Shown piece by piece: positions 1 through 64,000 of a stretch of 64,000 nt of DNA. How positions within the stretch are numbered: position 1 is the first letter of the stretch; each line of letters begins with the position of its first letter. Source of the DNA: Gemmata palustris (GTDB lineage Bacteria; Planctomycetota; Planctomycetia; Gemmatales; Gemmataceae); assembly GCF_017939745.1 (NCBI RefSeq), contig NZ_JAGKQQ010000001.1:7765299-7829298 (forward strand). Direction: 5' to 3'. The translations under genes were made by a program, and so were the position numbers. Under the pieces are notes generated by a model that saw only the letters and a program-made list of their open reading frames with translations, did not search any database and had not been told where the DNA came from.

Positions 1-50
1 CGACCCGCCTTTTCAAGCTCGCGGGCGACGGGTAGCCTCGGTGCATTCGG

Positions 51-710
51 ATGGCATACCGATTCCACCCGATCATCGTGCTGGTCCTTTTGCTGGCCCG
101 CCCCCTGGCTGCCGATGACACCCAGTTTGAACTGGAAGGCGACAAGAAGACGGACGTGACCGACGGTGAGTTCGTCACGGCGGCGAAGGGCAAGATGGGC
201 GTTCGTGCCGTCCGCCTGAGCACGTGCCGCGTGTCCGACGCCGCGTTCGAGCAGCTCGCCCGCTGGTCCGAACTGTACGGCGTGTACCTGCGGGACCCCG
301 CGGCCACTGGCACGGGATTCAAGCTGCTGAAGGATCTGCCGAAACTGGAACAGGTGGACCTGTTCGGCCCGAACGTCACCGACGCTGGCGCGGAAGCGGT
401 GAGCAAGTCGGTGGGCGTCACGCACTTCCAGACCGGGAGCGGACTACGATCTAACGGCAAGCCTTACCAATCCCGGCTCACGGACAAGTCCCTCAATGCG
501 ATCGCGACCATGCCGGCGTTACAATTCCTCACCATCGACAATGCGGACATCACCGACGAGGGGCTGAAGGCATTGGCCGGCTCGAAGAAACTCGAATGGG
601 TGCTGTTCCTGCGGTGCCCGAGCGTGACGCCGAAGGGGATCGCGGCGCTGAAACGGGTCCGCCCCGGGTGCGACGTCCGGTGCCCCTTTGAGCCGAAGAA
701 CGACCGATAG
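51..710 (+). CDS. Secreted leucine-rich-repeat-like protein
   Basis: A 219-residue protein with an N-terminal signal peptide (hydrophobic IIVLVLLLARPLAA, cleavage likely near residue 21). The rest shows degenerate leucine-rich repeats of the planctomycete kind: LKDLPKLEQVDLFGPNVTDAG, then LNAIATMPALQFLTIDNADITDEG, then LKALAGSKKLEWVLFLRCPSVTPKG. The T/SDxGL rhythm is typical of internalin-like or RNI-like LRRs. The protein is probably exported and used for protein-protein contact; no partner is visible. The start follows directly from the signal peptide. It is short for the class, with about four repeats. No operon partner lies downstream, because the next gene is on the other strand. Confidence 0.75.
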   Translation: MAYRFHPIIVLVLLLARPLAADDTQFELEGDKKTDVTDGEFVTAAKGKMGVRAVRLSTCRVSDAAFEQLARWSELYGVYLRDPAATGTGFKLLKDLPKLEQVDLFGPNVTDAGAEAVSKSVGVTHFQTGSGLRSNGKPYQSRLTDKSLNAIATMPALQFLTIDNADITDEGLKALAGSKKLEWVLFLRCPSVTPKGIAALKRVRPGCDVRCPFEPKNDR

Positions 711-808
711 AGCGCATGACGAGTGACTATTCCGGCCGCAGGTGCCCGCGAACGGCGTCACCCTGCGCGGAGAAAACAGGCGTCGGGGTCGCACTCGCCA
801 CTGGTACC

Positions 809-1123
809 TCAGGACGGGAGCGCGCCCGCGATCGCATCCATCAGATCGTCGAGCCCGACGGCCGCGTCCGGCCCACCAATTGTGATCCACACCTCGTTTC
901 GCCGAACCTCGACTTCCAGCGCCCGTCCGCCGCCCGCGATGGTTTGGGCGCCCTTCGGCTGCTCGGCGAGGACGTTCATCAGTTCGTCGGCGGGGACGGT
1001 GACCTGCGCCAGTTCGGTGCCCAGTTTCCGGTCGCGGATGACGACCCGGACGCCGGCCTCGGTCGCGGTGATCTCAACCAACCGCTCGATACCCGTAGAC
1101 TGCGAGACGCCGTCGATGGTCAT
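809..1123 (-). CDS. Conserved hypothetical small protein
   Basis: A 104-residue acidic protein with no signal peptide or membrane segment. The alternating hydrophobic/charged pattern (GVRVVIRDRKLGTELAQVTVPADELMNVLAE, then ALEVEVRRNEVWITIGG) predicts a compact beta-rich fold with a C-terminal helix. I do not recognise the family. Codon use is regular and GC-rich at third positions, unlike the opposite-strand frames over the same bases, so I take this strand as coding. It faces the chimeric sigma factor gene at 1273 divergently, with about 150 bp between them that must hold both promoters. Confidence 0.6.
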   Translation of the reverse strand: MTIDGVSQSTGIERLVEITATEAGVRVVIRDRKLGTELAQVTVPADELMNVLAEQPKGAQTIAGGGRALEVEVRRNEVWITIGGPDAAVGLDDLMDAIAGALPS

Positions 1124-1272
1124 GCTTGCTCCATTGGGGACGGGCTATTTAACGGCGCCGGTTCCGCGCGTATACCCCAGATTCCCGATGGGGTGCCCGC
1201 CCCGTTACATGGCTCGGCCGGAATCGTGTATCAAAACGGTGGGGTCCGGCAGCATCTGTACGGAGGGCGGAC

Positions 1273-3366
1273 ATGCTGGCGAGCGCGGCTCGGGTCCTGC
1301 GGGGCATCGCGGGCGAGGAACAAACGGACGCGGAGCTGCTCGGGCGGTTCGTCGACCGCCGCGACGAGGCCGCGTTCGCGCTGCTCGTGCGCCGCCACGG
1401 GGCGATGGTCTACGGGGTGTGCCGGCGGGTGCTCCCCGAACCGGACGCCGAAGACGCGTTCCAGGCCACGTTCCTGGTGCTGGCCCAGAAAGCGCGAACG
1501 GCCGCCCCTCGGGAGGTGGCCAACTGGCTCTACGGGGTGGCCCGCCGGGCGGCGCTGCTGTCCCGCCGGTCCATCGTCCGGAGGAGGGAGAGGACCGGGG
1601 AGGTGCCCGACCGTCCCGCTCCCGAACCGAACCCGATGGCCGAGTCGTTGGCCGCGCTGGACGAGGAGTTGAGCCGCCTGCCCGGTGCGTACCGCACCGT
1701 GATCGTGCTGTGCGACCTGGAGGGGCGGACCCGCCGAGAAGCGGCCGCCACCCTCGGCTGGCCCGAGGGAACGGTGGCGGGCCGGCTGTCGCGGGCGCGT
1801 GAGGTGCTCGCGAAACGGCTCGCGAGGCGCGCCCCGGCCGTTTCGGTGGCGGCGGCCCTCGCGGGAACGGCGGGCCTGCCGGCCTCGGTGGTGTCTTCAA
1901 CAATTCGGGTCGCGGCCCTCGGTTCGTTCGGACCGCCGCCGCCGGCCGCTGCGATCTCCGCCGCGGTCGCGGCTCTCACACAAGGAGTGCTGAACGCCAT
2001 GCTGGTGAGCAAACTCAAGGCGGCCGGCGCCGTCGTTCTGGTACTCGGTCTTCTGGCGACCGGGGCGGTGGGTCTCGGCGACCGGGGGGCGTCGGCTCGG
2101 GGCGACAAGGCCCCTGAGGAGCGAACGACTCCGCCACAGAAAGGCAAGACGGCTCCCGCTTCGGATCAGGACTTCGGTGACCTGCAAGGCCGGTGGGTGG
2201 TGGTGGCGATGGAGGGGGACGGCGAGAAGGTCTCCGCTGACGTGTTGGAGGGGATGAAGTGGGCAATCAAGGGGAACCAGATCACCGCCAGTCAACCGGG
2301 TTCGACCGGCACCATGTCCTTCAAACTGGCCCCCGGTAGGACGCCGAAAGAAATCGACATCACCGCACTGGACGGCAATCTGAAGGGGACGACGTCACCC
2401 GGAATTTACGCGATCGAAGGGTCGAAGCTGCGGGTCGGTTTCGGGGAGAAGGTCCGCCCGACGGCCTTCGTGACGGCTCCGGGGGACGGGCGCACCATGA
2501 TCACTCTTAAGAAAGAAGCCTTCACCGCGTGGGGCAAGGAAGTCGGCGGCCTGCGGGCGGGGCTGGAGGTCCAGGGGGAGCGGGCGTACCGCCTCGGCGA
2601 GGCGGTCACGCTTTTTGTCCGGGTCCGGAACGTCGGGGCGGAGACGGTGAAGTTCGCGTACATCCGGCAGTACCTGGACGAGAACCCGCCCGGCGTGACG
2701 GGTGCCGACGGGAAGTCGATCCCGCAGGCAACGTCAGAGGTCATGGGGCAGGTCCACGTTCCGGTCGCCGTGGCCCTGGAACCGGGCAAGGAAATCGTGC
2801 TCGAAACGCGGATTCACGGGGCGGCTGGAGTGCCGTATGAACTCCGGCCGGCGGGCGGCGGGGGAACGCCCGCGACTCGGGACCACCCGCTCAAAGTCGG
2901 GACCGGGAAGGTCACTGTCCAGTACGAGCGGGTGTTCGGCAACTCCTCGATCGGGAGGATCAAGATCGACCCGGCGATTGCCGGACTCGCCACGGGGAAA
3001 CTGGAAATTGAGGTGGCCGAGCCCGAGCCCGTCGAGAAGGGGCCGATCCAACTGCCGACGGGCCAGGGGTTCCGGGAACTTAAGGGGAAGGATCGGGAGG
3101 CATACGAGACGACCAACGCGTGGCTCGAGGAGCGCCTCAAGGAAGCCCAGTCGATCAAGGTCGGCAGCACCTACGCCGACGTGTGCGTGTATTTCCGCAT
3201 CGACGGCGGGCTCGCCCCCGTGGGGAAGGCCCGGTACGTCAACATCCTGTGCCCGCTCCTGAAAATCGACGTCGAGTTCGAGCCGGTGAAGGGCGGCCCC
3301 CTGCCACCGGCGGCGAAGGTGGCCAAGGTGTCCCGCCCGTACTTCGAGCGGGAGTACCTGGATTGA
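1273..3366 (+). CDS. ECF sigma factor fused to TIGR03067 domain
   Basis: A 697-residue chimera. Residues about 20-190 form an ECF-type sigma-70 factor: region 2 (LLGRFVDRRDEAAFALLVRR, DAEDAFQATFLVLA) and region 4 (LSRLPGAYRTVIVLCDLEGR, WPEGTVAGRLSRAREVLA). A Pro/Ala linker leads to a membrane segment around residues 248-270 (AVVLVLGLLATGAVGL). Next comes a TIGR03067 module at about 303-410 (DLQGRWVVVAMEGDGEKVS, ending MITLKKE). A C-terminal region of about 280 residues includes an Ig-like stretch (YRLGEAVTLFVRVRNVGAET). This sigma-TM-sensor layout is known in planctomycetes. Inference: the C-terminal half lies outside the cytoplasm and senses a cue that controls a tethered sigma factor. No separate anti-sigma gene adjoins it. 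Confidence 0.88.
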   Translation: MLASAARVLRGIAGEEQTDAELLGRFVDRRDEAAFALLVRRHGAMVYGVCRRVLPEPDAEDAFQATFLVLAQKARTAAPREVANWLYGVARRAALLSRRSIVRRRERTGEVPDRPAPEPNPMAESLAALDEELSRLPGAYRTVIVLCDLEGRTRREAAATLGWPEGTVAGRLSRAREVLAKRLARRAPAVSVAAALAGTAGLPASVVSSTIRVAALGSFGPPPPAAAISAAVAALTQGVLNAMLVSKLKAAGAVVLVLGLLATGAVGLGDRGASARGDKAPEERTTPPQKGKTAPASDQDFGDLQGRWVVVAMEGDGEKVSADVLEGMKWAIKGNQITASQPGSTGTMSFKLAPGRTPKEIDITALDGNLKGTTSPGIYAIEGSKLRVGFGEKVRPTAFVTAPGDGRTMITLKKEAFTAWGKEVGGLRAGLEVQGERAYRLGEAVTLFVRVRNVGAETVKFAYIRQYLDENPPGVTGADGKSIPQATSEVMGQVHVPVAVALEPGKEIVLETRIHGAAGVPYELRPAGGGGTPATRDHPLKVGTGKVTVQYERVFGNSSIGRIKIDPAIAGLATGKLEIEVAEPEPVEKGPIQLPTGQGFRELKGKDREAYETTNAWLEERLKEAQSIKVGSTYADVCVYFRIDGGLAPVGKARYVNILCPLLKIDVEFEPVKGGPLPPAAKVAKVSRPYFEREYLD

Positions 3367-3487
3367 TGACGTCCCCTGCGGACGACGCGGGGATCGGTGA
3401 GAGGCGGAGCCAATGGGTCAGGAGCCCTGGCACCCCGGCCGCGGTGAACCCGGCAGCGACGGTCGCGATCAGTTGAAACTCGTCCAT
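3239..3487 (-). CDS. Possible small membrane protein (weak)
   Basis: A reading frame of 82 codons. Its first 40 residues look like a genuine short membrane protein (MDEFQLIATVAAGFTAAGV, then PGLLTHWLRLS). The C-terminal half is Pro/Arg-rich and overlaps the end of the sigma-fusion gene on the other strand, so that part may be read-through. It starts four bases after the end of the frame at 3491-3838, so the two could be translationally coupled. No family recognised. Confidence 0.25.
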   Translation of the reverse strand: MDEFQLIATVAAGFTAAGVPGLLTHWLRLSPIPASSAGDVINPGTPARSTGGTPWPPSPPVAGGRPSPARTRRRFSGAGTGC

Positions 3488-3490
3488 GCG

Positions 3491-3838
3491 TCATCGTTCC
3501 TGGTTGAGAAGCCCGATCGGCGCACGGAGTGCCGTTGTCCGTACCGAGTGCGCGATGGGGGGGCGGGCTTGTTCTCCAATCAGCTCCAGAATTCGGTCTC
3601 CACCGATGGCGCGAACGTACACGTCCCTGCTGATGGTGACGCCGCGCAAATGGAATTTAGTGGAGGCGATCTCGGGCGGCGCGAGTCGCAATTTCGGGAC
3701 CGAACCCGGACGATCGGTCGTCGCGGCGATCCGAGTGGAATCGCTCAAATGCGCCTGATTATGCGCTGGAGGAAGTTTGACGGGTGTGCCGGTGTCGGGT
3801 AGGCTAATCAGCCAATCGAGAAGCCAAGCGTCCCGCAC
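3491..3838 (-). CDS. Hypothetical protein (weak)
   Basis: A frame of 115 codons starting with GTG, in the otherwise empty stretch between the sigma-fusion gene and the secreted protein at 3924. The sequence has mixed composition and secondary-structure-like segments (TISRDVYVRAIGGDRILELI) rather than the Arg/Gly/Pro-only look of shadow frames. I recognise no family, motif, signal peptide or membrane segment. The supposed start lies about 85 bp from the start of the oppositely oriented gene at 3924. Confidence 0.35.
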   Translation of the reverse strand: MRDAWLLDWLISLPDTGTPVKLPPAHNQAHLSDSTRIAATTDRPGSVPKLRLAPPEIASTKFHLRGVTISRDVYVRAIGGDRILELIGEQARPPIAHSVRTTALRAPIGLLNQER

Positions 3839-3923
3839 TTATCGCCGCGGGCGCGTGCTCCCGCCGATACTCCGAGACCGGGAGAATGCCCTTCCAAGGC
3901 GACCCACCCCCGAGGATCCGCTC

Positions 3924-5408
3924 GTGCGATTATGCGCAATCATTGTGGCGATGGCGGGCACCGTCCTCATCGCCTCCGAAACGGGCATCGCTCAACCGCC
4001 CGGTGGCCCCAGGCCGAAGCAAAAAGAAAAATTGGGAGGCCCCGGGGCAGGGGGAAAGGGCGGGAAAGCGGCCCCGAAGATCGAGCCCGCAACCGAACCC
4101 AAGGTCGAGCCGAAAGCCGCCGCGCCGAAAACCGCGGTCCCGACACTCGATGAGCGGCTGTTCGCACTGTATGCGGTGGAGGATCTGATTAATGACATGC
4201 GCCGGCCGCGCGGCTTCCCGGAACTCAAGACGCGCGTGGTCTACCACCGCCTGGTCTACGATATTCTCCGGCGGCACGTCGAGGAGAAGAACGAGAAGGA
4301 GTGGCGCGACCCGGAGTTCATGGCGATCTTCCAAGTTTACGACGCTCGTTTGAGTGCCGTGTCGCAGGGGGCCAAAGAACTCTACGACTCGATGGACCGG
4401 TCCCAGGCGGCTCTCAAGCGCAAGGTGGACGAGGCCGCCGTGCAGGCCCTTACGACCGGACTGGCGTACAGCTTCCGTTCGGCCGTAGAAGGTGACAGCG
4501 ACGCGATGGTGTTCCTGACCGGCGCACTCGCGGCAAACGAGGCCCGCGCCGGAAAGCAGCCGGAAGTGGATGCCCTAAAGAAGCAACTCACGGAGAAGCT
4601 GACCAAAACGGTTGCCGGCTTTAAGACCTTGTACGCCGATGAGATGGGCACCGCCGCTAAGAACTTCCAGGCCGGGGTCGAAAAGAGCAAGTGGCGCGAC
4701 AACGATTTCGTGTTCCGCCTCCCGAAGGGGGCGACCAGCCGCAACCCGTTCGTCGAGGTGTGGCGCGCGGAGGCGTTCTGCAACGGGGCCGCAGCGGTAC
4801 CGGTGCTCGTGAAGCAATCCGAGGAATGCGCCCGCGCGGCGGAAACGGTCCCGTCCGGGGCCGCGTTCGACCCGTTCCGCACGATCTTCCTCAGCGTCGC
4901 GGGGCGCCTGGCGAATAAGGCGGCCGAAAAGGATCTCGGGGCCGTCGGGTTCCCCGCGAGCGCCGCGGCGGCCCCGAAGTCGGGCGCACTGGCACGGGAC
5001 ATTTGGTCGAATTACCTCGCGGTGGAGAAGATCGACCGGAACATCAACGACAGCGTCGTCCGCCAGGCGTTTCTGGCGAGTGCGTATGCGGGTAACTTTG
5101 ACGAGGCGGTGAAGACGGTCGAGTCGCGGGCCGGGACGCAAAGCAACAGGGCTTACCCGAACCGGGCACCCGTTTACGAACCGACCGCGAGTTACTCGTC
5201 CAATCCCGTTTTTTGGTACGACGCCGCGCGGGTCGCCAGTGTCGCGGGGAAGGCGCCGTTTGCAATGAAGTGCTTGACGATCGCGGTCAAGGAAGGGTTC
5301 AACGACGCGGACGCCGCCAAGTTCTGCCCCGACCTGGAACGAGTCCGCACCGACGAGAAAACTAAGGCGCTGTTCAACAATTTATTCGAGAAGAAGGGCC
5401 GTCGCTGA
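3924..5408 (+). CDS. Secreted protein of unknown function
   Basis: 494 residues from a GTG at 3924, chosen because it opens a clean signal peptide (VRLCAIIVAMAGTVLIA, cleavage near SETGIAQ). The frame is open further upstream, but those codons lack coding character. A Lys/Gly/Pro-rich low-complexity linker (about residues 25-70, with repeated PKxEPK/PK) precedes a helical domain starting TLDERLFALYAVEDLINDMR. The final 150 residues contain TPR-like helices (SVVRQAFLASAYAGNFDEAV, AGKAPFAMKCLTIAVKEGFN). No catalytic motif is seen. It probably acts in the periplasm as a scaffold. It stands alone on its strand. Confidence 0.7.
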   Translation: MRLCAIIVAMAGTVLIASETGIAQPPGGPRPKQKEKLGGPGAGGKGGKAAPKIEPATEPKVEPKAAAPKTAVPTLDERLFALYAVEDLINDMRRPRGFPELKTRVVYHRLVYDILRRHVEEKNEKEWRDPEFMAIFQVYDARLSAVSQGAKELYDSMDRSQAALKRKVDEAAVQALTTGLAYSFRSAVEGDSDAMVFLTGALAANEARAGKQPEVDALKKQLTEKLTKTVAGFKTLYADEMGTAAKNFQAGVEKSKWRDNDFVFRLPKGATSRNPFVEVWRAEAFCNGAAAVPVLVKQSEECARAAETVPSGAAFDPFRTIFLSVAGRLANKAAEKDLGAVGFPASAAAAPKSGALARDIWSNYLAVEKIDRNINDSVVRQAFLASAYAGNFDEAVKTVESRAGTQSNRAYPNRAPVYEPTASYSSNPVFWYDAARVASVAGKAPFAMKCLTIAVKEGFNDADAAKFCPDLERVRTDEKTKALFNNLFEKKGRR

Positions 5409-5559
5409 TTATCCGCGTGACGTGGTAAGCTATCTTTCGTGACCGGGTCACGCGCGAGATTTCGCGGGCGTGCTGCCGCGCCGGGTGTTGGATCTGGGCC
5501 GTCCACTGGGATCGCGCTTGGCGCCTTAGCCGGGCGCGGAAGCGATCGGTTGCCAACCC

Positions 5560-5830
5560 GCGCAACGTTGTCGGACATGATCGACCACCGCGTGCGCGGG
5601 GCGGCGGCACGTCTCGGGCGCGGACATCAACCCGCCCTGCAGCTTCGCGCCCGCGGCCGTCCGGTTCTCGCCCCACCTTCCGGTCCACCATCGGCCGAAT
5701 CGCCTTCTCGGCCTTCCAGTTGGTCGGCTCGATTCGTGGGCCAAGCACGAACGCGAATCGCCGAACCATCTGTACCCTTGGCCGTCTTCACCTGCTCGGA
5801 CCTGAGCATCCGCCGGTGCCGCACCTCCTA
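5560..5830 (-). pseudogene. IS66-type transposase C-terminal remnant
   Basis: On the minus strand, one frame reads EPTNWKAEKAIRPMVDRKVG (about 5727-5670). A second frame continues WGENRTAAGAKLQGGLMSAP and then ETCRRPAHAVVDHV (about 5678-5568). Joined, they match the conserved C-terminal block of IS66-family transposases (TNxAERAIRP...NRKxxGGNRT...GA...M/LxSxxxTCR). The frame breaks at the junction and everything N-terminal is missing or scrambled, so this is a dead fragment. Confidence rests on the motif only. Confidence 0.7.
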
Positions 5831-5944
5831 CTGCATGGCGGGCGAGAAGCGGTACCAACCCCGATCAAAAGAGCTGTTGCGGAGCTCCGTTGCGACGTTG
5901 TGGCGAATGTGTTTACATCTTTCGGGCGCCAATCCGGTACGCGG

Positions 5945-5987
5945 TTTAGTCGATGATCTGGGCCGCCGACCCAGATCATCGACTAAA
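5945..5987. repeat. Perfect 18-bp hairpin
   Basis: Arms at 5945-5962 (TTTAGTCGATGATCTGGG) and 5970-5987 are exact reverse complements around a 7-base loop. A third copy of the core CGATGATCTGGGCCG lies at about 6027-6041. It sits between the IS66 and IS630 remnants, so it may be the remains of IS ends. It lacks a T-run, which argues against a simple intrinsic terminator. Confidence 0.85.
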
Positions 5988-6153
5988 TCGTCACCCGAAC
6001 CCGGACAAGCTCCGTGGTAATAATGGCGATGATCTGGGCCGGCGCCGCACTGAGCGGAACTTCAGCGGCACCACGTTGATTCCACTGGCGAGCCGATCCG
6101 CTGATTTTGTAACTCCAGTTCAGCTCCTGATACATGAACCCGGAACCGCTGCC

Positions 6154-7298
6154 TCATTTGGTGGTTTTCCGCTTGGGCCGCCCCTCGATGATGCTTTTGA
6201 CCTTGTGGCGGACGGTCTGGAAGTAGCTCAAACTGGCCCGGAGCGAGGTTTTCAGGTCGCCCGGGGTGTCGAACAGGCGGTTGTGCGTCGCGCGCCTGCG
6301 GAGCTTCTTCCAGAACCGCTCGATCGGGTTGAGTTGCGGGCTGTAGCTCGGTAACCACTTGAACTCCAGGTGCGGGTTCTCGTGCATCGCCTCATCGATC
6401 GGCCGGCCCCGGTGCCACGGGGCGCTATCGATCAACAGCACCACCCGTGGGTGCTTCTCCGGGGATACATGTGACCGATGTGACGCAGGTGATCGGCGAA
6501 CGCCGCCTGCATCCGGCGGGTCTTGCCCGGCCCCGTGTTCTTCTTGGTATTCTTCGGGTTTTCCAGCGTGTTGGCGTGGACCGCCGCCGTGACCAGGTTG
6601 ACGACCTCGAACACGTATAGCAGATCCTTGCAGTCCCGGGTGCCGACCGTGGGCCGGTGGCCCTTCACTCCCAACGTCGCGCACAGGGGCGGGACCATCG
6701 GGAACCGGGCCTCATCCGGGCTCAACAGGACGATCTCCCCGGCCGCCGCCCGTTTCCCAGTTCCGCGATCTCCGGCCGGCCCCCGGCCTGCTCGATCGGG
6801 TCGCCTCGCTCGTGGCGGTACGTCGGTCGATAGAGACGAATGTCGATCTTGGAACAGAACCGCTGGGCGGCACTGCGGGAGGTGCGGATGCCCTGGGTCT
6901 TGAGCAGGTGGCCGGCCCGTTCCTCGTGGGTCCAGTTGGCCCGGTCCGGTCCCTGTTCGGCCGGCCCCGCGATCACCCAACTCTTGACCTCGTCGGCCAG
7001 GGACACCGGGATGTGGCCGGGCTTGCCCGCGGCCTTCTTGGGGCGATGTCCTATCGGGTCCGTCGGCGCAGTAGGCGTTGAGCCACCGGGAGACGGTGCG
7101 TCGGTGAATCCCCAGGTCGGCGGCGATGCCCTGTCGGGCGCGGCCGCGGTGGGCCATGAGTACGATCTGGAGCCGGTCCCGGAGCTTACGGTCCGCCGTC
7201 GCGCGGAACAGGACTTCGAGGCGTTCCGCCTCGGCCGAAGGCAACTGGATGCGAATCAGGGTGAGGTCTCCAACAGAGGGGCATCCCTCTCCACGCAT
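6154..7298 (-). pseudogene. IS630-family transposase, multiply frameshifted
   Basis: A helix-turn-helix N-terminus (LRDRLQIVLMAHRGRARQGI, DLGIHRRTVSRWLNAYCADG) runs to about 7050. The frame then shifts to KAAGKPGHIPVSLADEVKSW and DRANWTHEERAGHLLKTQGI, down to about 6760. It shifts again to EIVLLSPDEARFPMVPPLCA. A third shift near 6470 leads to VVLLIDSAPWHRGRPIDEA and YSPQLNPIERFWKKLRRR, which carry the DDE C-terminus (D of LIDSAPWH, E of NPIERFW). The full length of an IS630 transposase is present, but at least three frame changes in different directions make it non-functional. A programmed frameshift would explain one shift, not three. Confidence 0.85.
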
Positions 7299-7310
7299 CG
7301 CGCTCGTTCA

Positions 7311-8232
7311 CCGTTGAGCAGCCGAGCGGTCGAGATGTGCTTGGCCTCGGCGAATCGGGTGCGGGGCGTCGTCGGCTTCTTCGGCCCCCGGACCGCCTTC
7401 CGATACCGGCTCAGGTTCGCACCTCGGGCCAGTCCGACCAACCACTCGGCCATCCGACCGACCACCCGCCGATCTCGACCCACGTCTCGGCCGGGATCGC
7501 GATCCACAGCCCCGGGCACGCCCCCGACACCTCCAGCGCCAGGTGGTAATCCGACACTCCAACCGTGACCGACGCCCCGTGGGTCGCCGCAACGCGCCCT
7601 TCACCCCGGCGTACACGCTCCCGGCCGCCAACGCCACGCCGAACCCGAACACCGCCGCCGGCGGGTACCCGAGCGCGTTCACCTCGCACTTGAGCACCGT
7701 CGTCAACCGTAGGAACAGCCCCTCGACGGACCACCGACCCCGGTACAACTCGGCCACGGCCGCCGCGACCGCAACCCCGGCCGGCAAGTTGGTCAGGATT
7801 TCGATCACCCGGTCCCCGTCCCGGGTCGTCCAACGTCAGCCGCACCCGCCGAATCGACAACCCAGTCCCGCCCGGCTCGACCAACCAAATGGTCTGCTCA
7901 TCCAGTGCCCCGGTGTCAGTCCTCCCGGCCGAGACCCACTCCGATTCCCGCTCCCAAATCAGGGTCGCGGCGCGCCGGCGGATGACGAAGACGCCCTTCC
8001 GTCGGGCGACCCCGAACAGGAACCCGGTGGTGCAGAAGTTCCGGCCCGCGACCCACACGTCGCCCGCGGCCACGGTCTCCAAGATCGGGTCGAGCAGGGA
8101 CCGCTCCTGGGTGTGCCCGTCCTGGCATGGGACCACGTCGATGGCCAGCCCGAGGGCCGGGTCGAGGACCGCTCAGGATGGTGCCGGGGCACGGAACGCA
8201 CGCTCCGCCGCGCGGTACCTTCAACCAATTGC
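7311..8232 (-). pseudogene. IS4-like DDE transposase remnant
   Basis: Minus-strand pieces in several frames: GLAIDVVPCQDGHTQERSLL-type start near 8190, then VAAGDVWVAGRNFCTTGFLF, then RVRLTLDD, then IEILTNLPAGVAVAAAVAEL and YRGRWSVEGLFLRLTTVLKC (the Y-(2)-R-(3)-E C1 signature of IS4-type transposases). These are followed by SDYHLALEVSG and MAEWLVGLARGANLSRYRKA. The N-terminal third is absent, and several frameshifts separate the rest. The 3' end runs straight into the IS630 remnant, and the 5' end abuts the stop codon of the BBP7 gene at 8233. Confidence 0.8.
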
Positions 8233-9445
8233 CTACCACTTCACACTTAACCCCAAGTTGATCCCCTGCACCCAGGTATTCGTCTGCCGCATCACGAACG
8301 CCGGGCGCGCCGGTCCGGTGCCAGCAGGGGCACCCGGAAGCAGGTTCGGGTTCACCACGAGGTCGATCTGGTCGCCCGCGCGAGCCACATCGGTTAGCAG
8401 CAGAAACGAATACCCAGCAGAGACACTGATGCGGTCCGTCAGGCGGCACCCGAGGTGCAAATCGAGTTCGGGAATCAGAGTGAAACTCGAGGAACGGTAA
8501 GTACCGATGTTGCTCGTTTGGGCGAGCAAGCCCCCGGGTCGCGTGACAGAGGCGAGCCCCGGCACATCGTTCCGCGTGGCGCCGAAGACGGTCACTTCAC
8601 GGTTCGTGGCGCCGAGGTCGAGGCGCGTCGTCAACTCCGCGCTGAACGCCCCCCCGCCGCCCGACAAAAGCCGCGCCGAGGCTCGCCCCGTGGAAGCGGT
8701 TCTCGGTGCGGAACGAATCGAAGACCGTGATCTGTGTTCCGGGTACGAACGGTGCTCCCGGGGAGAGGTTCTCCCGAACCGCGAGCTGATCGTTGAGGCC
8801 GAAGTAGCGGTAGCCCGCGAGCACGTCGACGCGGTAACTGGTGTCGCACCCCGTGCCGCAGCACACGGGAACCCGCACCAGCGCGTCGGCGCCCGTGACC
8901 CCCGTTGTGCTCGCGCTCCCGGTGACGAACCCGGGGACCAGCTCGAAGGCCAGTTGCCCGGTGTTCGCGTTGATAAAGGGCCGGCCGGTGGGCTGGGCCG
9001 GGAGCCCGGAGCCGAACTGGTCAAGAGATCGGGCGGGGGCGAGGAAGAAGTAGCTTCCCTGGAGTGCGAAATGGCAGTCGTCGAACCACACACCGAACTC
9101 GGTACGCGCGCCCGCCCGCATTTCGTCGTTCAGCCGCGATCCGCCGAAGCGTACCGCCGGCGGATTGCCCCCCTGAGTGACCAGCGGCGGGGTCCGCATT
9201 CCTTGCCCCCACCATAGTAGGGCGTCCGTGTGCCACCACGCGCGCGGGCACTCGCAGCACGACGTGCGGACGTCTTGCTTACAATCCGGAATGCAGTCCG
9301 CGAGCGATCCCGTGGGTGGGTCTTTCATAGCCGGCCGCGCGTCCGAGACGGGAGCGGGTGTGGCCGGCGGCGCGCTCGGCTCTTCTGCGCGTACAGTTCC
9401 CGCGAACAGGGGCGCCGCCAGAAGCGCCCAGTACAACCGACGCAT
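8233..9445 (-). pseudogene. BBP7-type outer-membrane barrel, frameshifted
   Basis: Start MRRLYWALLAAPLFAGTVRA gives a clear signal peptide. The body carries the features of planctomycete BBP7-family barrels: WWHTDALLWWGQGMRTPPLV, then a beta-strand pattern with aromatic ends, RVDVLAGYRYFGLNDQLAVR, and a C-terminus TDRISVSAGYSFLLLTDVAR ending GINLGLSVKW (terminal aromatic, as expected for barrel insertion). The first frame stops being sensible at about 8660 and the sequence resumes in another frame (AFSAELTTRLDLG). The break falls at a run of seven G on the coding strand. Removing one base restores one 403-residue protein (1213 nt minus 1 is divisible by 3). It may be a true mutation, a phase-off state or an assembly indel. 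Confidence 0.8.
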
Positions 9446-9526
9446 AGAACGCCCCTCATATTGACGCGGGCGCCATACTTATCGGAATTACGCGGTCGGC
9501 CCGATTAATCGAATCTGCCGCGCCGG

Positions 9527-12500
9527 TCACAGCCGGCGCCGCCGAGCGAACCAAAGTAGGGATTCGGCAAGATCGACCCCGGAACCAGGGGCGGCTAAAA
9601 AGCTGTCGACTTCGATTCCACCGTCGAACGCCTTCACGTGATTGGTACCAGCGGCGAGCGTAATCAGTTCGTTCCGCCCGTTCCCGTCCGCGTCACCCGC
9701 CGCGAATCGAACGCCCCCGGTGTGACCAGAGTAGGCGTAAAAGCTCTGTTGCAAGCTCTCGCCCGCGAAGACTTTCACATGGGAACTCTGTGTCGCCGCG
9801 CCAATGAACAGGCGGGCCGGTAAACCCGTCGGCGGCTCGAAGGTGAAGGTGATGTCGCCGGTGAACCCGTCGAACGCCAGGAGGCTCCGCACCAGCGCGC
9901 CCGTCAGCCCGTCGAACACTTTCACGTGTGACGAGCCGTGGAGCGGGGCTACCGCCACGTCCGCTCGCCCGTCGCTGGTATCGTCCCCCGCGGCCACCTG
10001 AACCCCGCCCGAATAACCCGCGAAGGACATGAAGCTGGCCAGTACCGCTCCTGTTCGGCCACTGAACACTTTTACGTGACTGGAGCCGCTCGCGGTACCG
10101 ACCACGATGTCGGCGAATCCGTCCCCGTCCACGTCGCCGGTCGCGAGCGACACCCCACCGGTAAATCCCTCGAACGCCAGGAAGCTCCGCACCAGCGCGC
10201 CCGTCAGCCCGTCGAGCACCTTCACGTGACTCGACGGGCTGACGGGAGCGACCAGCACGTCCGCAAACCCGTCGCCAGTTACGTCGCCCTGCGCGAACCG
10301 CAGTGTGCCACTGTAACCGGGGAACGGGTCGATTGTGAGTCGCGGGGAGGCGGCCCCGTGTCGTACACCTGCGCGGTCGAACCCGCCGGCGCGCGCGTGA
10401 CGAGTAGCGCGGGCAAAAGCGTGCCCGCGGCCGTCGGGGGCACGGGGGCCAAAACCGGGTTCACATCGGTCACACCGCTCCCGGGCGGGCCGAACAGCGC
10501 CGACAGGTCCGTGCTGGACAGGAGCCAGAATTTGCTCGGGTCGATGAGCCCGAGTTCGCCGAAGTCGTAGTTCGTCCCGCGCTGTTGTAACCCGACCGGG
10601 ATCGTGGTGATGATGTCGTTGCCCGCGATCCCGCCCAGGGTGCCGGCGCGGTCGAGGCCGTCCATCAGGTTCGGGGGCTGCGTCTCGGTCAGCACATACG
10701 TCCCGCCGAACATACCGCGGAAGAGGTAGTTCCCGTTCCCGTCCGTCACGACGAGGGCGAGCACCGTGCGCCCGGCGAGGTCGGTTCCCGTGAGCGCGAC
10801 CGTTGCGCCGGGAACCCCCATCTCGCCGGGGTCGCGAACGCCGTTGTTGTTGGTGTCGATGTACACCGAGCCGGCGAGACTGGAGTTCGCGGCCAACTCG
10901 CCGAAGTTGAACGGCCCGCGGATCGGGAACGGGTCGAGTTCCACGTTGTCGAACCGGTCGTTGCCCACGATTACGGTGAACGGCGGATTCGGGTCGCCGT
11001 TCTGCTCGCGCCCGTCGATGTAACCCGCGGGCTGCGTCTCGACGAACGTGTACAGGCCCGGCGGGAGGATCGGGAACTCCCACCGGCCGGCGCCGTTAGT
11101 GAAGACCGTCAGCGCGCCGCCGGGGATGTCGGACGCGGTCAGCAGGCGCTCCAACGGGGTGCCGGTGAACGCGACCCCGGACACGGTGACCGCGACACCC
11201 GCGATGCCCGGCTCGCCCGATTCCAGCACCGCGTTGTCGTTCAGGTCAACGTAGACGAAGCCGAACGGGTCCGCGGGCGGGTTCTCGCCGAAGTTGTACT
11301 CGGTGCCGTCGTCACCGATGCCGAGCGCGACTTGGAGCTGGTTCTTCGCGGGCGACGAGCCCCGCGGCGCGCCCGCGACCGTTCCGACCGTATCGAGCCC
11401 GTCGTAGAACCCGCTTTGACCCGCATCAAAGACCGACGGCGGTTGAACCTCCCGAACGGTGTAAGTGCCCTCGGGCAACAGGTCGAAGAGGTACCCGCCC
11501 AGCGCGCCGGTGGTGGCGGTTCGCGGGAGCAGCGGGTTGCCGAGCGGGTCCGTGCCGGTGAGGACCAGCGTCACCCCGGCGATGCCGGTTTCCGGCTTCG
11601 CGCCGGTCGGCTCGCGCAGGCCGTTGATGCTGAAGTCGCGGTACACGAACCCCGTAAGCGCTGCCCCCAGGTAAGCGCCCGCGTCCACCGTGTTGTTCGT
11701 TTCTCCGATGGCGAGGGTGACCGGCGCCCGGCCGAGGGTGCGGCTGGCGTCGCTGTCGATCGTGTCGTCCGCCCCGACATTAAGGAGCGTGAAGACGTAC
11801 CCGACCGGCGCGGTAAACTGCACCGTGTACGAACCCGGGCGCAGGTTGGCGAACGAGTACAGCCCGCCGCCACTCGTGGTTGTGGTGAGCGAGAACGATG
11901 AACCGTCCGGGTTCGTGCCCGCGAGGGTGACCGGCAACCCGCCGAGACCCGGTTCGCCGACGTCCTGGAGGCCGTTACCATTGAGGTCGTGCCACACAAA
12001 ATCGCCGACCGTCGCCGGCGGCAGTTCACCGAAGTTGTAGTTCGCGGCGGCCGCGTTCGAGCCGAGCGGGATCGCAATTCCGGTGATCGCGTCCGCGTCG
12101 CGCGGGGTGCCACCCAGGGTGCCGGCGCCCCCGAAGAGTGTACCGGGCGTGTCGCGGCCATCGGCCCGGTTCACCGGCTGGTTCACCTGAGTGATGACGT
12201 ACCCCCCGGGGCCGCTCGGACGCAACCCGGTGAAGCTGTAGGTTCCGGTCGTCGTCACGACCTGCACGCTCACCGCGTTCCCGATGTGGTCGGTGCCGGT
12301 CAGTGTCATCGTGACGGAGCCGGTGATGAGCGCCTCGCCCGCCCCCGGCTCGTAGATCCCGTTGTCGTTGAGGTCGGCGTAGATGAACCCGCCGATGCTG
12401 CTGCTGTTGACCGTGACCTGGGCCGGGTCGCTGTCGTTGTAGGCCCGGCCGCCGAGGAACTGGAAGTAGCTGGTGTAGTCGAGCGTGGCAGTGTTCGGAA

Positions 12501-15500
12501 CGACGGCCCCCGGCAGCGGGGCGCCGGTCAGCCGGGCCTGATAAGTGATCGTCAGCGTCTCGCCGAGGGCGAGCAGGGCGACCACGGTCACGGTCGTGTC
12601 CCCGGTCCCGTTCCCGTTACTGACGAGGGCAACCGACGAGCCGGAAGCCGTAACGGTACCGGGAATCAGTTCCAGGTTGCCCGCGTTCAGCAGGTCCCGC
12701 ACGGCCACTTCAAACGCGGGCGCGGTGGATTGGGGCAGGTGGGTGACGGTCACGGTGTAGGTGAGCACGTCCCCGGCGTCGGCACTGGCGGGCGACACGG
12801 ACTTCTGGATGTCCAGTGCGGGCTCGACGATGTCGGCCACTGCGGTGTCGGAGATCGTACCGAATCCGTAGTTGAGCGTGGCGGTGTTGGTCACCTGCTG
12901 GCCGGAGACGTTTTCCGGCAGATCGGTGACCCGCCCGACCACGTCTACGACGATCTGATCGCGCGCGTCGGTGACGTTGTCGGGCGCGTTGACCACCGTT
13001 CCGAAGTTGAACGTAACTGTGGAACCGGCAACGACACCCGGCGCACCGACCGCCAGGGCGCTACCGGAGATGTTCCCGCCGATCGCGACCACCCGGGCCG
13101 ATCCGAACACGACCGTCCCGCCGAACATCGTCGGCAGCAGGTCCATCAGATTCAGCGTCGAGGTGCCCTCGGGCACCGTAATGGTGAGTCGGTAGGTGAC
13201 GGACTCGCCGACGGTCAGGTCGACGAGGGTCGGGTCGAACTGGTCGCTGCCGGTCAACGGGGTGCCGGTGCTGAGGATGTTCTTGTCCAGATCCGGGGTG
13301 ACGATCGTGAGCGCGGCCGACGTGCTGCCGGAGTAGTCGTTGATGCCCCCGGAACCGTTCCGCTCACCGTCGGACGCGCCCGACGCGCCCGGCGTGACGG
13401 AATCCGTAGGGTTCACCAGCGTCCCGTTGCCGGGTAAACTGGTCCACGTCACGTTCGCGGTGTTCGTAATGGTTTCGCCCGACTGAACGCCCGCGGTCAA
13501 AACGACCTCGTACAAGACGCTAATCACGTCACCGGGATCGACACGGGCGAGTGTCACATCCGCGGTGGCGCCGGTCGAATTGTTTGTGAACCCTGCCACG
13601 AGTTGGACGCCGTTTCGGAACACGACGATACTGGCCGGGTCGATGACCATCTTGCCAGCCGGCGGGGTGTCGGTGAGTCGCACATCGTAGGCCGCGGACG
13701 TGAACCGGTCGACCCCGCTGGCGTAATCGACGCGGTAACGCACCCGGTCACCGGCGTCGTGCGGGTTCGTATCGGGCTGGTCCGGATCGGTCGGCGAAAC
13801 TACGGACTTGCCTTCGACGACAATAACCGGCTCGGCGACCCGGAGCGTGGCACTGGCGGTGTTGCCGGTCACGACCCCGTTCACCAGCGTGGAGACCTCG
13901 TTCACCAGAACCGCACCGGCCTGGTTCCCCGCGCTGTTGGTAACGAGCGCGTTGAACTCGACGAGCACGAACTCGAAATCGTTGCTCGGGTCGGGCGGGT
14001 TGCCCACCATCCCGAGGTCGAACGTGACCTGCGTGCGCCCGCTGACCGTGGCGAGCGAGATCAGGCCCGCCGGGATGGGGAACTCCGGGGTCAGCGTCGT
14101 GACGTTGTTCTCGTCCCCGGTGAGGTAGAGGTCGGGTGGGAGCAGCGGGGCCGGGTCCGTCAGGTTCGAGGCAACGAGGTTGTCGCCGGCGTCGCTGACC
14201 AGGGCGACGAACCCGCTGCCGTCGGAGAGTAACTGCACCCCGGCCGGGAGCAGGTCCACGAACTGAAAGCTCGTCGGGGTGCCGAATTCCGGGATCGCCA
14301 CCGTTACGCGGTAGCGGACGATTTCGCCCACGACCACGTTCGCGGGATCGCCGGTCGCGGTCTCCGAGGTCACCTTCACGGCTTTGAACAGTTGCGGGTT
14401 CAGAATGTTGATGTCCGCGCCGTCGGTGGCGACGTAGTCGTTCACGCCCCCGGCGCCGGTGCGCTCGGTCGAATCGGGGGTGAACGGCGAGCGCTGTCCG
14501 GGGACACCGTTGAGGCTCGTCCAGCGCACCGCCGCATCGTTCGGGATCACTTGCCCGACCGTCACGGTCGTGGCGACGTTGCCGACGACCGTGATGGTGA
14601 TCGTCCGCGCGGCGTCCACCAGCAGGTCGAAGTCGCCGCCCGCGACGGTCCGGAGCACGAGCCGGTTGCCGTTGCCCGGGTCGGGCACCAGTTCAAAGTT
14701 CGCGCTCGTAACGATCCCCGTCGTATCAACGACGGTGAAACTCAGGTTCTCGAGCGGGGAACCGACCTGACCCGCGAGGAACAGGTCGCTGAAGGTCACG
14801 TCGAAAGCGTCGGCCGTGAACTGGTTCGCGCCGGGCACGTTTTGGAGCGTGATGGTGTACGCGAACGGGTCGCCCGCGTCGCCGGTATCGCCGGCGCCGT
14901 CCACTGACACGGACTTCGCGATCCGCACCTGCGGCTCGATGACCGTGACGTTCGGGGCCGCCGCGCTGATCGTGGGACCGCCCTGATAGGTCAGGCTCAC
15001 CCCGTTGTTCACCAGATCGCCGGCGTTCGACTGCGCGTTGTTGACCACCACCGCCGTGTACACCAGTTCGATGACCTCCGGAACCGCGTTGCTGGAGTTG
15101 CCGTTGACGATGTTGCCCAGGGTCCAGGTGACGGTCCGGCCGCTGTTGGTGACGACCGGGACCAGGCCGCCGCTCAGAGTCACACCGCCCGGGAGAGTGC
15201 TCGAAACCATCCCGACGAAGGCCAGTTCCGGATCGAGGGTGTCCGTGAGGATCGCGCCAGGGGTGGTCCCCTCCGGCACGGTAATCCGCACGCGGTAGGT
15301 CACCAGCTCGCCGATGACGGCTTCGGTGCTCGCGTTGAACGTGTCCGCGATCTCGGTGCCGACGAGCGTTTTCGTCACGGTCGGGGCAGCGATCTGCACG
15401 GTGGCGTCGTCGGTGAGGCCGCCGGGAACGAAGTTCGGGCCGCCCTCGCTGCCGGCGTAGTTGGCCAGCGTCGCAACGTCCGTGATGATCTGGTTGGTCC

Positions 15501-18279
15501 GGTTGCCCGACGTGAGCAGGTCGAACGTGATGACGACGATGTTGCTGCCGTCCTGAACCGTCACCCCGTTGACCGAGCCGGGACCGATGGCCCCGCGACC
15601 CGCGGACGGGTCGCGGAGGCGGATGCCGCCGAGCTCGTCGAACGAGCCGTTCGACACCACGTCGAACGGGACGAGGGTCCCGGCCCCGTCGGTGACGCGC
15701 AGGTTGATGCCGCCCGGGGGCAGCGTGAAGCCTTCGGGGAGAGTATCGCGGATCAACAGGTCGAACGCCCCGTTCGGTCCGGACCCGGTGTTCTCGACCA
15801 CCACTGCGAAGGTGACCAAATCGCTCTGGTCGACGTTGCGGAGGTTGCTGTTGATCGGCGTCGCGGCCAGGCCCGCGAAGCTGATGGTGCCGGTGAATCG
15901 CGCGCCGGCGGTGCCGGGGGCGTTGAACGCGACCGGACCGACCGCGCCCGGCGAGAAGGTGCCGTTCGGGTTGTTCGTGGCGACGACGCCCTTCGTGATG
16001 TTCAGGAGCGGCTCTTGCAGTACCACCTGGCTGATGGCGTCGCCCGTGACCGTCTCGAGCACCGTGTTGTTCGACCGCACCTGCGCGCCGTTGCTCAGCA
16101 GCAGTTGGTCGGCGAACGGGTCGGTGCTCACGGTGACCGTGAACAGGATGTCGATCGTGGCCGGCGCGTTGGTCGGGTCGTCGTAGGTGCCGTAATTGAA
16201 AATGACGCTGTTGGCGGAGGAATTCGGGCCGACCGTTGGCACAATGCCCGAGCGCGCGGTGAAGGTGTCGGCGGGGCCGAATTTCGCGCGCCCCGCCACC
16301 GGCACCGCGGCACTCACCACGTTGTCGATACCGGTCACCGCGCCGGTCGTGTCCACGTCGAAGATCGGCAGCGGCAAAAAATCCGTGACGGTCAGGTTGT
16401 CGACGTCGGCGGTGGGGAGGGAGTACCGCAGCCGGTACGTCACCGTGTCCCCCGGGGAGATCCTCGGGGTAGCGGAGGTGTTGAGTACACCGTTGATCGC
16501 GTAGACCGTCTTGACGAACGAGCCACTGACGGTCTTGTTGCTAGTGGAGCTGGTGTCGTCCTCGCTGTTGCCGTTGGGGGTCAGGTCGGTGACGTTGAGC
16601 AAGTCGCCCGAGATGGTGACGTTGTTGCTGATGGGATCGCCCTGGTCCAGTGACGGGTTCCCGGACGGGAAGTCGATCTCGTAACGGTCCTGAACGACGG
16701 TCCGAAACGTGATCGTCCCCTGTGTCGGGCCGAACGGCAGCGGCGGGTCCGACGTTGGCGGGCCGATGCCGGTTCCACCCACGGGGATCGCGCCGCCGAC
16801 GAGCCGCCCGTTCGTCGAGAACCCGCGCGCGGCCAGCTCTGCGGACACACGCAATACCAACCGGTCGCTGCCACCGGTAACGTTTGGTGTCAGTGTGAAG
16901 TTGGCCGCGCCGAACGCGCCGGACGTGTTCCCGCCGGCGCCGTGCCCGTCGATCACGAATAGCGTCGGGGTGCCGGTGAACAACTGCCCGTCGCTGAAAA
17001 GGTCGGTAAGGACGATGTTCTGGAACGCGAAGTAGTCCGACACCTGGAAGTTGATGGTGTACTCGACCGTGTCGCCGGGGCTGAGGCCGGGCGCACCGGT
17101 GTCGACGACGACGCTCAACGTCTTCTGCGTCGCGATGGATTTTAGCGTCAGCGTGTGATCGTTTGCGGTTATATCGGACGTGACCGTTGTAGTCGGATCG
17201 CGCGGGTCGATGGGCGCCCATGTCGCCGACGCGCTGGCGTCATCAACGGCCGTCGTGTCGTCACCGGTGCTGGGGTCGATGATCGGCGAGAGCGGTGCGT
17301 CGATGCGCGGCACGTAGTAACTGAACGTCATCTGCGCGTCGACCGTGGCGGCGGTGCCGGTGACACTCGCGAACCGACGGGTCAACGTTCCGCCCGGGGC
17401 CGTGGTGGACGGCGTACTGATCGCGGTGGTCGCCCCGCTCGTGGACACCACGGAAACGAACTGCAGTTCGGGCGGGAGGACGTCGGTCAGGTCGAGGGCC
17501 GTTAGCGTCTGCCCGGTCGCGACGTCGACGCTCACACGGTACTGGCGCGGGAAGTTCGGGCCGGTGGTCGTTTCGTCCTCGGGGCCGAGGTACGTCTTCG
17601 TCAGGCGGAAGAGCGTCGGGGTGACCGACGAGGCCACCGGCGCGCCGATGAGTGACGGGTCGGTCGCCGGGTTGTCGAGCGCGTCGTTGCCGAACCGGAA
17701 CCCGCCCTCCGCGCGGACCGGGAGCGGGACGTTCACATCGGCGAGGTTGCTCACCGCGGCAGTGATGACGATGTCCGCCGGAGGTTGGGCGGGCGTGAAA
17801 CTACCGTATGGAACTTCCAGCACCACGAGTTGATCGCCCGGCTGGAAGCCGGCCGGCGGGGTGATCGTGACCGGTTGGCCGCTCGCGCTCTTCGCGAAGG
17901 GGTGCGGTACCCCGGCGGACGTGAGCGTGATAACGGTTGCCCGGACGGTGGTCCCGAGGTACGCGGCGCTGACGAACGTGATCCCGTCGTCGACCGCGGC
18001 CCCGGCCCCGTCGGCGCCGGTCGCGGGGAGGTACAGGTCCACGAACGGTCCGTAGCCCGTATCGGTCACCGAAGTGTTGTCGAAGCGAACGGTGAACGTG
18101 AGATTTTCACCGATCAGTGACTCGGCCGGGAGCCCGGTGAGCGTGGCCGTTGGAGCGGCCGCGGGCGCCGTGCGGTCTTCGAGTTGTTCACACAACAATC
18201 GCCACTTCTGGAACGTCCTCCTACGAGGTGCGGTTGGGGAGAGGTTCGCTCCCGTACCCCTCAAATGGCGCCCGAACAT
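9527..18279 (-). CDS. Giant DUF11/SdrD-B/FG-GAP-like surface protein, one frameshift
   Basis: The start at 18279 (MFGRHLRGTG) precedes the planctomycete N-terminal motif CEQLEDRTAPA. Residues about 40-1960 contain about ten DUF11 / conserved-repeat modules, recognisable by returns such as LNITKGV, TVTKTLVG, VRIAKSVS and LDIQKSVS. Residues about 1962-2573 hold five SdrD-B/Cna-B-like domains (GGFIYADLNDNGIYEPGAGE, VGDFVWHDLNGNGLQDVGEP, AGSVYIDTNNNGVRDPGEMG). After a frame change near 10360 the C-terminus has about six FG-GAP-like repeats (VTGDGFADVLVAP, SSHVKVFDGLTGALVRS) with DxDxDG calcium-type loops. Adding one base at the GGGG tract there gives one protein of about 2917 residues. It is probably an adhesin or S-layer-like surface protein. 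Without that base the main frame ends at 10279 and lacks the FG-GAP region. Confidence 0.85.
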
Positions 18280-18676
18280 CCCCGACCCTCCGAGAGCTTC
18301 AGGAAACTGTTGGGGGCGATGTTGGAGGCCGACGTTACACCAGTATCCCGAAGGGGCCACTCAGCGACCCCAAGTTTTTGCCCGAGTGATACTAATGTTT
18401 TGACGAGTTGCCGGATTTTTCGACATCTGCGATATGCTACGACTTGGTCGGTGGCTGGTTCGTCCATCGAAACCACTGTTCCCAGTTCGGCTTTGCCGAT
18501 TTTGGATATCGCTCACTTTCTCCTCGCCTCTATAGTCGCGCGGCCGGTACGTTACCAAAATCGCCGCGGGCTCCCGCTTCCCCTCGGGCGCCGCGATCTC
18601 GGTCCGTCGGGAAGAAGTGAGTTCCTTGGTGTCGGACTTGTGGACCGGCCCGTTTTCTCAACCGGAGTTTTGCACC
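18280..18676. other. Divergent intergenic region
   Basis: About 400 bp between the start of the giant surface-protein gene (minus) and the HAD phosphatase (plus). It must contain both promoters. It is locally AT-richer around 18370-18540. I see no RNA gene, no clear operator and no open frame with coding character. Confidence 0.6.
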
Positions 18677-19711
18677 ATGCGTTCGCGCCTCCCCTACCGA
18701 GCCGCGCTGGTCGCGGTCGCCTTCGCGCTCGGGTTCTACGGTTCGGTCCCCGCTCCTCTGACCGCACGCGCGCAGAAGGTAGAGAAGATCGACCCGCTGC
18801 CCTCCTGGAACGAGGGCGCCGCGAAAACCGCGATCCTCGACTTCGTCGCGCGAACAACCAAGGAGGGCTCGCCGGACTTTGTCCCGGCGCCCGAGCGGAT
18901 CGCGGTGTTCGACAACGACGGCACCCTGTGGCCCGAGAACCCGCTCCCCTTCGAGCTGGCCTTCACGTTCGACGCCGCCAAAGCCCGTGTAGCGAAGAAG
19001 CCCGAGCTGAAAGACACGCCCGCGTACAAGGCGCTCGCCGAGGGCGACATCTCCGCGCTGGCCGCAGATCACCACAAACTTCTCATGCAACTCGCACTCG
19101 ACACGCACGCGGGCATGACGACCGACGAGTTCCACAAATCGGTCGCGGACTGGATCGCGACCGCGAAGCACCCGCGCTACAAGCGGCTCTACGCGGACTG
19201 CACGTTCCTACCCATGCAGGAGGCCCTGAAGCTGCTGCGGGCGAACGGCTACAAGACGTTCATCGTCTCCGGCGGCACGGTCGAGTTCATGCGGGTCTGG
19301 GCGGAGAAGGTGTACGGCATCCCGCCCGAACAGGTCGTCGGAACCACCTTCAAAACGAAGTACGCGCTGGTCGACGAGAAGCCCGCGCTCACGATCCTGC
19401 CCGAGATCGCGCTGATCGACGACAAGGCCGGTAAGCCGGTCGGCATCCAGCAGTTCATCGGCCGGCGCCCGGTGATGTGCTTCGGCAACTCCGACGGCGA
19501 CCACGAAATGCTCCAGTGGACGACGGTCGGGCGCAAACCGAGTTTCGGGCTGATCGTCCACCACACCGATGGTGACCGCGAGTACGCCTACGACGCGAAG
19601 CCGAAGAGCAGCGGGAAGCTCGTCGAGGCACTGGAGGCGGCACCGAAACGCGGGTGGACCGTCGTGGACATGAAGAAGGACTGGAAGCAGGTCTTCACGT
19701 CCGAAAAGTAA
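18677..19711 (+). CDS. Exported HAD-superfamily phosphatase
   Basis: A 344-residue protein from ATG 18677, chosen because it opens a signal peptide (AALVAVAFALGFYGSV); an in-frame ATG 60 bases earlier would put a hydrophilic leader in front. HAD motif I is FDNDGT (D79, D81: nucleophile and acid/base). Motif II is IVSGG (S198). Motif IV is GNSDGD (270-275). The long helical cap between motifs I and II resembles phosphoserine-phosphatase-like (PF12710) enzymes. It likely hydrolyses a phosphomonoester in the periplasm; the substrate cannot be told. It is monocistronic. Confidence 0.82.
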   Translation: MRSRLPYRAALVAVAFALGFYGSVPAPLTARAQKVEKIDPLPSWNEGAAKTAILDFVARTTKEGSPDFVPAPERIAVFDNDGTLWPENPLPFELAFTFDAAKARVAKKPELKDTPAYKALAEGDISALAADHHKLLMQLALDTHAGMTTDEFHKSVADWIATAKHPRYKRLYADCTFLPMQEALKLLRANGYKTFIVSGGTVEFMRVWAEKVYGIPPEQVVGTTFKTKYALVDEKPALTILPEIALIDDKAGKPVGIQQFIGRRPVMCFGNSDGDHEMLQWTTVGRKPSFGLIVHHTDGDREYAYDAKPKSSGKLVEALEAAPKRGWTVVDMKKDWKQVFTSEK

Positions 19712-19945
19712 TCCCTTCGGGCCGGGCTCGATCTGCCGCTTCTTATTCACGAGAGGCGCCACCGTGGCACGTCTCGTAGTGGTTCTCGCGAGTTAAATTC
19801 GGCGCCGCTAAAGCAGGGCTCAAGGCGATCACTCTGTGAGTGAACGCCTCCAGGAGATAGTTCTGGTGCGCCCGAAGGAGCCAAAACGCGCGAAGTGACC
19901 GGAGTTCCCCGGCCGTGCCCGCATCAACCGTTTGGGACCGAACCG

Positions 19946-20734
19946 ATGGACGCGATCGCGAACGTGCCGATGTGGGCGCTGGTGACCGGCCTGTTGGCCC
20001 TGATGACGGCGGCCAACGAGTGCGGGTTCCGGCTCGGGCGCCGGTACCACCGGGGAGAACCGGAGCCGGCCCGCGCGGTCTCGACCGCGCTCAAGGGGAG
20101 CGTGTTCGGGCTGGTCGCCCTGTTACTGGGGTTCTCGTTCTCGATGACCGCGAGCCGGCACGAGGCGCGCCGGAAGGTGGTGCTCGACGAAGCGAACGCG
20201 GTCGGCACCTGCTACTTGCGGGGCGGGCTGCTGGCAGATCCCGAACGCGCGCGCATCCGGGACGCGCTGCGCGGGTACGTCGCGGTGCGGTTGGAGCACT
20301 TCGAGAAGGGTCTCGACCCGGAGGAATACCGGCGCACCAGCCGGGAAATGGACCGCCTGCTCGCCGAGGTGTGGGCGGCGGTCGAAGCCGCGACGCGGAA
20401 GAACCCGGAAGCGGTTCGCACGAGCCAGATCGTTCCCGCCGCGAACGAGGTGCTCGACCTCAGCAGCACGCGCGCCTGGGCGACCCGGAACCACCTGCCG
20501 GCCCCGGTACTGGTGCTGCTCGTCGCGAGCGTCGCGGTGGCGAGCCTGCTCATGGGGCACTCGTCCGGCCAAGCCGGGAAGCGGCACACGGGCCTGTGGG
20601 CGGCGCTCAACGTGCTGCTGGTGCTCGTGCTCTTCGTGGTGCTGGATTTCGATCGGCCGCGGCGGGGGCTCATCCGGGTCGATCACACCCCGCTGGTCGA
20701 ACTGAAGGCGAGTTTCGACGGGCCGCCGAACTGA
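19946..20734 (+). CDS. Bestrophin-like (DUF4239-type) membrane protein
   Basis: 262 residues from ATG 19946 (MDAIANVPMW). Two N-terminal membrane segments (about 8-25 and 50-68: ALKGSVFGLVALLLGFSFSM) are followed by a charged helical region with SRHEARRKVVLDEANAVGT. Two C-terminal segments (APVLVLLVASVAVASLLMG, LWAALNVLLVLVLFVVLDF) close the protein. The pattern TASRHE...DEANAIGTxYLR is characteristic of DUF4239/bestrophin-like bacterial proteins, proposed to be channels; the function is unproven. It ends 5 bp before the stop of the convergent AraC gene. Confidence 0.75.
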   Translation: MDAIANVPMWALVTGLLALMTAANECGFRLGRRYHRGEPEPARAVSTALKGSVFGLVALLLGFSFSMTASRHEARRKVVLDEANAVGTCYLRGGLLADPERARIRDALRGYVAVRLEHFEKGLDPEEYRRTSREMDRLLAEVWAAVEAATRKNPEAVRTSQIVPAANEVLDLSSTRAWATRNHLPAPVLVLLVASVAVASLLMGHSSGQAGKRHTGLWAALNVLLVLVLFVVLDFDRPRRGLIRVDHTPLVELKASFDGPPN

Positions 20735-20739
20735 GGGCT

Positions 20740-21747
20740 TCACGCGAGGCCGTCCGGAGGGTCGAACGTGAAGACCCGTTCGGTGCTTCGGGCACGATCC
20801 GTCTGGGAGGGGCGCTCGCCGAACAACCGGCGGTAGTCGGCCGCGAAGTTACCGAGGTGATGGAACCCGTACCCGCGGGCCACGTCGGAGATCGCGGCCG
20901 CCGGGTCCGCCTTCAGGCCCGAGCGGACCGTGTTGAGCCGCACGGCCTTGTAGTAAGCCATCGGGCCGAGCCCCAGGCGCTCGTGGAACGCCAGGCGCAG
21001 CGTCCGGTCACTCACCCGTAGTTCCTTACACAGATCGATCGCCCCCAGTGGCTCGCGGAGGTGAGCCCGCATCAACTCTTCGGCCCGCCGCACGAGCGCG
21101 GCGAGCGAAAGCGCGGAGCGCCGGGCGACCCCCACGGGCGCGACCCCCGCGACGACCGCCCGGACGCACTCTTGTTCGAGCTGGTGCCCCTCGCCGGTCG
21201 CGAGCAGTGCGGGGTCCGCAACGGCCCGCGCGAGCAACTGGAGGATCTTGTTGTGGACCCTCGAGTACGCATCGGGGGCCGGGACCAGTGCGTCCCACGT
21301 CGTCGGCCACGCGCCGGCCGCGCCGCCCGACAAGCTCCGCGCCGCTTCTTCCATGAAGTCCGCCCCGGCCGAGATTCCCGTACTCGTACACCGCCGTGCG
21401 GTGTAGTGGTTCGTCTCGGTGTCGGGGCCGTGGACGACGAACTGACCCGGATCGAGGCGCCGACCCTGCCAGATCCCGCCCGCGTTCGCGGGCGTCACGG
21501 TGTACAGGCTGAACAGCCCGGGGGCGCCGCGCCCGCGCGCGAGAACCGTTTGGTTCAGATCGACCGAGACGATCCGCCCCGCGCGCCCGCGCGCCAGGCT
21601 CAGGGTGCCGTCGAACCGGCCCGAAGAGAGCTGCTCGAACCGCCCGCTCCACCCTGAATAGAACGCCGCGAGCTGGTCGAAGTCTGAGAGGCTGCGGGCG
21701 AGCGCGACGGGGGGTTGCGCCGGGAAGGACCCGCGCGGGATAGACAT
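20740..21747 (-). CDS. AraC-family transcriptional regulator
   Basis: 335 residues. The C-terminal 100 residues form the double helix-turn-helix AraC domain (EPLGAIDLCKELRVSDRTLR, then LGLGPMAYYKAVRLNTVRSG, then ISDVARGYGFHHLGNFAADY with the RRLFGERPSQ tail). The N-terminal 200 residues would be the ligand or oligomerisation domain; their sequence (FDQLAAFYSGWSGRFEQLSS) recalls EutR-like regulators. It diverges from the arylsulfatase gene with 186 bp between starts. Inference: it may control that gene. Confidence 0.88.
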   Translation of the reverse strand: MSIPRGSFPAQPPVALARSLSDFDQLAAFYSGWSGRFEQLSSGRFDGTLSLARGRAGRIVSVDLNQTVLARGRGAPGLFSLYTVTPANAGGIWQGRRLDPGQFVVHGPDTETNHYTARRCTSTGISAGADFMEEAARSLSGGAAGAWPTTWDALVPAPDAYSRVHNKILQLLARAVADPALLATGEGHQLEQECVRAVVAGVAPVGVARRSALSLAALVRRAEELMRAHLREPLGAIDLCKELRVSDRTLRLAFHERLGLGPMAYYKAVRLNTVRSGLKADPAAAISDVARGYGFHHLGNFAADYRRLFGERPSQTDRARSTERVFTFDPPDGLA

Positions 21748-21933
21748 GGCGGTTCTCTACCTGTTCAGATACGCAGATCGATCGACCGACCGTCGCGTGG
21801 CCCTTTGCCGCTTTTGGATAGTTTAGGAAAATTCATTCGCTCTCGGTTTATCTCGCGGTTAAAGGTACACCTCACGGGCGGCGCGTGACGTTCGATCTCT
21901 CACTTCTCTTCTTCATGAAATTGAGGATACACC

Positions 21934-23701
21934 ATGTTAAACCGCTCGAATCTCGTTTCCGTGTTCTTGGTCGGCGTCGGGGTCGCGCTCGGCTGGGCGT
22001 CAGCGTCCGGCCACCTCCGGTTCTCGAATGACGCGACTACCTCGGCGGACGCACCCGGGGGGGGCTGCGCCCGCCGGCGCACCGGCGGGCACCTCGTGCT
22101 GCGACGCGGGCGCCAACGCCGCGGACCTCGCCGCGCTCGCCGCGCACAATCAGAAGGTGACAGCCAACGCTCAGAAAGACGGGAAGAAGCCGAACATCTG
22201 CATCATCTGGGGTGATGACATCGGGCAGTCGAACATCAGCGCCTACTCACACGGGGTCATGGGCTACAAGACGCCCAACATCGACCGCGTAGCGAAGGAA
22301 GGCATGATGTTCACCGACTACTACGCGGAGCAGAGTTGCACCGCGGGCCGGGCCTCGTTCATCACCGGCCAGCACGGGATGCGCACGGGGATGACGAAGG
22401 TCGGCTTGCCGGCCGCGACCCTGGGGCTCCAGAAGGAAGACCCGACCATCGCGGAGATGCTCAAGCCGCTGGGGTACGTGACCGGGCAGTTCGGGAAGAA
22501 CCACCTCGGCGACCGGAACGAGTTCCTGCCGACGGCCCACGGGTTCGACGAGTTCTACGGCGCGCTTTACCATCTGAACGCATCGGAAGAACCCGAGCAC
22601 CCGGATTACCCGAAAGATCCGGCGTTCTTGGCCAAGTACGGGCCGCGCGGCGTCCTGGATTGCAAGGCCACAGATAAGGAAGACCCGACCGTCGACCCGC
22701 GGTTCGGCAAGGTCGGCAAGCAGACCATCAAGGACACCGGCCCGCTGACCAAGAAGCGGATGGAAACGATCGACGACGACGTGGCGAATCGGGCGGTGGA
22801 CTTCATCCAGCGCCAGGCGAAAGCCGACAAGCCGTTCTTCGTGTGGGTGAACTTCACGCACATGCACGCCCGGACCTACGCCAAGCCCGAGAGCAAGGGG
22901 CAGGCGGGCCGGTGGCAGAGCGAATACCACGACGCGATGATCGACCACGACAAGAACGTCGGCACCGTGCTCAAGGCACTCGACGACGCCGGCATCGCGG
23001 ACAACACCTTCGTCATGTACTCGACCGACAACGGCCCGCACATGAACACGTGGCCGGACGCCGGGATGACCCCGTTCCGCAACGAGAAGAACACGAACTG
23101 GGAAGGTGCGTATCGCGTCCCCGCTATGGTGAAATGGCCGGGCAAGATCAAGCCGGGCACCGTTTCGAACCAGATCGTCGGCCACCTCGACTGGCTGCCG
23201 ACCCTTCTGGCCGTCGCCGGCGATACCGAAGTCACCGACAAGCTGCTGAAGGGTTACAAGGTCGGCGACATGAGCTACAAGATTCACCTCGACGGCTTCA
23301 ACCTTGTGCCGTACCTGACGGGCCAAGTGAATAAGTCGCCGCGCGACTCTTTCATTTACTGCAACGACGAACAGCAAGTCGTCGCCCTGCGGTACGACAA
23401 CTGGAAACTCGTGTTCATGGAACAGCGCGTACAGGGCACCCTGAAGGTGTGGGCCGAGCCGTTCGTGTCGCTCCGCCTGCCGCTGATGTTCAACCTGCGT
23501 CTCGATCCCTACGAGCGCGCCCAGATCACGTCGAACACCTATTACGACTGGATGTTCAGCCACGCTTTCCTGATGGTCCCGGCACAGGATTACGTCGGCA
23601 AGTTCCTGACGACGTTCAAGGACTACCCGCCGCGGCAGAAGGCCGCCAGTTTCAACCTCGACGAGGTCATGCGGAAGCTGCAAGAGAGCGGTGGCAAGTA
23701 A
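21934..23701 (+). CDS. Arylsulfatase, frameshifted after signal peptide
   Basis: Start ATG 21934 gives MLNRSNLVSVFLVGVGVALG, a signal or anchor segment. The mature enzyme follows in another frame (KPNICIIWGDDIGQSNISAY). It has the sulfatase motif CTAGR (Cys codon 22337-22339), the position converted to formylglycine, within EQSCTAGRASFITGQHGMRT. It also has metal residues of the alkaline-phosphatase fold (WGDD; STDNGPH) and the C-terminal sulfatase region. The two frames meet at a run of eight G (22067-22074); seven would restore a continuous 588-residue protein. The present sequence would therefore not yield an exported enzyme from the upstream start, although an internal start at 22028 could give an unexported one. 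The substrate is unknown. Confidence 0.85.
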
Positions 23702-23930
23702 CCGTAGGGCGATCGCAAAAGCGGTCGGGAACACCACCCGGCCGCTTACTACTTCGATGAGTTCACATCATGTCTGTCCGCAACCGCCGGCGCCGACTCG
23801 AGGCGGCTCCGGCTCTCGCTGCAACCACACCGCCCGCTGCGCCGGTGGCCGCGCGTCTTCCTTTATGTCGCGCTGGCGGTGACCGCGTTCGGGGGCGCGC
23901 ATGCGGCTATTGAGCTAGTGTGTCTGATCG

Positions 23931-24170
23931 ATGAGTCGAATTGTGCTGATGAATGCCGGCGAGTTCGAGATGGGGGCCGTGGGTGACACGCCGAACAAGA
24001 CGAGTAGCCGGCCCGCTCCCCAATCGCGTGACCCGCGGCGGATCGTCCCCATGTCACGTCACGTACTGCGAGAGCTATTACCCCGGCTGCGCCGCAGAGC
24101 CGCCACCGGCATGTCACACCTCAGTTTCCGGTGCGTGATTTCTAAATCCGACTGGGAGAACCGCAAATAA
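23931..24170 (+). pseudogene. Formylglycine-generating enzyme (SUMF1-like) remnant
   Basis: One frame reads MNAGEFEMGAVGD, the N-terminal signature of FGE-sulfatase domains. After 45 bases another frame reads RVTRGGSSPCHVTYCES and YYPGCAAEPP, matching the FGE C-terminal block RGGSxxCHxxYCxRYR including both active-site Cys positions. The first frame then supplies the terminal SFRCVISKSDW (family GFRCV). The middle of the enzyme, about 200 residues, is deleted and frames alternate, so it is dead. A signal-like segment at 23770-23925 (VFLYVALAVTAFGGAHA in a shifted frame) may be its former N-terminus. Lying 230 bp behind the sulfatase, it was probably that enzyme's activator. Confidence 0.72.
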
Positions 24171-24462
24171 CACTACACATCGTTCGTGCTGCGTGCGCCC
24201 GCTCCGAGAGCGGACCGGGGCGCAACGGGTACCGAATGAGGCCGCGATCCACGCGGCTGGGCTTATCCGTCAGAACGAGTAAGTTGAGACCAGTTCAGGC
24301 GTCAATCTGAACGCCGAACTGATCGACCCGGTTCGAGCCCCAGCGCGATCACCGTCCTATCTCGTGCCCGATTGACGGTCGGAATCCGATCCGTGAGGGC
24401 AGGCGCCGTGTCGGAACGCCCGGCCCGGCAAGCACCGTTCCACTCATCGCAGAGGCCACGTG

Positions 24463-25215
24463 ATGTTGAAAAAGGCAGTCGCGGAACTGATCGGGACGTT
24501 TTGGCTGACGTTCGGCGGGTGCGGCAGTGCGGTACTTGCCGCCGCCGTATTCATCCAAGAGGGGACGAGCCCGATCAACATCGGGATCGGGCTCGTCGGG
24601 GTGTCGCTCGCGTTCGGGCTGACGGTACTGACGATGGCCTTCGCCATCGGCCACATCTCGGGGTGCCACCTGAACCCGGCGGTGACCGTGGGGTTGGTCG
24701 TTGGTAAGCGGTTCCCCGCCACCGGTGCGATCCCGTACATTCTGGCGCAGGTCGCCGGGTCCGTGCTCGGCGCGTTCCTGTTGTTCGCGATCGTGAGCGG
24801 GAAGAGCGGGTTCACGGGGCTCGAAGACAGGGCCGGGGTGTTCGCGACCAACGGGTTCGGGGACTTCTCACCCGGAAAATACTCGCTCGTCGCCTGCCTC
24901 ACGGCCGAAGTCGTACTTACGGCGGTCTTCCTGTTCGTCATTCTGGGCGCGACGGACCGTCGCGCCCCGGCCGGTCTCGCGCCGATCGCGATCGGACTCG
25001 GACTCACGCTCATCCACCTGATCGGAATCCCGGTCACGAACCTGTCGGTGAACCCGGCGCGCAGCACCGGTCCGGCCCTGGTCACCGCGTTAAACGGCGC
25101 CGTCACTCCGATCACTCAGTTGTGGTTGTTTTGGGCCGCACCGATCTTGGGCGCGGCCGCCGGAGCGTTCTTGTACCAGTTCGTTGCGGACGAGCCCTCT
25201 GTGCCGGTGAAGTAA
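24463..25215 (+). CDS. aqpZ: Aquaporin Z-like water channel
   Basis: 250 residues, six membrane segments and two half-helices with the paired NPA motifs: [12 protein letters not shown] (N71) and [14 protein letters not shown]. The start at 24463 follows another ATG at 24460; either gives the same protein plus one Met. The N-terminus [19 protein letters not shown] and the residues GCHLNPAVT and NPARSTGPA match AqpZ closely, and the R of NPAR is part of the selectivity filter. It is an inner-membrane passive water channel. It is the only gene on this strand here, with about 290 bp upstream holding no other gene. Confidence 0.92.
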
Positions 25216-25281
25216 CGGGCGCGAGGGACGTCGGGAATCGGCTAAAAGGGCGCGAGTTGACCCGGATTCGGGTACGGAATT

Positions 25282-26692
25282 TCAGAACAGGATCTGGAGC
25301 CGCAGCCCGGTCGTGATCGTGGTGTTCACGTTGATCGTGCTCGGGGTGGCAACCTGGAAATCGTAAGTCATCCGGCACCAGGGCGTGATCGCGTAGTTGT
25401 AGAACAGTTCCACCCCGTGCTCGTCCCGCTGCGGTGCGAACGGCCGGGCGAGCGCCTTGAAGTTGTCGCTCAGGCCCAGGTAGTAGTACCCGACTCCGAA
25501 CGTGTCCAACTTGCGCCCGGGGATCATGCTGCGCCCGCCGACCCCGCCGTTGGCCACGAACCGAACCGGGTTCGGGTTCCCGTCCGAGATGCCGAACTGC
25601 CCGAACAGCCCCCAGTTCCGCTTCTCGTCGCACTCGTCCACCCAGAGCGATTGATAGAAGTTGGCGTACACGGACCACGAACCCGTCTCGAGCGGGGTGA
25701 CCGGGTCGCGCGCCACCAGGGACCGCAGGAACGGAACGTTCAGGTACGCGGCCGGGTCGAACGACCGGTACTTCGCGGTGCTGTACGTCCCGCCGAAGTT
25801 GTACGCACCGGGCCGGTCCAGGAACTTCGTGCGGAGCACCAGGTCGGGCACCAGGACCACGCCGCGGTCGTACAAGTTCTGCAACCCGCTGGTCGCCCGC
25901 TCCTCCGGGTCGAACACGGTGAGCGTGAACACGGGTTCGAGATCCTTGAGCACCGCGAACCCGACCCCGGCGGCCGCATACGGGATCGTCCGGGCAACGA
26001 TCGGGTTGAACACGAGGGACGTGTTCTGGAACCCTTCGAGGCCCGGCTTGTTGGTCCCCAGACCGGGGCTGTAGCGCAGCGGGTACTCGTCGAGCGTATT
26101 GATCTTCCCCGCGTAAACCGCGAAGTTCTCGCTGAGGGCCTGCGTGAGCTTGAGTCCGGTGATCGACGTGATGCTGGTCGTCGGGTCGGGGAAGTTCATC
26201 GCGATGTTGCTGGGCGCGAGCAACCCGTCGATCCCGTTGACGTCCTGTCCGTACCGGGTCTCCGTGTGCATGTTCAGGAACAGCCCCTTCCACAGCCCGA
26301 GCTTCTGCCCGTCCACGTTGAACAGGTAGTCGAGCTTCCCGCCGTACTCCCACGAGCGCTCATTTCCCCCGGCCGCGACCCCCTGATAGAACTGGGTCGC
26401 GAACAGATCGAAGGTCAACCCGCGGTTGGCCAGGGCCGAGCGCGTGCCCCACCAGTCCCCGGTCAGCCGGAGCCGAGAGGAGAGGTCGCCGGCATACGGG
26501 TTCGCCGGGGCCGCGGCCTCCGTAACTACCGGTTCGGAGGGGAGGGGCACCACTTCCCCCTGTGGTGGCCCCGCACTCGCGGCCGGAGCCGGAACGGGAG
26601 GAGCTGCCGGGGGGGGGCTGTCCGATCGCGAGCGCGCCGGAGAACAACAGCACCACGACCGCAATCACGACCTGTCGGAAGTCGGCGCGCAT
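25282..26692 (-). CDS. OprB-type carbohydrate porin, frameshifted after signal peptide
   Basis: Start at 26692, with a GGAGG Shine-Dalgarno, gives MRADFRQVVIAVVVLLFSGA, a signal peptide ending GALAIGQ. The mature barrel is in a shifted frame: PYAGDLSSRLRLTGDWWGTR, LDYLFNVDGQKLGLWKGLFL, WSVYANFYQSLWVDE, ending TTGLRLQILF with terminal Phe. This is the carbohydrate-selective porin (OprB) pattern, D-W-W-G-x-R and all. The frames meet in a run of nine C on the coding strand (26609-26617 on the plus strand as G); eight would restore one 469-residue protein. It would form an outer-membrane sugar or substrate channel if in frame. Confidence 0.85.
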
Positions 26693-26915
26693 AACGAACC
26701 TCCGTGCCCCACTGCCGGGCGCGCAACGAGTGAGAAGATGAGCTAACGAGGTTATCGGACCGCGGCGGAAACTGCGTAACGTGCGATCACAGCTTGCATC
26801 AGAACGTCGCGGTGTTTGGGGAAACTGGTCCGTCTCGGCAAGACGTATTCCGCGCCGCTTTTGAGCCGAGGGCGGTGGATCGGCTTCATCCTTTAGAGCA
26901 ATTTTAGGTGGTGCC

Positions 26916-27395
26916 CTACTTTCGTTGCACGGCCGGGAGCGTCAGCCCATCTCGCAACGACCACACGTGATCGGTCAACCCGGCGGCCATCGCCGGAGTT
27001 CTCGCTCGCCAGCGGCCGTCATCACTCTTCACGCGCAGGGTGCGCACGGGCCAACAGAAGTTGTAGCTGAAGTAACTGAACGCCGTTGCCGCGCGATGCG
27101 CGTCCCAGTCCTTCGAGAACGCATAGCTCTTGCCCACCTTGCGGCCGCACCGGTTCCGATCGGTCCCGTTGTGGCGCTCCACGAAGCACGGTTCACCGAC
27201 CGGCTGACCGTCGAGGACGCCAGCGCCTGAGCCACCGCCGCTGCGGTCCCGAGCACCATCCGCGTACTCACCGATACCACACGGTTGTTCTCGCGCTCCT
27301 TGTGAACGGTCTCGTAGGTGAGCGCCGGGGCATCACGACGTGCGCCTTGCGGGGGCGGCCCCGTCGCCCGGTTCGTGGCGGGAGCACCAATTGGC
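26916..27395 (-). pseudogene. Transposase C-terminal remnant (IS1-like or unclassified DDE)
   Basis: The C-terminal frame reads ERHNGTDRNRCGRKVGKSYA, then FSYNFCWPVRTLRVK, then TPAMAAGLTDHVWSLRDG, a block I know from planctomycete transposases. An upstream piece in another frame reads VVSVSTRMVLGTAAAVAQAL (27280 to about 27190). A third frame holds ALTYETVHKERENNR upstream of that. At least two frameshifts, and no N-terminal half. The exact IS family is uncertain. Confidence 0.6.
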
Positions 27396-27680
27396 CGTAG
27401 GTCGCACGGGAAGCACTACTGGCAGTCGAACTTCATCAAGCGAGTGTTCAATCCGATCAAGAGAAAAGCCGCCCAAGGCTGGGCCACGCCGTACACGTTC
27501 TGCCACACGATGGCCACGCTGCTGCTCCAGGCCGGGGTTCCGGTAAAAGTGGTGTCCGAGCGACTCGGGCACGAGGACGTGATGACCACGCTCCGCACCT
27601 ACGCCCACGTGATGCCGAACGACCAGGGCCGGGCCGCGGACACCATGCAGGCGTTGATGCGAGCGGCCAAGAAACCCTAA
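27396..27680 (+). pseudogene. Tyrosine recombinase (integrase) C-terminal fragment
   Basis: The fragment covers the catalytic end of a phage-type integrase: QSNFIKRVFNPIKRKA, then TPYTFCHTMATLLLQAG, then VVSERLGHEDVMTTLRTYAH. In the family the box is TFRHTxAT, with a catalytic Arg and the His-x-x-Arg pair; here the Arg is Cys (a CGC to TGC change). The LGH box and the Tyr nucleophile (TYAHV) remain. The N-terminal two thirds are missing. It ends 77 bp from tRNA-Lys, a usual attachment target, and is inactive by two criteria. Confidence 0.8.
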
Positions 27681-27727
27681 CTCCCCACCGACTCCCCACG
27701 ATCGATTTTGGTGGCGTTATAAACGAC

Positions 27728-27754
27728 GCAACTCCTGACATAATCAGGAGTTGC
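27728..27754 (-). terminator. Hairpin 3' of tRNA-Lys
   Basis: A perfect 11-bp stem (GCAACTCCTGA at 27728-27738 against 27744-27754) with a 5-base loop. It lies immediately downstream of the tRNA on its strand and is followed by GTCGTTTATAA. It is most likely a transcription terminator for the tRNA; the T content after the stem is weak. Confidence 0.55.
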
Positions 27755-27757
27755 GAG

Positions 27758-27830
<73 letters not shown>

Positions 27831-27957
27831 TTACTTCAATTTCTGGGCAATTCGCTTCGTTGCTACGAATTTGACACCAGATATCCTCGGACGCACCAAA
27901 GACAGTTGCAACGCCTCTGGTGAGAGCCACAACCACCGTCTCGCAGGAACGGGAGCC

Positions 27958-28053
27958 ATGTCTGAGAGTGATTCTATTGCGCACGGCACGCCGATCAAGC
28001 GGGACAAACCCTACCCGGATTTCCCTCTATTTCCGCACGCCACGAAGCTCTGA
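27958..28053 (+). pseudogene. Probable integrase N-terminal fragment
   Basis: A 31-residue frame, MSESDSIAHGTPIKRDKPYP then DFPLFPHATKL, ends in a stop. The KPYPDFPLxPH segment resembles the N-terminus of planctomycete phage-type integrases (usually followed by WxKKIRG). The rest is missing. On this reading the tRNA-Lys sits between the C-terminal piece of one integrase and the N-terminal piece of another, both on the plus strand. Confidence 0.45.
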
Positions 28054-28059
28054 TGGTGC

Positions 28060-28321
28060 GACTCACAAGTCGTGCGACAAATTCGGTCACGGTGTACGCC
28101 GACGCCCTCTCCTCGTACCGGGTCGTATTCCCCCAGAGCCCGGCACTGGGCCGTGGGCAAGGACACGGGCCTTACCGCCCATATCGAGCGCTTCGGGCTG
28201 ACGCTACGGCAACGATGTGCCCGCTTCGTCCGTAAGACCCTCACGTTCTCCAAGTGCCCCCAGGAATCACCCCGGCCCCTTATGGCACTTCATACGGCTG
28301 TACAACGAATCCCGACCGTAG
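28060..28321 (+). pseudogene. IS1-family transposase C-terminal remnant
   Basis: Three frames joined in order: VTVYADALSSYRVVFP, then RHWAVGKDTGLTAHIERFGL and TLRQRCARFVRKTLTFSK, then (after a CCCCC run) RNHPGPLWHFIRLYNESRP and a stop at 28319. This matches the IS1 InsB C-terminus (AVGKxxGLTxHIERFN...RLVRKTLSFSK...HIGAIWYFIHxYN). Two frameshifts and no N-terminus: a relic. Nothing else coding is visible up to 28464. Confidence 0.75.
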
Positions 28322-28464
28322 GGCCACTACCCGAACGGCGTTGATTCCCGCCGCTACCGGCGGGGACTCGATGACTCAACTGGGTTTCGCCCGACCAAGA
28401 GGACCGGCCGGCCGGGATCGACTTTAGCGCCTGATGTAAGAAATCAGGCGCGCCGAGGCTTCCA

Positions 28465-29364
28465 TCACGCGGCCCGGTACAAGTGGAGTTGCCCGTCGAG
28501 CCAGCGGACCCGCTCCAACAGATCGGCCCGTTCCGCGGCCCAGAGGGTCCGTTCCGCGACCCGGTCCGCGGCCTGCTCCTCGACCCGGGCGACCCAGCCC
28601 GCGCGCTCGGTGGTCCACATGACCCGCTCGGCGGCCCAGGCCGCGCGCTCCGCGTCCCACATGGCCCGCTCCGCGAGCCGTTCCGCCGGCACGTAGGGTT
28701 CGTCGAACAAGTTAATCGGCAACTGGAGCCGGGGAACCAAGTGCGCGTCTTCCGCCCGGACGTAATAGCGGTTCAGCCCGTCGAACGTGGCGAACAGGTA
28801 GTCGGCCGCGAGGACCAGGGGCTCCCAGGGGCCGTGGTTCGGGGTCGAGCGCTCCGACTCGGTCGCTTCGATCACCAGCACCACCGGGCGCCAGCGGCTG
28901 AAGTCGGCCCCGCGGAGTACCGACAATTCGTGCCCCTCGACGTCGATCTTGAGGAAGTCGATCGGGCCGCGCACGTAGCGCTCGCACACTTCGGCCAGGG
29001 TAACGGCCTGGAGCGTGCGGCTGATAACGGGAACCCCGGCCTTCTTGAATTCGGCGGCCAGGGCCGCGTCCGGGGTGGACAGGAGCGGCCGGTCCGGGAA
29101 CTCGTAGAACGTGACGTCGTGGCGCGCGTCTGACAGGAGCGCGTTCACGTTGATGTCCCGCGGGCGGGCGGCGCTGAGCGCGGCGAAGTACCCGGCCTGC
29201 GGTTCGATGTTGATCCCGTTCCACCCGCGATCGTAGAACCATTTGGTGACGGACAGTTCGACCGGGTCGGCCGCGCCGATGTCGATGTAGAACCCGACCG
29301 TACCGGGGAACACGCGGTTGAGGAGGACGTCTTCGCGGTTCTGGGCGTAAGAAACGTTCGGCAT
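28465..29364 (-). CDS. FkbM-family SAM methyltransferase with coiled-coil tail
   Basis: 299 residues. The N-terminal part has the FkbM fold: SYAQNREDVLLNRVF, the SAM-binding FYIDIGAADPVELSVTKWFY and GINIEPQAGYFAAL, and the post-motif FLKIDVEGHELSVLRGADFS. These enzymes O-methylate sugars or small molecules. Residues about 225-275 are a heptad-like run of AERAMWD, AERAAWA, AERVMWT, TERAGWV, clearly internally duplicated and probably a coiled coil. It sits 31 bp downstream of the small coiled-coil gene at 29396, so the two likely form one transcript. Inference: the two tails may pair. Confidence 0.87.
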   Translation of the reverse strand: MPNVSYAQNREDVLLNRVFPGTVGFYIDIGAADPVELSVTKWFYDRGWNGINIEPQAGYFAALSAARPRDINVNALLSDARHDVTFYEFPDRPLLSTPDAALAAEFKKAGVPVISRTLQAVTLAEVCERYVRGPIDFLKIDVEGHELSVLRGADFSRWRPVVLVIEATESERSTPNHGPWEPLVLAADYLFATFDGLNRYYVRAEDAHLVPRLQLPINLFDEPYVPAERLAERAMWDAERAAWAAERVMWTTERAGWVARVEEQAADRVAERTLWAAERADLLERVRWLDGQLHLYRAA

Positions 29365-29395
29365 GATGTGCTCTCACCGGGACCGGGGTGGGACG

Positions 29396-29629
29396 TTAGG
29401 CCGCACGGGACTGCTGGGCCGATACCTGTCTCTGGAGCGCGGCCACCTGTTGTTCCAGGCGCACGAGGCGCGCGCGGTCGGCCTGCTGGCGGTCGAACAG
29501 CAACTGCAGGCGGACGTCGACCCGCGCGATGAGCGGGCGCAGCAGCCGCACCAGCACCTTGCGAAGCCGTGGGGTGACCGGCCGGAACGCCACCCGGACC
29601 AAGTCCTTTGCCCGCGCACGCAGTCCCAT
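29396..29629 (-). CDS. Small basic coiled-coil protein
   Basis: 77 residues from ATG 29629, preceded by a strong GGAGGGG ribosome-binding site. The frame is open for 1.9 kb upstream, but that part is the shadow of other genes. The first half is Arg/Val/Leu-rich (VRVAFRPVTPRLRKVLVRLL). The second half is a coiled coil (LLFDRQQADRARLVRLEQQV AALQRQV). No family recognised. It precedes the FkbM gene by 31 bp. Confidence 0.6.
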   Translation of the reverse strand: MGLRARAKDLVRVAFRPVTPRLRKVLVRLLRPLIARVDVRLQLLFDRQQADRARLVRLEQQVAALQRQVSAQQSRAA

Positions 29630-29844
29630 CTCGCCCCTCCACCGCACAGCCGAGTAGAACCCGTCGATCCCCGTGGATATCGTTTCTGGGTGATTGACGC
29701 AAGCCGAGCTCGCGGCGGCTCGCGGCGGCGGTCGGGAAATTTGGAGAAGCGCGGGCGCCCGGGTGGGACGCGACCGGCACGGGGAACGTGAAAGGTGGTG
29801 GGGGCGTGCAGCCACGGGTCGGGGCGGCGGGATCCGAGAACCGG

Positions 29845-30543
29845 TTATTCCAGCGGGGCCGCAACCTTCGCCCAACTCGCGGAACGCACGCCCGGTTCGA
29901 TGAGGAGCCGGGCCACCGTGTCCTGAATGGCCCGGTCGTTCTCCGGGGTCGCGGTCACGTCCGCGCGGAGCACGGTCTTTTTCTTCTTCGGCTTGCCGAC
30001 CGCGGTGCCCGTTAGCACCACGCCGGGAACCGAACCGAGGTGCCGGGCGAGCACGGAGCGAACGAGCGAGTGGTCGCGGTCCTGACACGTCACGCGCAAC
30101 TGGTAGTACGCCGGGGTGCTCTGCAACCGCGACTTGCGCTGGTCGACCCATTTTGCGATCGGCTTCAGTCCCAGAACGACCAGGAGCACGAACCCGGTGC
30201 CGATGGCCGCGTGCAGCCCGAACCCGATGCCGGCCATCGTGCCGACCGCGGCGCTGCACCACAGCCCGGCCGCAGTGGTCAACCCGCGGACGTTGGTGCC
30301 TTCCTTGAGAATCACGCCGCCGCCGAGGAACCCGACGCCGCTCACGATGTAGGACGCGATCCGCGTGGGGCTGTTCGTATCGCCCTGGAGTTGCGTGAGT
30401 GTGACAAAGAGGGCCGCACCGGTGCTCACGAGTGCGTTCGTCCGCAGCCCGGCGGGGTGCTGACGGAGCTGCCGCTCCAAACCGATCACGGTACCGAGGA
30501 ACGCGGCCAGCGCTACGTTCCCAGTGAAGTTCAGCAGGTCCAA
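29845..30543 (-). CDS. MgtC/SapB-family inner-membrane protein
   Basis: 232 residues. Four to five membrane helices carry the MgtC core: FLGTVIGLERQLRQHPAGLR, TNALVSTGAALFVTL, ASYIVSGVGFLGGGVILKEG and NVRGLTTAAGLWCSAAVGTM. A C-terminal ACT-like cytoplasmic domain of about 85 residues (YYQLRVTCQDRDHSLVRSVL) follows. MgtC proteins are linked to Mg2+ limitation survival and ATP-synthase regulation in pathogens; in environmental bacteria the role is unclear. A strong 23-bp hairpin lies 61 bp upstream of the start. Confidence 0.88.
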   Translation of the reverse strand: MDLLNFTGNVALAAFLGTVIGLERQLRQHPAGLRTNALVSTGAALFVTLTQLQGDTNSPTRIASYIVSGVGFLGGGVILKEGTNVRGLTTAAGLWCSAAVGTMAGIGFGLHAAIGTGFVLLVVLGLKPIAKWVDQRKSRLQSTPAYYQLRVTCQDRDHSLVRSVLARHLGSVPGVVLTGTAVGKPKKKKTVLRADVTATPENDRAIQDTVARLLIEPGVRSASWAKVAAPLE

Positions 30544-30603
30544 CGCGGGCGCTCACTTTCTCGGCCGCTAATCCGATTTCGGTGCCATCGTAGCGAGCCG
30601 AAT

Positions 30604-30658
30604 GAGCCGCGACCGCTAGGGAGCGGGAGGCGCTACCGCTCCCTAGCGGTCGCGGCTC
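30604..30658. repeat. Perfect 23-bp palindromic repeat (GAGCCGCGACCGC family)
   Basis: Arms at 30604-30626 and 30636-30658 are exact reverse complements around a 9-base loop. The arm begins GAGCCGCGACCGCTAGGGAG. A second family member, differing by TA to AA in the arm, surrounds the IS at 58.9-60.2 kb, so this is a dispersed element. It could also terminate the dehydrogenase transcript at 30730. Confidence 0.9.
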
Positions 30659-30729
30659 GTTACGAAAAACTGCTCGGCCACCGTTGTTCCTTCGAGCCAC
30701 CTCGCGGGGCAGACCAAAGCCCGTTCCGC

Positions 30730-31752
30730 TCACATCCGCGCGAGGATAGCGTCCGTGAACGCGGTGGTCCCCGCGGTGCCGCCGATGTCGCGGGTGCGGA
30801 CCTTCCCCTCGGTCAGCACGGCTTCCACCGCCTTCTGAATGCGCGCGGCGGTTTCCCCCTCGCCGATGTCTTTCAACAACTCGATGGCCGGGAGGATGAG
30901 CGGCAACGGGTTGCCCACGTCCGGCGGAACGCTCTCGTGGGACGCGCCGTACACGGCTTCGTACACGGTCACGTCCGTACCGCTGTTGATCGCGGCCGTC
31001 GTACTCACGCCCCCGACCAGCCCCGCGCCCAGGTCCGAGAGCAGGTCGCCGTACAGGTTGCCCGCGGTGAGCACCTCGAACTGCTGCGGGCGGCTCACGA
31101 GCTGGTTGCAGGTGTTGTCGACGATCAGGTCTTTCGCGGCGATGTCGGGGTAATCGCTCGCCACGCGCCGGAAGCATTCGAGGAACAGCCCGTCGGCCAT
31201 TTTCAGGATGTTCGCCTTGTGGATGCAGTGGACCGTTTTCCGGCCGCGCTTGCGCGCGGTCTCGAACGTGAGCCGGAAGAACCGCATGCACGCGGCCTCG
31301 GTCACGATCTTGAAGCTCTGTACGACGCCGGGCACGATCTCGTGCTCGCTCGCGGTGTACAAGTCTTCGGTGATTTCGCGGAACAGGAGGAAGTCGACGC
31401 CGGTGAACCGGCTCGGAATCCCCGGCAGGTTGTGGACCGGGCGCATCGACGCGAACAGCCCGAGCTTGCGCCGGAACGCGACGTTGTAGTTCGTGGGCAC
31501 GCTGGGGCCGTGCGCGGTCGGCATCCCCGCGCCCTTCGGCTGGAGCAGCTTCGTCTTGAGCGCGATCCCGCACGCGCGCACCGCGTCGAACGTGGGCTTC
31601 GGCAGCGCGTCCGCGCCGTGCTCGAGCGCCATGCGGCCCGCGAGATGGACCTCGAACTCGATCGGCACCTTCGCGGCCTCGAACAGCCGCCGCACCGAGA
31701 GTTCCTGGTCCTCGCCCAGCCCGCCGCCCTGAACGAATATCACCTTGCGCAT
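30730..31752 (-). CDS. Isocitrate/isopropylmalate dehydrogenase family protein
   Basis: 340 residues of the NAD(P)-dependent beta-decarboxylating dehydrogenase family. Visible features: the phosphate loop region KTKLLQPKGAGMPTAHGPSV, RKLGLFASMRPVHNLPGIPS with the substrate Arg, FREITEDLYTASEHEIVPGV, the metal and catalytic segment TVHCIHKANILKMADGLFLE (Lys) and LIVDNTCNQLVSRPQQFEVL (Asp), and TAGNLYGDLLSDLGAGLVGG. Most like NAD-dependent isocitrate dehydrogenase by the EDLYxxxEH segment; it could serve the TCA cycle together with the citrate synthase at 36196. It is monocistronic. Confidence 0.85.
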   Translation of the reverse strand: MRKVIFVQGGGLGEDQELSVRRLFEAAKVPIEFEVHLAGRMALEHGADALPKPTFDAVRACGIALKTKLLQPKGAGMPTAHGPSVPTNYNVAFRRKLGLFASMRPVHNLPGIPSRFTGVDFLLFREITEDLYTASEHEIVPGVVQSFKIVTEAACMRFFRLTFETARKRGRKTVHCIHKANILKMADGLFLECFRRVASDYPDIAAKDLIVDNTCNQLVSRPQQFEVLTAGNLYGDLLSDLGAGLVGGVSTTAAINSGTDVTVYEAVYGASHESVPPDVGNPLPLILPAIELLKDIGEGETAARIQKAVEAVLTEGKVRTRDIGGTAGTTAFTDAILARM

Positions 31753-31809
31753 CGACGTCCCCCGTGGCCTCGCGTCGCGGCTATCTTACAAAGGCGGGGC
31801 GGAAGAGCA

Positions 31810-31963
31810 GCCGCGGATCAACGCAGATAAACGCAGATCAGAAAAGAACATTGGATTTGGCGGACCGGAGCGGGATCACTGACCCACCAAACCCACGGTG
31901 CCGTTTGTCTCTTCCATCACGGAACTGTGTTTTGATCCGCGTTTATCTGCGTTGATCCGCGGC
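31810..31963. repeat. 31-bp inverted repeat, 92-bp spacer
   Basis: 31810-31840 (GCCGCGGATCAACGCAGATA and onward) is reverse-complementary to 31933-31963 with a single mismatch. Each arm also holds an internal near-repeat of ACGCAGATMA. It lies between the start of the dehydrogenase gene and the stop of kynA. I recall similar ATCAACGCAGATAAACGC units from planctomycete intergenic DNA, but I cannot confirm this here. Confidence 0.85.
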
Positions 31964-31992
31964 CACTCTTCGTTCTCTTCTTCCTTACTCCT

Positions 31993-32775
31993 TTACAATC
32001 GGTGCCGGATCGCCCACAGGTCGGGGAACACGGGGTGGAACAGTGAGCGCTTCAGGAACTCCACGCCGAGCGAGCCGCCGGTGCCGCGCTTGCTCCCGAT
32101 TGTGCGCTCCACCAACTTGATGTGCCGGTAGCGCCACTCCTGGAGCCCCTCGTCGAAATCGGTCATCAGCTCGAAGAGAATTTCGAGATCGGGCTGGCTC
32201 TTGTAGAGGCGCAGAATCCCTTCTTCCACCGCCTCGTCGGGCAGCGTCGGTTGGGTGCGGTCGCGCGCCGCGAGGTGCTCGGGAATCGCGACCCCGTGGT
32301 GCCCGAGGTACGTGTAGAACGCATCCACCACCGACGGCTCGTTGAGGCGCTTCACGAGTTGGTCGTAGCTCGCGGTGCCGGGCTTCTGGTGCTCGAGCAT
32401 CTCGGCGCGCTTGTAGCCGAGCAGGAACTCCATTTCGCGGAACTGGCTCGACTGGAACCCGGACGCCTTATCGAGTCGGTCGCGGAAGCTGTTGAACGAC
32501 ATCGGCGTGAGCGTCTCGACGATGTCCACCTGCTCCACCGCGACCTTCATGATCGTGCGGGCGCGCTTGAACGTGCCGATCGCGGGGTAGGTGCGGCCCG
32601 CGACGAAGTCCGCCTTCACCTTGTCGAGTTCGTGTAGCAGGAGCTTGAACCACAGTTCATACGCCTGGTGAACGACGATGAACAGCAGTTCGTCGTGTTC
32701 GGCCGGGTCGGACCGCGGCTTCTGGAGCGCGAGCAGTTCCTCGACGTGCAGGTAGTCGGCGTAAGTGAGGTCCAC
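31993..32775 (-). CDS. kynA: Tryptophan 2,3-dioxygenase
   Basis: 260 residues, slightly shorter than most at about 280. Diagnostic blocks: LTYADYLHVEELLALQ, the haem-pocket FIVVHQAYELWFKLLLHE (distal His and neighbouring aromatic residues), SGFQSSQFREMEFLLGYK (substrate-binding Arg), and the C-terminal WRYRHIKLVERTIGSKRGTG with the proximal His and the GTGGS loop. It oxidises L-tryptophan to N-formylkynurenine, the first step of the kynurenine pathway. No other kynurenine gene is nearby. The start fits the conserved N-terminus. Confidence 0.93.
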   Translation of the reverse strand: MDLTYADYLHVEELLALQKPRSDPAEHDELLFIVVHQAYELWFKLLLHELDKVKADFVAGRTYPAIGTFKRARTIMKVAVEQVDIVETLTPMSFNSFRDRLDKASGFQSSQFREMEFLLGYKRAEMLEHQKPGTASYDQLVKRLNEPSVVDAFYTYLGHHGVAIPEHLAARDRTQPTLPDEAVEEGILRLYKSQPDLEILFELMTDFDEGLQEWRYRHIKLVERTIGSKRGTGGSLGVEFLKRSLFHPVFPDLWAIRHRL

Positions 32776-33107
32776 GACAAACTCCCGTTGTGGCGACGGG
32801 GGTAACTTACGCGCGGCGCGGGCGTTCGCCTTTCCCCCGGGACCGCGGACGCCCCCACCATTGCGTCCGGCGCGATCGTCGCAACGGTGGTGGACGTAAC
32901 TGGCATCCTGATCTTCTTTTCCGCCGCGTGGGTCATTCTGCTGCGAGGTTCTGACGAGCGGCTGAAACGGGAGTTTCAGTTAAACAGGCGATTGATTGCC
33001 ACCCGCGCGGCTAACATTGGCTAACTTTTTTGCCCCCCCGCCCATTGTTAGCCAATTGCCACAAATACAAGAAGGCACAGTACAAAGGGCGTGCAGGGCA
33101 CACGAGC

Positions 33108-33244
33108 GCACAGGGCTCCCGCCCTGTGCTACGTAAGACGGCCCCTCCGGGGCGAAGACCAACACCTCGGCGAAGACATCAACCTTCAATGCCTTTCCGC
33201 CCCGGAGGGGCCGGCGTTTGTAGCACAGGGCGGAAGCCCTGTGC
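33108..33244. repeat. Nested inverted repeats
   Basis: The outer arms 33108-33132 and 33220-33244 (25 nt, one mismatch, GCACAGGGCT... / ...AGCCCTGTGC) are each themselves partly self-complementary. The inner arms 33139-33154 and 33198-33213 (CGGCCCCTCCGGGGCG) are perfect and also self-complementary. As RNA it could form a long double-armed structure. Spacer about 43 nt. Confidence 0.85.
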
Positions 33245-33329
33245 ATCTCCCACCCCGTGCGCCCTGAGCCTCCTTCTAATGGCAGAACTGGCTCGTGGGT
33301 GCGGGTTCGTGGACTTTTGGCGCGCGGTC

Positions 33330-33780
33330 CCACCTCGTTGTCCACCCTTGGCCATAGCGCAAATATGCGCTATGGCCAGCGCAAGTCCTTGTGGCGCAAC
33401 GACCGGTCACACCGGCCACCCTGGTCACACCCTTTTGGAAATCTCTGGTGCGCACCGACCACCATTCCGGGAAACCCACTGGTCTGCTGATCGCGGGGAG
33501 CAAATACTGGGCGCGTGGTTCCCGGTGTTGCCCTCATTACAAGAGGAAAACACATGATTCGCGATTAAGCACATCTTGTCGAATTGGTACATATAAGAAT
33601 GTTTGAGTTGACTGGAAGAAAAGTGACCCGAGTGGCCGGTTACCCATTTTCTATCGCGGTGTTTGCCGCCATAGAAAGGGTGTGACCAGGGTGGCCGGTG
33701 TGACCAGTCGTTGCGCCACAAGGACTTGCGCTGGCCATAGCGCAAATATGCGCTATGGCCAAGGGTGGACAACGAGGTGG
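33330..33780. repeat. 106-bp inverted repeats flanking a 239-bp spacer
   Basis: 33330-33435 is the reverse complement of 33675-33780 with about three differences. Each arm contains its own palindrome, GGCCATAGCGCA-AATA/ATAT-TGCGCTATGGCC. Two of the differences fall in that palindrome's loop. The spacer carries no reading frame, is AT-richer in its middle (about 33540-33610), and includes a further degenerate copy of GTGACC-n-GGTGGCCGG at about 33623. The layout suits a MITE-like cassette, an inverted duplication or a structured RNA. Confidence 0.85.
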
Positions 33781-34185
33781 AGCCGCGATCATCCGAAACT
33801 CAAAGTGGCCGCGCCAGTCGCAGTGCCCGGTGTGCTCTTTTGACACAGGAGGCTGTGCTAGTTAGGCGCTGCGGTCCCAGGAAGCACGCGGCGCGCCCGA
33901 CACAGCGATCGGCACGGTCGGGTTTTGGGATCGGTCACGCACCGGTGGTGGCCGGCGGATGTTGCACGAGTGCCCCCTCCCCAGATTATACTCGACATGA
34001 GCGAATGTTCAAAAACTGCGATCCGTAAATTTACTGAGCTGAAAATTTGCTGGCCCTTAATTTGCAAATTACAATGTGAATGATTCGATCCTTCATCTTG
34101 ATTCGAGAATCCAATTTCCCTTCCCTCCTATCGAATAATGACATGGGGTGGTGTGCAACCCGCCCCAGAAAGGGGAATCGCTCTG

Positions 34186-35052
34186 ATGTTTAGCTCTTTG
34201 AAATTGGGCCGACTGTTCGGCATTGACCTATACGTTCACTCGACGTTCTGGCTGCTGCCCCTGTTCGTTTTGTTGTCCGGGGCCGGATCGAGCGCCGGGG
34301 AAGTCACGTCCGAAGTGCTGTTCGTGTTCGCGGTGTTCGCGTGCGTCGCGCTACACGAGTTCGGGCACGCGCTCGCGGCGGCCTCTTACGGCATCCGCAC
34401 GCGGGACATCACGCTGTACCCGGTCGGCGGCGTCGCGTCGCTCGAAGGGATGCCGGAGAAACCGGGACAGGAGATCGTGGTCGCTCTCGCCGGTCCCGCG
34501 GTGAACGTCGTGATCGCGACCGGGTTGTTACTCGGGTTGTCCGCGGGCGGGCTGGCACTCCCGTGGGAGCGGATATCCGACCCGATCGAACTCTTTGTGA
34601 ACCGACTGCTCCTCGCGAACGTGGCGCTGGTTCTGTTCAACCTGTTGCCGGCGTTCCCGATGGACGGAGGTCGCGTGCTGCGTGCTCTGCTCTCGACGCA
34701 GATGACGCGCCTGCGGGCCACCGAGATCGCGGTGACGGTCGGGACCGTGATTGCCGTGCTGTTCTTCGTTGGCAGTATCATGATCCCGCAGATCAGCCTG
34801 ATGGCGGTTGCGGTCGTGGTGTGGCTGATGGGGCAGTCCGAACTCGCGTCCCTGCGGATGATCGCGGCGCAAAGGGAAGTAGAGCGCCGGGCGCGCTCGT
34901 TCTTCGGGGCACCCGAACCGGCCCCGGAGTACCCGCGGGACCCGAACGTCGATCTCGCGACGCGCCGGTTTACGGGCATCGCGTGGGACACGGCCCACGG
35001 GGTCTGGATTCAGTGGGTCAACGGCGTCCCGGTTCGGGCGCTGTCGCGATAA
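34186..35052 (+). CDS. Site-2 protease (M50) family metalloprotease
   Basis: 288 residues from ATG 34186, with AAAGGGGA upstream; an in-frame ATG at 34138 lacks such a site. Zinc motif HEFGH at 57-61 (ALHEFGHALAA) and the third ligand in LLPAFPMDGGRVLRALL (D160). About five membrane helices and the conserved GGVASLEGMPEKPGQEIVVA-LAGP loop. Many homologues carry CBS or PDZ domains; this one has neither, only a charged C-terminal tail of about 60 residues. It would cut a transmembrane substrate, for example an anti-sigma factor; no partner is evident. Confidence 0.88.
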   Translation: MFSSLKLGRLFGIDLYVHSTFWLLPLFVLLSGAGSSAGEVTSEVLFVFAVFACVALHEFGHALAAASYGIRTRDITLYPVGGVASLEGMPEKPGQEIVVALAGPAVNVVIATGLLLGLSAGGLALPWERISDPIELFVNRLLLANVALVLFNLLPAFPMDGGRVLRALLSTQMTRLRATEIAVTVGTVIAVLFFVGSIMIPQISLMAVAVVVWLMGQSELASLRMIAAQREVERRARSFFGAPEPAPEYPRDPNVDLATRRFTGIAWDTAHGVWIQWVNGVPVRALSR

Positions 35053-35057
35053 ACCGC

Positions 35058-35094
35058 GTGCCCTCTCCGAATTCGGGGAGGGCACTTTGCTTTT
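35058..35094 (+). terminator. Rho-independent terminator
   Basis: A near-perfect palindrome GTGCCCTCTCCGAATTCGG-GGAGGGCAC (28 nt, two mismatched positions), followed at once by TTTGCTTTT, six bases after the stop codon of the site-2 protease gene. Confidence 0.8.
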
Positions 35095-35098
35095 CCCC

Positions 35099-35221
35099 GG
35101 ACCGCGGGCGTCCCGCCCGCTCGGGTGCCTGGGTGTGGTGACTGAGGTTCGTTACACATTGGCCGTAGTGTTTGGCGCGCTCGCCTGGCACGGGAAGATG
35201 CGGGCGGGACGCCCGCGGTCC
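35099..35221. repeat. 22-bp inverted repeat GGACCGCGGGCGTCCCGCCC
   Basis: 35099-35120 and 35200-35221 are perfect reverse complements around 79 bp. Each arm is itself rich in GGGCGT/CGCCC. A half copy (GCGGGCGTCCCGCCCGC) lies at about 37352-37368 after citrate synthase. It is a dispersed palindromic element. Confidence 0.85.
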
Positions 35222-35276
35222 CAGGGGTTCCCCGATTGGCCTGCCCTTCGGCACATTCGCGCGGTACAACCGCGTC

Positions 35277-36110
35277 ATGCCGACAGTCCGTCCCCCATCG
35301 ACGTTCGCCTCCCGGCTGACCACCCCGTTCACGAACGCCATGATCGCGTTCGGGGACTGGTGGCTGTTCTCGCTGCGCGCCGCGACGGGCGTCCTGCGGC
35401 GCGCGTTCGGGCGCCGGGAGTTCCTGCGCCTCGCGGTCGAGGTCGGCACCAACAGCGTGGGCGTGGTCGCGATCACCGGCATGTTCATCGGCATGGTGCT
35501 CGCGGTGCAGGCCTACGGCCAGTTCCACGCGATCGGCCTGGAAACGTCGCTCGGCGCGGTCATTCACATTTCCGTGGTCCGGGAACTCGGGCCGGTGCTC
35601 GCGGCGGTGATGCTCGCCGGGCGCATCGGGTCCGCGATGGCGGCGGAACTCGCGACCATGCGCGTGACCGAGCAGCTCGACGCGCTCTCGTGCCTCGGCG
35701 TGGACCCGGTGAAGTACCTCGCCGGCCCGCGCCTGCTCGCGGCCCTCCTCTTATTACCCCTCCTCACGGTCCTCGCGGACGTAATGGGCCTGCTCGGTAG
35801 TTCCCTGATCTGCCTGCACGTGTACAACATCGATAGTTATCACTACTGGCGCCACACCCGCGAGTTCGTTAAAGTGTGGGACGTGATGGTGGGGCTGATG
35901 AAGGCGTTCGTGTTCGGCGGCGTGCTGTCGCTGATCGCGTGCCACCGCGGGTTCAACAGCCGGGCCGGGGCGGAGGGCGTCGGCCGGGCCGCGACCGAGG
36001 CGTTCGTCGTAGCGTTCGTCGCCATTCTGATGATCGACTTCGTGCTCGCGATGTTGGCCAACACCGTTTACGCTGTCTTGTGGCCGCCCACCACCGCAAA
36101 AGTTGTTTGA
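35277..36110 (+). CDS. MlaE/YrbE-type ABC transporter permease
   Basis: 277 residues from ATG 35277 (MPTVRPPSTF). The frame is open upstream, but that segment is the palindromic repeat. It has five to six membrane helices and the MlaE signature FIGMVLAVQAYGQFHAIGLE, SVVRELGPVLAAVMLAGRIG, SAMAAELATMRVTEQLDALS and LGVDPVKYLAGPRLLA. MlaE is the permease of a phospholipid or lipid transporter that keeps outer-membrane asymmetry. The usual partners (MlaF ATPase, MlaD MCE protein) are not adjacent, so they must be encoded elsewhere. Confidence 0.9.
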   Translation: MPTVRPPSTFASRLTTPFTNAMIAFGDWWLFSLRAATGVLRRAFGRREFLRLAVEVGTNSVGVVAITGMFIGMVLAVQAYGQFHAIGLETSLGAVIHISVVRELGPVLAAVMLAGRIGSAMAAELATMRVTEQLDALSCLGVDPVKYLAGPRLLAALLLLPLLTVLADVMGLLGSSLICLHVYNIDSYHYWRHTREFVKVWDVMVGLMKAFVFGGVLSLIACHRGFNSRAGAEGVGRAATEAFVVAFVAILMIDFVLAMLANTVYAVLWPPTTAKVV

Positions 36111-36119
36111 AACGAAGGC

Positions 36120-36172
36120 GCAGAACCTAACCTCCCCGCCCCCCTCTCAGTGAAGGGAAGGGGAGGTTCTGC
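36120..36172. repeat. Hairpin with bulge before citrate synthase
   Basis: Left GCAGAACC-taacc-TCCCC and right GGGGAGGTTCTGC (36160-36172) form a 13-bp stem with a 5-base bulge, in the 85 bp between the MlaE permease and citrate synthase. It is either a terminator for the former or one more dispersed palindromic unit. Confidence 0.6.
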
Positions 36173-36195
36173 GATAGGTTCCGCGAAAGGACAAC

Positions 36196-37317
36196 ATGAC
36201 CACACCGGCCTACTCTCCCGGTCTCGAAGGCGTGCCCGCCGGCGAAACTGCCATCTGCACGGTCGCGGACGGCCTGAGCTACCGCGGCTACAGCGTCGGC
36301 GATCTCGCGGAAAACTGCTCGTTCGACGAGGTCGCATACCTCCTATTGCACGGCGAGCTGCCCTCGGCGGCGCGGCTGAAAGAGTTCCACGCGGGCGTGG
36401 CCGCCGCGCGAAGGCTTCCGCCGGCGCTAAAGGACCTGTTCGCCGCGCTGCCCAAGTGGACGACGCCGCTCGACGCGCTCCGCACCGCGGTCAGCGCGCT
36501 GGGGCACTTCGACCAGGACGCGGCCGACAACTCGCACGTCGCGAACCTGCGCAAGTCCGAACGGTTGTTGGCCCAGATCCCGGTCGCGATCGCGGACAAT
36601 TACCGGATCACGAAGGGGTTGCCCGTCGTCCCCGCGCGCCAGGACTTGTCGCACGCGGCCAACTTCCTCTACATGCTCCGCGGGGAAGAGGCGTCACCGG
36701 CCGAGGTGAAGGCGCTGGACGTGTCGCTGATCCTCTACGCGGAGCACGAGTTCAACGCGAGCACGTTCGCGGCGCGCGTGATCGTGTCCACGCTCTCGGA
36801 CCTGCACAGCGGCGTGACCGGGGCCATCGGCGCGCTAAAAGGCCCGCTCCACGGGGGCGCGAACGAGAAGGTGATGGACATCCTGCTCGCGGCCGGCGGC
36901 CCGGACCAGGCGGAAGCGTGGACGAAGGCCGCACTCGCGCGCAAGGAACGCATCATGGGCTTCGGGCACCGCGTGTATAAAGCCGGCGACGTGCGCGCGG
37001 GCATTCTGAAGAAGTACGCGGGCGCTGCGGCAGAAGGGGCCGGTGCGACGAAGTGGGAAGAAACGGCCGACATTATCGAGCGCGTGATGGCGGCCGAGAA
37101 GAACATGTTCCCGAACCTCGACTGGCCCGCGGGCCGGCTGTACCACGCGATGAAACTCGAGATCCCGCTGTACACGCCGATCTTCGCGATGTCGCGCATC
37201 ACGGGGTGGGCGGCGCACGTCATCGAGCAACTCGACAACAACCGGCTCATCCGCCCGCGCGCGATCTACAAGGGACCGGCCCCGCGCACCGTGGCGCCGA
37301 TGGCCGAACGCGGGTGA
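36196..37317 (+). CDS. gltA: Citrate synthase family enzyme
   Basis: 373 residues, the size of short bacterial citrate or 2-methylcitrate synthases. Catalytic set: H219 in KGPLHGGANEKVM, H258 in IMGFGHRVYKAGDVR, D309 in MFPNLDWPAG. The substrate-binding H184 in YAEHEFNAST is also present, as are the C-terminal PIFAMSRITGWAAHVIEQ and RPRAIYKGP. It condenses oxaloacetate with acetyl-CoA; the length and GFGHRVYKxGDxR also fit 2-methylcitrate synthase (PrpC), and no prpBD neighbours settle this. The gene is monocistronic, with a GAAAGG site before the ATG. Confidence 0.9.
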   Translation: MTTPAYSPGLEGVPAGETAICTVADGLSYRGYSVGDLAENCSFDEVAYLLLHGELPSAARLKEFHAGVAAARRLPPALKDLFAALPKWTTPLDALRTAVSALGHFDQDAADNSHVANLRKSERLLAQIPVAIADNYRITKGLPVVPARQDLSHAANFLYMLRGEEASPAEVKALDVSLILYAEHEFNASTFAARVIVSTLSDLHSGVTGAIGALKGPLHGGANEKVMDILLAAGGPDQAEAWTKAALARKERIMGFGHRVYKAGDVRAGILKKYAGAAAEGAGATKWEETADIIERVMAAEKNMFPNLDWPAGRLYHAMKLEIPLYTPIFAMSRITGWAAHVIEQLDNNRLIRPRAIYKGPAPRTVAPMAERG

Positions 37318-37588
37318 CCGCGAGCGGGGGGCACATTCGGGTGGTAGTGCGGGCGTCCCGCCCGCTTGTGCGCCCGGGTGCGATGACCCGATGCGGTAAC
37401 CCGTGGCCCGGGACGCACGGTGCGGCGCAGGCCGGACAACGAACGCGCATAATAAAGCGGCCCCCACTGGTGTTTGGGGGTATCCTAATCAAACACCCGC
37501 GCACCAGCCGCTTGATTCGACACTTGCTTGTGGCTAACGTGTGGGTGACCGGTGAACCCGGTTCCCCGTCCCCCCGAAGGTTCCTGAC

Positions 37589-37972
37589 ATGGCGTCCGAC
37601 GCGAGCCTGGCCAACGAATTCTTCCAGGTCAAGCGGCACGGCGAGGTCGCCGTGATCGTCCCGTCGCCCCAAGTGGAAGATCTCCCCGAAACGCTCCTCC
37701 AGCCGGCCGCCGAGATGGTCCTCGCGCCGCTGAAGGAAGACCCGCCGAACAACATCATCGTGGACCTGTCCGCGGTCACGTACTTCGGCTCGGCGTTCAT
37801 CACGTTCTTGTTGCGCTGCCACCACTTGTTGGCCTCGCGCGGGAGCGAGTTGGTGCTCGCCGGGGTGAACCCGAACATCCGCGAACTGCTGCGGATCACC
37901 AATCTGGAAATGTACTGGGCGCTCTACGACACCGCAGCGGAAGCGATCTCCGCCCTCGGCGGCAGCGATTGA
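37589..37972 (+). CDS. STAS-domain protein (anti-sigma antagonist-like)
   Basis: 127 residues. A single STAS domain: GEVAVIVPSPQ, then NNIIVDLSAVTYFGSAFITF with the conserved Ser where SpoIIAA-type proteins are phosphorylated, then RGSELVLAGVNPNIRELLRI and LYDTAAEAISAL. This points to partner-switching regulation of an anti-sigma kinase, but no RsbW/SpoIIAB-type kinase gene is nearby. Start ATG 37589 with GAAGG eight bases upstream. Confidence 0.85.
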   Translation: MASDASLANEFFQVKRHGEVAVIVPSPQVEDLPETLLQPAAEMVLAPLKEDPPNNIIVDLSAVTYFGSAFITFLLRCHHLLASRGSELVLAGVNPNIRELLRITNLEMYWALYDTAAEAISALGGSD

Positions 37973-38014
37973 CCCGAGTCAAGAGCAGGGATTGTACCCC
38001 GCCGGCGTGTTTGT

Positions 38015-38142
38015 GCCCTCTCCCCTTGCGGGAGAGGGTGGCGAGGCTTTGCGAGCCGGGTGAGGGGTGGTCGCCATACCCAGGGAGCAACCCCTCACCC
38101 CGCCGCGAAGCGCGGCGACCCTCTCCCGCAAGGGGAGAGGGC
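38015..38142. repeat. 25-bp inverted repeat GCCCTCTCCCCTTGCGGGAG
   Basis: 38015-38039 and 38118-38142 are perfect reverse complements, each itself a small hairpin (CTCTCCC-CTTGCG-GGAGAG). Inside lies a second complementary pair GGTGAGGGGT / ACCCCTCACC. It occupies most of the space between the convergent STAS and membrane-protein genes and may serve as their two-way terminator. Confidence 0.85.
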
Positions 38143-38223
38143 AAAGGCCAAACACCGGCCGTCGCCACGTTCACAGTTCCTGAACAGAGGCCCGCCACAG
38201 AAAGCTATTAAACAGAGCCGGTC

Positions 38224-39930
38224 TCACTTCACGCGCTCGAACATCACCGCGCGCTTTCCGCGACTCACCTCGCGCCACTTCCCGGGCGCGCCGAGCAGGT
38301 ACAGCTCGATCGGCGGCTTGTCCTGGGCCGGCGGGTTGGTCATCACGATCGCGCGCTCGAACTGGTACTTCGCGGCCCACCCTTCAAACACCAAGCCGAG
38401 TTCTTCGGGCGGCTTCCCGAGCGTGTCCGAATAGTTCTTGATCCACGAATCGCCGTACAACTCGCACCGGTCGTCCATGAAGATTTTCAGGTTCGGCGTG
38501 TGGTAGATGAGGTACCCGCCGAGGTTCGCATCATTGAAAATCGGCGTCCCCAGCGGCACGCGGGCCGCGTACTCGGTGACGTCCGTCGTCATGTCCGACG
38601 GGATAAAGTCCGGGTCGAGCCGCGCCCACCCGTGCCCGATTACCGGCACCTCGATCTGCTTCACTTGCAGCGTGAACGCGACCGCGACCAGCACCGCCGG
38701 AATCGCGAAGCCGGCCCACATGGGACTGCTGCGGTTCGCGACTTCGGCGGGGTTCTCGGCGTCCCACGCGGTCGAGCCGTCGCCGTGCTTAATGAGGAGC
38801 CGGTGCCAGATCGTGTGCTTCCACAAATCTGTGAGTGCGACCCCCGCGCACACCGCGAACAGCGGCCCCTGTCGGATGCCCTTGAAGCTCAGTGCGAACC
38901 ACACGAGCGGAACGAGCCACGACACGCGGGGCACTTTCGGAAGCGTCCCCGCGAGCATCACGATGTAGAACGCGCCCAACCCGATCACCGCGAGCCCGAG
39001 CGCCGAGGACGGGTCCATCGGCATGTGTTCGTTGATGACTTCCGGTAGCACCTTCGACCCGACAATGCGCTGCCAGATGCGGATCATTTCCAGGCCGTGC
39101 GGGTTCACCAGCGGCGTCAGCCCGCACGCGATCACGATGCCCACGAGCAGGAACGCGGTCCGCCAGGACCGAATGGGGGAGCATGGCATCAGTTCGCGCG
39201 CGGTCACAATGGTACCAAGGAGTGCAGCGCGCCAGGAGCGAATAGGCGAACGGCCGGCGTGAGCCGGCTGGTGAGGGGTACGGGTGTCAGTTGGTGTGGA
39301 TTTTTCACCAGCCGGCTCACGCCGGCCGTTCGCCAGAAATAGCAGCCCCCATCCCGCAACAGCCAGTCCCAGCGTCATCGTGCCACCGAGTACGCCGCCG
39401 TGGAGGTTCACCCACAGGACGTACAGCGGAATCAGCCCCGCGAGGCGCCAGGCCGTGCAGCGCTCGCGCTCGAAGTCGATGACGCACATCATCGTCCAGC
39501 CGAGGAACGCGATCGTGAACATGTGCGGGCGGACGAAGTAGTGGAACGCGCCGACGAACAGCACACCGCCCACGACCACGCCCGCGAGAATCGGTCCCAT
39601 CCCGCCTTGCACCGCGCGCCGAAAGATGAGCGTGAACAGCAGCGCGACACCGGTCGCGAAACCGAGGAGCATTGCGTCGAACCCACCGACGCGGTGCGCG
39701 AGCGCCATCAGCACTTCCGCGCCCCACTGCTGCGGCACCCAGCGCTCGCCCTCGAACGTGTAGCTGAATGGGTCCGTTTGCGGCATCCCGCGGTCGAGGA
39801 TGATCTCGCCCACCTTGACGTGCCACAGCGCACCGGGGTCGTAGAACCCGCGGTCGCGGAACGCGACCATCAGGCCCAGCCAGGTGAGCAGGAAGAACAC
39901 CGTTTCGGGCCGAAACAATCGACGCAGCAT
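38224..39930 (-). CDS. Polytopic membrane protein carrying an in-frame palindromic insert
   Basis: 568 residues from ATG 39930 (MLRRLFRPETVFFLLTWLGL). It has about ten to eleven membrane helices, an N-terminal loop with DPGALWHVKVGEIILDRGMP and TDPFSYTFEGERWVPQQWGA, and a large C-terminal domain (FNDANLGGYLIYHTPNLKIF, MDDRCELYGDSW). The layout resembles planctomycete glycosyltransferase-like or O-antigen-ligase-like membrane proteins, but I see no decisive motif. Residues around 199-255 (LANGRREPAGEKSTPTDTRT, then two SPIRSWR repeats) do not look like the rest. They coincide with a perfect 30-bp inverted repeat and a short direct repeat, and I regard them as inserted repetitive DNA that kept the frame. 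Confidence 0.75.
   Translation of the reverse strand: MLRRLFRPETVFFLLTWLGLMVAFRDRGFYDPGALWHVKVGEIILDRGMPQTDPFSYTFEGERWVPQQWGAEVLMALAHRVGGFDAMLLGFATGVALLFTLIFRRAVQGGMGPILAGVVVGGVLFVGAFHYFVRPHMFTIAFLGWTMMCVIDFERERCTAWRLAGLIPLYVLWVNLHGGVLGGTMTLGLAVAGWGLLFLANGRREPAGEKSTPTDTRTPHQPAHAGRSPIRSWRAALLGTIVTARELMPCSPIRSWRTAFLLVGIVIACGLTPLVNPHGLEMIRIWQRIVGSKVLPEVINEHMPMDPSSALGLAVIGLGAFYIVMLAGTLPKVPRVSWLVPLVWFALSFKGIRQGPLFAVCAGVALTDLWKHTIWHRLLIKHGDGSTAWDAENPAEVANRSSPMWAGFAIPAVLVAVAFTLQVKQIEVPVIGHGWARLDPDFIPSDMTTDVTEYAARVPLGTPIFNDANLGGYLIYHTPNLKIFMDDRCELYGDSWIKNYSDTLGKPPEELGLVFEGWAAKYQFERAIVMTNPPAQDKPPIELYLLGAPGKWREVSRGKRAVMFERVK
39245..39334. repeat. Palindromic element inserted in frame (30-bp arms)
   Basis: Arms at 39245-39274 (GGCGAACGGCCGGCGTGAGC and onward) and 39305-39334 are perfect reverse complements with a 30-base loop. 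Total 90 bp, exactly 30 codons. On the coding strand it reads ANGRREPAGEKSTPTDTRTP then HQPAHAGRS. The same sequence type interrupts the kinase gene at 53097-53175. Confidence 0.92.
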
Positions 39931-40119
39931 GTGCGAGAGATTCCAGCGTGTGGAATGGTCCGCCACTAGCGTAGAACAGAATTCAGGCGGGAGTTGAGTT
40001 TCCAGGCGTACCCCGGAACTTCAGCGCCGGGTTTCCGGGCAACCAAAAACGTTGCACTCCCCGCTCCGCTGCGTCACACTGGCAACAACCCGCCCGGCCC
40101 GTATTCCCCGGTGATCTCA

Positions 40120-43100
40120 ATGGCGCGCCTCGCTCCGCTCACGTTTCTCGCGTTGCTCATCGTCCTTCCCGCCCTCCCCGCAGTGGACGAGACCCCGGCC
40201 GGCAAGCAGTACCAGGCGTTCGTTCAGAGCCGGGCCGCGGAGCTGCGCAAAAACGACAAGGCGCCCGCGACCATCGGCGAGTGGGCGAAGCAGGAAGCCG
40301 AGTTGCGCAAGAACTTACTCGCCGCGTGGGGCGGTGAAGCGTGCTTCCCGCCCAAACCGTGTGACCTCAGCCCGCAGCAGCACGGCGAACCGCTCAAGCG
40401 CGACGGCTACACCGTCGAGAAGATCACGTTCCAAACGCGGCCCGGCGTCCGCATGACCGCGAACCTGTACGTGCCCGACGGCGCGAAGAAAAAGCCCGCC
40501 CCCGCGATCCTTCAAGTTCACGGGCACTGGAAGGGCGCGAAGCAAGACCCCGTGGTGCAGTCGCGCTGCATCGGCGCGGCGAAGCTCGGGTTCGTGGTGC
40601 TGTGCGTGGACGCATTCGGCGCCGGCGAGCGCGGCATCGGCCCGGCGCTCGGCGAGTACCACGGGGAGATGACGGCCGCGACGCTGCTCCCGCTCGGCAC
40701 GCCGCTGTCCGGGCTGCAGGTGTACGAGAACACTCGGGCCGTCGACTACCTCGAAACGCGCCCCGAAGTGGACAAGACCAAGATCGGCATCACGGGCGCC
40801 AGCGGCGGCGGCAACCAGACCATGTACGCGGGCGCGTGGGACAAGCGGTTCAAGTGCGTCGTGCCGGTGTGCTCGGTCGGCAATTATCAGGCGTACCTGC
40901 GGGCCGCGTGCTGCATGTGCGAGGTGGTCCCCGGCGCGCTGAAGTTCACCGAAGAGTGGGCCGTGCTCGGGCTGGTCGCGCCCCGCGCGCTCATGGTGAT
41001 TAACGCGACCCGGGACGCCGTCCAGTTCTCGGTGGACGAAGCGCGGAAGTCGATCGGGCTCGCGTACTCGGTGTTCAACCTGTACCGGAAGCCGGGCCAG
41101 CTCCGTCACGAGATTTTCGAGTCCCCGCACGACTACAGCAAGTCGATGCGCGAGGCGATGTACGGCTTCATGGTGCTCCACCTGAAGGGCGAAGGCGCGG
41201 GCGACCCGATCCCGGAGCCGAAGTTCGAGACGGAGAAGCCGGAGCATTTGCGGTGCTTCCCCGGCAACACGCGGCCGAATGATTTCATGACCATTCCGCT
41301 GTTCGCCGCGCAGGAGGGGAAGAAGCTGCGCGACGGGAAGGCCGTGCCGTACACGAAGGATGCGTGTGCTCAGGAAATTGACGCCCGCCGAACCGCCCTG
41401 GTGGAGAAGGCGCTGGCCGGCCGGCTCCCGAGCGGGCCGGTCGAAACCTGCTACGGCACGTTTAACCCGAATTTGCCTTACGTTTCAGAGCCCGGAGTCA
41501 CGGCCGACGCGCAATACTTGGGAATGAGAAGCGGCCGCCCGCGTAACGCCCCCGCCGAGCGCCTCGTCGTGCTCGTGGCGCTCGGCGACGGCCCGCGCCC
41601 GTGGTCGCTGCTCGAAGCGCTGCAAACGGACGACAACCAGGTCGTCATCCTCCGCCCCCGCGCGCTCGGCGTCATCAACGACCAGATCGGCCGGGCGCCG
41701 GACCACAACACGGCCGAGTGGGGGCTCTGGATCGGCCGGCCGCTCCTCGGACAGTGGGTCGGCGACCTCCACCGGTTACTCGATTTGGCCGAACAAAAGT
41801 GGAGCGGCAAGCTCCCGAAAGAGGTCGTGGTGGCGGGCGAGGGGCCGGCCGGGTTGGTCGCGCTGTGTGCCGCCGCGACCGACACGCGCATCACCAAGGT
41901 TGCGGCCGTGAACACGCTCGCCAGCTTCGTAACGGACGAGCCGTACACCAACCAGCGCCTCGGCACGCTCGCGCCGGGCATCCTGCGCGACGTGGGGGAC
42001 GTCGCGCACATCGCGGCGCTGTGCGCGGGTAAGCGCGTGGTGATCGCGGGCGGCGTTTCCGGTGGCGGGTTGCCACTCGCGGGCGACGAACTCGCCTCGG
42101 CTTACGAACCGGCCGCACGGGTGTTCAAGTTGCTCGGCAAGGAAAAGGATTTCGTTCTCACGACAACCGAGAACGTGGTCAAGAAGCTCGGGTTCACGGC
42201 GCTCGACGAGCCGATCTTCGAGCCCGGCGCCAAGCTCACAACGCTCGCCGGGGACGGCGCCGCGGGCGAGGGGCCGGCGTGGGACGCGAAGTTCGGCGTG
42301 TTCACGAGTGGTGAGAAGGGGATTCACCAGCTCACGCCAGAGGGCGAGAAGAAAATCTGGCGCGAGAAGGCCGGAACCAACGGGCTGCTCTTCGACCGCG
42401 AGGGCAAACTCGTGTGTTGCGAACCGGTGGCGCGCTCGGTTTCGCGCATTGATCGCGACGGCAAGCGAACGGTGCTCACCGATTCCTTCGGCGGCAAGAA
42501 GTACAACCAGCCCAACGACCTCACCATCGACTCGAAGGACCGCGTCTACTTCTCCGACCCGCGCTACGGCCCGCGCGACGACATGCAGCAGAAGGACGAT
42601 AAGGGGAACACCATCGAGGGCGTGTACCGCATCGACACCGACGGCAAGGTGAGCCGCGTCATCGGGCGCGAAGTGGAGCGCGCCAACGGTGTGCTGGTTT
42701 CCGCCGACGACAAGTACCTCTTCGTCGCAGACAACAACAACGACAAGGACGGCGCGCGGAAGCTCTGGCGCTTTGAATTAAAGGCCGACGGCACCGTTGA
42801 TCCCAAAAGTCAAAAACTCCTTCACGATTGGGGCAAGGGGCGCGGGCCGGACGGCTTGAAGCAGGACGCGAAAGGGCGGCTGTACGTCGCGGGGGGGCTG
42901 AACAAACCCAACCCGCCGGCCGAACCCGCGACCGACGTGAAGGGCGGCATTTACGTGATCGATCCCGAAACCGGGAACTTGCTCGCGTTCGTCGGCGTGC
43001 CGACCGACGAGGTGACGAACTGCGCGTTCGGCGGCGACGACCTGAAGACGCTCTACATCACCGGCGGCGGAACGCTTTACAGCATCAAGACGACCACCGC

Positions 43101-43128
43101 GGGCCGCGTGCTGTGGCCGAAGAAGTGA
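40120..43128 (+). CDS. Secreted acyl esterase fused to SMP-30/gluconolactonase-like propeller
   Basis: 1002 residues from ATG 40120, chosen for its signal peptide (LAPLTFLALLIVLPALPAV). Residues about 95-420 are an alpha/beta hydrolase of the acetyl-xylan-esterase/dienelactone type: oxyanion region ILQVHGHWKGAK, nucleophile GITGASGGGNQ (S228), C-terminal acid/His region with FESPHDYSKSMREAMYGF. Residues about 430-720 are a second, degenerate hydrolase-like segment (VVVAGEGPAGLVALCAAATD). Residues about 725-1002 are an SMP-30/gluconolactonase propeller (YNQPNDLTIDSKDRVYFSDP, ANGVLVSADDKYLFVADNNN). A plausible role is periplasmic processing of acylated sugars. The last residues, GRVLWPKK, recur twice downstream. 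Confidence 0.8.
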   Translation: MARLAPLTFLALLIVLPALPAVDETPAGKQYQAFVQSRAAELRKNDKAPATIGEWAKQEAELRKNLLAAWGGEACFPPKPCDLSPQQHGEPLKRDGYTVEKITFQTRPGVRMTANLYVPDGAKKKPAPAILQVHGHWKGAKQDPVVQSRCIGAAKLGFVVLCVDAFGAGERGIGPALGEYHGEMTAATLLPLGTPLSGLQVYENTRAVDYLETRPEVDKTKIGITGASGGGNQTMYAGAWDKRFKCVVPVCSVGNYQAYLRAACCMCEVVPGALKFTEEWAVLGLVAPRALMVINATRDAVQFSVDEARKSIGLAYSVFNLYRKPGQLRHEIFESPHDYSKSMREAMYGFMVLHLKGEGAGDPIPEPKFETEKPEHLRCFPGNTRPNDFMTIPLFAAQEGKKLRDGKAVPYTKDACAQEIDARRTALVEKALAGRLPSGPVETCYGTFNPNLPYVSEPGVTADAQYLGMRSGRPRNAPAERLVVLVALGDGPRPWSLLEALQTDDNQVVILRPRALGVINDQIGRAPDHNTAEWGLWIGRPLLGQWVGDLHRLLDLAEQKWSGKLPKEVVVAGEGPAGLVALCAAATDTRITKVAAVNTLASFVTDEPYTNQRLGTLAPGILRDVGDVAHIAALCAGKRVVIAGGVSGGGLPLAGDELASAYEPAARVFKLLGKEKDFVLTTTENVVKKLGFTALDEPIFEPGAKLTTLAGDGAAGEGPAWDAKFGVFTSGEKGIHQLTPEGEKKIWREKAGTNGLLFDREGKLVCCEPVARSVSRIDRDGKRTVLTDSFGGKKYNQPNDLTIDSKDRVYFSDPRYGPRDDMQQKDDKGNTIEGVYRIDTDGKVSRVIGREVERANGVLVSADDKYLFVADNNNDKDGARKLWRFELKADGTVDPKSQKLLHDWGKGRGPDGLKQDAKGRLYVAGGLNKPNPPAEPATDVKGGIYVIDPETGNLLAFVGVPTDEVTNCAFGGDDLKTLYITGGGTLYSIKTTTAGRVLWPKK

Positions 43129-43612
43129 GTTCGGATTGGTCGGCCAGCCGCAAGATGTGAGCGCGGGTGATCGTCGGGCAGTGCTGGTCGCCGAACTGTG
43201 TCACGGGTTGACGGAGGAGCGGTTCGAGAGGTGCCTGACCACCGTCGACGGGGCCGTCCACCGTGCGCTGGTGGCGCGGCCGGAACTGACGCGGTGGCAA
43301 CCGGAGCGGATCGCGGAAGTGGGGCTAATAGAGCCGTGAGGAACCTGGCGGGGGTCCGACTGCAAGCATTACGGTAATGGTGCCCCGCGCGTCCGTTAAG
43401 TAAGTATGCCGGCCAACTAGTAGACCGCCCACTTTGATTTGCAGGGTCTATTTCTCGGGGAATCAAGGATTTTTCGAGTCATCCAGCCCCGCAAATCAAA
43501 GTGGGCGGTCTACTAGTGTACTCTGCGTGAATGTATTTGATTTTTTTACGATTCAGGCACAAGGGGCGACAGAATCACCCTCGCCCATTGATTCAATGTC
43601 GAGAAACATTTT
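43129..43612. other. Intergenic region with a MITE-like hairpin
   Basis: About 480 bp between the esterase fusion and the small membrane protein. Apart from the hairpin at 43416-43517, I see no gene. A short GC-rich frame at 43136-43339 lacks coding signature. GC falls noticeably after about 43430. Confidence 0.6.
43416..43517. repeat. MITE-like element, perfect 27-bp terminal inverted repeats
   Basis: 43416-43442 (ACTAGTAGACCGCCCACTTT and onward) and 43491-43517 are exact reverse complements around 48 bp. The ends carry CTAG, so a TA-type target duplication cannot be separated from the arms. It has no coding capacity. Its lower GC and sharp symmetry suggest a non-autonomous mobile unit. Confidence 0.8.
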
Positions 43613-43975
43613 ATGGATGATATGGATGAGCGGTGTGTGGCACACTCTCGAGGGCAGCGCGGACTCTCCACTATTGCAATCCTGTGTGGTAGTGCTTTTC
43701 TCGTGGGGTTCGGTTTTTTGGTTGGCCTTGTTTACTGCGAGCTTCGGCAATATCAGAGGCAATATGAGCGCGAACGGGAAATGATTGAGCCGTTTCTTAC
43801 AACGGATGTGGCATTTAATAAAGTCCGCATATTGCGACAATCAGATGGAGGAGTGTATTTATTGGGTTCAGTTCCGACCGAAAATGATCGTACTCGGCTA
43901 AGAGACGGTCTTCGTCATCGAGTTGGTGATCGCCGGGCCAATGAAATAATGTCTGCGGTGGGAATTCCTCGCTAA
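43613..43975 (+). CDS. Small membrane-anchored protein, BON-like C-terminus
   Basis: 120 residues. A hydrophilic N-terminus is followed by one membrane helix (residues about 22-40: IAILCGSAFLVGFGFLVGLV), a charged stalk (RQYQRQYEREREM) and a domain with VRILRQSDGGVYLLGSVPTE and LRDGLRHRVGDRRANEIM. The last pattern (V-x-L-x-G-V, then an amphipathic helix) resembles a BON domain, though shorter. The gene is AT-richer than its neighbours (many T/A third positions), suggesting recent acquisition together with the MITE-like repeat upstream. Function unknown. Confidence 0.65.
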   Translation: MDDMDERCVAHSRGQRGLSTIAILCGSAFLVGFGFLVGLVYCELRQYQRQYEREREMIEPFLTTDVAFNKVRILRQSDGGVYLLGSVPTENDRTRLRDGLRHRVGDRRANEIMSAVGIPR

Positions 43976-44085
43976 TCTGAACGTCGGTTGTTTTCGAGAA
44001 TAATATTGCTGCACCAGGAGGCGATTCGTAAGACACGGGCGTGCTCTGTTAGGCCTCGTTTGCCGCACGGCTAATTGGCTCCCGC

Positions 44086-44310
44086 TCACTCCTTGTTGAG
44101 CAACAAATCTACCACCCAGCACCCACGGGCGTGAGGGCCGGGTCCGCGGCAGTGGCCCAACACGTCCTTACTGTCGCACCCGGCGTCCTGGAGCGCGTCC
44201 GCCAGGATCGGGAGCCGGTCGAAGGCCCCGCCGTCGTAAATCCCCTGCGCCAGCGCGACGACGGTGGACGTGAGCCACGCGGGGTCGAGGGCCACGGGCC
44301 GGAACGGGGT
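44086..44310 (-). pseudogene. 3' fragment of the CWVVDL lineage-specific family
   Basis: The minus strand reads FTPFRPVALDPAWLTSTVVA, then LAQGIYDGGAFDRLPILADA, then LQDAGCDSKDVLGHCRGPGP and ends CWVVDLLLNKE. This matches the C-terminus of the gene at 55185 (MPILADALQDAGCDNDDVLS, CWVVDLVLGRE). The N-terminal two thirds are absent and the break at 44310 joins a fragment of another gene on the opposite strand. It is a truncated paralogue. Confidence 0.75.
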
Positions 44311-44405
44311 GAAGCCTGACGCGAAGGGGCGGCTGTATGTGGCCGGTGAGCTGAACAAGCCGAACCCGTGACCGACACCCCGGGCCGCGTGCTGTGGCCG
44401 AAGAA
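44311..44405 (+). pseudogene. Fragment of the SMP-30-like 3' end
   Basis: 44313-44370 repeats 42857-42916 of the esterase/SMP-30 gene at high identity (GACGCGAAGGGGCGGCTGTA; encodes DAKGRLYVAGELNKPNP). It then jumps to the gene's extreme 3' end (GGGCCGCGTGCTGTGGCCGA at 44382). About 190 bp in between are missing and a stop interrupts the frame. It is a partial, internally deleted duplicate about 1.3 kb from its source. Confidence 0.75.
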
Positions 44406-44620
44406 TAACCAACCGAAATAAGGCACAACGAGCCGAGCCCACACGACCGGGCGCCCGGACGATCGGATTGAGGGCGCGGCGGTAGTCGGCGCTCTCGCCC
44501 GGTTGTCCGGGCGCCCGTACCCGTTCGCGCACGCGGCTCATAGATGAATGGGTGCGTGGCCCCCGAACGGTTAAAAGAACCGGGCGCGGGAGGAGAATTA
44601 CTGAAGAGCCAACGGACCCG

Positions 44621-46390
44621 ATGCACCGGAGCCCAACTGTGAGCGAACCGACCGCCGCTCTCGCCCCACCCCCGACCGACGCGCACGCCGCTCCCCCCCA
44701 CGCCGACCCGCATGCCCACGCGCACCACCTGCCCCCGTTCCGCCGGCTGCTCGGGCTGCTCCGCCCGGAGGCCGGCGAGCTGTGGCTCGTGCTGCTGTTC
44801 GCGGTGTGCGTCGGCGCGCTGACGCTGGCCACCCCGGTCGTCGCGATGGCCGTGGTCAACACGGTCGCCCTCGGCACCCTGATCCAGCAACTCGTCGTGC
44901 TGTGCGTCGCGCTGTTCGTCGCGCTCTCCCTGGCCGCCGGGCTGATGATCCTCCAGACCGTCGTCGTGGAGTTCGTCCAGCGCCGGGTGTTCGTGCGGGT
45001 CGCGGCCGAACTCGCGTACCGGTTGCCGCGGGTCGATCTGAAGGCGTTCGACCGCCAAAACGGACCGGAGCTGGTCAACCGTTTCTTCGACGTGCTGACC
45101 GTGCAGAAGGCGTCGGCCACGCTCCTCCTGGACGGCATCACGCTCGCCCTCCAGGTGCTCATCGGCTTGCTGCTCCTCAGCTTCTACCACCGGTACCTGC
45201 TCGGCTTCGACCTCATCCTGATCGGCTCGCTCGCGTTCCTGTTCCTGGTGCTGGGCCGCGGCGCGGTGCGGTCGGCGGTGCGGGAGTCGGTGGCGAAGTA
45301 CAAGGTCGCGGGGTGGATGGAGGAGGTGGCGCGGCACCCGGTCGCGTTCAAGACGGCCGGGGGGCCGTCGCTGGCGGCCGCGCGGACCGACGCCCTCACC
45401 CGCGAGTACCTCGAGGCCCGCGCCGCCCACTTCCGCGTGCTGATGCGGCAGATCGGGTTCGCGCTGTTCCTGCAGGTCGTCGCGAACGTCGCGCTGCTCG
45501 CCATCGGCGGCGCGCTGGTGATCCGCGGCGAGCTGACGCTGGGCGAACTGGTCGCGGCCGAGATCGTGGTGACGCTGGTGGTCGCGACGTTCACCAAGAT
45601 CGGCAAGCAACTGGAAGCGTTTTACGACCTGCTCGCGGCAGTGGACAAGCTCGGCTACCTGCTCGACCTGCCGCTAGAGGAGGACGGCGCGGAGGCCGGG
45701 GGCGGGGCGGCCGGGGGCGGGGCGGCGGTGGTCGTGCGCGACGTGTCGTTCGCCTACGACCACCAGCGAAAGATGGCGCTGACCCGGCTGTCACTGGCGG
45801 TCGCCGCCGGCGAGCGGGTCGCGCTGGTCGGGCCGAACGGGGCCGGCAAGAGCACCCTCGCCGACCTCCTGTTCGCGCTCCGCACGCCCGACCGCGGGTG
45901 GATCGAACTGGACGGCGCGGACGTGCGCACGCTCCGCCTCGAAACGCTCCGCGAGCAGGTCGCGCTGGTCAAGGGCGTGGAGGTGATCGAGGGGACGGTG
46001 CTCGAGAACGTCCGCGTCGGCCGGGCGCACGTCACCCACGCGGACGCGCGCGACGCGCTCGGGCGCGTGGGCCTGCTCGAGACGGTCCTGGCGCTGCCGG
46101 GGGGCCTCGACACGGTGCTGTGGACCGGCGGCTCGCCGCTGTCGCTCGGCCAGGCGAACCGGCTGATGGTGGCCCGGGCGATCGTCGGGCGCCCGCGGCT
46201 CCTGGTCCTGGACGAGGCCCTCGACCACATGGACTCGGACATCCGCGAGACCGTGCTCCCGGCCGTTCTCGGCCCGGGCGCCGACTGGACGCTCGTCGTC
46301 GTCACCCACTCCGACGAGGTCGCGCGGCTGTGCGACCGCGTCGTTCAACTGGACCGGCCGTCTGGGGAGGTGCCACATGGGAACGCCTGA
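44621..46390 (+). CDS. Type I secretion ABC transporter (permease-ATPase)
   Basis: 589 residues from ATG 44621. The N-terminus is His-rich (PHADPHAHAHH), possibly metal-binding, and there is no C39 peptidase domain. Six membrane helices run from about residue 45 to 310. The ATPase carries Walker A GPNGAGKST (404-412), the signature LSLGQANRLMVARAI, Walker B LLVLDEALDH and the switch His of VVVTHSDE. The gene overlaps the HlyD gene by 14 bases, and HlyD is followed by a TolC gene, so this is the energy unit of a tripartite exporter. No RTX-type substrate gene is adjacent; the exported protein is unknown. Confidence 0.9.
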   Translation: MHRSPTVSEPTAALAPPPTDAHAAPPHADPHAHAHHLPPFRRLLGLLRPEAGELWLVLLFAVCVGALTLATPVVAMAVVNTVALGTLIQQLVVLCVALFVALSLAAGLMILQTVVVEFVQRRVFVRVAAELAYRLPRVDLKAFDRQNGPELVNRFFDVLTVQKASATLLLDGITLALQVLIGLLLLSFYHRYLLGFDLILIGSLAFLFLVLGRGAVRSAVRESVAKYKVAGWMEEVARHPVAFKTAGGPSLAAARTDALTREYLEARAAHFRVLMRQIGFALFLQVVANVALLAIGGALVIRGELTLGELVAAEIVVTLVVATFTKIGKQLEAFYDLLAAVDKLGYLLDLPLEEDGAEAGGGAAGGGAAVVVRDVSFAYDHQRKMALTRLSLAVAAGERVALVGPNGAGKSTLADLLFALRTPDRGWIELDGADVRTLRLETLREQVALVKGVEVIEGTVLENVRVGRAHVTHADARDALGRVGLLETVLALPGGLDTVLWTGGSPLSLGQANRLMVARAIVGRPRLLVLDEALDHMDSDIRETVLPAVLGPGADWTLVVVTHSDEVARLCDRVVQLDRPSGEVPHGNA

Positions 46391-47750
46391 ACCGTCCGCG
46401 CCCGCGCTCCCGGCGCTGGCGCTCGCCCGCACGCCCCGGCCCGTGCGGGTTCTGGCGTCCGCGCTGATCGCGTGCCTGCTATTGGCGGTCCCCGCGCTGG
46501 CCGTCAGCCCGTGGACGCAGACCGTTCACGGCACCGGCCGGGCGATCGCGTTCAACCCGGTGCAGCGCGCCCAGTTCGTGATCTCGCCCATTGAGGGGCG
46601 GGTGCAGAAGTGGCACGTGGTCGAGGGCGACCGCGTTAAGGCCGGGCAACTGCTGGTCGAACTGGTGGACAACGACCCGATGATTATGGAGCGGCTGCGC
46701 GAGCAGGAGACGCTCGCGCTCCAGCGGCTCGCGCTGGCCGACGGCCGCGTCCTCGACCAGCAGAACCGGCTCGAGTTCGTCAAGGGCGAGCGCGAGGTGC
46801 TGCTGGCCGAGGCCGGGTACCGCGTCGAGCAGTCGGAGGCGCAGGTGCTCGTCGTCAAGCAGGAGGTCCAGCAGGCGGTCTTCAACCTCCGGCGCGAGGA
46901 GCTGGCCTACGAGCGGCTGAGCAAGTTGAGCAAGAGCGCCGTCGGCCAAGTGGTGTCCGGCGACGCGGTGGAAGAGGCCGAGCGGAAGCGCGACCTCGCC
47001 AAGGCCCAGGTGCCGCTGGTGGAGGCGCGGCTGAAGCTGGCCGAGCGGTCGCTCGACGGGGCGAAGGCGCAGCGCGGCGCGACCGACAAGCGCACGAGCG
47101 GCCTGATCCAAACGGAGGAGGCCGCGGTGAAGAGCGCCAAGAGCGAGCAGGCCTCGGTCCGGCAGCAGTACAACGCGATCCGCACGCAGGTCGAGCGGCA
47201 GGCGAACCAGCAGATCCGCGCCGCGGTGGACGGGGTCATATTCCGCGTCCTGGCGAACGCGGAAGCCGGGGGGCAGTTGGTACGGCCGGGCGAGCGGCTC
47301 GCGGTCCTGGTGCCCGACATCAAGGCCGTGGCGCCCGCCTTGACGGGCGACTACCACCCCGGTATCGTCGCCGAACTCACGATCGACGGGAACGACCTCC
47401 CCCTGGTGCGCGTCGGCGACCGCGTCCTCCTCCAGTTCGAGGGGTGGGCGGCGGTGCAGTTCGCGGCGTACCCGGAGGCGGCCGCCGGCACGTTCGAGGG
47501 CCGCGTGTACCTCGTGGACCCGACCGCCGACGGCGCGGGCGGGGGGTTCCGCGTGCTCGTCGAGCCGGCCCCGGGGGCGGCCTGGCCGGACGAGCAGTTC
47601 CTGCGCCAGGGGGTCCGCGCGCAGGGGTGGATCGTGCTCAAGGAAGTGAAACTCGGGTACGAGGTGTGGCGGCTGCTGAACGGCTTCCCGCCGGTGCGCG
47701 AGGTGAAGGACAAGCCGCAGCGCCGGCCGCTCGGCCCGGTGACGAAATAG
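46377..47750 (+). CDS. HlyD-type membrane fusion (periplasmic adaptor) protein
   Basis: 457 residues. One N-terminal membrane helix (about 24-45: VLASALIACLLLAVPALAVS), then a biotinyl-lipoyl half-motif (VISPIEGRVQKWHVVEGDRV, KAGQLLVEL) and a long coiled-coil hairpin (about 95-280). The second lipoyl half (IRAAVDGVIFRVLANAEAGG, QLVRPGERLAVLVP) and a beta-barrel follow. It links the ABC transporter in the inner membrane to the outer-membrane channel. It is translationally coupled to the ABC gene by a 14-base overlap. Confidence 0.88.
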   Translation: MGTPEPSAPALPALALARTPRPVRVLASALIACLLLAVPALAVSPWTQTVHGTGRAIAFNPVQRAQFVISPIEGRVQKWHVVEGDRVKAGQLLVELVDNDPMIMERLREQETLALQRLALADGRVLDQQNRLEFVKGEREVLLAEAGYRVEQSEAQVLVVKQEVQQAVFNLRREELAYERLSKLSKSAVGQVVSGDAVEEAERKRDLAKAQVPLVEARLKLAERSLDGAKAQRGATDKRTSGLIQTEEAAVKSAKSEQASVRQQYNAIRTQVERQANQQIRAAVDGVIFRVLANAEAGGQLVRPGERLAVLVPDIKAVAPALTGDYHPGIVAELTIDGNDLPLVRVGDRVLLQFEGWAAVQFAAYPEAAAGTFEGRVYLVDPTADGAGGGFRVLVEPAPGAAWPDEQFLRQGVRAQGWIVLKEVKLGYEVWRLLNGFPPVREVKDKPQRRPLGPVTK

Positions 47751-47782
47751 GCCACGGGCGGGTTCCGCAGGCGGGGGATACG

Positions 47783-49411
47783 ATGAGGCCACGGACGGCT
47801 CTATCACTGGCCCTCGCGTTCGGCGCGGGCGGCTGCGCCACGCAGTCGCCGCTGCCCGAAGGGGCCTACGTCCGCGCGCCCCTCGGCGCCCCGCAGCTCC
47901 CGGCCCCACCGGCCCCGCAACCCCTGCCCGCAGCTCCCGGCCCCGTAGTGCCGGCGCTCGACCCCGGCCCCGACGCGCCGCTGCAACTGGCCGAGGTGCT
48001 CCAGAGCGTCGAAGCGGCGTTCCCGCTCCTGTTCGCGGTCGAGCAGGAGCGCCGGATCGCGGCCGGGCAGAGGCTGGCGGCCGAGGGACAGTTCGACCCG
48101 ACCGTGCGCGCGAGCGCGGTCGATCAGGCGGGCACGTTCTCCAGCACGCGCCTCGACGCCGGCGTCCAGCAGGCGACGCCGTTCGGCGGGGTGACCACGT
48201 TCGCCGGCTGGCGGCAGGGGCTGGGCAACTTCCCCATTTACTACGGCGAGCGAAAAACGGCCGAGGGCGGCGAGTTCCGCGCCGGGGTGAACGTGCCCCT
48301 GCTCCAGAACCGCGCCACCGACCCGCGCCGCGCCCGCTTGCGGGCGGCGCAGATCGCCGCGCGCGCGGCCGATCCGACGATCCGCCGCGCCCGTCTGGAC
48401 GCGCACCGGGCCGCGGCGCAGGCGTACTGGGCGTGGCAAGCGGCCGGGGCGCAGTACCGCGTCGCGCAGGACCTGCTCGCGCTCGCCCAGAAGCGGCAGG
48501 CGCTGCTCGACGAGAGCTTCAAGGCGCGGCTGATCGGCGAAGCGGTGCCGACGCTCAACCGGCGGCTGGCCGCCGGGCGCGAGGAGACCCTGCTGGCCGC
48601 CGAGCGCGCGCTGCAGCAGTCGGCGCTGCGGCTGTCGCTGTACCTGCGCGACCCCGCCGGCGACCCGGTCGTCCCGCGGGCCGAGTGGCTGCTCCGGGAC
48701 TACCCGGACCTGGCCCCGGCCCCCCCGGACCCGGGCCGGCTCGCGGCCGACGTCGCGGCGGCCCTCGCCCGGCGCCCGGAGCTGGTGCAGTTCCAACTGG
48801 AGAAGGAGCGCCGCGCGGTCGAGCTGCAGCTCGCGACGAACCAGCTCCAGCCGGCGCTGAACGTGTACGCGCAGGCCGCGCAGGACGTGGGCGCCGCGAA
48901 GAAGACGTTCACCGGGAGCGGGCCGTTCGACACGGACCGCACGTCGGCGGAGGTCGGGGCCACGTTCGAGGTGCCGCTCCCGTTCCGCACCGCCCGCGGG
49001 CTGAGCGCGACGGCCAACGCGCAGTTGGCCCAGCTCCTGGCCCGGGAGCGGTACGCCCGCGACGACGTGACCGCGCAGGTGCAGGACGCGGTGAGCGAGC
49101 TCCAGCAGGCGTACCTGCGCGTGGGCCGGGCGCGGGAGGAGCTGCGGCAGGCGCAGCGGGTGCTGGAACTGGACACCGAGTCGTTCAAAGCGCGGCAGAC
49201 GAGCCTCATCGACCTGAACATTCAGGAGATCGCGGCCGCCGAAGCGCGGGTCAAGGTGGTGACGCTGCTCGGCGGGTACTATCAAGCGGTCGCGAACTAC
49301 CTCGCGGCGCTCGGCCTGGACGCGACCAACCCGCGGGGCGGGGCGGTGCTCCCGGACCCGGCGCCGGCGACGCGCCCCGTGCCGCCCGCGCCGCCGGCAC
49401 CGAAGCCGTGA
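47783..49411 (+). CDS. TolC-family outer-membrane efflux lipoprotein
   Basis: 542 residues from ATG 47783, 32 bp after HlyD. The start fits a lipoprotein signal (ALSLALAFGAGGC, lipid-anchored Cys). A Pro/Ala-rich linker (to about residue 55) precedes two long helical hairpin repeats typical of TolC/OEP proteins (AQAYWAWQAAGAQYRVAQDL, ARRPELVQFQLEKERRAVEL, VQDAVSELQQAYLRVGRARE, LIDLNIQEIAAAEARVKVVT). It forms the outer-membrane exit duct of the type I system. The frame stays open upstream into the HlyD gene, but that part is a shadow. Confidence 0.88.
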   Translation: MRPRTALSLALAFGAGGCATQSPLPEGAYVRAPLGAPQLPAPPAPQPLPAAPGPVVPALDPGPDAPLQLAEVLQSVEAAFPLLFAVEQERRIAAGQRLAAEGQFDPTVRASAVDQAGTFSSTRLDAGVQQATPFGGVTTFAGWRQGLGNFPIYYGERKTAEGGEFRAGVNVPLLQNRATDPRRARLRAAQIAARAADPTIRRARLDAHRAAAQAYWAWQAAGAQYRVAQDLLALAQKRQALLDESFKARLIGEAVPTLNRRLAAGREETLLAAERALQQSALRLSLYLRDPAGDPVVPRAEWLLRDYPDLAPAPPDPGRLAADVAAALARRPELVQFQLEKERRAVELQLATNQLQPALNVYAQAAQDVGAAKKTFTGSGPFDTDRTSAEVGATFEVPLPFRTARGLSATANAQLAQLLARERYARDDVTAQVQDAVSELQQAYLRVGRAREELRQAQRVLELDTESFKARQTSLIDLNIQEIAAAEARVKVVTLLGGYYQAVANYLAALGLDATNPRGGAVLPDPAPATRPVPPAPPAPKP

Positions 49412-49436
49412 GCCGACCGAGCACAACTGCCGAAGG

Positions 49437-49521
49437 CCCGAATCCGAAGTCGCTCGCTACCACGCGGCGGTACGTGTTGAAGCTCGAGCGTGCGGGCCGC
49501 GTGCTGTGGCCGAAGAAGTAA
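49437..49521 (+). pseudogene. Orphan 3' tail ending GRVLWPKK
   Basis: Between the TolC stop and the terminator lies NPKSLATTRRYVLKLERAGR then VLWPKK and a stop. The last 25 bases (49494-49518) equal 43101-43125, the end of the esterase/SMP-30 gene, and the copy at 44382. The upstream part resembles no gene in the window. Probably a residue of a third related coding sequence. Confidence 0.5.
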
Positions 49522-49533
49522 CACTCCCACCCG

Positions 49534-49568
49534 GACCGTCCCGCCGCAGGTTATCGCGGGGGACGGTC
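49534..49568. terminator. Hairpin between convergent genes
   Basis: GACCGTCC-CGC ... GCG-GG-GGACGGTC forms an 11-bp stem with a small bulge and an 11-base loop. It lies just before the stop codon of the convergent DUF4058-like gene. No strong T-run, so termination is inferred from position. Confidence 0.5.
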
Positions 49569-50282
49569 TCACTCCAACCGGCGCCGCGCGCACGCGGCCG
49601 CGTAGGTCGATTCCAGATCAATAGGCAGGCACAATTCCGCGTTTAGTGCGAGTGGAAGTGTGGGTAGCTCGCGACCAACGGCGAGCGGCTCCGGCCACAC
49701 TTCGATGACTTCCGCCCCGTCGCGAACCACCGGCCGGTACGCCACGGCGTACAGTTCGGTTCCGCTCGGTAACCCCGTGTCGGTGGGGCGGTTCAGTAAC
49801 CGTAGGACGTCCGCGTGCAGATTCCCGGAGCGGCTCGTCACCACATCGACCACAATCACGGCGATCCCTTGCGCCAGGTACCCCGCGCACTTCGTCGCGA
49901 AGGCCCGGCGGTGGGACTCGCGGTCCTTGTTCGCGGGGCTAACCAGCTCAAGTGCTGCAACCAAACGTGCCCCGCCTTCGGCTTCGTAAACGCGGACCTC
50001 GAATTCGTCCGGGAACGCTGCGGGTACGACCACCGGCGGTGCGGGGGGGGCATACGTTTGGGTCGCAACCGTTCCGTTCTGGACCGCCGGGCTCTCGTCC
50101 GCGAATGTTGCAACGTCGATCTCGATGCGAGCACCGGCGTGTGCGTGCTCCTCGGCGAAATAGCCAGCGGGCAACAGCGTTTCGTTCAGTGCGTCGGCGA
50201 TGGCGCCGGCCCAGGTAACGTGAAAAGACTCCCAGTGCCGGCGCGGGTACAGTGGCGGGTGAAAATGGTCTAATAGCGGCAC
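49569..50282 (-). CDS. DUF4058-like protein
   Basis: 237 residues. It begins MPLLDHFHPPLYPRRHWESF and contains ARIEIDVATFADE, then VRVYEAEGGARLVAALELVS and PANKDRESHRRAFATKCAGY, then GIAVIVVDVVTSRSGNLHAD. The D...E-L-x-SPxNK pattern suggests a restriction-endonuclease-like fold, but activity is unproven. It is a clear paralogue of the gene at 57864-58610. Such proteins are expanded in Gemmataceae. An eight-G tract at 50043-50050 inside the gene is in frame here. Confidence 0.75.
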   Translation of the reverse strand: MPLLDHFHPPLYPRRHWESFHVTWAGAIADALNETLLPAGYFAEEHAHAGARIEIDVATFADESPAVQNGTVATQTYAPPAPPVVVPAAFPDEFEVRVYEAEGGARLVAALELVSPANKDRESHRRAFATKCAGYLAQGIAVIVVDVVTSRSGNLHADVLRLLNRPTDTGLPSGTELYAVAYRPVVRDGAEVIEVWPEPLAVGRELPTLPLALNAELCLPIDLESTYAAACARRRLE

Positions 50283-50401
50283 GGTAAGCCCCCAGGTGGT
50301 TTACCCGATTGTACCGCCGAATCGAACGGGGAGGGGCGGGGGACTCGGCCCTTCTCGGATTGGAGGGGCTTTCCGCCCGCGACCGTCTGTAGAATGTCGC
50401 C

Positions 50402-51043
50402 ATGTGGCCCAACCGCGAAGAAACCGACCGGTTACTCGATGGCGCCCGCAACGGTGATCCGGGCGCCGTGGACAAGCTCCTCGGCGAGTTCCGCGACCCG
50501 CTGCGCCGGGTCGTGGACCTGCGCCTCGATCCGGCCGTCGCGCGCCGCGTGGATGCGTCCGACATCGTTCAGGACGTGCTCGTCGAAGCCAACCAGCGGC
50601 TGACGGAGTACCTGAAGAAGCCGGACATGCCGTTCCACCTGTGGTTGCGGCACCTGGCCCAGGACCGCATCATCGACACGCACCGGCGGCACCGGCTCGC
50701 CCAGCGGCGCAGCGTGGACCGCGAGCAGTCCATCGCCCGGCCCGCGTGGACCGACGAGTCGAGCGTGTCGCTCGTCGCGCAGCTCATCGACACCGAGCGC
50801 ACGCCGACGTCCGAAGCGATCCGGCTCGAGCTCCAGCGCCGACTCGCCACCGCGATGGACCAACTTTCGGACGACGACCGCGAAATCATCCTGATGCGGC
50901 ACCACGAAGGGCTCTCGAACCAGGAAGTGGCCCACGCACTGCAGCTCACCGAAGCCGCGGCCTCGATGCGGTACCTGCGCGCGTTGCGCCGGCTGCGAAC
51001 GGTACTAGTGCCCGACGGTCAGGAGCCGACCGATGGGGTCTGA
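50402..51043 (+). CDS. ECF RNA polymerase sigma factor
   Basis: 213 residues. Region 2: LLGEFRDPLRRVVDLRLDPA, VDASDIVQDVLVEANQRLTE, MPFHLWLRHLAQDRIIDTHR. Region 4: MDQLSDDDREIILMRHHEGL then SNQEVAHALQLTEAAASMRY. The type fits the planctomycete ECF groups whose genes sit next to protein kinases, as here (kinase at 52411). It overlaps the following membrane-protein gene by 11 bases, implying one operon. No zinc-type anti-sigma factor follows; control may come from the kinase or the linked membrane protein. Confidence 0.9.
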   Translation: MWPNREETDRLLDGARNGDPGAVDKLLGEFRDPLRRVVDLRLDPAVARRVDASDIVQDVLVEANQRLTEYLKKPDMPFHLWLRHLAQDRIIDTHRRHRLAQRRSVDREQSIARPAWTDESSVSLVAQLIDTERTPTSEAIRLELQRRLATAMDQLSDDDREIILMRHHEGLSNQEVAHALQLTEAAASMRYLRALRRLRTVLVPDGQEPTDGV

Positions 51044-51614
51044 AACCGCCGCACCTTCGGAACGCGCCTTCCCGTACAGCACCGGCTGGCACGCCATCGG
51101 GTGCTCGATTCTGTTCTTCGGCCTGCTCGGTTCGATCGGCGTTTCGCTGCTCCCCGCCGGGTACGAGAAGGTCCAGAACGGCCAGTTGCCCACCGGCATC
51201 GCGCTGATGGTGATGGGCGTGTTCGGCGTCCCCACGCTGTTCATGTCGTTCTGGTCGCTGTGGGCCGGCGTGCGCGACGCGCTGAACCCGCCGCTGGTGC
51301 GCGTGACCGCGACCGGCCTGTTGCTCCCCGCGGGCGCACGCGGCGAACCGCCCGAGGACGAACACGGCCAGCGGACCTCGAACGACCGGCCGCACCCGGA
51401 GACGATCCCGTTCACCGCGATCCGCCGGGTGACGCGCGACGGCCCGCCGCACAATCTGGTTCTGGAAGTGCTCCACGACGCGAGCGCGGTGCCGCTCCGC
51501 CTCCACCAACACATGATGCGAACGACCGACTTCGCCGAACTCGAAGTGGTGCTGCGGGCCGCGATCCCGGGTGCGTTCGCGAGCGCAGCGCCGGCGACCG
51601 TGCAACCTCAATAA
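51033..51614 (+). CDS. Two-helix membrane protein linked to sigma factor
   Basis: 193 residues. Two membrane helices (about 22-42: GCSILFFGLLGSIGVSLLPA, and about 56-80: ALMVMGVFGVPTLFMSFWSL) precede a soluble domain with HPETIPFTAIRRVTRDGPPH and LVLEVLHDASAVPLRLHQHM. Family unknown. It overlaps the ECF sigma gene by 11 bases and is followed 14 bp later by the gene at 51629, so it is probably co-expressed. It may tether or sense for the sigma factor, but nothing proves this. Confidence 0.7.
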   Translation: MGSETAAPSERAFPYSTGWHAIGCSILFFGLLGSIGVSLLPAGYEKVQNGQLPTGIALMVMGVFGVPTLFMSFWSLWAGVRDALNPPLVRVTATGLLLPAGARGEPPEDEHGQRTSNDRPHPETIPFTAIRRVTRDGPPHNLVLEVLHDASAVPLRLHQHMMRTTDFAELEVVLRAAIPGAFASAAPATVQPQ

Positions 51615-51628
51615 CTCAGGGACCAATC

Positions 51629-52111
51629 GTGCTCGTTTACGAATCCGCCGACCAACTGCTCGCCGAACCGGACGCCCGCCGGTTCCTGCACGTCGTCCTC
51701 CTGAACGCGATCCGCGACAAGGCCACGCAGCTCGAAGTGCGGTTCGGCGAAGAGGGCGGGCTGCTCTACTACCGCGTGGACGGGCGCGACTGGGAACTCG
51801 CGCCGCCCTCCGACGATGTGTACCCGCTCCTCAAAGACACCGTGCGCGACGCGGCCCAGCTCGTATCGCCCGAGCGCCCGGACCTCACGGTGATCGCGGG
51901 CATCCCCGGCGCGCGCTACGAGCCGCTCGAAGCGGGATGGCTCACGTACCAGCTCGGCGGGCGCTGGATCGACCTCGCGGTGCGCATCGACCCGCGCGAG
52001 CCCTACGGCTTCATCCGGTTCGACATCGACGACCCCGCCGACTTCACCGACGCGGCCGGCGAAGCCCTCGCCGAGTACGCCATGCGATTGACTGCGGAAG
52101 AGGACCAGTGA
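51629..52111 (+). CDS. Small hypothetical protein, operon with ECF sigma
   Basis: 160 residues from GTG 51629 (VLVYESADQLLAEPDARRFL). The upstream frame is open but in the shadow of the preceding gene. The sequence is soluble and acidic: LEVRFGEEGGLLYYRVDGRD, LVSPERPDLTVIAGIPGARY, FDIDDPADFTDAAGEALAEY. The first part recalls the N-terminal region of type IV pilus/secretion ATPases (GspE-like DxRYR...DG), but no ATPase domain follows. Its 3' quarter is duplicated directly downstream. Confidence 0.65.
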   Translation: MLVYESADQLLAEPDARRFLHVVLLNAIRDKATQLEVRFGEEGGLLYYRVDGRDWELAPPSDDVYPLLKDTVRDAAQLVSPERPDLTVIAGIPGARYEPLEAGWLTYQLGGRWIDLAVRIDPREPYGFIRFDIDDPADFTDAAGEALAEYAMRLTAEEDQ

Positions 52112-52186
52112 ACCCCGCCCGCAAGGGCGGTGGGTTCTTTGGCGGTGCAACCGCCCTTGCGGGCGGGCCCCGTTCGGCTGGATCGA

Positions 52187-52318
52187 CCTCGCGGTGCGCA
52201 TCGACCCGCGCGAGGCTTCATCCGGTTCGACATCGACGACCCCGCCGACTTCACCGACGCGGCCGGCGAAGCCCTCGCCGAGTACGCCATGCGATTGACT
52301 GCGGAAGAGGACCAGTGA
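52187..52318 (+). pseudogene. Duplicated 3' end of the 51629 gene
   Basis: This copy encodes FIRFDIDDPADFTDAAGEAL and AEYAMRLTAEEDQ with the same stop, after a 7-base deletion relative to the parent at 51965-52111. It lacks a start site and the first 110 residues. A by-product of the tandem duplication. Confidence 0.8.
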
Positions 52319-52384
52319 ACCCCGCCCGCAAGGGCGGTGGGTTCTTTGGCGGTGCAACCCACCGCCCTTGCGGGCGGGGTTCAC
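52315..52384. repeat. Perfect 29-bp palindrome GTGAACCCCGCCCGCAAGGG
   Basis: Arms at 52315-52343 and 52356-52384 with a 12-base loop, starting at the stop codon of the duplicated gene end and ending 27 bp before the kinase start. A shorter form (right arm truncated) occurs at about 52108-52166, and related arms lie at 54170-54251. It may also act as a terminator or attenuator in front of the kinase. Confidence 0.88.
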
Positions 52385-52410
52385 TCGCCCGCAGCGGGTG
52401 CTAGAATTCC

Positions 52411-54150
52411 ATGACCCACGACCGTGACGAGCAACTGGCCGCCCTCATTGACCGGCTCGCGGGTGACCAGCGCGCCGGCCGCGTCGCCGATGTCGAGGCC
52501 GCGGCGCGTGACCACCCAGACCTCGCGGCGGAACTGCGCGAGTTGTGGGCCGTTGCGCAGTTCGCGTACATGGCCCGCCCGCCGCAACCGGCTGCCCCGC
52601 CGACTATTACGATCGCACGAGCCGGGCCACTCACGCCGTCGCTCGCCACCGATCACACCGCACATACGGCTGCCGCGCTCCCGCGCGACTTCGGCGATTT
52701 CGAGTTACTCGAAGAGGTCGGGCGCGGCGGGATGGGGGTCGTGTATCGGGCGCGGCAGAAGAGCCTGGACCGCGTCGTTGCGCTGAAGATGGTGCGCGAG
52801 GCGCACCTCGCGACCGACGCCGACCGCGCGCGGTTCCGCACCGAGGCCGAGTCCGCGGCGCGCCTCAAACACCCGAACATCGTGACGGTGCATGAGGTCG
52901 GCTCGGCCGGCGGACAAGCGTACCTCTGCATGGAGTTCGTCGGTGGCCAGACGCTCGCGGAGAAGGTCCGCACGGACGGCCCGCTCCCGCCCCGCGAGGC
53001 CGCTCGACTCGTCGCGGTGATCGCGCGTGCCGTTGAGCACGCGCACGCATTTGGGATCATTCACCGCGATCTGAAACCGTCGAACATTCTCCTTTTGGCG
53101 AACGGCCGGTGTGAGCCGGCCGGTGAATCCGGTGCGCGGCCCGACCCCTCTTCGCTCTCACACCGGCCCTTCGCCCTCGAACCCAAAGTCTCCGACTTCG
53201 GCCTCGCGAAGAAGATCGACAACTCGGAGAGCCTCACGCGGACCGGGGCCGTGGTCGGCACGCCGAGCTACATGTCGCCCGAACAGGCCGCGGGGCGGAA
53301 AGACCTTACCCCCACCGCGGACGTGTACGCGCTCGGGGCGATCCTGTACGAACTGCTCACGGGCCGGCCACCGTTCCAGGCCGCGCACCCGGTCGATACG
53401 CTGTTGCTCGTGCTCGAACAGGAGCCGGTTCCGCCGCGCCACCTGAACGCGACCGTGGACCGCGAACTCGAACTCATCTGCCTGAAGTGCCTCCAGAAGC
53501 CCGCGACGATGCGGTACCCGTCCGCCGGGGCGCTTGCCGCGGACCTCGAGGCCTACGCTGCCGGTCAGCCGGTCGCCGCGGCGCCGAGCGGGCTGCGGTT
53601 CTTCATCGCGCGCCTGTTCCGCGAAACGCACCACGCCGACATACTCGAAAATTGGGGCAAACTGTGGATCTTCCACAGCGTGATGATCTTCCTGCTGTGC
53701 CTGCTCACGCAGGTCATGAGCTGGTACGGTCTGCACGATCACGTCTGGTACATGAGCGTGTGGTCCGTGGGGCTGGTGGCGTGGGGCGCAACGTTGTGGC
53801 AACTGCGCAAGGCGGCCGGCCCGGTGCTGTTCGTGGAACGGCAGATCGCACACGCATGGGCGGCCGGGGTGTGCGCCAGCATCGCCATGTTCTGGATCGA
53901 GTGGCTCATACCGCTCAAAGCTCTGACGCTCTCGCCGGCGGTGGCGGTCGCGGCCGGGATGGTGATGGTGTTCAAGGCGGGCATTCTCTCCGGCCGGTTC
54001 TACGGCTGGGCCGCGCTGAACTTCATCGCGGCCATCGTCATGCCGCTGGTGCCCGGCGTGAGCATCCTTCTGTTCGGGGCGGTGTCGGCGCTGTCGTTCT
54101 TCGTGCCCGGGGTGAAGTATTACCGCCAGCGGAAGGCCCGGATCGCATAG
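52411..54150 (+). CDS. Membrane Ser/Thr protein kinase with palindromic insert
   Basis: 579 residues. The N-terminal 90 residues are a helical leader typical of planctomycete kinases. The kinase domain covers about 95-390: GRGGMG loop (104-109), Lys in VALKMV (126), catalytic HRDLKPSN (218-225), SDFGLAKK (DFG 262-264), and PSYMSPEQAAGR. Between ILL and EPKVSDFG it carries about 27 extra residues (LANGRCEPAGESGARPDPSS, then LSHRPFA) encoded by a palindromic repeat. This is the stretch between catalytic loop and DFG, where kinases normally have about 5-10 residues. Five membrane helices follow (about 420-570). It likely signals with the ECF sigma operon upstream. Confidence 0.9.
   Translation: MTHDRDEQLAALIDRLAGDQRAGRVADVEAAARDHPDLAAELRELWAVAQFAYMARPPQPAAPPTITIARAGPLTPSLATDHTAHTAAALPRDFGDFELLEEVGRGGMGVVYRARQKSLDRVVALKMVREAHLATDADRARFRTEAESAARLKHPNIVTVHEVGSAGGQAYLCMEFVGGQTLAEKVRTDGPLPPREAARLVAVIARAVEHAHAFGIIHRDLKPSNILLLANGRCEPAGESGARPDPSSLSHRPFALEPKVSDFGLAKKIDNSESLTRTGAVVGTPSYMSPEQAAGRKDLTPTADVYALGAILYELLTGRPPFQAAHPVDTLLLVLEQEPVPPRHLNATVDRELELICLKCLQKPATMRYPSAGALAADLEAYAAGQPVAAAPSGLRFFIARLFRETHHADILENWGKLWIFHSVMIFLLCLLTQVMSWYGLHDHVWYMSVWSVGLVAWGATLWQLRKAAGPVLFVERQIAHAWAAGVCASIAMFWIEWLIPLKALTLSPAVAVAAGMVMVFKAGILSGRFYGWAALNFIAAIVMPLVPGVSILLFGAVSALSFFVPGVKYYRQRKARIA
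53097..53175. repeat. Palindromic element inserted in frame in a kinase gene
   Basis: GGCGAACGGCCGGTGTGAG (53097-53115) pairs with CTCACACCGGCCCTTCGCC (53157-53175) with one mismatch. The left arm equals the left arm of the element at 39245 except for one base over 19. On the coding strand both encode LANGRxEPAGE in the same phase, though the two host proteins are unrelated. Confidence 0.9.
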
Positions 54151-54264
54151 TCACTCCACCTGCAAGGGCTGTGGGTGAACCCCGGGCGGTGGGTGTAGGG
54201 ATGTGTGGGCAGTCGCGGGAGGGCACCCGCCGCCCTTGCGGGCGGGGTTCACCAGGAGGTTGCA

Positions 54265-55176
54265 ATGAGTCGCAGGAAGCGTCGCGTGCTGTGGGCTCTG
54301 GCCGCGCTCGGCTCGCTTGTACTACTGCTCACCGGGCTGTTCGCGCTGAACGGCTTGGTCCTCGCGGATCGACAATCCCCGCGCATGCGCCACCTCGCGG
54401 ACGTGCCGGTCGCGCCGACGCGGTCCGCGCCCGGTGAGGTCACGTTTATCAGCTACAACGTTGCGAAGGGGTTCGCCCACAAGGGTGGGGTGAGCTTCGA
54501 GTCTCGCGCGTTCGTGGAGGCCAAGCTCCAGCGGATGGCCGAAGTCATTCGCGCGGAGCAAGCCGACGCGGTGTTCCTGTCGGAAGCACTCACCGAACTC
54601 ACGCCGTGCGACATCGATCAGGTCGCGTACCTGGCGCGCGAGTGCGGGCTGCCGTATGTCGCGACCGGCGAGAACTACAACCTCGGGCTGCCGTTTTACC
54701 GCGTCGTCGGCGGGAACGCGGTGCTCTCGCGCACGCCGCTCACGCCCGTTGCGAACTTCGACCTCGCGGGGCGGAAGCCGTTTTGGGTGTCGCAGAACAA
54801 CCGGCGCGCACTGTTCGTATCGGCGGAGTTTGGCGGCAAGCCCGTGCTGATGGGCGCGCTGCACAACGACTCGTTCGACATGCGGAACAACACGGTGCAG
54901 ATGCAGCAGTTGCTCGATTTCATTGGCGACCGCCCCGCGATCCTGGCGGGCGACTTCAACAACCGCCCGAAGGACCGCTCCATCGCGCTGGTGCGCGATT
55001 CGGGCAAGTTCACCGGCGAGTTCGACGGTGCCCCCTCGTTTTTCGAGGGCAAGCGTGCGGAGCGCCTCGACTACATCTTCGTACCGACCGGGTGGGAACT
55101 GATCGAGTCGCGCGTGATCCCGGACGACACTTCCGATCACCGCCCCCTCGTGGGGCGGTTCAAGGTGAAGGGATAA
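54265..55176 (+). CDS. Endonuclease/exonuclease/phosphatase-family protein, membrane-anchored
   Basis: 303 residues from ATG 54265, with AGGAGG six bases upstream. One N-terminal helix (VLWALAALGSLVLLLTGLFA) acts as anchor or signal. The EEP fold is shown by FISYNVAKGF, VFLSEALTEL (catalytic Glu), VVGGNAVLSRTPL, LMGALHNDS, ILAGDFNNRP (Asp and Asn) and the C-terminal DTSDHRPLVGRF (catalytic Asp-His). It is an exported phosphodiesterase or nuclease of unknown substrate. It is followed 8 bp later by the gene at 55185. Confidence 0.85.
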   Translation: MSRRKRRVLWALAALGSLVLLLTGLFALNGLVLADRQSPRMRHLADVPVAPTRSAPGEVTFISYNVAKGFAHKGGVSFESRAFVEAKLQRMAEVIRAEQADAVFLSEALTELTPCDIDQVAYLARECGLPYVATGENYNLGLPFYRVVGGNAVLSRTPLTPVANFDLAGRKPFWVSQNNRRALFVSAEFGGKPVLMGALHNDSFDMRNNTVQMQQLLDFIGDRPAILAGDFNNRPKDRSIALVRDSGKFTGEFDGAPSFFEGKRAERLDYIFVPTGWELIESRVIPDDTSDHRPLVGRFKVKG

Positions 55177-55184
55177 GGCCGCAG

Positions 55185-55865
55185 ATGGCCGGATTACTGA
55201 CAAGATTTTGGAGTAGATTGACGGGCGCGGTACGCGATCCCGCTCACCTGCTTTCGACAATTGCACCCGCACCGAGCGATCGGAAGCGCCGGTTGCTTGT
55301 AGTCGCATGTTGTCGCACGATTCGTTCGGAGTTGAACGGACTCGTTATCTATCTGAACGAGAGCCGGATACCAGACCTGACGTGCGACGTTGAAGCGACC
55401 CTAACGCTCGCCGAGGACTTTGCCGACGGCCTTCGCCGGTCCGCCGAATTGAACGAGGCGTATACGCGGCTTGTCGATGTCGAAGGGTTCTTCCGCCGCG
55501 GCGCACCAGAAGTCGCGATGTTTCGGTACCTGCTCGGAAAGGTGCAGTTGCTGATTGCTGTCACCGACTCTGTATTCACCCTGCCATTGCCTTTCGTTTC
55601 TAACTCCATTCAGTGCAGCGCGATCCGCGACATCTTCGGGAACCCGTTCCGCCCGGTCGTGTTCTCTCCCTATTGGCGCACTGACACAGCGGTATCACTG
55701 GCTCGTCAGATGTACGAATCGCGCGACTTCAGCGCGATGCCGATCCTGGCCGACGCGCTCCAGGACGCGGGGTGTGATAACGACGATGTGCTGAGCCACT
55801 GCCGCGCGCCGGGCGAGCACGTGCGCGGGTGCTGGGTCGTGGACCTCGTGCTCGGCAGGGAATGA
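55185..55865 (+). CDS. Gemmataceae-type protein ending CWVVDLVLGRE
   Basis: 226 residues from ATG 55185. Recognisable blocks: RKRRLLVVACCRTIRSELNG, then LAEDFADGLRRSAELNEAYT, then IRDIFGNPFRPVVFSP, then MPILADALQDAGCDNDDVLS and the tail HVRGCWVVDLVLGRE. I know this pattern only from large paralogous sets in Gemmata-like genomes and can assign no function. A truncated sister lies at 44086-44310. It is in the same transcriptional unit as the EEP gene (8-bp gap). Confidence 0.75.
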   Translation: MAGLLTRFWSRLTGAVRDPAHLLSTIAPAPSDRKRRLLVVACCRTIRSELNGLVIYLNESRIPDLTCDVEATLTLAEDFADGLRRSAELNEAYTRLVDVEGFFRRGAPEVAMFRYLLGKVQLLIAVTDSVFTLPLPFVSNSIQCSAIRDIFGNPFRPVVFSPYWRTDTAVSLARQMYESRDFSAMPILADALQDAGCDNDDVLSHCRAPGEHVRGCWVVDLVLGRE

Positions 55866-55893
55866 CACGAGGTTTCGCGATCCGCGCGGGTCG

Positions 55894-57720
55894 TCAAGCG
55901 CGGCGCTTGCGCCAGAGCCGGGCGCCCCAAAGCCCGACCAGCGCGAGCGCTCCGATACCAACCTGTTGCGATCGGACCCGTTTGCTCTCAATTGCAGCCC
56001 GCTCCGCCGCCAGGTCCTGATCCGCCAGGGCGATGTCGAAGAATCCGTTGAACATCTCGTCCCAAGTCTGGAGCCCGACTTGAACTGTCGCGGACGGATC
56101 GGGGTTTGACGGGTTAGCGGCCGAGTTGTCGTAAACCCCCGTGCAGCGGATCACCGTCCCGGCTGTTAGCCGCTTCGGTTCGGCCAGTACGTACCGGTGC
56201 TGCCAGTTGAAGTCGTACCGCGGCACGTCGAGCAGGATTTCGGAGGTGCCGTCCGGGTACTCGGCGGCGAACCGGAACGTTTTGCCGCGCAGGTGCATGT
56301 GCGGGTACATCGACAGCAGCAGGTAGTCGCGGTCGGCGGTCCACGTCTTCTCAATGCGGTACCCGGTCGCGTGCGGCGGAATGGCGAAATCGTCGCGGTA
56401 CAGCAACTTGGTCGCCACCTCCTTCCGAACGAGAGCCGGGTCGATGAACTGGAGTCCGACTTCGGTCCGGTCGGTCTGCGGGCTGCCGACGGCCGTGTAA
56501 TGGATGAGGAAGTGGATGCGCCACCCGGCCGGGATTCGCTTGGCCATCCCCTCGGGCATTACGTCCGGTGCGCTCCCGACGTCGTACCCGGTCAGCGCGA
56601 ACGACTCGAGCGGGCCGGCTTCGTACCGCTGGTCCAGTCGAGTCTCGCCCGGGGGCAGCAGGAACACGTTGACGTGATGGACGACGCGGCGGTTCCCCGG
56701 GTGTACCTCGGCCGCGCGCACCCACACATCGGTCTTGAATCCCGGATCGACAATGAAGTTCTGGTACTCGATGATCCCTTCCGCGGGTACCGCGAACGCG
56801 GTCGGGATTTGGAACACCGCGTCCGGTTCCCCGATGTGCCACTTGGTCGGCGCGGGCGCGGGTTCCGGCGGCAGCGGGGCACCTTCCGGGCACCCGAGCC
56901 GCACCCATTCGGCGATCAGGCGCTTGTGCTCGTCACTCAGGCGCCGTTCGTTGCGGAACCGGCCATGAGCCGGGGACGCGGACCACGGCGGCATCGTCCC
57001 GTTCTCGATCACTTCGACGATGGTTCCGGCGTGAGCCGTTGCGTCGGAGTACGACAGCAGCGAAAACGGGCCGATCTCGCCGGGCCGGTGGCACGCTCGG
57101 CAGTGGGTCGCCAGAATCGGGGCAATGTCGCGTGAGTACGTCACGCGGGGGGGAGGCGTTGCGCGCCGCGGTTTGTCGATGACGCACCCGGTGCATTCCG
57201 TTCGCGCCACCGAAACGGGGCGTCCCGCGAGCACCTCGCGCACGGCTTCGGCCAAATCTTCGCGGGTCGGCGCGCCGCGGTTCTTCCCGCCCGGCGCGTA
57301 CTGGTCGTCGATCCGGCCCCGGTACCGAATCCGCCGCTGGGCGTCCAAAACGAACGCCTGCGGGGTTCGTGACGCCCCGAAGAGTTCCGCGACGCGGCCG
57401 TCGGTGTCTTTTGCATACGGGAACGCGAGCGGGTACTCGCGAAGGAACGCGGCCATCGAAGGGACATCGTCCCCGGCGTTCGCGTTGATTGCCAGGAAGG
57501 TGACTGCACCGGTCGGGAATCGACCGGCCATTTCTTTCAAGCGAACCGAGTACAACCGAGCCATCGGACAGTCCGTGCCCAGAAACACGACCACTGTGGG
57601 GCGGGCCGCCGGGCCGGTCGGGAGGCGGATCGCGGCCCCGGTCGTGTCCCGGAGTTCAAAATCCGGGACCGGGAGCGTAGCGAGAGTCGCGGTGAAGATC
57701 AGCTCGAGCAGCAGAGCCAT
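55894..57720 (-). CDS. Redoxin-cytochrome c-copper-oxidase-like secreted protein
   Basis: 608 residues from ATG 57720, which opens the signal segment LLLELIFTATLATLPVPDF. Residues about 20-190 are a thioredoxin/AhpC-type domain (RPTVVVFLGTDCPMARLYSV; single Cys, so no CxxC). Then a haem-binding cytochrome c motif CRACH in ILATHCRACHRPGEIGPFS. Then a domain like copper type II monooxygenase C-terminal parts: VVHHVNVFLLPPGE, IHFLIHYTAV, MYPHMHLRGKTF (paired His ligands). It ends in a membrane helix plus RKRRA. A known planctomycete fusion, probably periplasmic redox; substrate unknown. A seven-G tract at about 57147-57153 is in frame. Confidence 0.82.
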   Translation of the reverse strand: MALLLELIFTATLATLPVPDFELRDTTGAAIRLPTGPAARPTVVVFLGTDCPMARLYSVRLKEMAGRFPTGAVTFLAINANAGDDVPSMAAFLREYPLAFPYAKDTDGRVAELFGASRTPQAFVLDAQRRIRYRGRIDDQYAPGGKNRGAPTREDLAEAVREVLAGRPVSVARTECTGCVIDKPRRATPPPRVTYSRDIAPILATHCRACHRPGEIGPFSLLSYSDATAHAGTIVEVIENGTMPPWSASPAHGRFRNERRLSDEHKRLIAEWVRLGCPEGAPLPPEPAPAPTKWHIGEPDAVFQIPTAFAVPAEGIIEYQNFIVDPGFKTDVWVRAAEVHPGNRRVVHHVNVFLLPPGETRLDQRYEAGPLESFALTGYDVGSAPDVMPEGMAKRIPAGWRIHFLIHYTAVGSPQTDRTEVGLQFIDPALVRKEVATKLLYRDDFAIPPHATGYRIEKTWTADRDYLLLSMYPHMHLRGKTFRFAAEYPDGTSEILLDVPRYDFNWQHRYVLAEPKRLTAGTVIRCTGVYDNSAANPSNPDPSATVQVGLQTWDEMFNGFFDIALADQDLAAERAAIESKRVRSQQVGIGALALVGLWGARLWRKRRA

Positions 57721-57863
57721 CGACGGGTCTCGCGGGTGTAAAAAGCCCCGCAAGTTTAGAACACGTTTCACGTCACGGCCGAACCGCCGCGAGCGACCTC
57801 GTCAGGCGATTCGTAATGACCGGCACGCCTGGGCGTAGGTGAGTTCGAGTCTGAATAATTTGG

Positions 57864-58610
57864 CTAGCCAATGCGAAGCGATTCACAGGTGCTCGTGTAC
57901 GTCAGCTCGAGTTCTAGCGGTACCGCGAGGTTCGGTTCCAGCCAGAGCGGGACCGTTGGTAACGCGCCCCCAACGGTGAGTTGGTGCGGCCACACTTCCA
58001 ACCGCTCTTTGCCGTCGATGCGCAGGAGCCGGTAGCACACCGCGCTCAACCCGGTCGGTGAGGACCAGTCGAACGCATCCGGGAGGCGGAGCGCGTTGGC
58101 GATGTCTTCGTGAAGGTTCGCGTTGCGCTCGGTCACCACATCGACCGTGACGACGGATACCCCCTGTTGAAGGTACGACGCCGCTTTGGTCGCGAACGCG
58201 CGCCGCGCTGTGGAGCGGTCCTTGTTTCGCGGGCTGACCAGTTCGACCGCCGCGACCAACTTCCAGCCGCCCTCTTGCTTGTAGACGTTGATCTCGAACG
58301 TGTCCGCGTCGGCCATAACGACTTCGCCCGCGAGTGCCGCCGCGGGCGGGGCGTAGGTCTGGGGTTGTGTCGCCACACCGCCCCCGCCGTGCCCGTTCGT
58401 CCCGAACGTTGGCAAATCGCGGTCTTCTTCGTAGGTCGCGAGATCAATTTCGATCTGCGAACCGTGGTGGATGTTCGATTCGGACTCGAATCGGTTGGTC
58501 AAGATCGCGCCGTTCAATCGTTGAGCGATGACGAACGCCCATCCGTGGTGGATGCTCTCCCACGATTTGCGTAGAGAGAGAGGCGGGTGGAAATGGTCGT
58601 AGAGCGGCAT
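57864..58610 (-). CDS. DUF4058-like protein (second copy)
   Basis: 248 residues from the ATG at 58610 that gives MPLYDHFHPPLSLRKSWESI, matching the N-terminus of the paralogue at 49569-50282. Shared blocks: QIEIDLATYEEDRDLPTF, FEINVYKQEGGWKLVAAVEL, VSPRNKDRSTARRAFATKAA, GVSVVTVDVVTERNANLHED and NLAVPLELELTYTSTCESL. Function unknown; the fold may be nuclease-like. Confidence 0.77.
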   Translation of the reverse strand: MPLYDHFHPPLSLRKSWESIHHGWAFVIAQRLNGAILTNRFESESNIHHGSQIEIDLATYEEDRDLPTFGTNGHGGGGVATQPQTYAPPAAALAGEVVMADADTFEINVYKQEGGWKLVAAVELVSPRNKDRSTARRAFATKAASYLQQGVSVVTVDVVTERNANLHEDIANALRLPDAFDWSSPTGLSAVCYRLLRIDGKERLEVWPHQLTVGGALPTVPLWLEPNLAVPLELELTYTSTCESLRIG

Positions 58611-58871
58611 CGGGTGAACCTCCACGTTCATGTTACCCGATGCCGTTCGCAAAGAAAAACGCCGGAGGTCTTCGCACGTCGCACTGCGCGACCCGAGCCA
58701 CGCGCTGGTTCAGGTTGTGGGCGGGATCGAGGTCGGACGGAAGTTACGAGACGAGCGCGCCGGTGGCCGGCGAGATAGACGTGTTTTCGCTGTGATCTGC
58801 GACGAAGCGTTCTGGATCGGACCCGCGCCGGGTATTCGTTCCGTTTCGGGTTGAACGAGCCGCGACCGCAA

Positions 58872-60129
58872 CAGTAGTTTCAAGTGATTTGGCAGTGCCG
58901 CATGGGAGTTCCTAAGTTCAAGGTTCTCAGGCACTTGAACGGGAGCCTCCCATGCGACGTGGTTACTCTACGATCACCCCGGCGGTGGTCCACGCACTGA
59001 CGCGCCGAACGTTGGAACGGGCCCTGGGTTGGACCGACTACAAGCGGTCGGTCACGCGCACCCAGTTGCTCGACCTGGTGCTGTTGATCGCGGGCACCAC
59101 CCGCACGTTGTTCGCGGTAGTGACCCGGTACTTCGGGTTCTCCCACGAGACCGCGCGACAGGCGATGCACGCCAACCGGGGTTCCCGGGACCAACTCACG
59201 GCCCGGTTGGTGGATGCCCTTCACCAGGTGGCGGGGTTCACGCGCCGGGACCGGAGGCGCCGGTGGACGTGTGCCATCGATGTGCATTACGTCCCCTTTT
59301 ATGGGGATCGCAGCACCCCGGGGATCATCGGCGGACCCAAGAAGGCCGGGACCTCGTTCTTTCACGCGTACGCCACCGGGGTACTGATTCACAAGCACCG
59401 GCGGTACACCGTGGGGCTGATGAGCGTGACGAAAGGAACCAAGCCGCACCAGCAGGTGCAGACCCTTCTGGACCAGGTGGCGGCCCGCGGGCTCACGGTC
59501 CGCGGGGTGGTTCTGGACGCCGGGTTCGACAGCGGGGAGACCCTGTTGCTGTTGCAGGAACGGAACCTGAGCTACACGGTCCCGATGCGCAAGAAGGGCA
59601 CCGGTACCAACCGCCGCAACGCCAGCTACACCCAACCCCACGGCACCATCACCACCATGGAGTGGGTCACCGAGAAGAGCCGCAAGGCGGTATCGACTCG
59701 GGTGCTCGTGTGGCAACGGAAGGGCGAATCGCACGCCCGGGTGTACGCGTTCCGCGGGTGGGGCGATGCGACCGCCGTGTCGGAGGCGAACCGGGCTCGG
59801 TTGGGGCGCCGGCGGTACCGAGAGCGGTTCGGGATCGAGACCAGCTATCGGCAGAAGAACCAGGCCCGCGGGTGGACCACCAGCACCAACCCCGAGTACC
59901 GGTTGCTGCTCGAGGGCGTGGCCCTGCTGTTGCGCCAGGTGTGGGTGTACCTGACGCTCCGGATCGCTCGGGCACGCGGGCTCGCGCCGACCGCCTGGGT
60001 CGCCCAGTTCCCGTTGGCCGAGATGCTCGACTGGCTCACGCAACGGATCCGCTCACGATACCCACGCACACGATGTATTACCCTGCCACACAATACACTT
60101 ACAACCAACGCAACGCCTTGAAACTACTG
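58872..60129 (+). mobile_element. Intact insertion sequence, ISH3/IS4-like
   Basis: 1258 bp bounded by perfect 13-bp inverted repeats CAGTAGTTTCAAG (58872-58884) and CTTGAAACTACTG (60117-60129). It is flanked by a 4-bp direct repeat GCAA (58868-58871 and 60130-60133) that reads as target-site duplication. It holds one transposase gene. Clean ends and an uninterrupted gene mark it as the youngest mobile element in the window. Confidence 0.88.
58952..60121 (+). CDS. DDE transposase, ISH3/IS4-like
   Basis: 389 residues, uninterrupted. Candidate DDE residues: CAIDVHYVPFYGDR (first Asp), GVVLDAGFDSGETLLLLQER (second Asp), and RERFGIETSYRQKNQARGWT (Glu in the Y-x6-E-x-S-Y-R type block). The length, 4-bp target duplication and RFGIETSYR favour ISH3 over classical IS4, but I cannot separate them surely. 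The stop codon overlaps the right inverted repeat. Confidence 0.85.
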   Translation: MRRGYSTITPAVVHALTRRTLERALGWTDYKRSVTRTQLLDLVLLIAGTTRTLFAVVTRYFGFSHETARQAMHANRGSRDQLTARLVDALHQVAGFTRRDRRRRWTCAIDVHYVPFYGDRSTPGIIGGPKKAGTSFFHAYATGVLIHKHRRYTVGLMSVTKGTKPHQQVQTLLDQVAARGLTVRGVVLDAGFDSGETLLLLQERNLSYTVPMRKKGTGTNRRNASYTQPHGTITTMEWVTEKSRKAVSTRVLVWQRKGESHARVYAFRGWGDATAVSEANRARLGRRRYRERFGIETSYRQKNQARGWTTSTNPEYRLLLEGVALLLRQVWVYLTLRIARARGLAPTAWVAQFPLAEMLDWLTQRIRSRYPRTRCITLPHNTLTTNATP

Positions 60130-60233
60130 GCAAGGGAGCGGGAGGCACAGATCGCGCGAAGGGAACTCGGCTCACCCCGGGAAGCCCCCGCTCCCTTGCG
60201 GTCGCGGCTCGCTGTAAGGACACCGACTGCGCA

Positions 60234-61802
60234 TTAGCCGCGCGGGTCGTGGACGAATCCCGTAACCGTGAGCGGTTCCGGCTCTTCGAGTTCGCTGCCG
60301 GGGAGCAGTTCGGCCATCGCGCGCACGATCTCTTCGCGGATGCTCAGGAACGCGGCGGCCGAAACCGGGTCGAACTGCTTGCCCGCTTGCCGCTCCACTT
60401 CGGCGAACGCCCACGACGGCGGGCGCCCCTTTTTGTTCTCGTGGTACGGCCGGTTCGAGGTCATCGCGTCGAAAGCGTCGGCCACCGCGACGACGCGCGC
60501 CAACAGGGGGATCTCTTCCCCCACGAGTCGGTCCGGGTAGCCCGTGCCGTCCCAGCGCTCGTGGTGGCTCCGGACGATGGGAATGATCGGCCCCATCTCC
60601 GGGATCGACGAAAGGATTTCCGCGCCCTTCGTCGTGTGCGTCTTCATGCACTCGTACTCGTCGCCCGTGAGCCGGCCCGGTTTGCGCAGGATCGAGTCGT
60701 CGATCCCGATCTTGCCGATGTCGTGGAGCGGGCCGCCGATCTTGATGAGTTCGAGCTGGTCGTCGGGCAGTTCGAGCTTCTCGCCGAGCATGGTCGCGTA
60801 GCGCGTCACGCGCTGCGTGTGGTTGCCCGTGTAGTCGTCGCGGAGCTCGACCGCCTGCGCGAGCACCGTGACCGTCTTGAGGAACTGTTCCTTCTGCCGG
60901 CGCAAGAGCTGCGCGCTCTCGATCGCGGCGGACACGTGCGCGGCCAGCGCGTCGGCCAGGTGCAGGTCGTCTTCGTTGAACGGGTTCTGCCAGAAACTGC
61001 GGTCCAGGTGCAGCACGCCCAGGCGCTTGCGCGGGGTGCGGAGCAGCACGCACAGCACGCTCGCCATCGCGCCGTCCGCGATGCTCTGGGTGAGCTTCGA
61101 TTCCTCGTCGTTGTTGAGGGTGCTGTAGAGCAGCGAGACGCCGCTCGCGAAGCACCGCTGGGTGAGCTTCTTCGAGTAGTGGAACCGGCCCGGGGGCTCG
61201 CCCTGACCGACGGCCAGGGCGCGCAGGCGCATCTTGGGTTCGGGCGCGTCGCTCTCGGCCAGCACGATCGCCCCGCGCTGGGCCTCGAGCACGCTCACCG
61301 CGTCGTTGAGGACCGCGTCGAGGAGCTGGTCCTCGCTCTGCATGTTGACGAAGTGGTGCCCGGCCCGGAGGAGCGCGAACATCTGCTCGCCGGCGCGGGG
61401 CATGTGGTTGCGGTCGAACGCGATCCGGCGCAGCCCCTCGTCGAAGCTCGACACGGCCGCCGCGACGACGTGCTGGTTCGAGGGGGGGCCGTCCGTGCTC
61501 GCGTCCACCAGTTCGACGATCACGGCCACTTTGCCGAACTGAACGATGTCGCGCGCCTTCAGCGGCTGGTCGCCCTGCCCGATGCGCACGCCGTTGACGT
61601 AAGTCCCGTTGGTGCTCTCCAGGTCGCGCACGAACCACCCGTCGTCGCCGCGCCGCACTTCCGCGTGGCGCCGGCTCACGGAGCTGTCGTCGAGCACGAT
61701 TTCGAGCGACGCGAGGCGCCCGGCGCGCAGGAGCGAGTCTGATTCCCAGACCTGCCCTTTAATTTCGCCGCTGATGCCGCGCAGTCGTAGGGGACGTTTC
61801 AC
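60234..61802 (-). CDS. FHA-GAF-HD-GYP signalling protein
   Basis: 522 residues. FHA domain about 25-98 with the phosphothreonine-binding residues SSVSRRHAEV and STNGTYVNG. GAF domain about 155-300 (LDAVLNDAVSVLEAQRGAIV, LGVLHLDRSF). HD-GYP domain about 315-500: HD at 360-361 (PLHDIGKIGIDDSIL), HHERWDGTGYPD (GYP 421-423) and VADAFDAMTSNRPY. It would hydrolyse cyclic di-GMP under control of a phosphoprotein (FHA) and a small ligand (GAF). Its stop lies 24 bp beyond the palindrome arm that borders the IS. Confidence 0.92.
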   Translation of the reverse strand: MKRPLRLRGISGEIKGQVWESDSLLRAGRLASLEIVLDDSSVSRRHAEVRRGDDGWFVRDLESTNGTYVNGVRIGQGDQPLKARDIVQFGKVAVIVELVDASTDGPPSNQHVVAAAVSSFDEGLRRIAFDRNHMPRAGEQMFALLRAGHHFVNMQSEDQLLDAVLNDAVSVLEAQRGAIVLAESDAPEPKMRLRALAVGQGEPPGRFHYSKKLTQRCFASGVSLLYSTLNNDEESKLTQSIADGAMASVLCVLLRTPRKRLGVLHLDRSFWQNPFNEDDLHLADALAAHVSAAIESAQLLRRQKEQFLKTVTVLAQAVELRDDYTGNHTQRVTRYATMLGEKLELPDDQLELIKIGGPLHDIGKIGIDDSILRKPGRLTGDEYECMKTHTTKGAEILSSIPEMGPIIPIVRSHHERWDGTGYPDRLVGEEIPLLARVVAVADAFDAMTSNRPYHENKKGRPPSWAFAEVERQAGKQFDPVSAAAFLSIREEIVRAMAELLPGSELEEPEPLTVTGFVHDPRG

Positions 61803-62062
61803 GCCGCAACTCCTTCATCGGCCGGGGCACGCCGGTTCTCCGGTCCGATATGGTTGGCCCAAGTGTATCATGCGCAACGGCCGCACGAAGGCCCCGATGT
61901 CTGTGAAATACAGCTTTCTGCTTAATACAGATTCTGTTGATATCTGAATTCGAGTGCCGCGCCTGCAGGAAATGAATTTGATGGGGCGAGAAGGGCGAAT
62001 TTGGTACTTCGATTAGTGCGTCGCGCTCCGTTTTCCGTTTCTAGCTCAAAATCAATTCGCGC

Positions 62063-63103
62063 CTACGGCCGGTCCCCGGGCCGACCGAGAACCGCGTCGC
62101 TGCGGTTGGCCCCGGCGCTGACCTGGCCGAACAGGTTGCGGTAGATATCGTCGCCGCCCGGCCCGACGAACGGAGAAGTCGTGGTCCGAACGTTCCCGCC
62201 GACGAAGAGAACGTTCATGCAGCCCGCGTGCGGCGAGACCGGACCGGCGCCCGGGGCCGCGTTCGCGGTGGGGAAGTCGCCGGAGATGGGCATCAGGTCG
62301 TGTTCTTCCCCGGCGGGGGCCAGCGCGTCGGGCCGGCGCAGACCGAGGATCTCGTCGTTCGGGGCACGGAAGCCGAGCGTGTAGGCGTAGGCGATGTAGT
62401 CCGCGGACGCGGGGCACCCGGGCCGGTAGCCGGCGGGCAGGTGGCCCTGGTCGCTGAGCGAGGTGGCGAACGTGTCGGCGGTCGGGTGCGCGGCGGTGCC
62501 GATTTGCGGGTAGCGCCCCTGCGGGTCGGAGTCCGCGTAGCCGGCGAGCCCGTTGTGCAGCGTGCGGAGGTTGTTCTGGCAGGCGTACACGCGCTGCTGC
62601 TGCCGCGCCTTCACGATGCCGGAAGAGATGAGCCCGAAGCCGAGGAACGCGATCCCGGCGGCGACGATCAGGTCGATGCGGAGCCGGCGCCCGGATTGCG
62701 GGTCCGGGCCGTCGGTCACCGGCGGGGCGGTTCGGGTGCGGTCCGCGGGCACCTTCGCACGGGTTCCCGAGCCGAATTCGATCTCGGTCGGGGGGCTCGA
62801 AGCGAACTCTCGGAGGAACGTCGCGACTGCCAAATCGGAGGGCGCCGGTTCGGATTTACGCGGTTCGTGTTCCACAACGTGCTGTGCGACGCGAGCGAGC
62901 GTGCGAAGGGCCAGGCCCGGGCGCGGTTCGGGTGCGTCTTCGCGCTCGGTCCGGGCGGCCGTCAGCACCGGTGCCACGGTCGCCCGGAGCCGTTCCAGGC
63001 GGGCCGTCGCGCTCGGGTCGGCGTTCAGGCGCGCGGCCACCAAGCTCCGGTCGGCCGGGTCGAGCACGTCAAACAGGTAGTCGATCAGGTCTTCGTCCGA
63101 CAT
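62063..63103 (-). CDS. Probable anti-sigma membrane protein with DUF1559-like C-terminus
   Basis: 346 residues. The N-terminus MSDEDLIDYLFDVLDPADRS resembles the helical sigma-binding end of anti-sigma factors, but without the zinc HxxxCxxC motif. A membrane helix lies near residues 143-165 (LRIDLIVAAGIAFLGFGLIS). The outer part contains QNNLRTLHNGLAGYADSD, then HAGCMNVLFVGGNVRTTTSP, echoing DUF1559/pseudopilin-like planctomycete proteins (HxGxxNVLFxDG). It starts 68 bp after the ECF sigma gene on the same strand, so the pair is almost certainly one sigma/anti-sigma unit. Confidence 0.78.
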   Translation of the reverse strand: MSDEDLIDYLFDVLDPADRSLVAARLNADPSATARLERLRATVAPVLTAARTEREDAPEPRPGLALRTLARVAQHVVEHEPRKSEPAPSDLAVATFLREFASSPPTEIEFGSGTRAKVPADRTRTAPPVTDGPDPQSGRRLRIDLIVAAGIAFLGFGLISSGIVKARQQQRVYACQNNLRTLHNGLAGYADSDPQGRYPQIGTAAHPTADTFATSLSDQGHLPAGYRPGCPASADYIAYAYTLGFRAPNDEILGLRRPDALAPAGEEHDLMPISGDFPTANAAPGAGPVSPHAGCMNVLFVGGNVRTTTSPFVGPGGDDIYRNLFGQVSAGANRSDAVLGRPGDRP

Positions 63104-63171
63104 GGCTTCGTATCCCGCTCCTGGCGTGGTCCGGGCGTTCGCGATGGTCTAAAGTGATACAGGCGCTGGAC

Positions 63172-63819
63172 TTAAACGTTGGGAATCTGGATCGCCTCCT
63201 GGCTCCCGGTCCCCGATTCCTGGTTCGCGTGCCAGTCCTCGGTGAGCCGGGCGAGGGCCGCGTGCAACCGCGACTTGACCGTGCCGACCGGGATTTCCAG
63301 GGCGTCGGCCACGTCGCGGTACTTCAGCCCCTGAAAGTACGCCAGGATGACCACCTGACGCAACAGGTCCGGGAGCCGGTCCACCGCGGCGCGCACGAGT
63401 TCCCGCTGTTCCGTGCGATCGGCCGATTCGGGCGGGCCGTCGCCGGGCGCCGGGAGCAACTCGAACAATGGCCGGTTCTGCCCGTCCTCGTCGGACGTCG
63501 TGACCGCGTCGGCGCGCTGGTCGGCCCGCCGGTTGCGCCGGCGCAGGGCGTCGATGGCCTGGTTCGTGGCGATCGCGTAGAGCCACGGGCGCACCGGGCG
63601 CCCCGGTTCGTACTGCTGGATCTTCAAGTACACTTGCACGAAAGTGTTTTGGAACACGTCGTCCGCGAGATCGTCGTCGCCGAGGTAGCGCCGCAGGTAC
63701 CCGAACAGTTCGCGCTCGTACCGGCGCACCAGGCTGCCGAACACGTCCCGTTCCCCGGCGCGCAACCGGGCGAGGAGCTGTTCGTCGGTATCCGGCGGGT
63801 GGCGTATTGGGTCCAGCAC
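63172..63819 (-). CDS. ECF RNA polymerase sigma factor
   Basis: 215 residues. Region 2: LLARLRAGERDVFGSLVRRY, YLGDDDLADDVFQNTFVQVY, RPWLYAIATNQAIDALRRRN. Region 4: VDRLPDLLRQVVILAYFQGL then KYRDVADALEIPVGTVKSRL and HAALARLTEDW. Upstream gene of the pair with the probable anti-sigma protein. The 180 bp above it, to the window end, hold no gene I can support and probably contain its promoter. Confidence 0.92.
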   Translation of the reverse strand: MLDPIRHPPDTDEQLLARLRAGERDVFGSLVRRYERELFGYLRRYLGDDDLADDVFQNTFVQVYLKIQQYEPGRPVRPWLYAIATNQAIDALRRRNRRADQRADAVTTSDEDGQNRPLFELLPAPGDGPPESADRTEQRELVRAAVDRLPDLLRQVVILAYFQGLKYRDVADALEIPVGTVKSRLHAALARLTEDWHANQESGTGSQEAIQIPNV

Positions 63820-64000
63820 AGCCCTGACACCTATACGTTGCGGGGCGCGGGAGCGTTCGCGCGATCAAAGGAACTGAGCGAGTTGGCGCGAAACGAGCGA
63901 TTTTAGAAGTGTATCATACCGGACCGGGATCGTGGGGAATTGTCCCGGCGAAGCGCCCTCGTGAGGCGTGAAATTAACCCGCAAGCGTTGTGGGCACAAA

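Follow-up and report, generated by a model that had tools for sequence, protein, structure and literature searches.

Rickettsia palindromic elements (RPE) are palindromes translated in frame within unrelated proteins, and we know of no transposase tied to them. REPs that lie within genes are usually taken as accidents. In the sections of PMC3733652 that deal with REPs, REPtrons and TIRtrons, paired palindromes are mainly intergenic, though a number of ORFs, uvrA and recB among them, contain some; TIR families are cognate to Y1 genes, and two Xanthomonas species show differing REPs at approximately one recB site. The part of PMC6006769 devoted to the class 3 TnpA_Y1 transposases places Planctomycetes among their main hosts and describes high-copy REP-like structures around the gene. 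Judging from these sections of PMC3733652 and PMC6006769, REPs inside genes, TIR families paired with their cognate Y1 genes and differing REPs at about one recB site have already been published. Furthermore, the passages of PMC6649704 on Nematomorpha mitochondria describe inverted repeats within working protein genes, whose arms encode conserved protein. No report of a kinase slot with palindromes was found in the open-access papers searched.

The window, which is the whole 64-kb stretch of Gemmata palustris DNA analysed here, contains a gene encoding a PknB-like Ser/Thr kinase (52411..54150, + strand; Pkinase 1.2e-50) of 579 amino acid residues, with C-terminal helices predicted by a low-confidence model. 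Between its HRDLKPSN catalytic-loop codons (53062..53085, + strand) and the DFG codons (53194..53202, + strand) lies a palindromic element of the GGCGAAC family at 53097-53175, exactly where the first-pass annotation had placed it. The element shows an intact left arm of 30 nt (53097..53126, + strand) translated as ANGRCEPAGE, an inter-arm spacer (53127..53156, + strand) that includes the site of the missing inner part of the right arm, and a right-arm remnant (53157..53175, + strand) of which 19 outer nt survive, a single one mismatched, and which is translated as SHRPFA; the missing inner part amounts to 11 nt. The kinase insert is best read as a REP/REPIN-like element that has partly decayed. 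Upstream of it, at 52007-52382, two 169-nt copies, 94% alike, repeat the end of the gene preceding the kinase and its palindrome.

Alignment with PknB (1mru) sets kinase residues 232-258 against PknB residues 153-155, that is 27 against 3 and 24 net, in agreement with the 27 extra residues between HRD and DFG of the annotation, and places the insert between NILL and PKVSDFG, with the kinase motifs intact on either side. In terms of the kinase fold, the turn between NILL and KVSDFG is the beta7-beta8 turn. An AlphaFold model, in which strands 226-228 and 258-260 flank a low-confidence loop, is poor (mean pLDDT 55, 13 sequences), therefore the placement leans on the PknB alignment, which supports the location in a surface loop that the annotation had offered as one possibility. 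At Rfam gathering scores the sole match in the window was a tRNA at 27758-27830, and the palindrome corresponds to no known structured RNA.

The arm pattern, with up to three mismatches, gave 224 matches in the 9.23-Mb genome compared to 0 for the reversed pattern, which matched only at 8-9 mismatches. In the window, the same threshold returned 39245+, 39311- and 53097+, with 0.00 expected from 100 shuffles, and arm matches with up to two mismatches were found in 39 of the 95 genomes of the bacterial family. Each arm is itself a hairpin, composed of GGCGAAC, a GGCCGG stem, a TGTGAG loop, a CCGGCC stem and GGTGA. The arrangement of the arms was studied in an own-genome sample of 117 stretches, which covers 0.90 of the 9.23 Mb; of the 226 sites with an exact 14-mer match, 216 lie in it. 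With up to eight mismatches, this sample contains 135 arm groups: 77 are simple +- pairs, none is a simple -+ pair and 45 are single arms. Spacers between paired arms range between 3 and 232 nt. Within a pair, both arms have the same letter at the variable positions 14, 17, and 25 in 70, 71, and 65 of 80 pairs, respectively. Only six of the 36 spacers of at least 50 nt enclose another palindrome (L162, L185, L201, L209, L223 and L238), so nesting is not the rule. The GGCGAAC family is thus REP-like: a short self-complementary unit, in high copy and arranged in inverted pairs.

The family is mostly extragenic. In the same sample, four of 128 arm groups (up to seven mismatches) are flanked by coding sequence and keep its frame. 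Two of them belong to the window and a third to contig 2, and the fourth is a single arm within a glnE-like gene. The remaining 124 groups were sorted by codon scores only, not one by one, and 33 of them, which lie between same-strand coding flanks with a stop or a shift, were taken as intergenic. The repeated insertion into unrelated genes that the annotation proposed is true, but at this rate it is rare. Palindromes of any kind are in frame in six of 197 cases in 0.97 Mb of the genome, one of the six being probably native sequence, and in 12 of 225 cases in 1.0 Mb of related loci, a set partly chosen for kinases, in which seven of the 12 lie in the kinase slot. The glnE-like gene (L196; G000:C1:6743374-6743499 and 6744378-6744407) contains an in-frame palindrome of heptamer units in addition to its single GGCGAAC arm.

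The second in-frame copy of the window (39245..39334, - strand) has two 30-nt arms, 100% complementary, separated by a 30-nt spacer, and is translated as LANGRREPAGE...HQPAHAGRSP. Its host gene (38224..39930, - strand) is membrane-protein-like by reading; it gave no match with Pfam at E 0.01, and no orthologue of it was found in 20 stretches holding or adjoining the kinase. As the annotation had pointed out, LANGRCEPAGE of the kinase and LANGRREPAGE of this gene are read in a common phase, and its question of whether all genic copies use one phase can be answered for seven genes in which the left arm is read in the sense direction. Three of these belong to this genome; the others are the G044 and G025 kinases, a uvrA-like gene (L260) and a sensor-kinase-like gene (L433), the last two named from their translations. 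All seven use phase 1 (ANGRREPAGE, ASGGREPPE and alike). In six of the seven cases, phase 0 runs into a stop within the portion of the arm that is translated, and phase 2 is open in all seven and used in none; across the three arm types compared, the phase 1 peptide is more hydrophilic than that of phase 2. Since three of the seven cases share the kinase site, there are five distinct sites, and with two open phases such agreement would arise by chance in about 6% of cases, which makes it weakly significant. Selection against disruptive phases would be enough to explain the single phase. The common phase claimed in the annotation is thus supported at this level of significance, and no peptide-coding purpose of the element was seen. 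A palindrome in L263, considered as a case in another phase, does not have the GCGA end and was not counted. In L260 (723-862), which comes from another genome of the bacterial family, the in-frame palindrome of the uvrA-like gene is of the GCGA type, and a second palindrome-like stretch was seen by eye near the start of the frame.

Comparison of an element-rich stretch with its relatives brought to light the cognate transposase, an HUH/Y1 gene (C1:7130204-7130773) enclosed by the same arms, two to the left and one to the right of its ORF (arms and ORF together, C1:7129975-7130821). Its NHIH and YVSSQ motifs are predicted to provide the HUH and catalytic Tyr roles. The protein matches NCBIfam REP_Tyr_transpos at 1e-10 and 41.7 bits, below the curated cut-off of 80, so that under the NCBIfam RAYT model it was filed as a relative rather than as an equivalog; with Pfam Y1_Tnp it scores 21 bits, just under the cut-off of 23. 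Its sequence matches in PDB (SAKe designs, RbBP5) were taken as spurious. Relatives of the transposase (E 1e-8) are present in 58 of the 95 genomes of the bacterial family, and YVxxQ is found in 19 of 19 aligned rows, which were selected for H-x-H, with 12 of 31 loci not picked up.

An inverted repeat lies across the gene in 25 of 29 testable transposase homologue loci compared to 0 of 24 kinase controls. This flank test was applied to the 30 best homologue loci, one of them with too little flank, and was used instead of a fixed repeat signature that was too strict (8 of 30 loci). Among the 25 flanking-repeat arms, 18 show GCGA(A/G)C and 22 show a (C/T)GTNAG loop, and a Y1 gene flanked by a GGCGAAC-type repeat is present in G013 and G027 besides this genome (G000). 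At the same intergenic site in seven relatives the GGCGAAC family is absent from the transposase locus, with 83-395 bp of other DNA instead. A dispersed family, a Y1 gene between its arms and the absence of that copy at the same site in seven relatives support the mobility suggested in the annotation, and, from sequence comparison, the HUH/Y1 transposase is very probably the mover of the GGCGAAC family, acting in trans. With the Pfam model, this genome yielded three further Y1 genes, which were considered as the mover; none has GGCGAAC arms, and they are also flanked by inverted repeats (scores 43, 32 and 28). The window contains two further palindrome families (33109-33243, 30601-30661 and 60186), whose arms bound the Y1 genes L091 and L093, as well as an inverted repeat (33323-33787) whose 113-nt arms are 96% complementary and lie 239 nt apart.

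The outward flank of the arms tends to T-Y-Y-R. A target duplication of at least 3 bp is absent as a rule, with a 3-bp match in one of 80 pairs; a 2-bp flank match occurs in 11 of the 80, and a 2-bp target duplication is possible. Inverted repeats around non-coding DNA, often of about 90 nt, would also be expected of an ordinary MITE of a DDE transposon; however, the near absence of target duplications of at least 3 bp, the palindromic nature of each arm and the Y1 transposase gene between arms make this origin hardly credible.

To follow the site of the kinase insert among relatives, one kinase was taken from each of 19 genomes of the genus (E 1e-150), and the loop was covered in 18 of them, G013 being the exception. 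The loop palindrome scored above all 200 codon shuffles in 13 of the 18 genus orthologues and in 19 of the 28 orthologues placed on the tree, G024 and G025 being scored through the records L311 and L302. The occupants of the slot differ. Within the genus, a GCGA-type REP is found in G000, G009 and G025, GGCAGTG units in G014, G022, G024 and G026, GTCGAAAG units in G015 and G017, GGAAxGC-like units in G012 and G019, GATGAAG in G018 and GCAGATT in G016. Outside the genus, G044 shows a near-perfect GGCGAAC element, G092 shows GTCGAAAG units, G087 and G051 show the GGAATGC type, G053 shows GTCGTCAA and G059 shows GAATGATG. Eight palindrome families or none are thus found in the slot among 28 kinase orthologues, with labels assigned by the analyst, those of G010 and G011 by a decayed arm only, and with similar heptamers lumped under GGAAxGC. 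Other kinases of the subfamily with the same long loop and no palindrome, which the annotation named as evidence against its reading, do exist within the genus: five of the 18 loops (G010, G011, G020, G021 and G023) are of like length and have no strong palindrome; on the other side are the 13 with a palindrome, mostly of other families. The slots of G010 and G011 look decayed, without repair, and those of G020, G021 and G023 show no palindrome. A strong palindrome is also absent in 18 of the 24 loops read outside the genus; 30 loci were put to the loop pattern, and L295 and L300 were not read by it.

A hairpin selected at this slot whatever its sequence, through a translation pause, mRNA stability or a DNA cruciform, with mobile elements being recruited to supply it, would account for a strong palindrome of differing families in 13 of 18 genus orthologues and for its restriction to the slot: a palindrome score of 17 is reached in the slot of 13 of 43 loci and in none of the 43 within 300 nt on either side, by an ungapped and stricter measure in which repeats of one orthologue are included. 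The rarity of in-frame palindromes elsewhere in the genome also speaks in its favor. However, we consider this reading unlikely in view of the long loops without a strong palindrome in the five genus members and in most of those outside the genus, the decay without repair in G010 and G011, and the loss of part of an arm in the window copy.

The loop of the genus orthologues ranges between 29 and 39 amino acids. As loops do not lengthen with each arrival, insertion alone is insufficient, and the old insert must go. When the slot labels were placed on the best tree of the 28 orthologues, built with the loop removed, 18 changes were counted compared to a mean of 18.7 for shuffled labels, and values as low were obtained in 78 of 200 shuffles. 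The label changes are close to those of shuffled labels, and the identity of the occupant therefore reflects descent only slightly at the scale of this tree, which omits G007, G071, G074 and L310 (no palindrome above shuffles) and other distant genomes and is hence palindrome-enriched. G009 and G010 are sisters on the loop-free gene tree (100/99) and their slots are wholly different. In the flanks, by contrast, identity reaches 92 and 88% over the 60 nt closest to the slot and 83-100% farther out.

This lack of clustering would also be produced by import of kinase alleles, the slot changing by recombination with the gene of another species, and several of nine pairs show a slight dip of identity over the first 60 nt on the downstream side (88% in G009/G010 against 92-100% beyond). 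Nevertheless, none of the nine pairs has a broad divergent tract around the slot, which leaves room for short tracts, and the loop-free tree keeps G009 and G010 together; allele import is accordingly quite improbable.

The slot families differ in how far they are dispersed in their carriers. GCGA arms are dispersed, in this genome with the 224 matches mentioned above and also in G009 and G044, and so are GGAATKC units, with 74 matches in G011, 40 in G051, some of them in the slot, and five in G087. GTCGTCAA has five matches in its carrier G053, three of which are the slot, and eight and nine in G092 and G044, respectively. Outside the slot, no copies of GGGCAGTG, GTCGAAAG, GATGAAG and GCAGATT were found in approximately 115, 35, 25 and 40 kb of carrier sequence, respectively; G016, however, has a GTCGAAAG-type palindrome in an intergenic position. 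Two slot families, GCGA and GGAATKC, thus have good support for insertion, which is assumed for the rest. An origin on the spot, in which a fragile sequence gives rise to palindromes through template switching or slippage and no insertion takes place, would fit the four families unseen outside the slot in 25-115 kb of their carriers, the 7-8-nt units of which several slot palindromes consist, and the arms of an element that match each other better than other copies. The clear dispersal of the GCGA and GGAATKC families in their carriers argues against it, the samples of the other carriers being small, and we judge such an origin to be of low probability.

Between slot families, the spacers resemble each other more closely than mononucleotide shuffles do (z 5.5, 0 of 500), a value in which coding composition and shared ancestry are uncontrolled and the borders were set partly by eye, and on which nothing is built here; the intergenic control gave 5.27 against 5.10 +- 0.06. 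In L206 (3490-11000) and its orthologous sites, three intergenic sites show differing long palindromes, by eye, in most relatives; the exceptions at one of them are G010, with the GGCGAAC family and an alike spacer, and G012 and G024, with a common palindrome.

Taken together, the kinase beta7-beta8 turn is probably a tolerated site that has been serially colonised by palindromic elements, the window copy being REP/REPIN-like and very probably Y1-spread. The element consists of two self-complementary units in inverted orientation, each made of GGCGAAC followed by two stem halves around a GTNAG loop, with a variable spacer between the units; it would be spread in trans by a REP-associated HUH/Y1 transposase, apparently closest to the class 3 TnpA_Y1 of Planctomycetes. 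It would have entered the turn that separates the catalytic loop from DFG, which seems to tolerate about 30 additional hydrophilic residues. The turn looks like a recurrent landing site, since related species show at the same codons other palindromes, each with an open frame: another REP, and palindromes of heptamer- or octamer-like units. The transposase link was found for the GCGA-type arms; for the heptamer and octamer families no transposase emerged. Transposition by this enzyme, and an insertion origin of the families seen only in the slot, are what the comparisons suggest.

In serial colonisation, the occupant of the slot would change faster than the kinase itself. Tolerance rather than benefit to the kinase and the loss of the previous insert are likewise inferred; of the readings of the slot, serial insertion into a tolerant loop is the simplest. 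How the old insert would be lost precisely, perhaps through single-strand Y1 chemistry, is a guess. Given how uncommon in-frame palindromes generally are, it is striking that a single kinase site has been used repeatedly. A more speculative idea, to which we give a doubtful place, is that the codons after NILL attract palindromes as such, a resident hairpin drawing in the next element, and that single-strand Y1 chemistry swaps hairpins at precise, frame-keeping borders; if true, hairpin-for-hairpin exchange would shape one protein loop across many species. One kinase loop has seemingly been filled, decayed and refilled by unrelated palindromes, with the surrounding enzyme conserved. The slot therefore offers a natural series on how mobile hairpins turn into protein sequence, which bears on whether Y1 enzymes target existing hairpins and on the frame-safe removal of an old insert.

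Among the known systems, the elements appear RPE-like in being in-frame palindromes in unrelated proteins, and differ in having a cognate Y1 gene. The transposase resembles the class 3 TnpA_Y1 of PMC6006769, as far as described in the part cited, in the NH-hydrophobic-H motif and the Y-V..Q motif near the end; however, the distance from Y to Q is one residue longer in the motif given there than in the enzyme here, and W[TA] is reported there where the enzyme here has WS. A CnGA foot is given for class 3; the elements here end in GGCGAAC/GGCGAGC with an outward TYYR. The commonest outward flank, TCCG (17 of 212), has the complement CGGA and is on the opposite side of the hairpin from the CnGA foot of PMC6006769. 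The intragenic slot is a feature of this system that is absent from the class 3 TnpA_Y1 account in those sections of PMC6006769. The REPs in the cited sections of PMC3733652 carry a GTAG or CGTC tag, whereas the GGCGAAC elements have neither and end in GGCGAAC and GGTGA, and eight families at one site within one bacterial family go beyond the cases given in those sections. Finally, in the coding palindromes of Nematomorpha, according to the passages of PMC6649704 cited, the arms encode conserved protein, whereas in this kinase they fill a variable loop.
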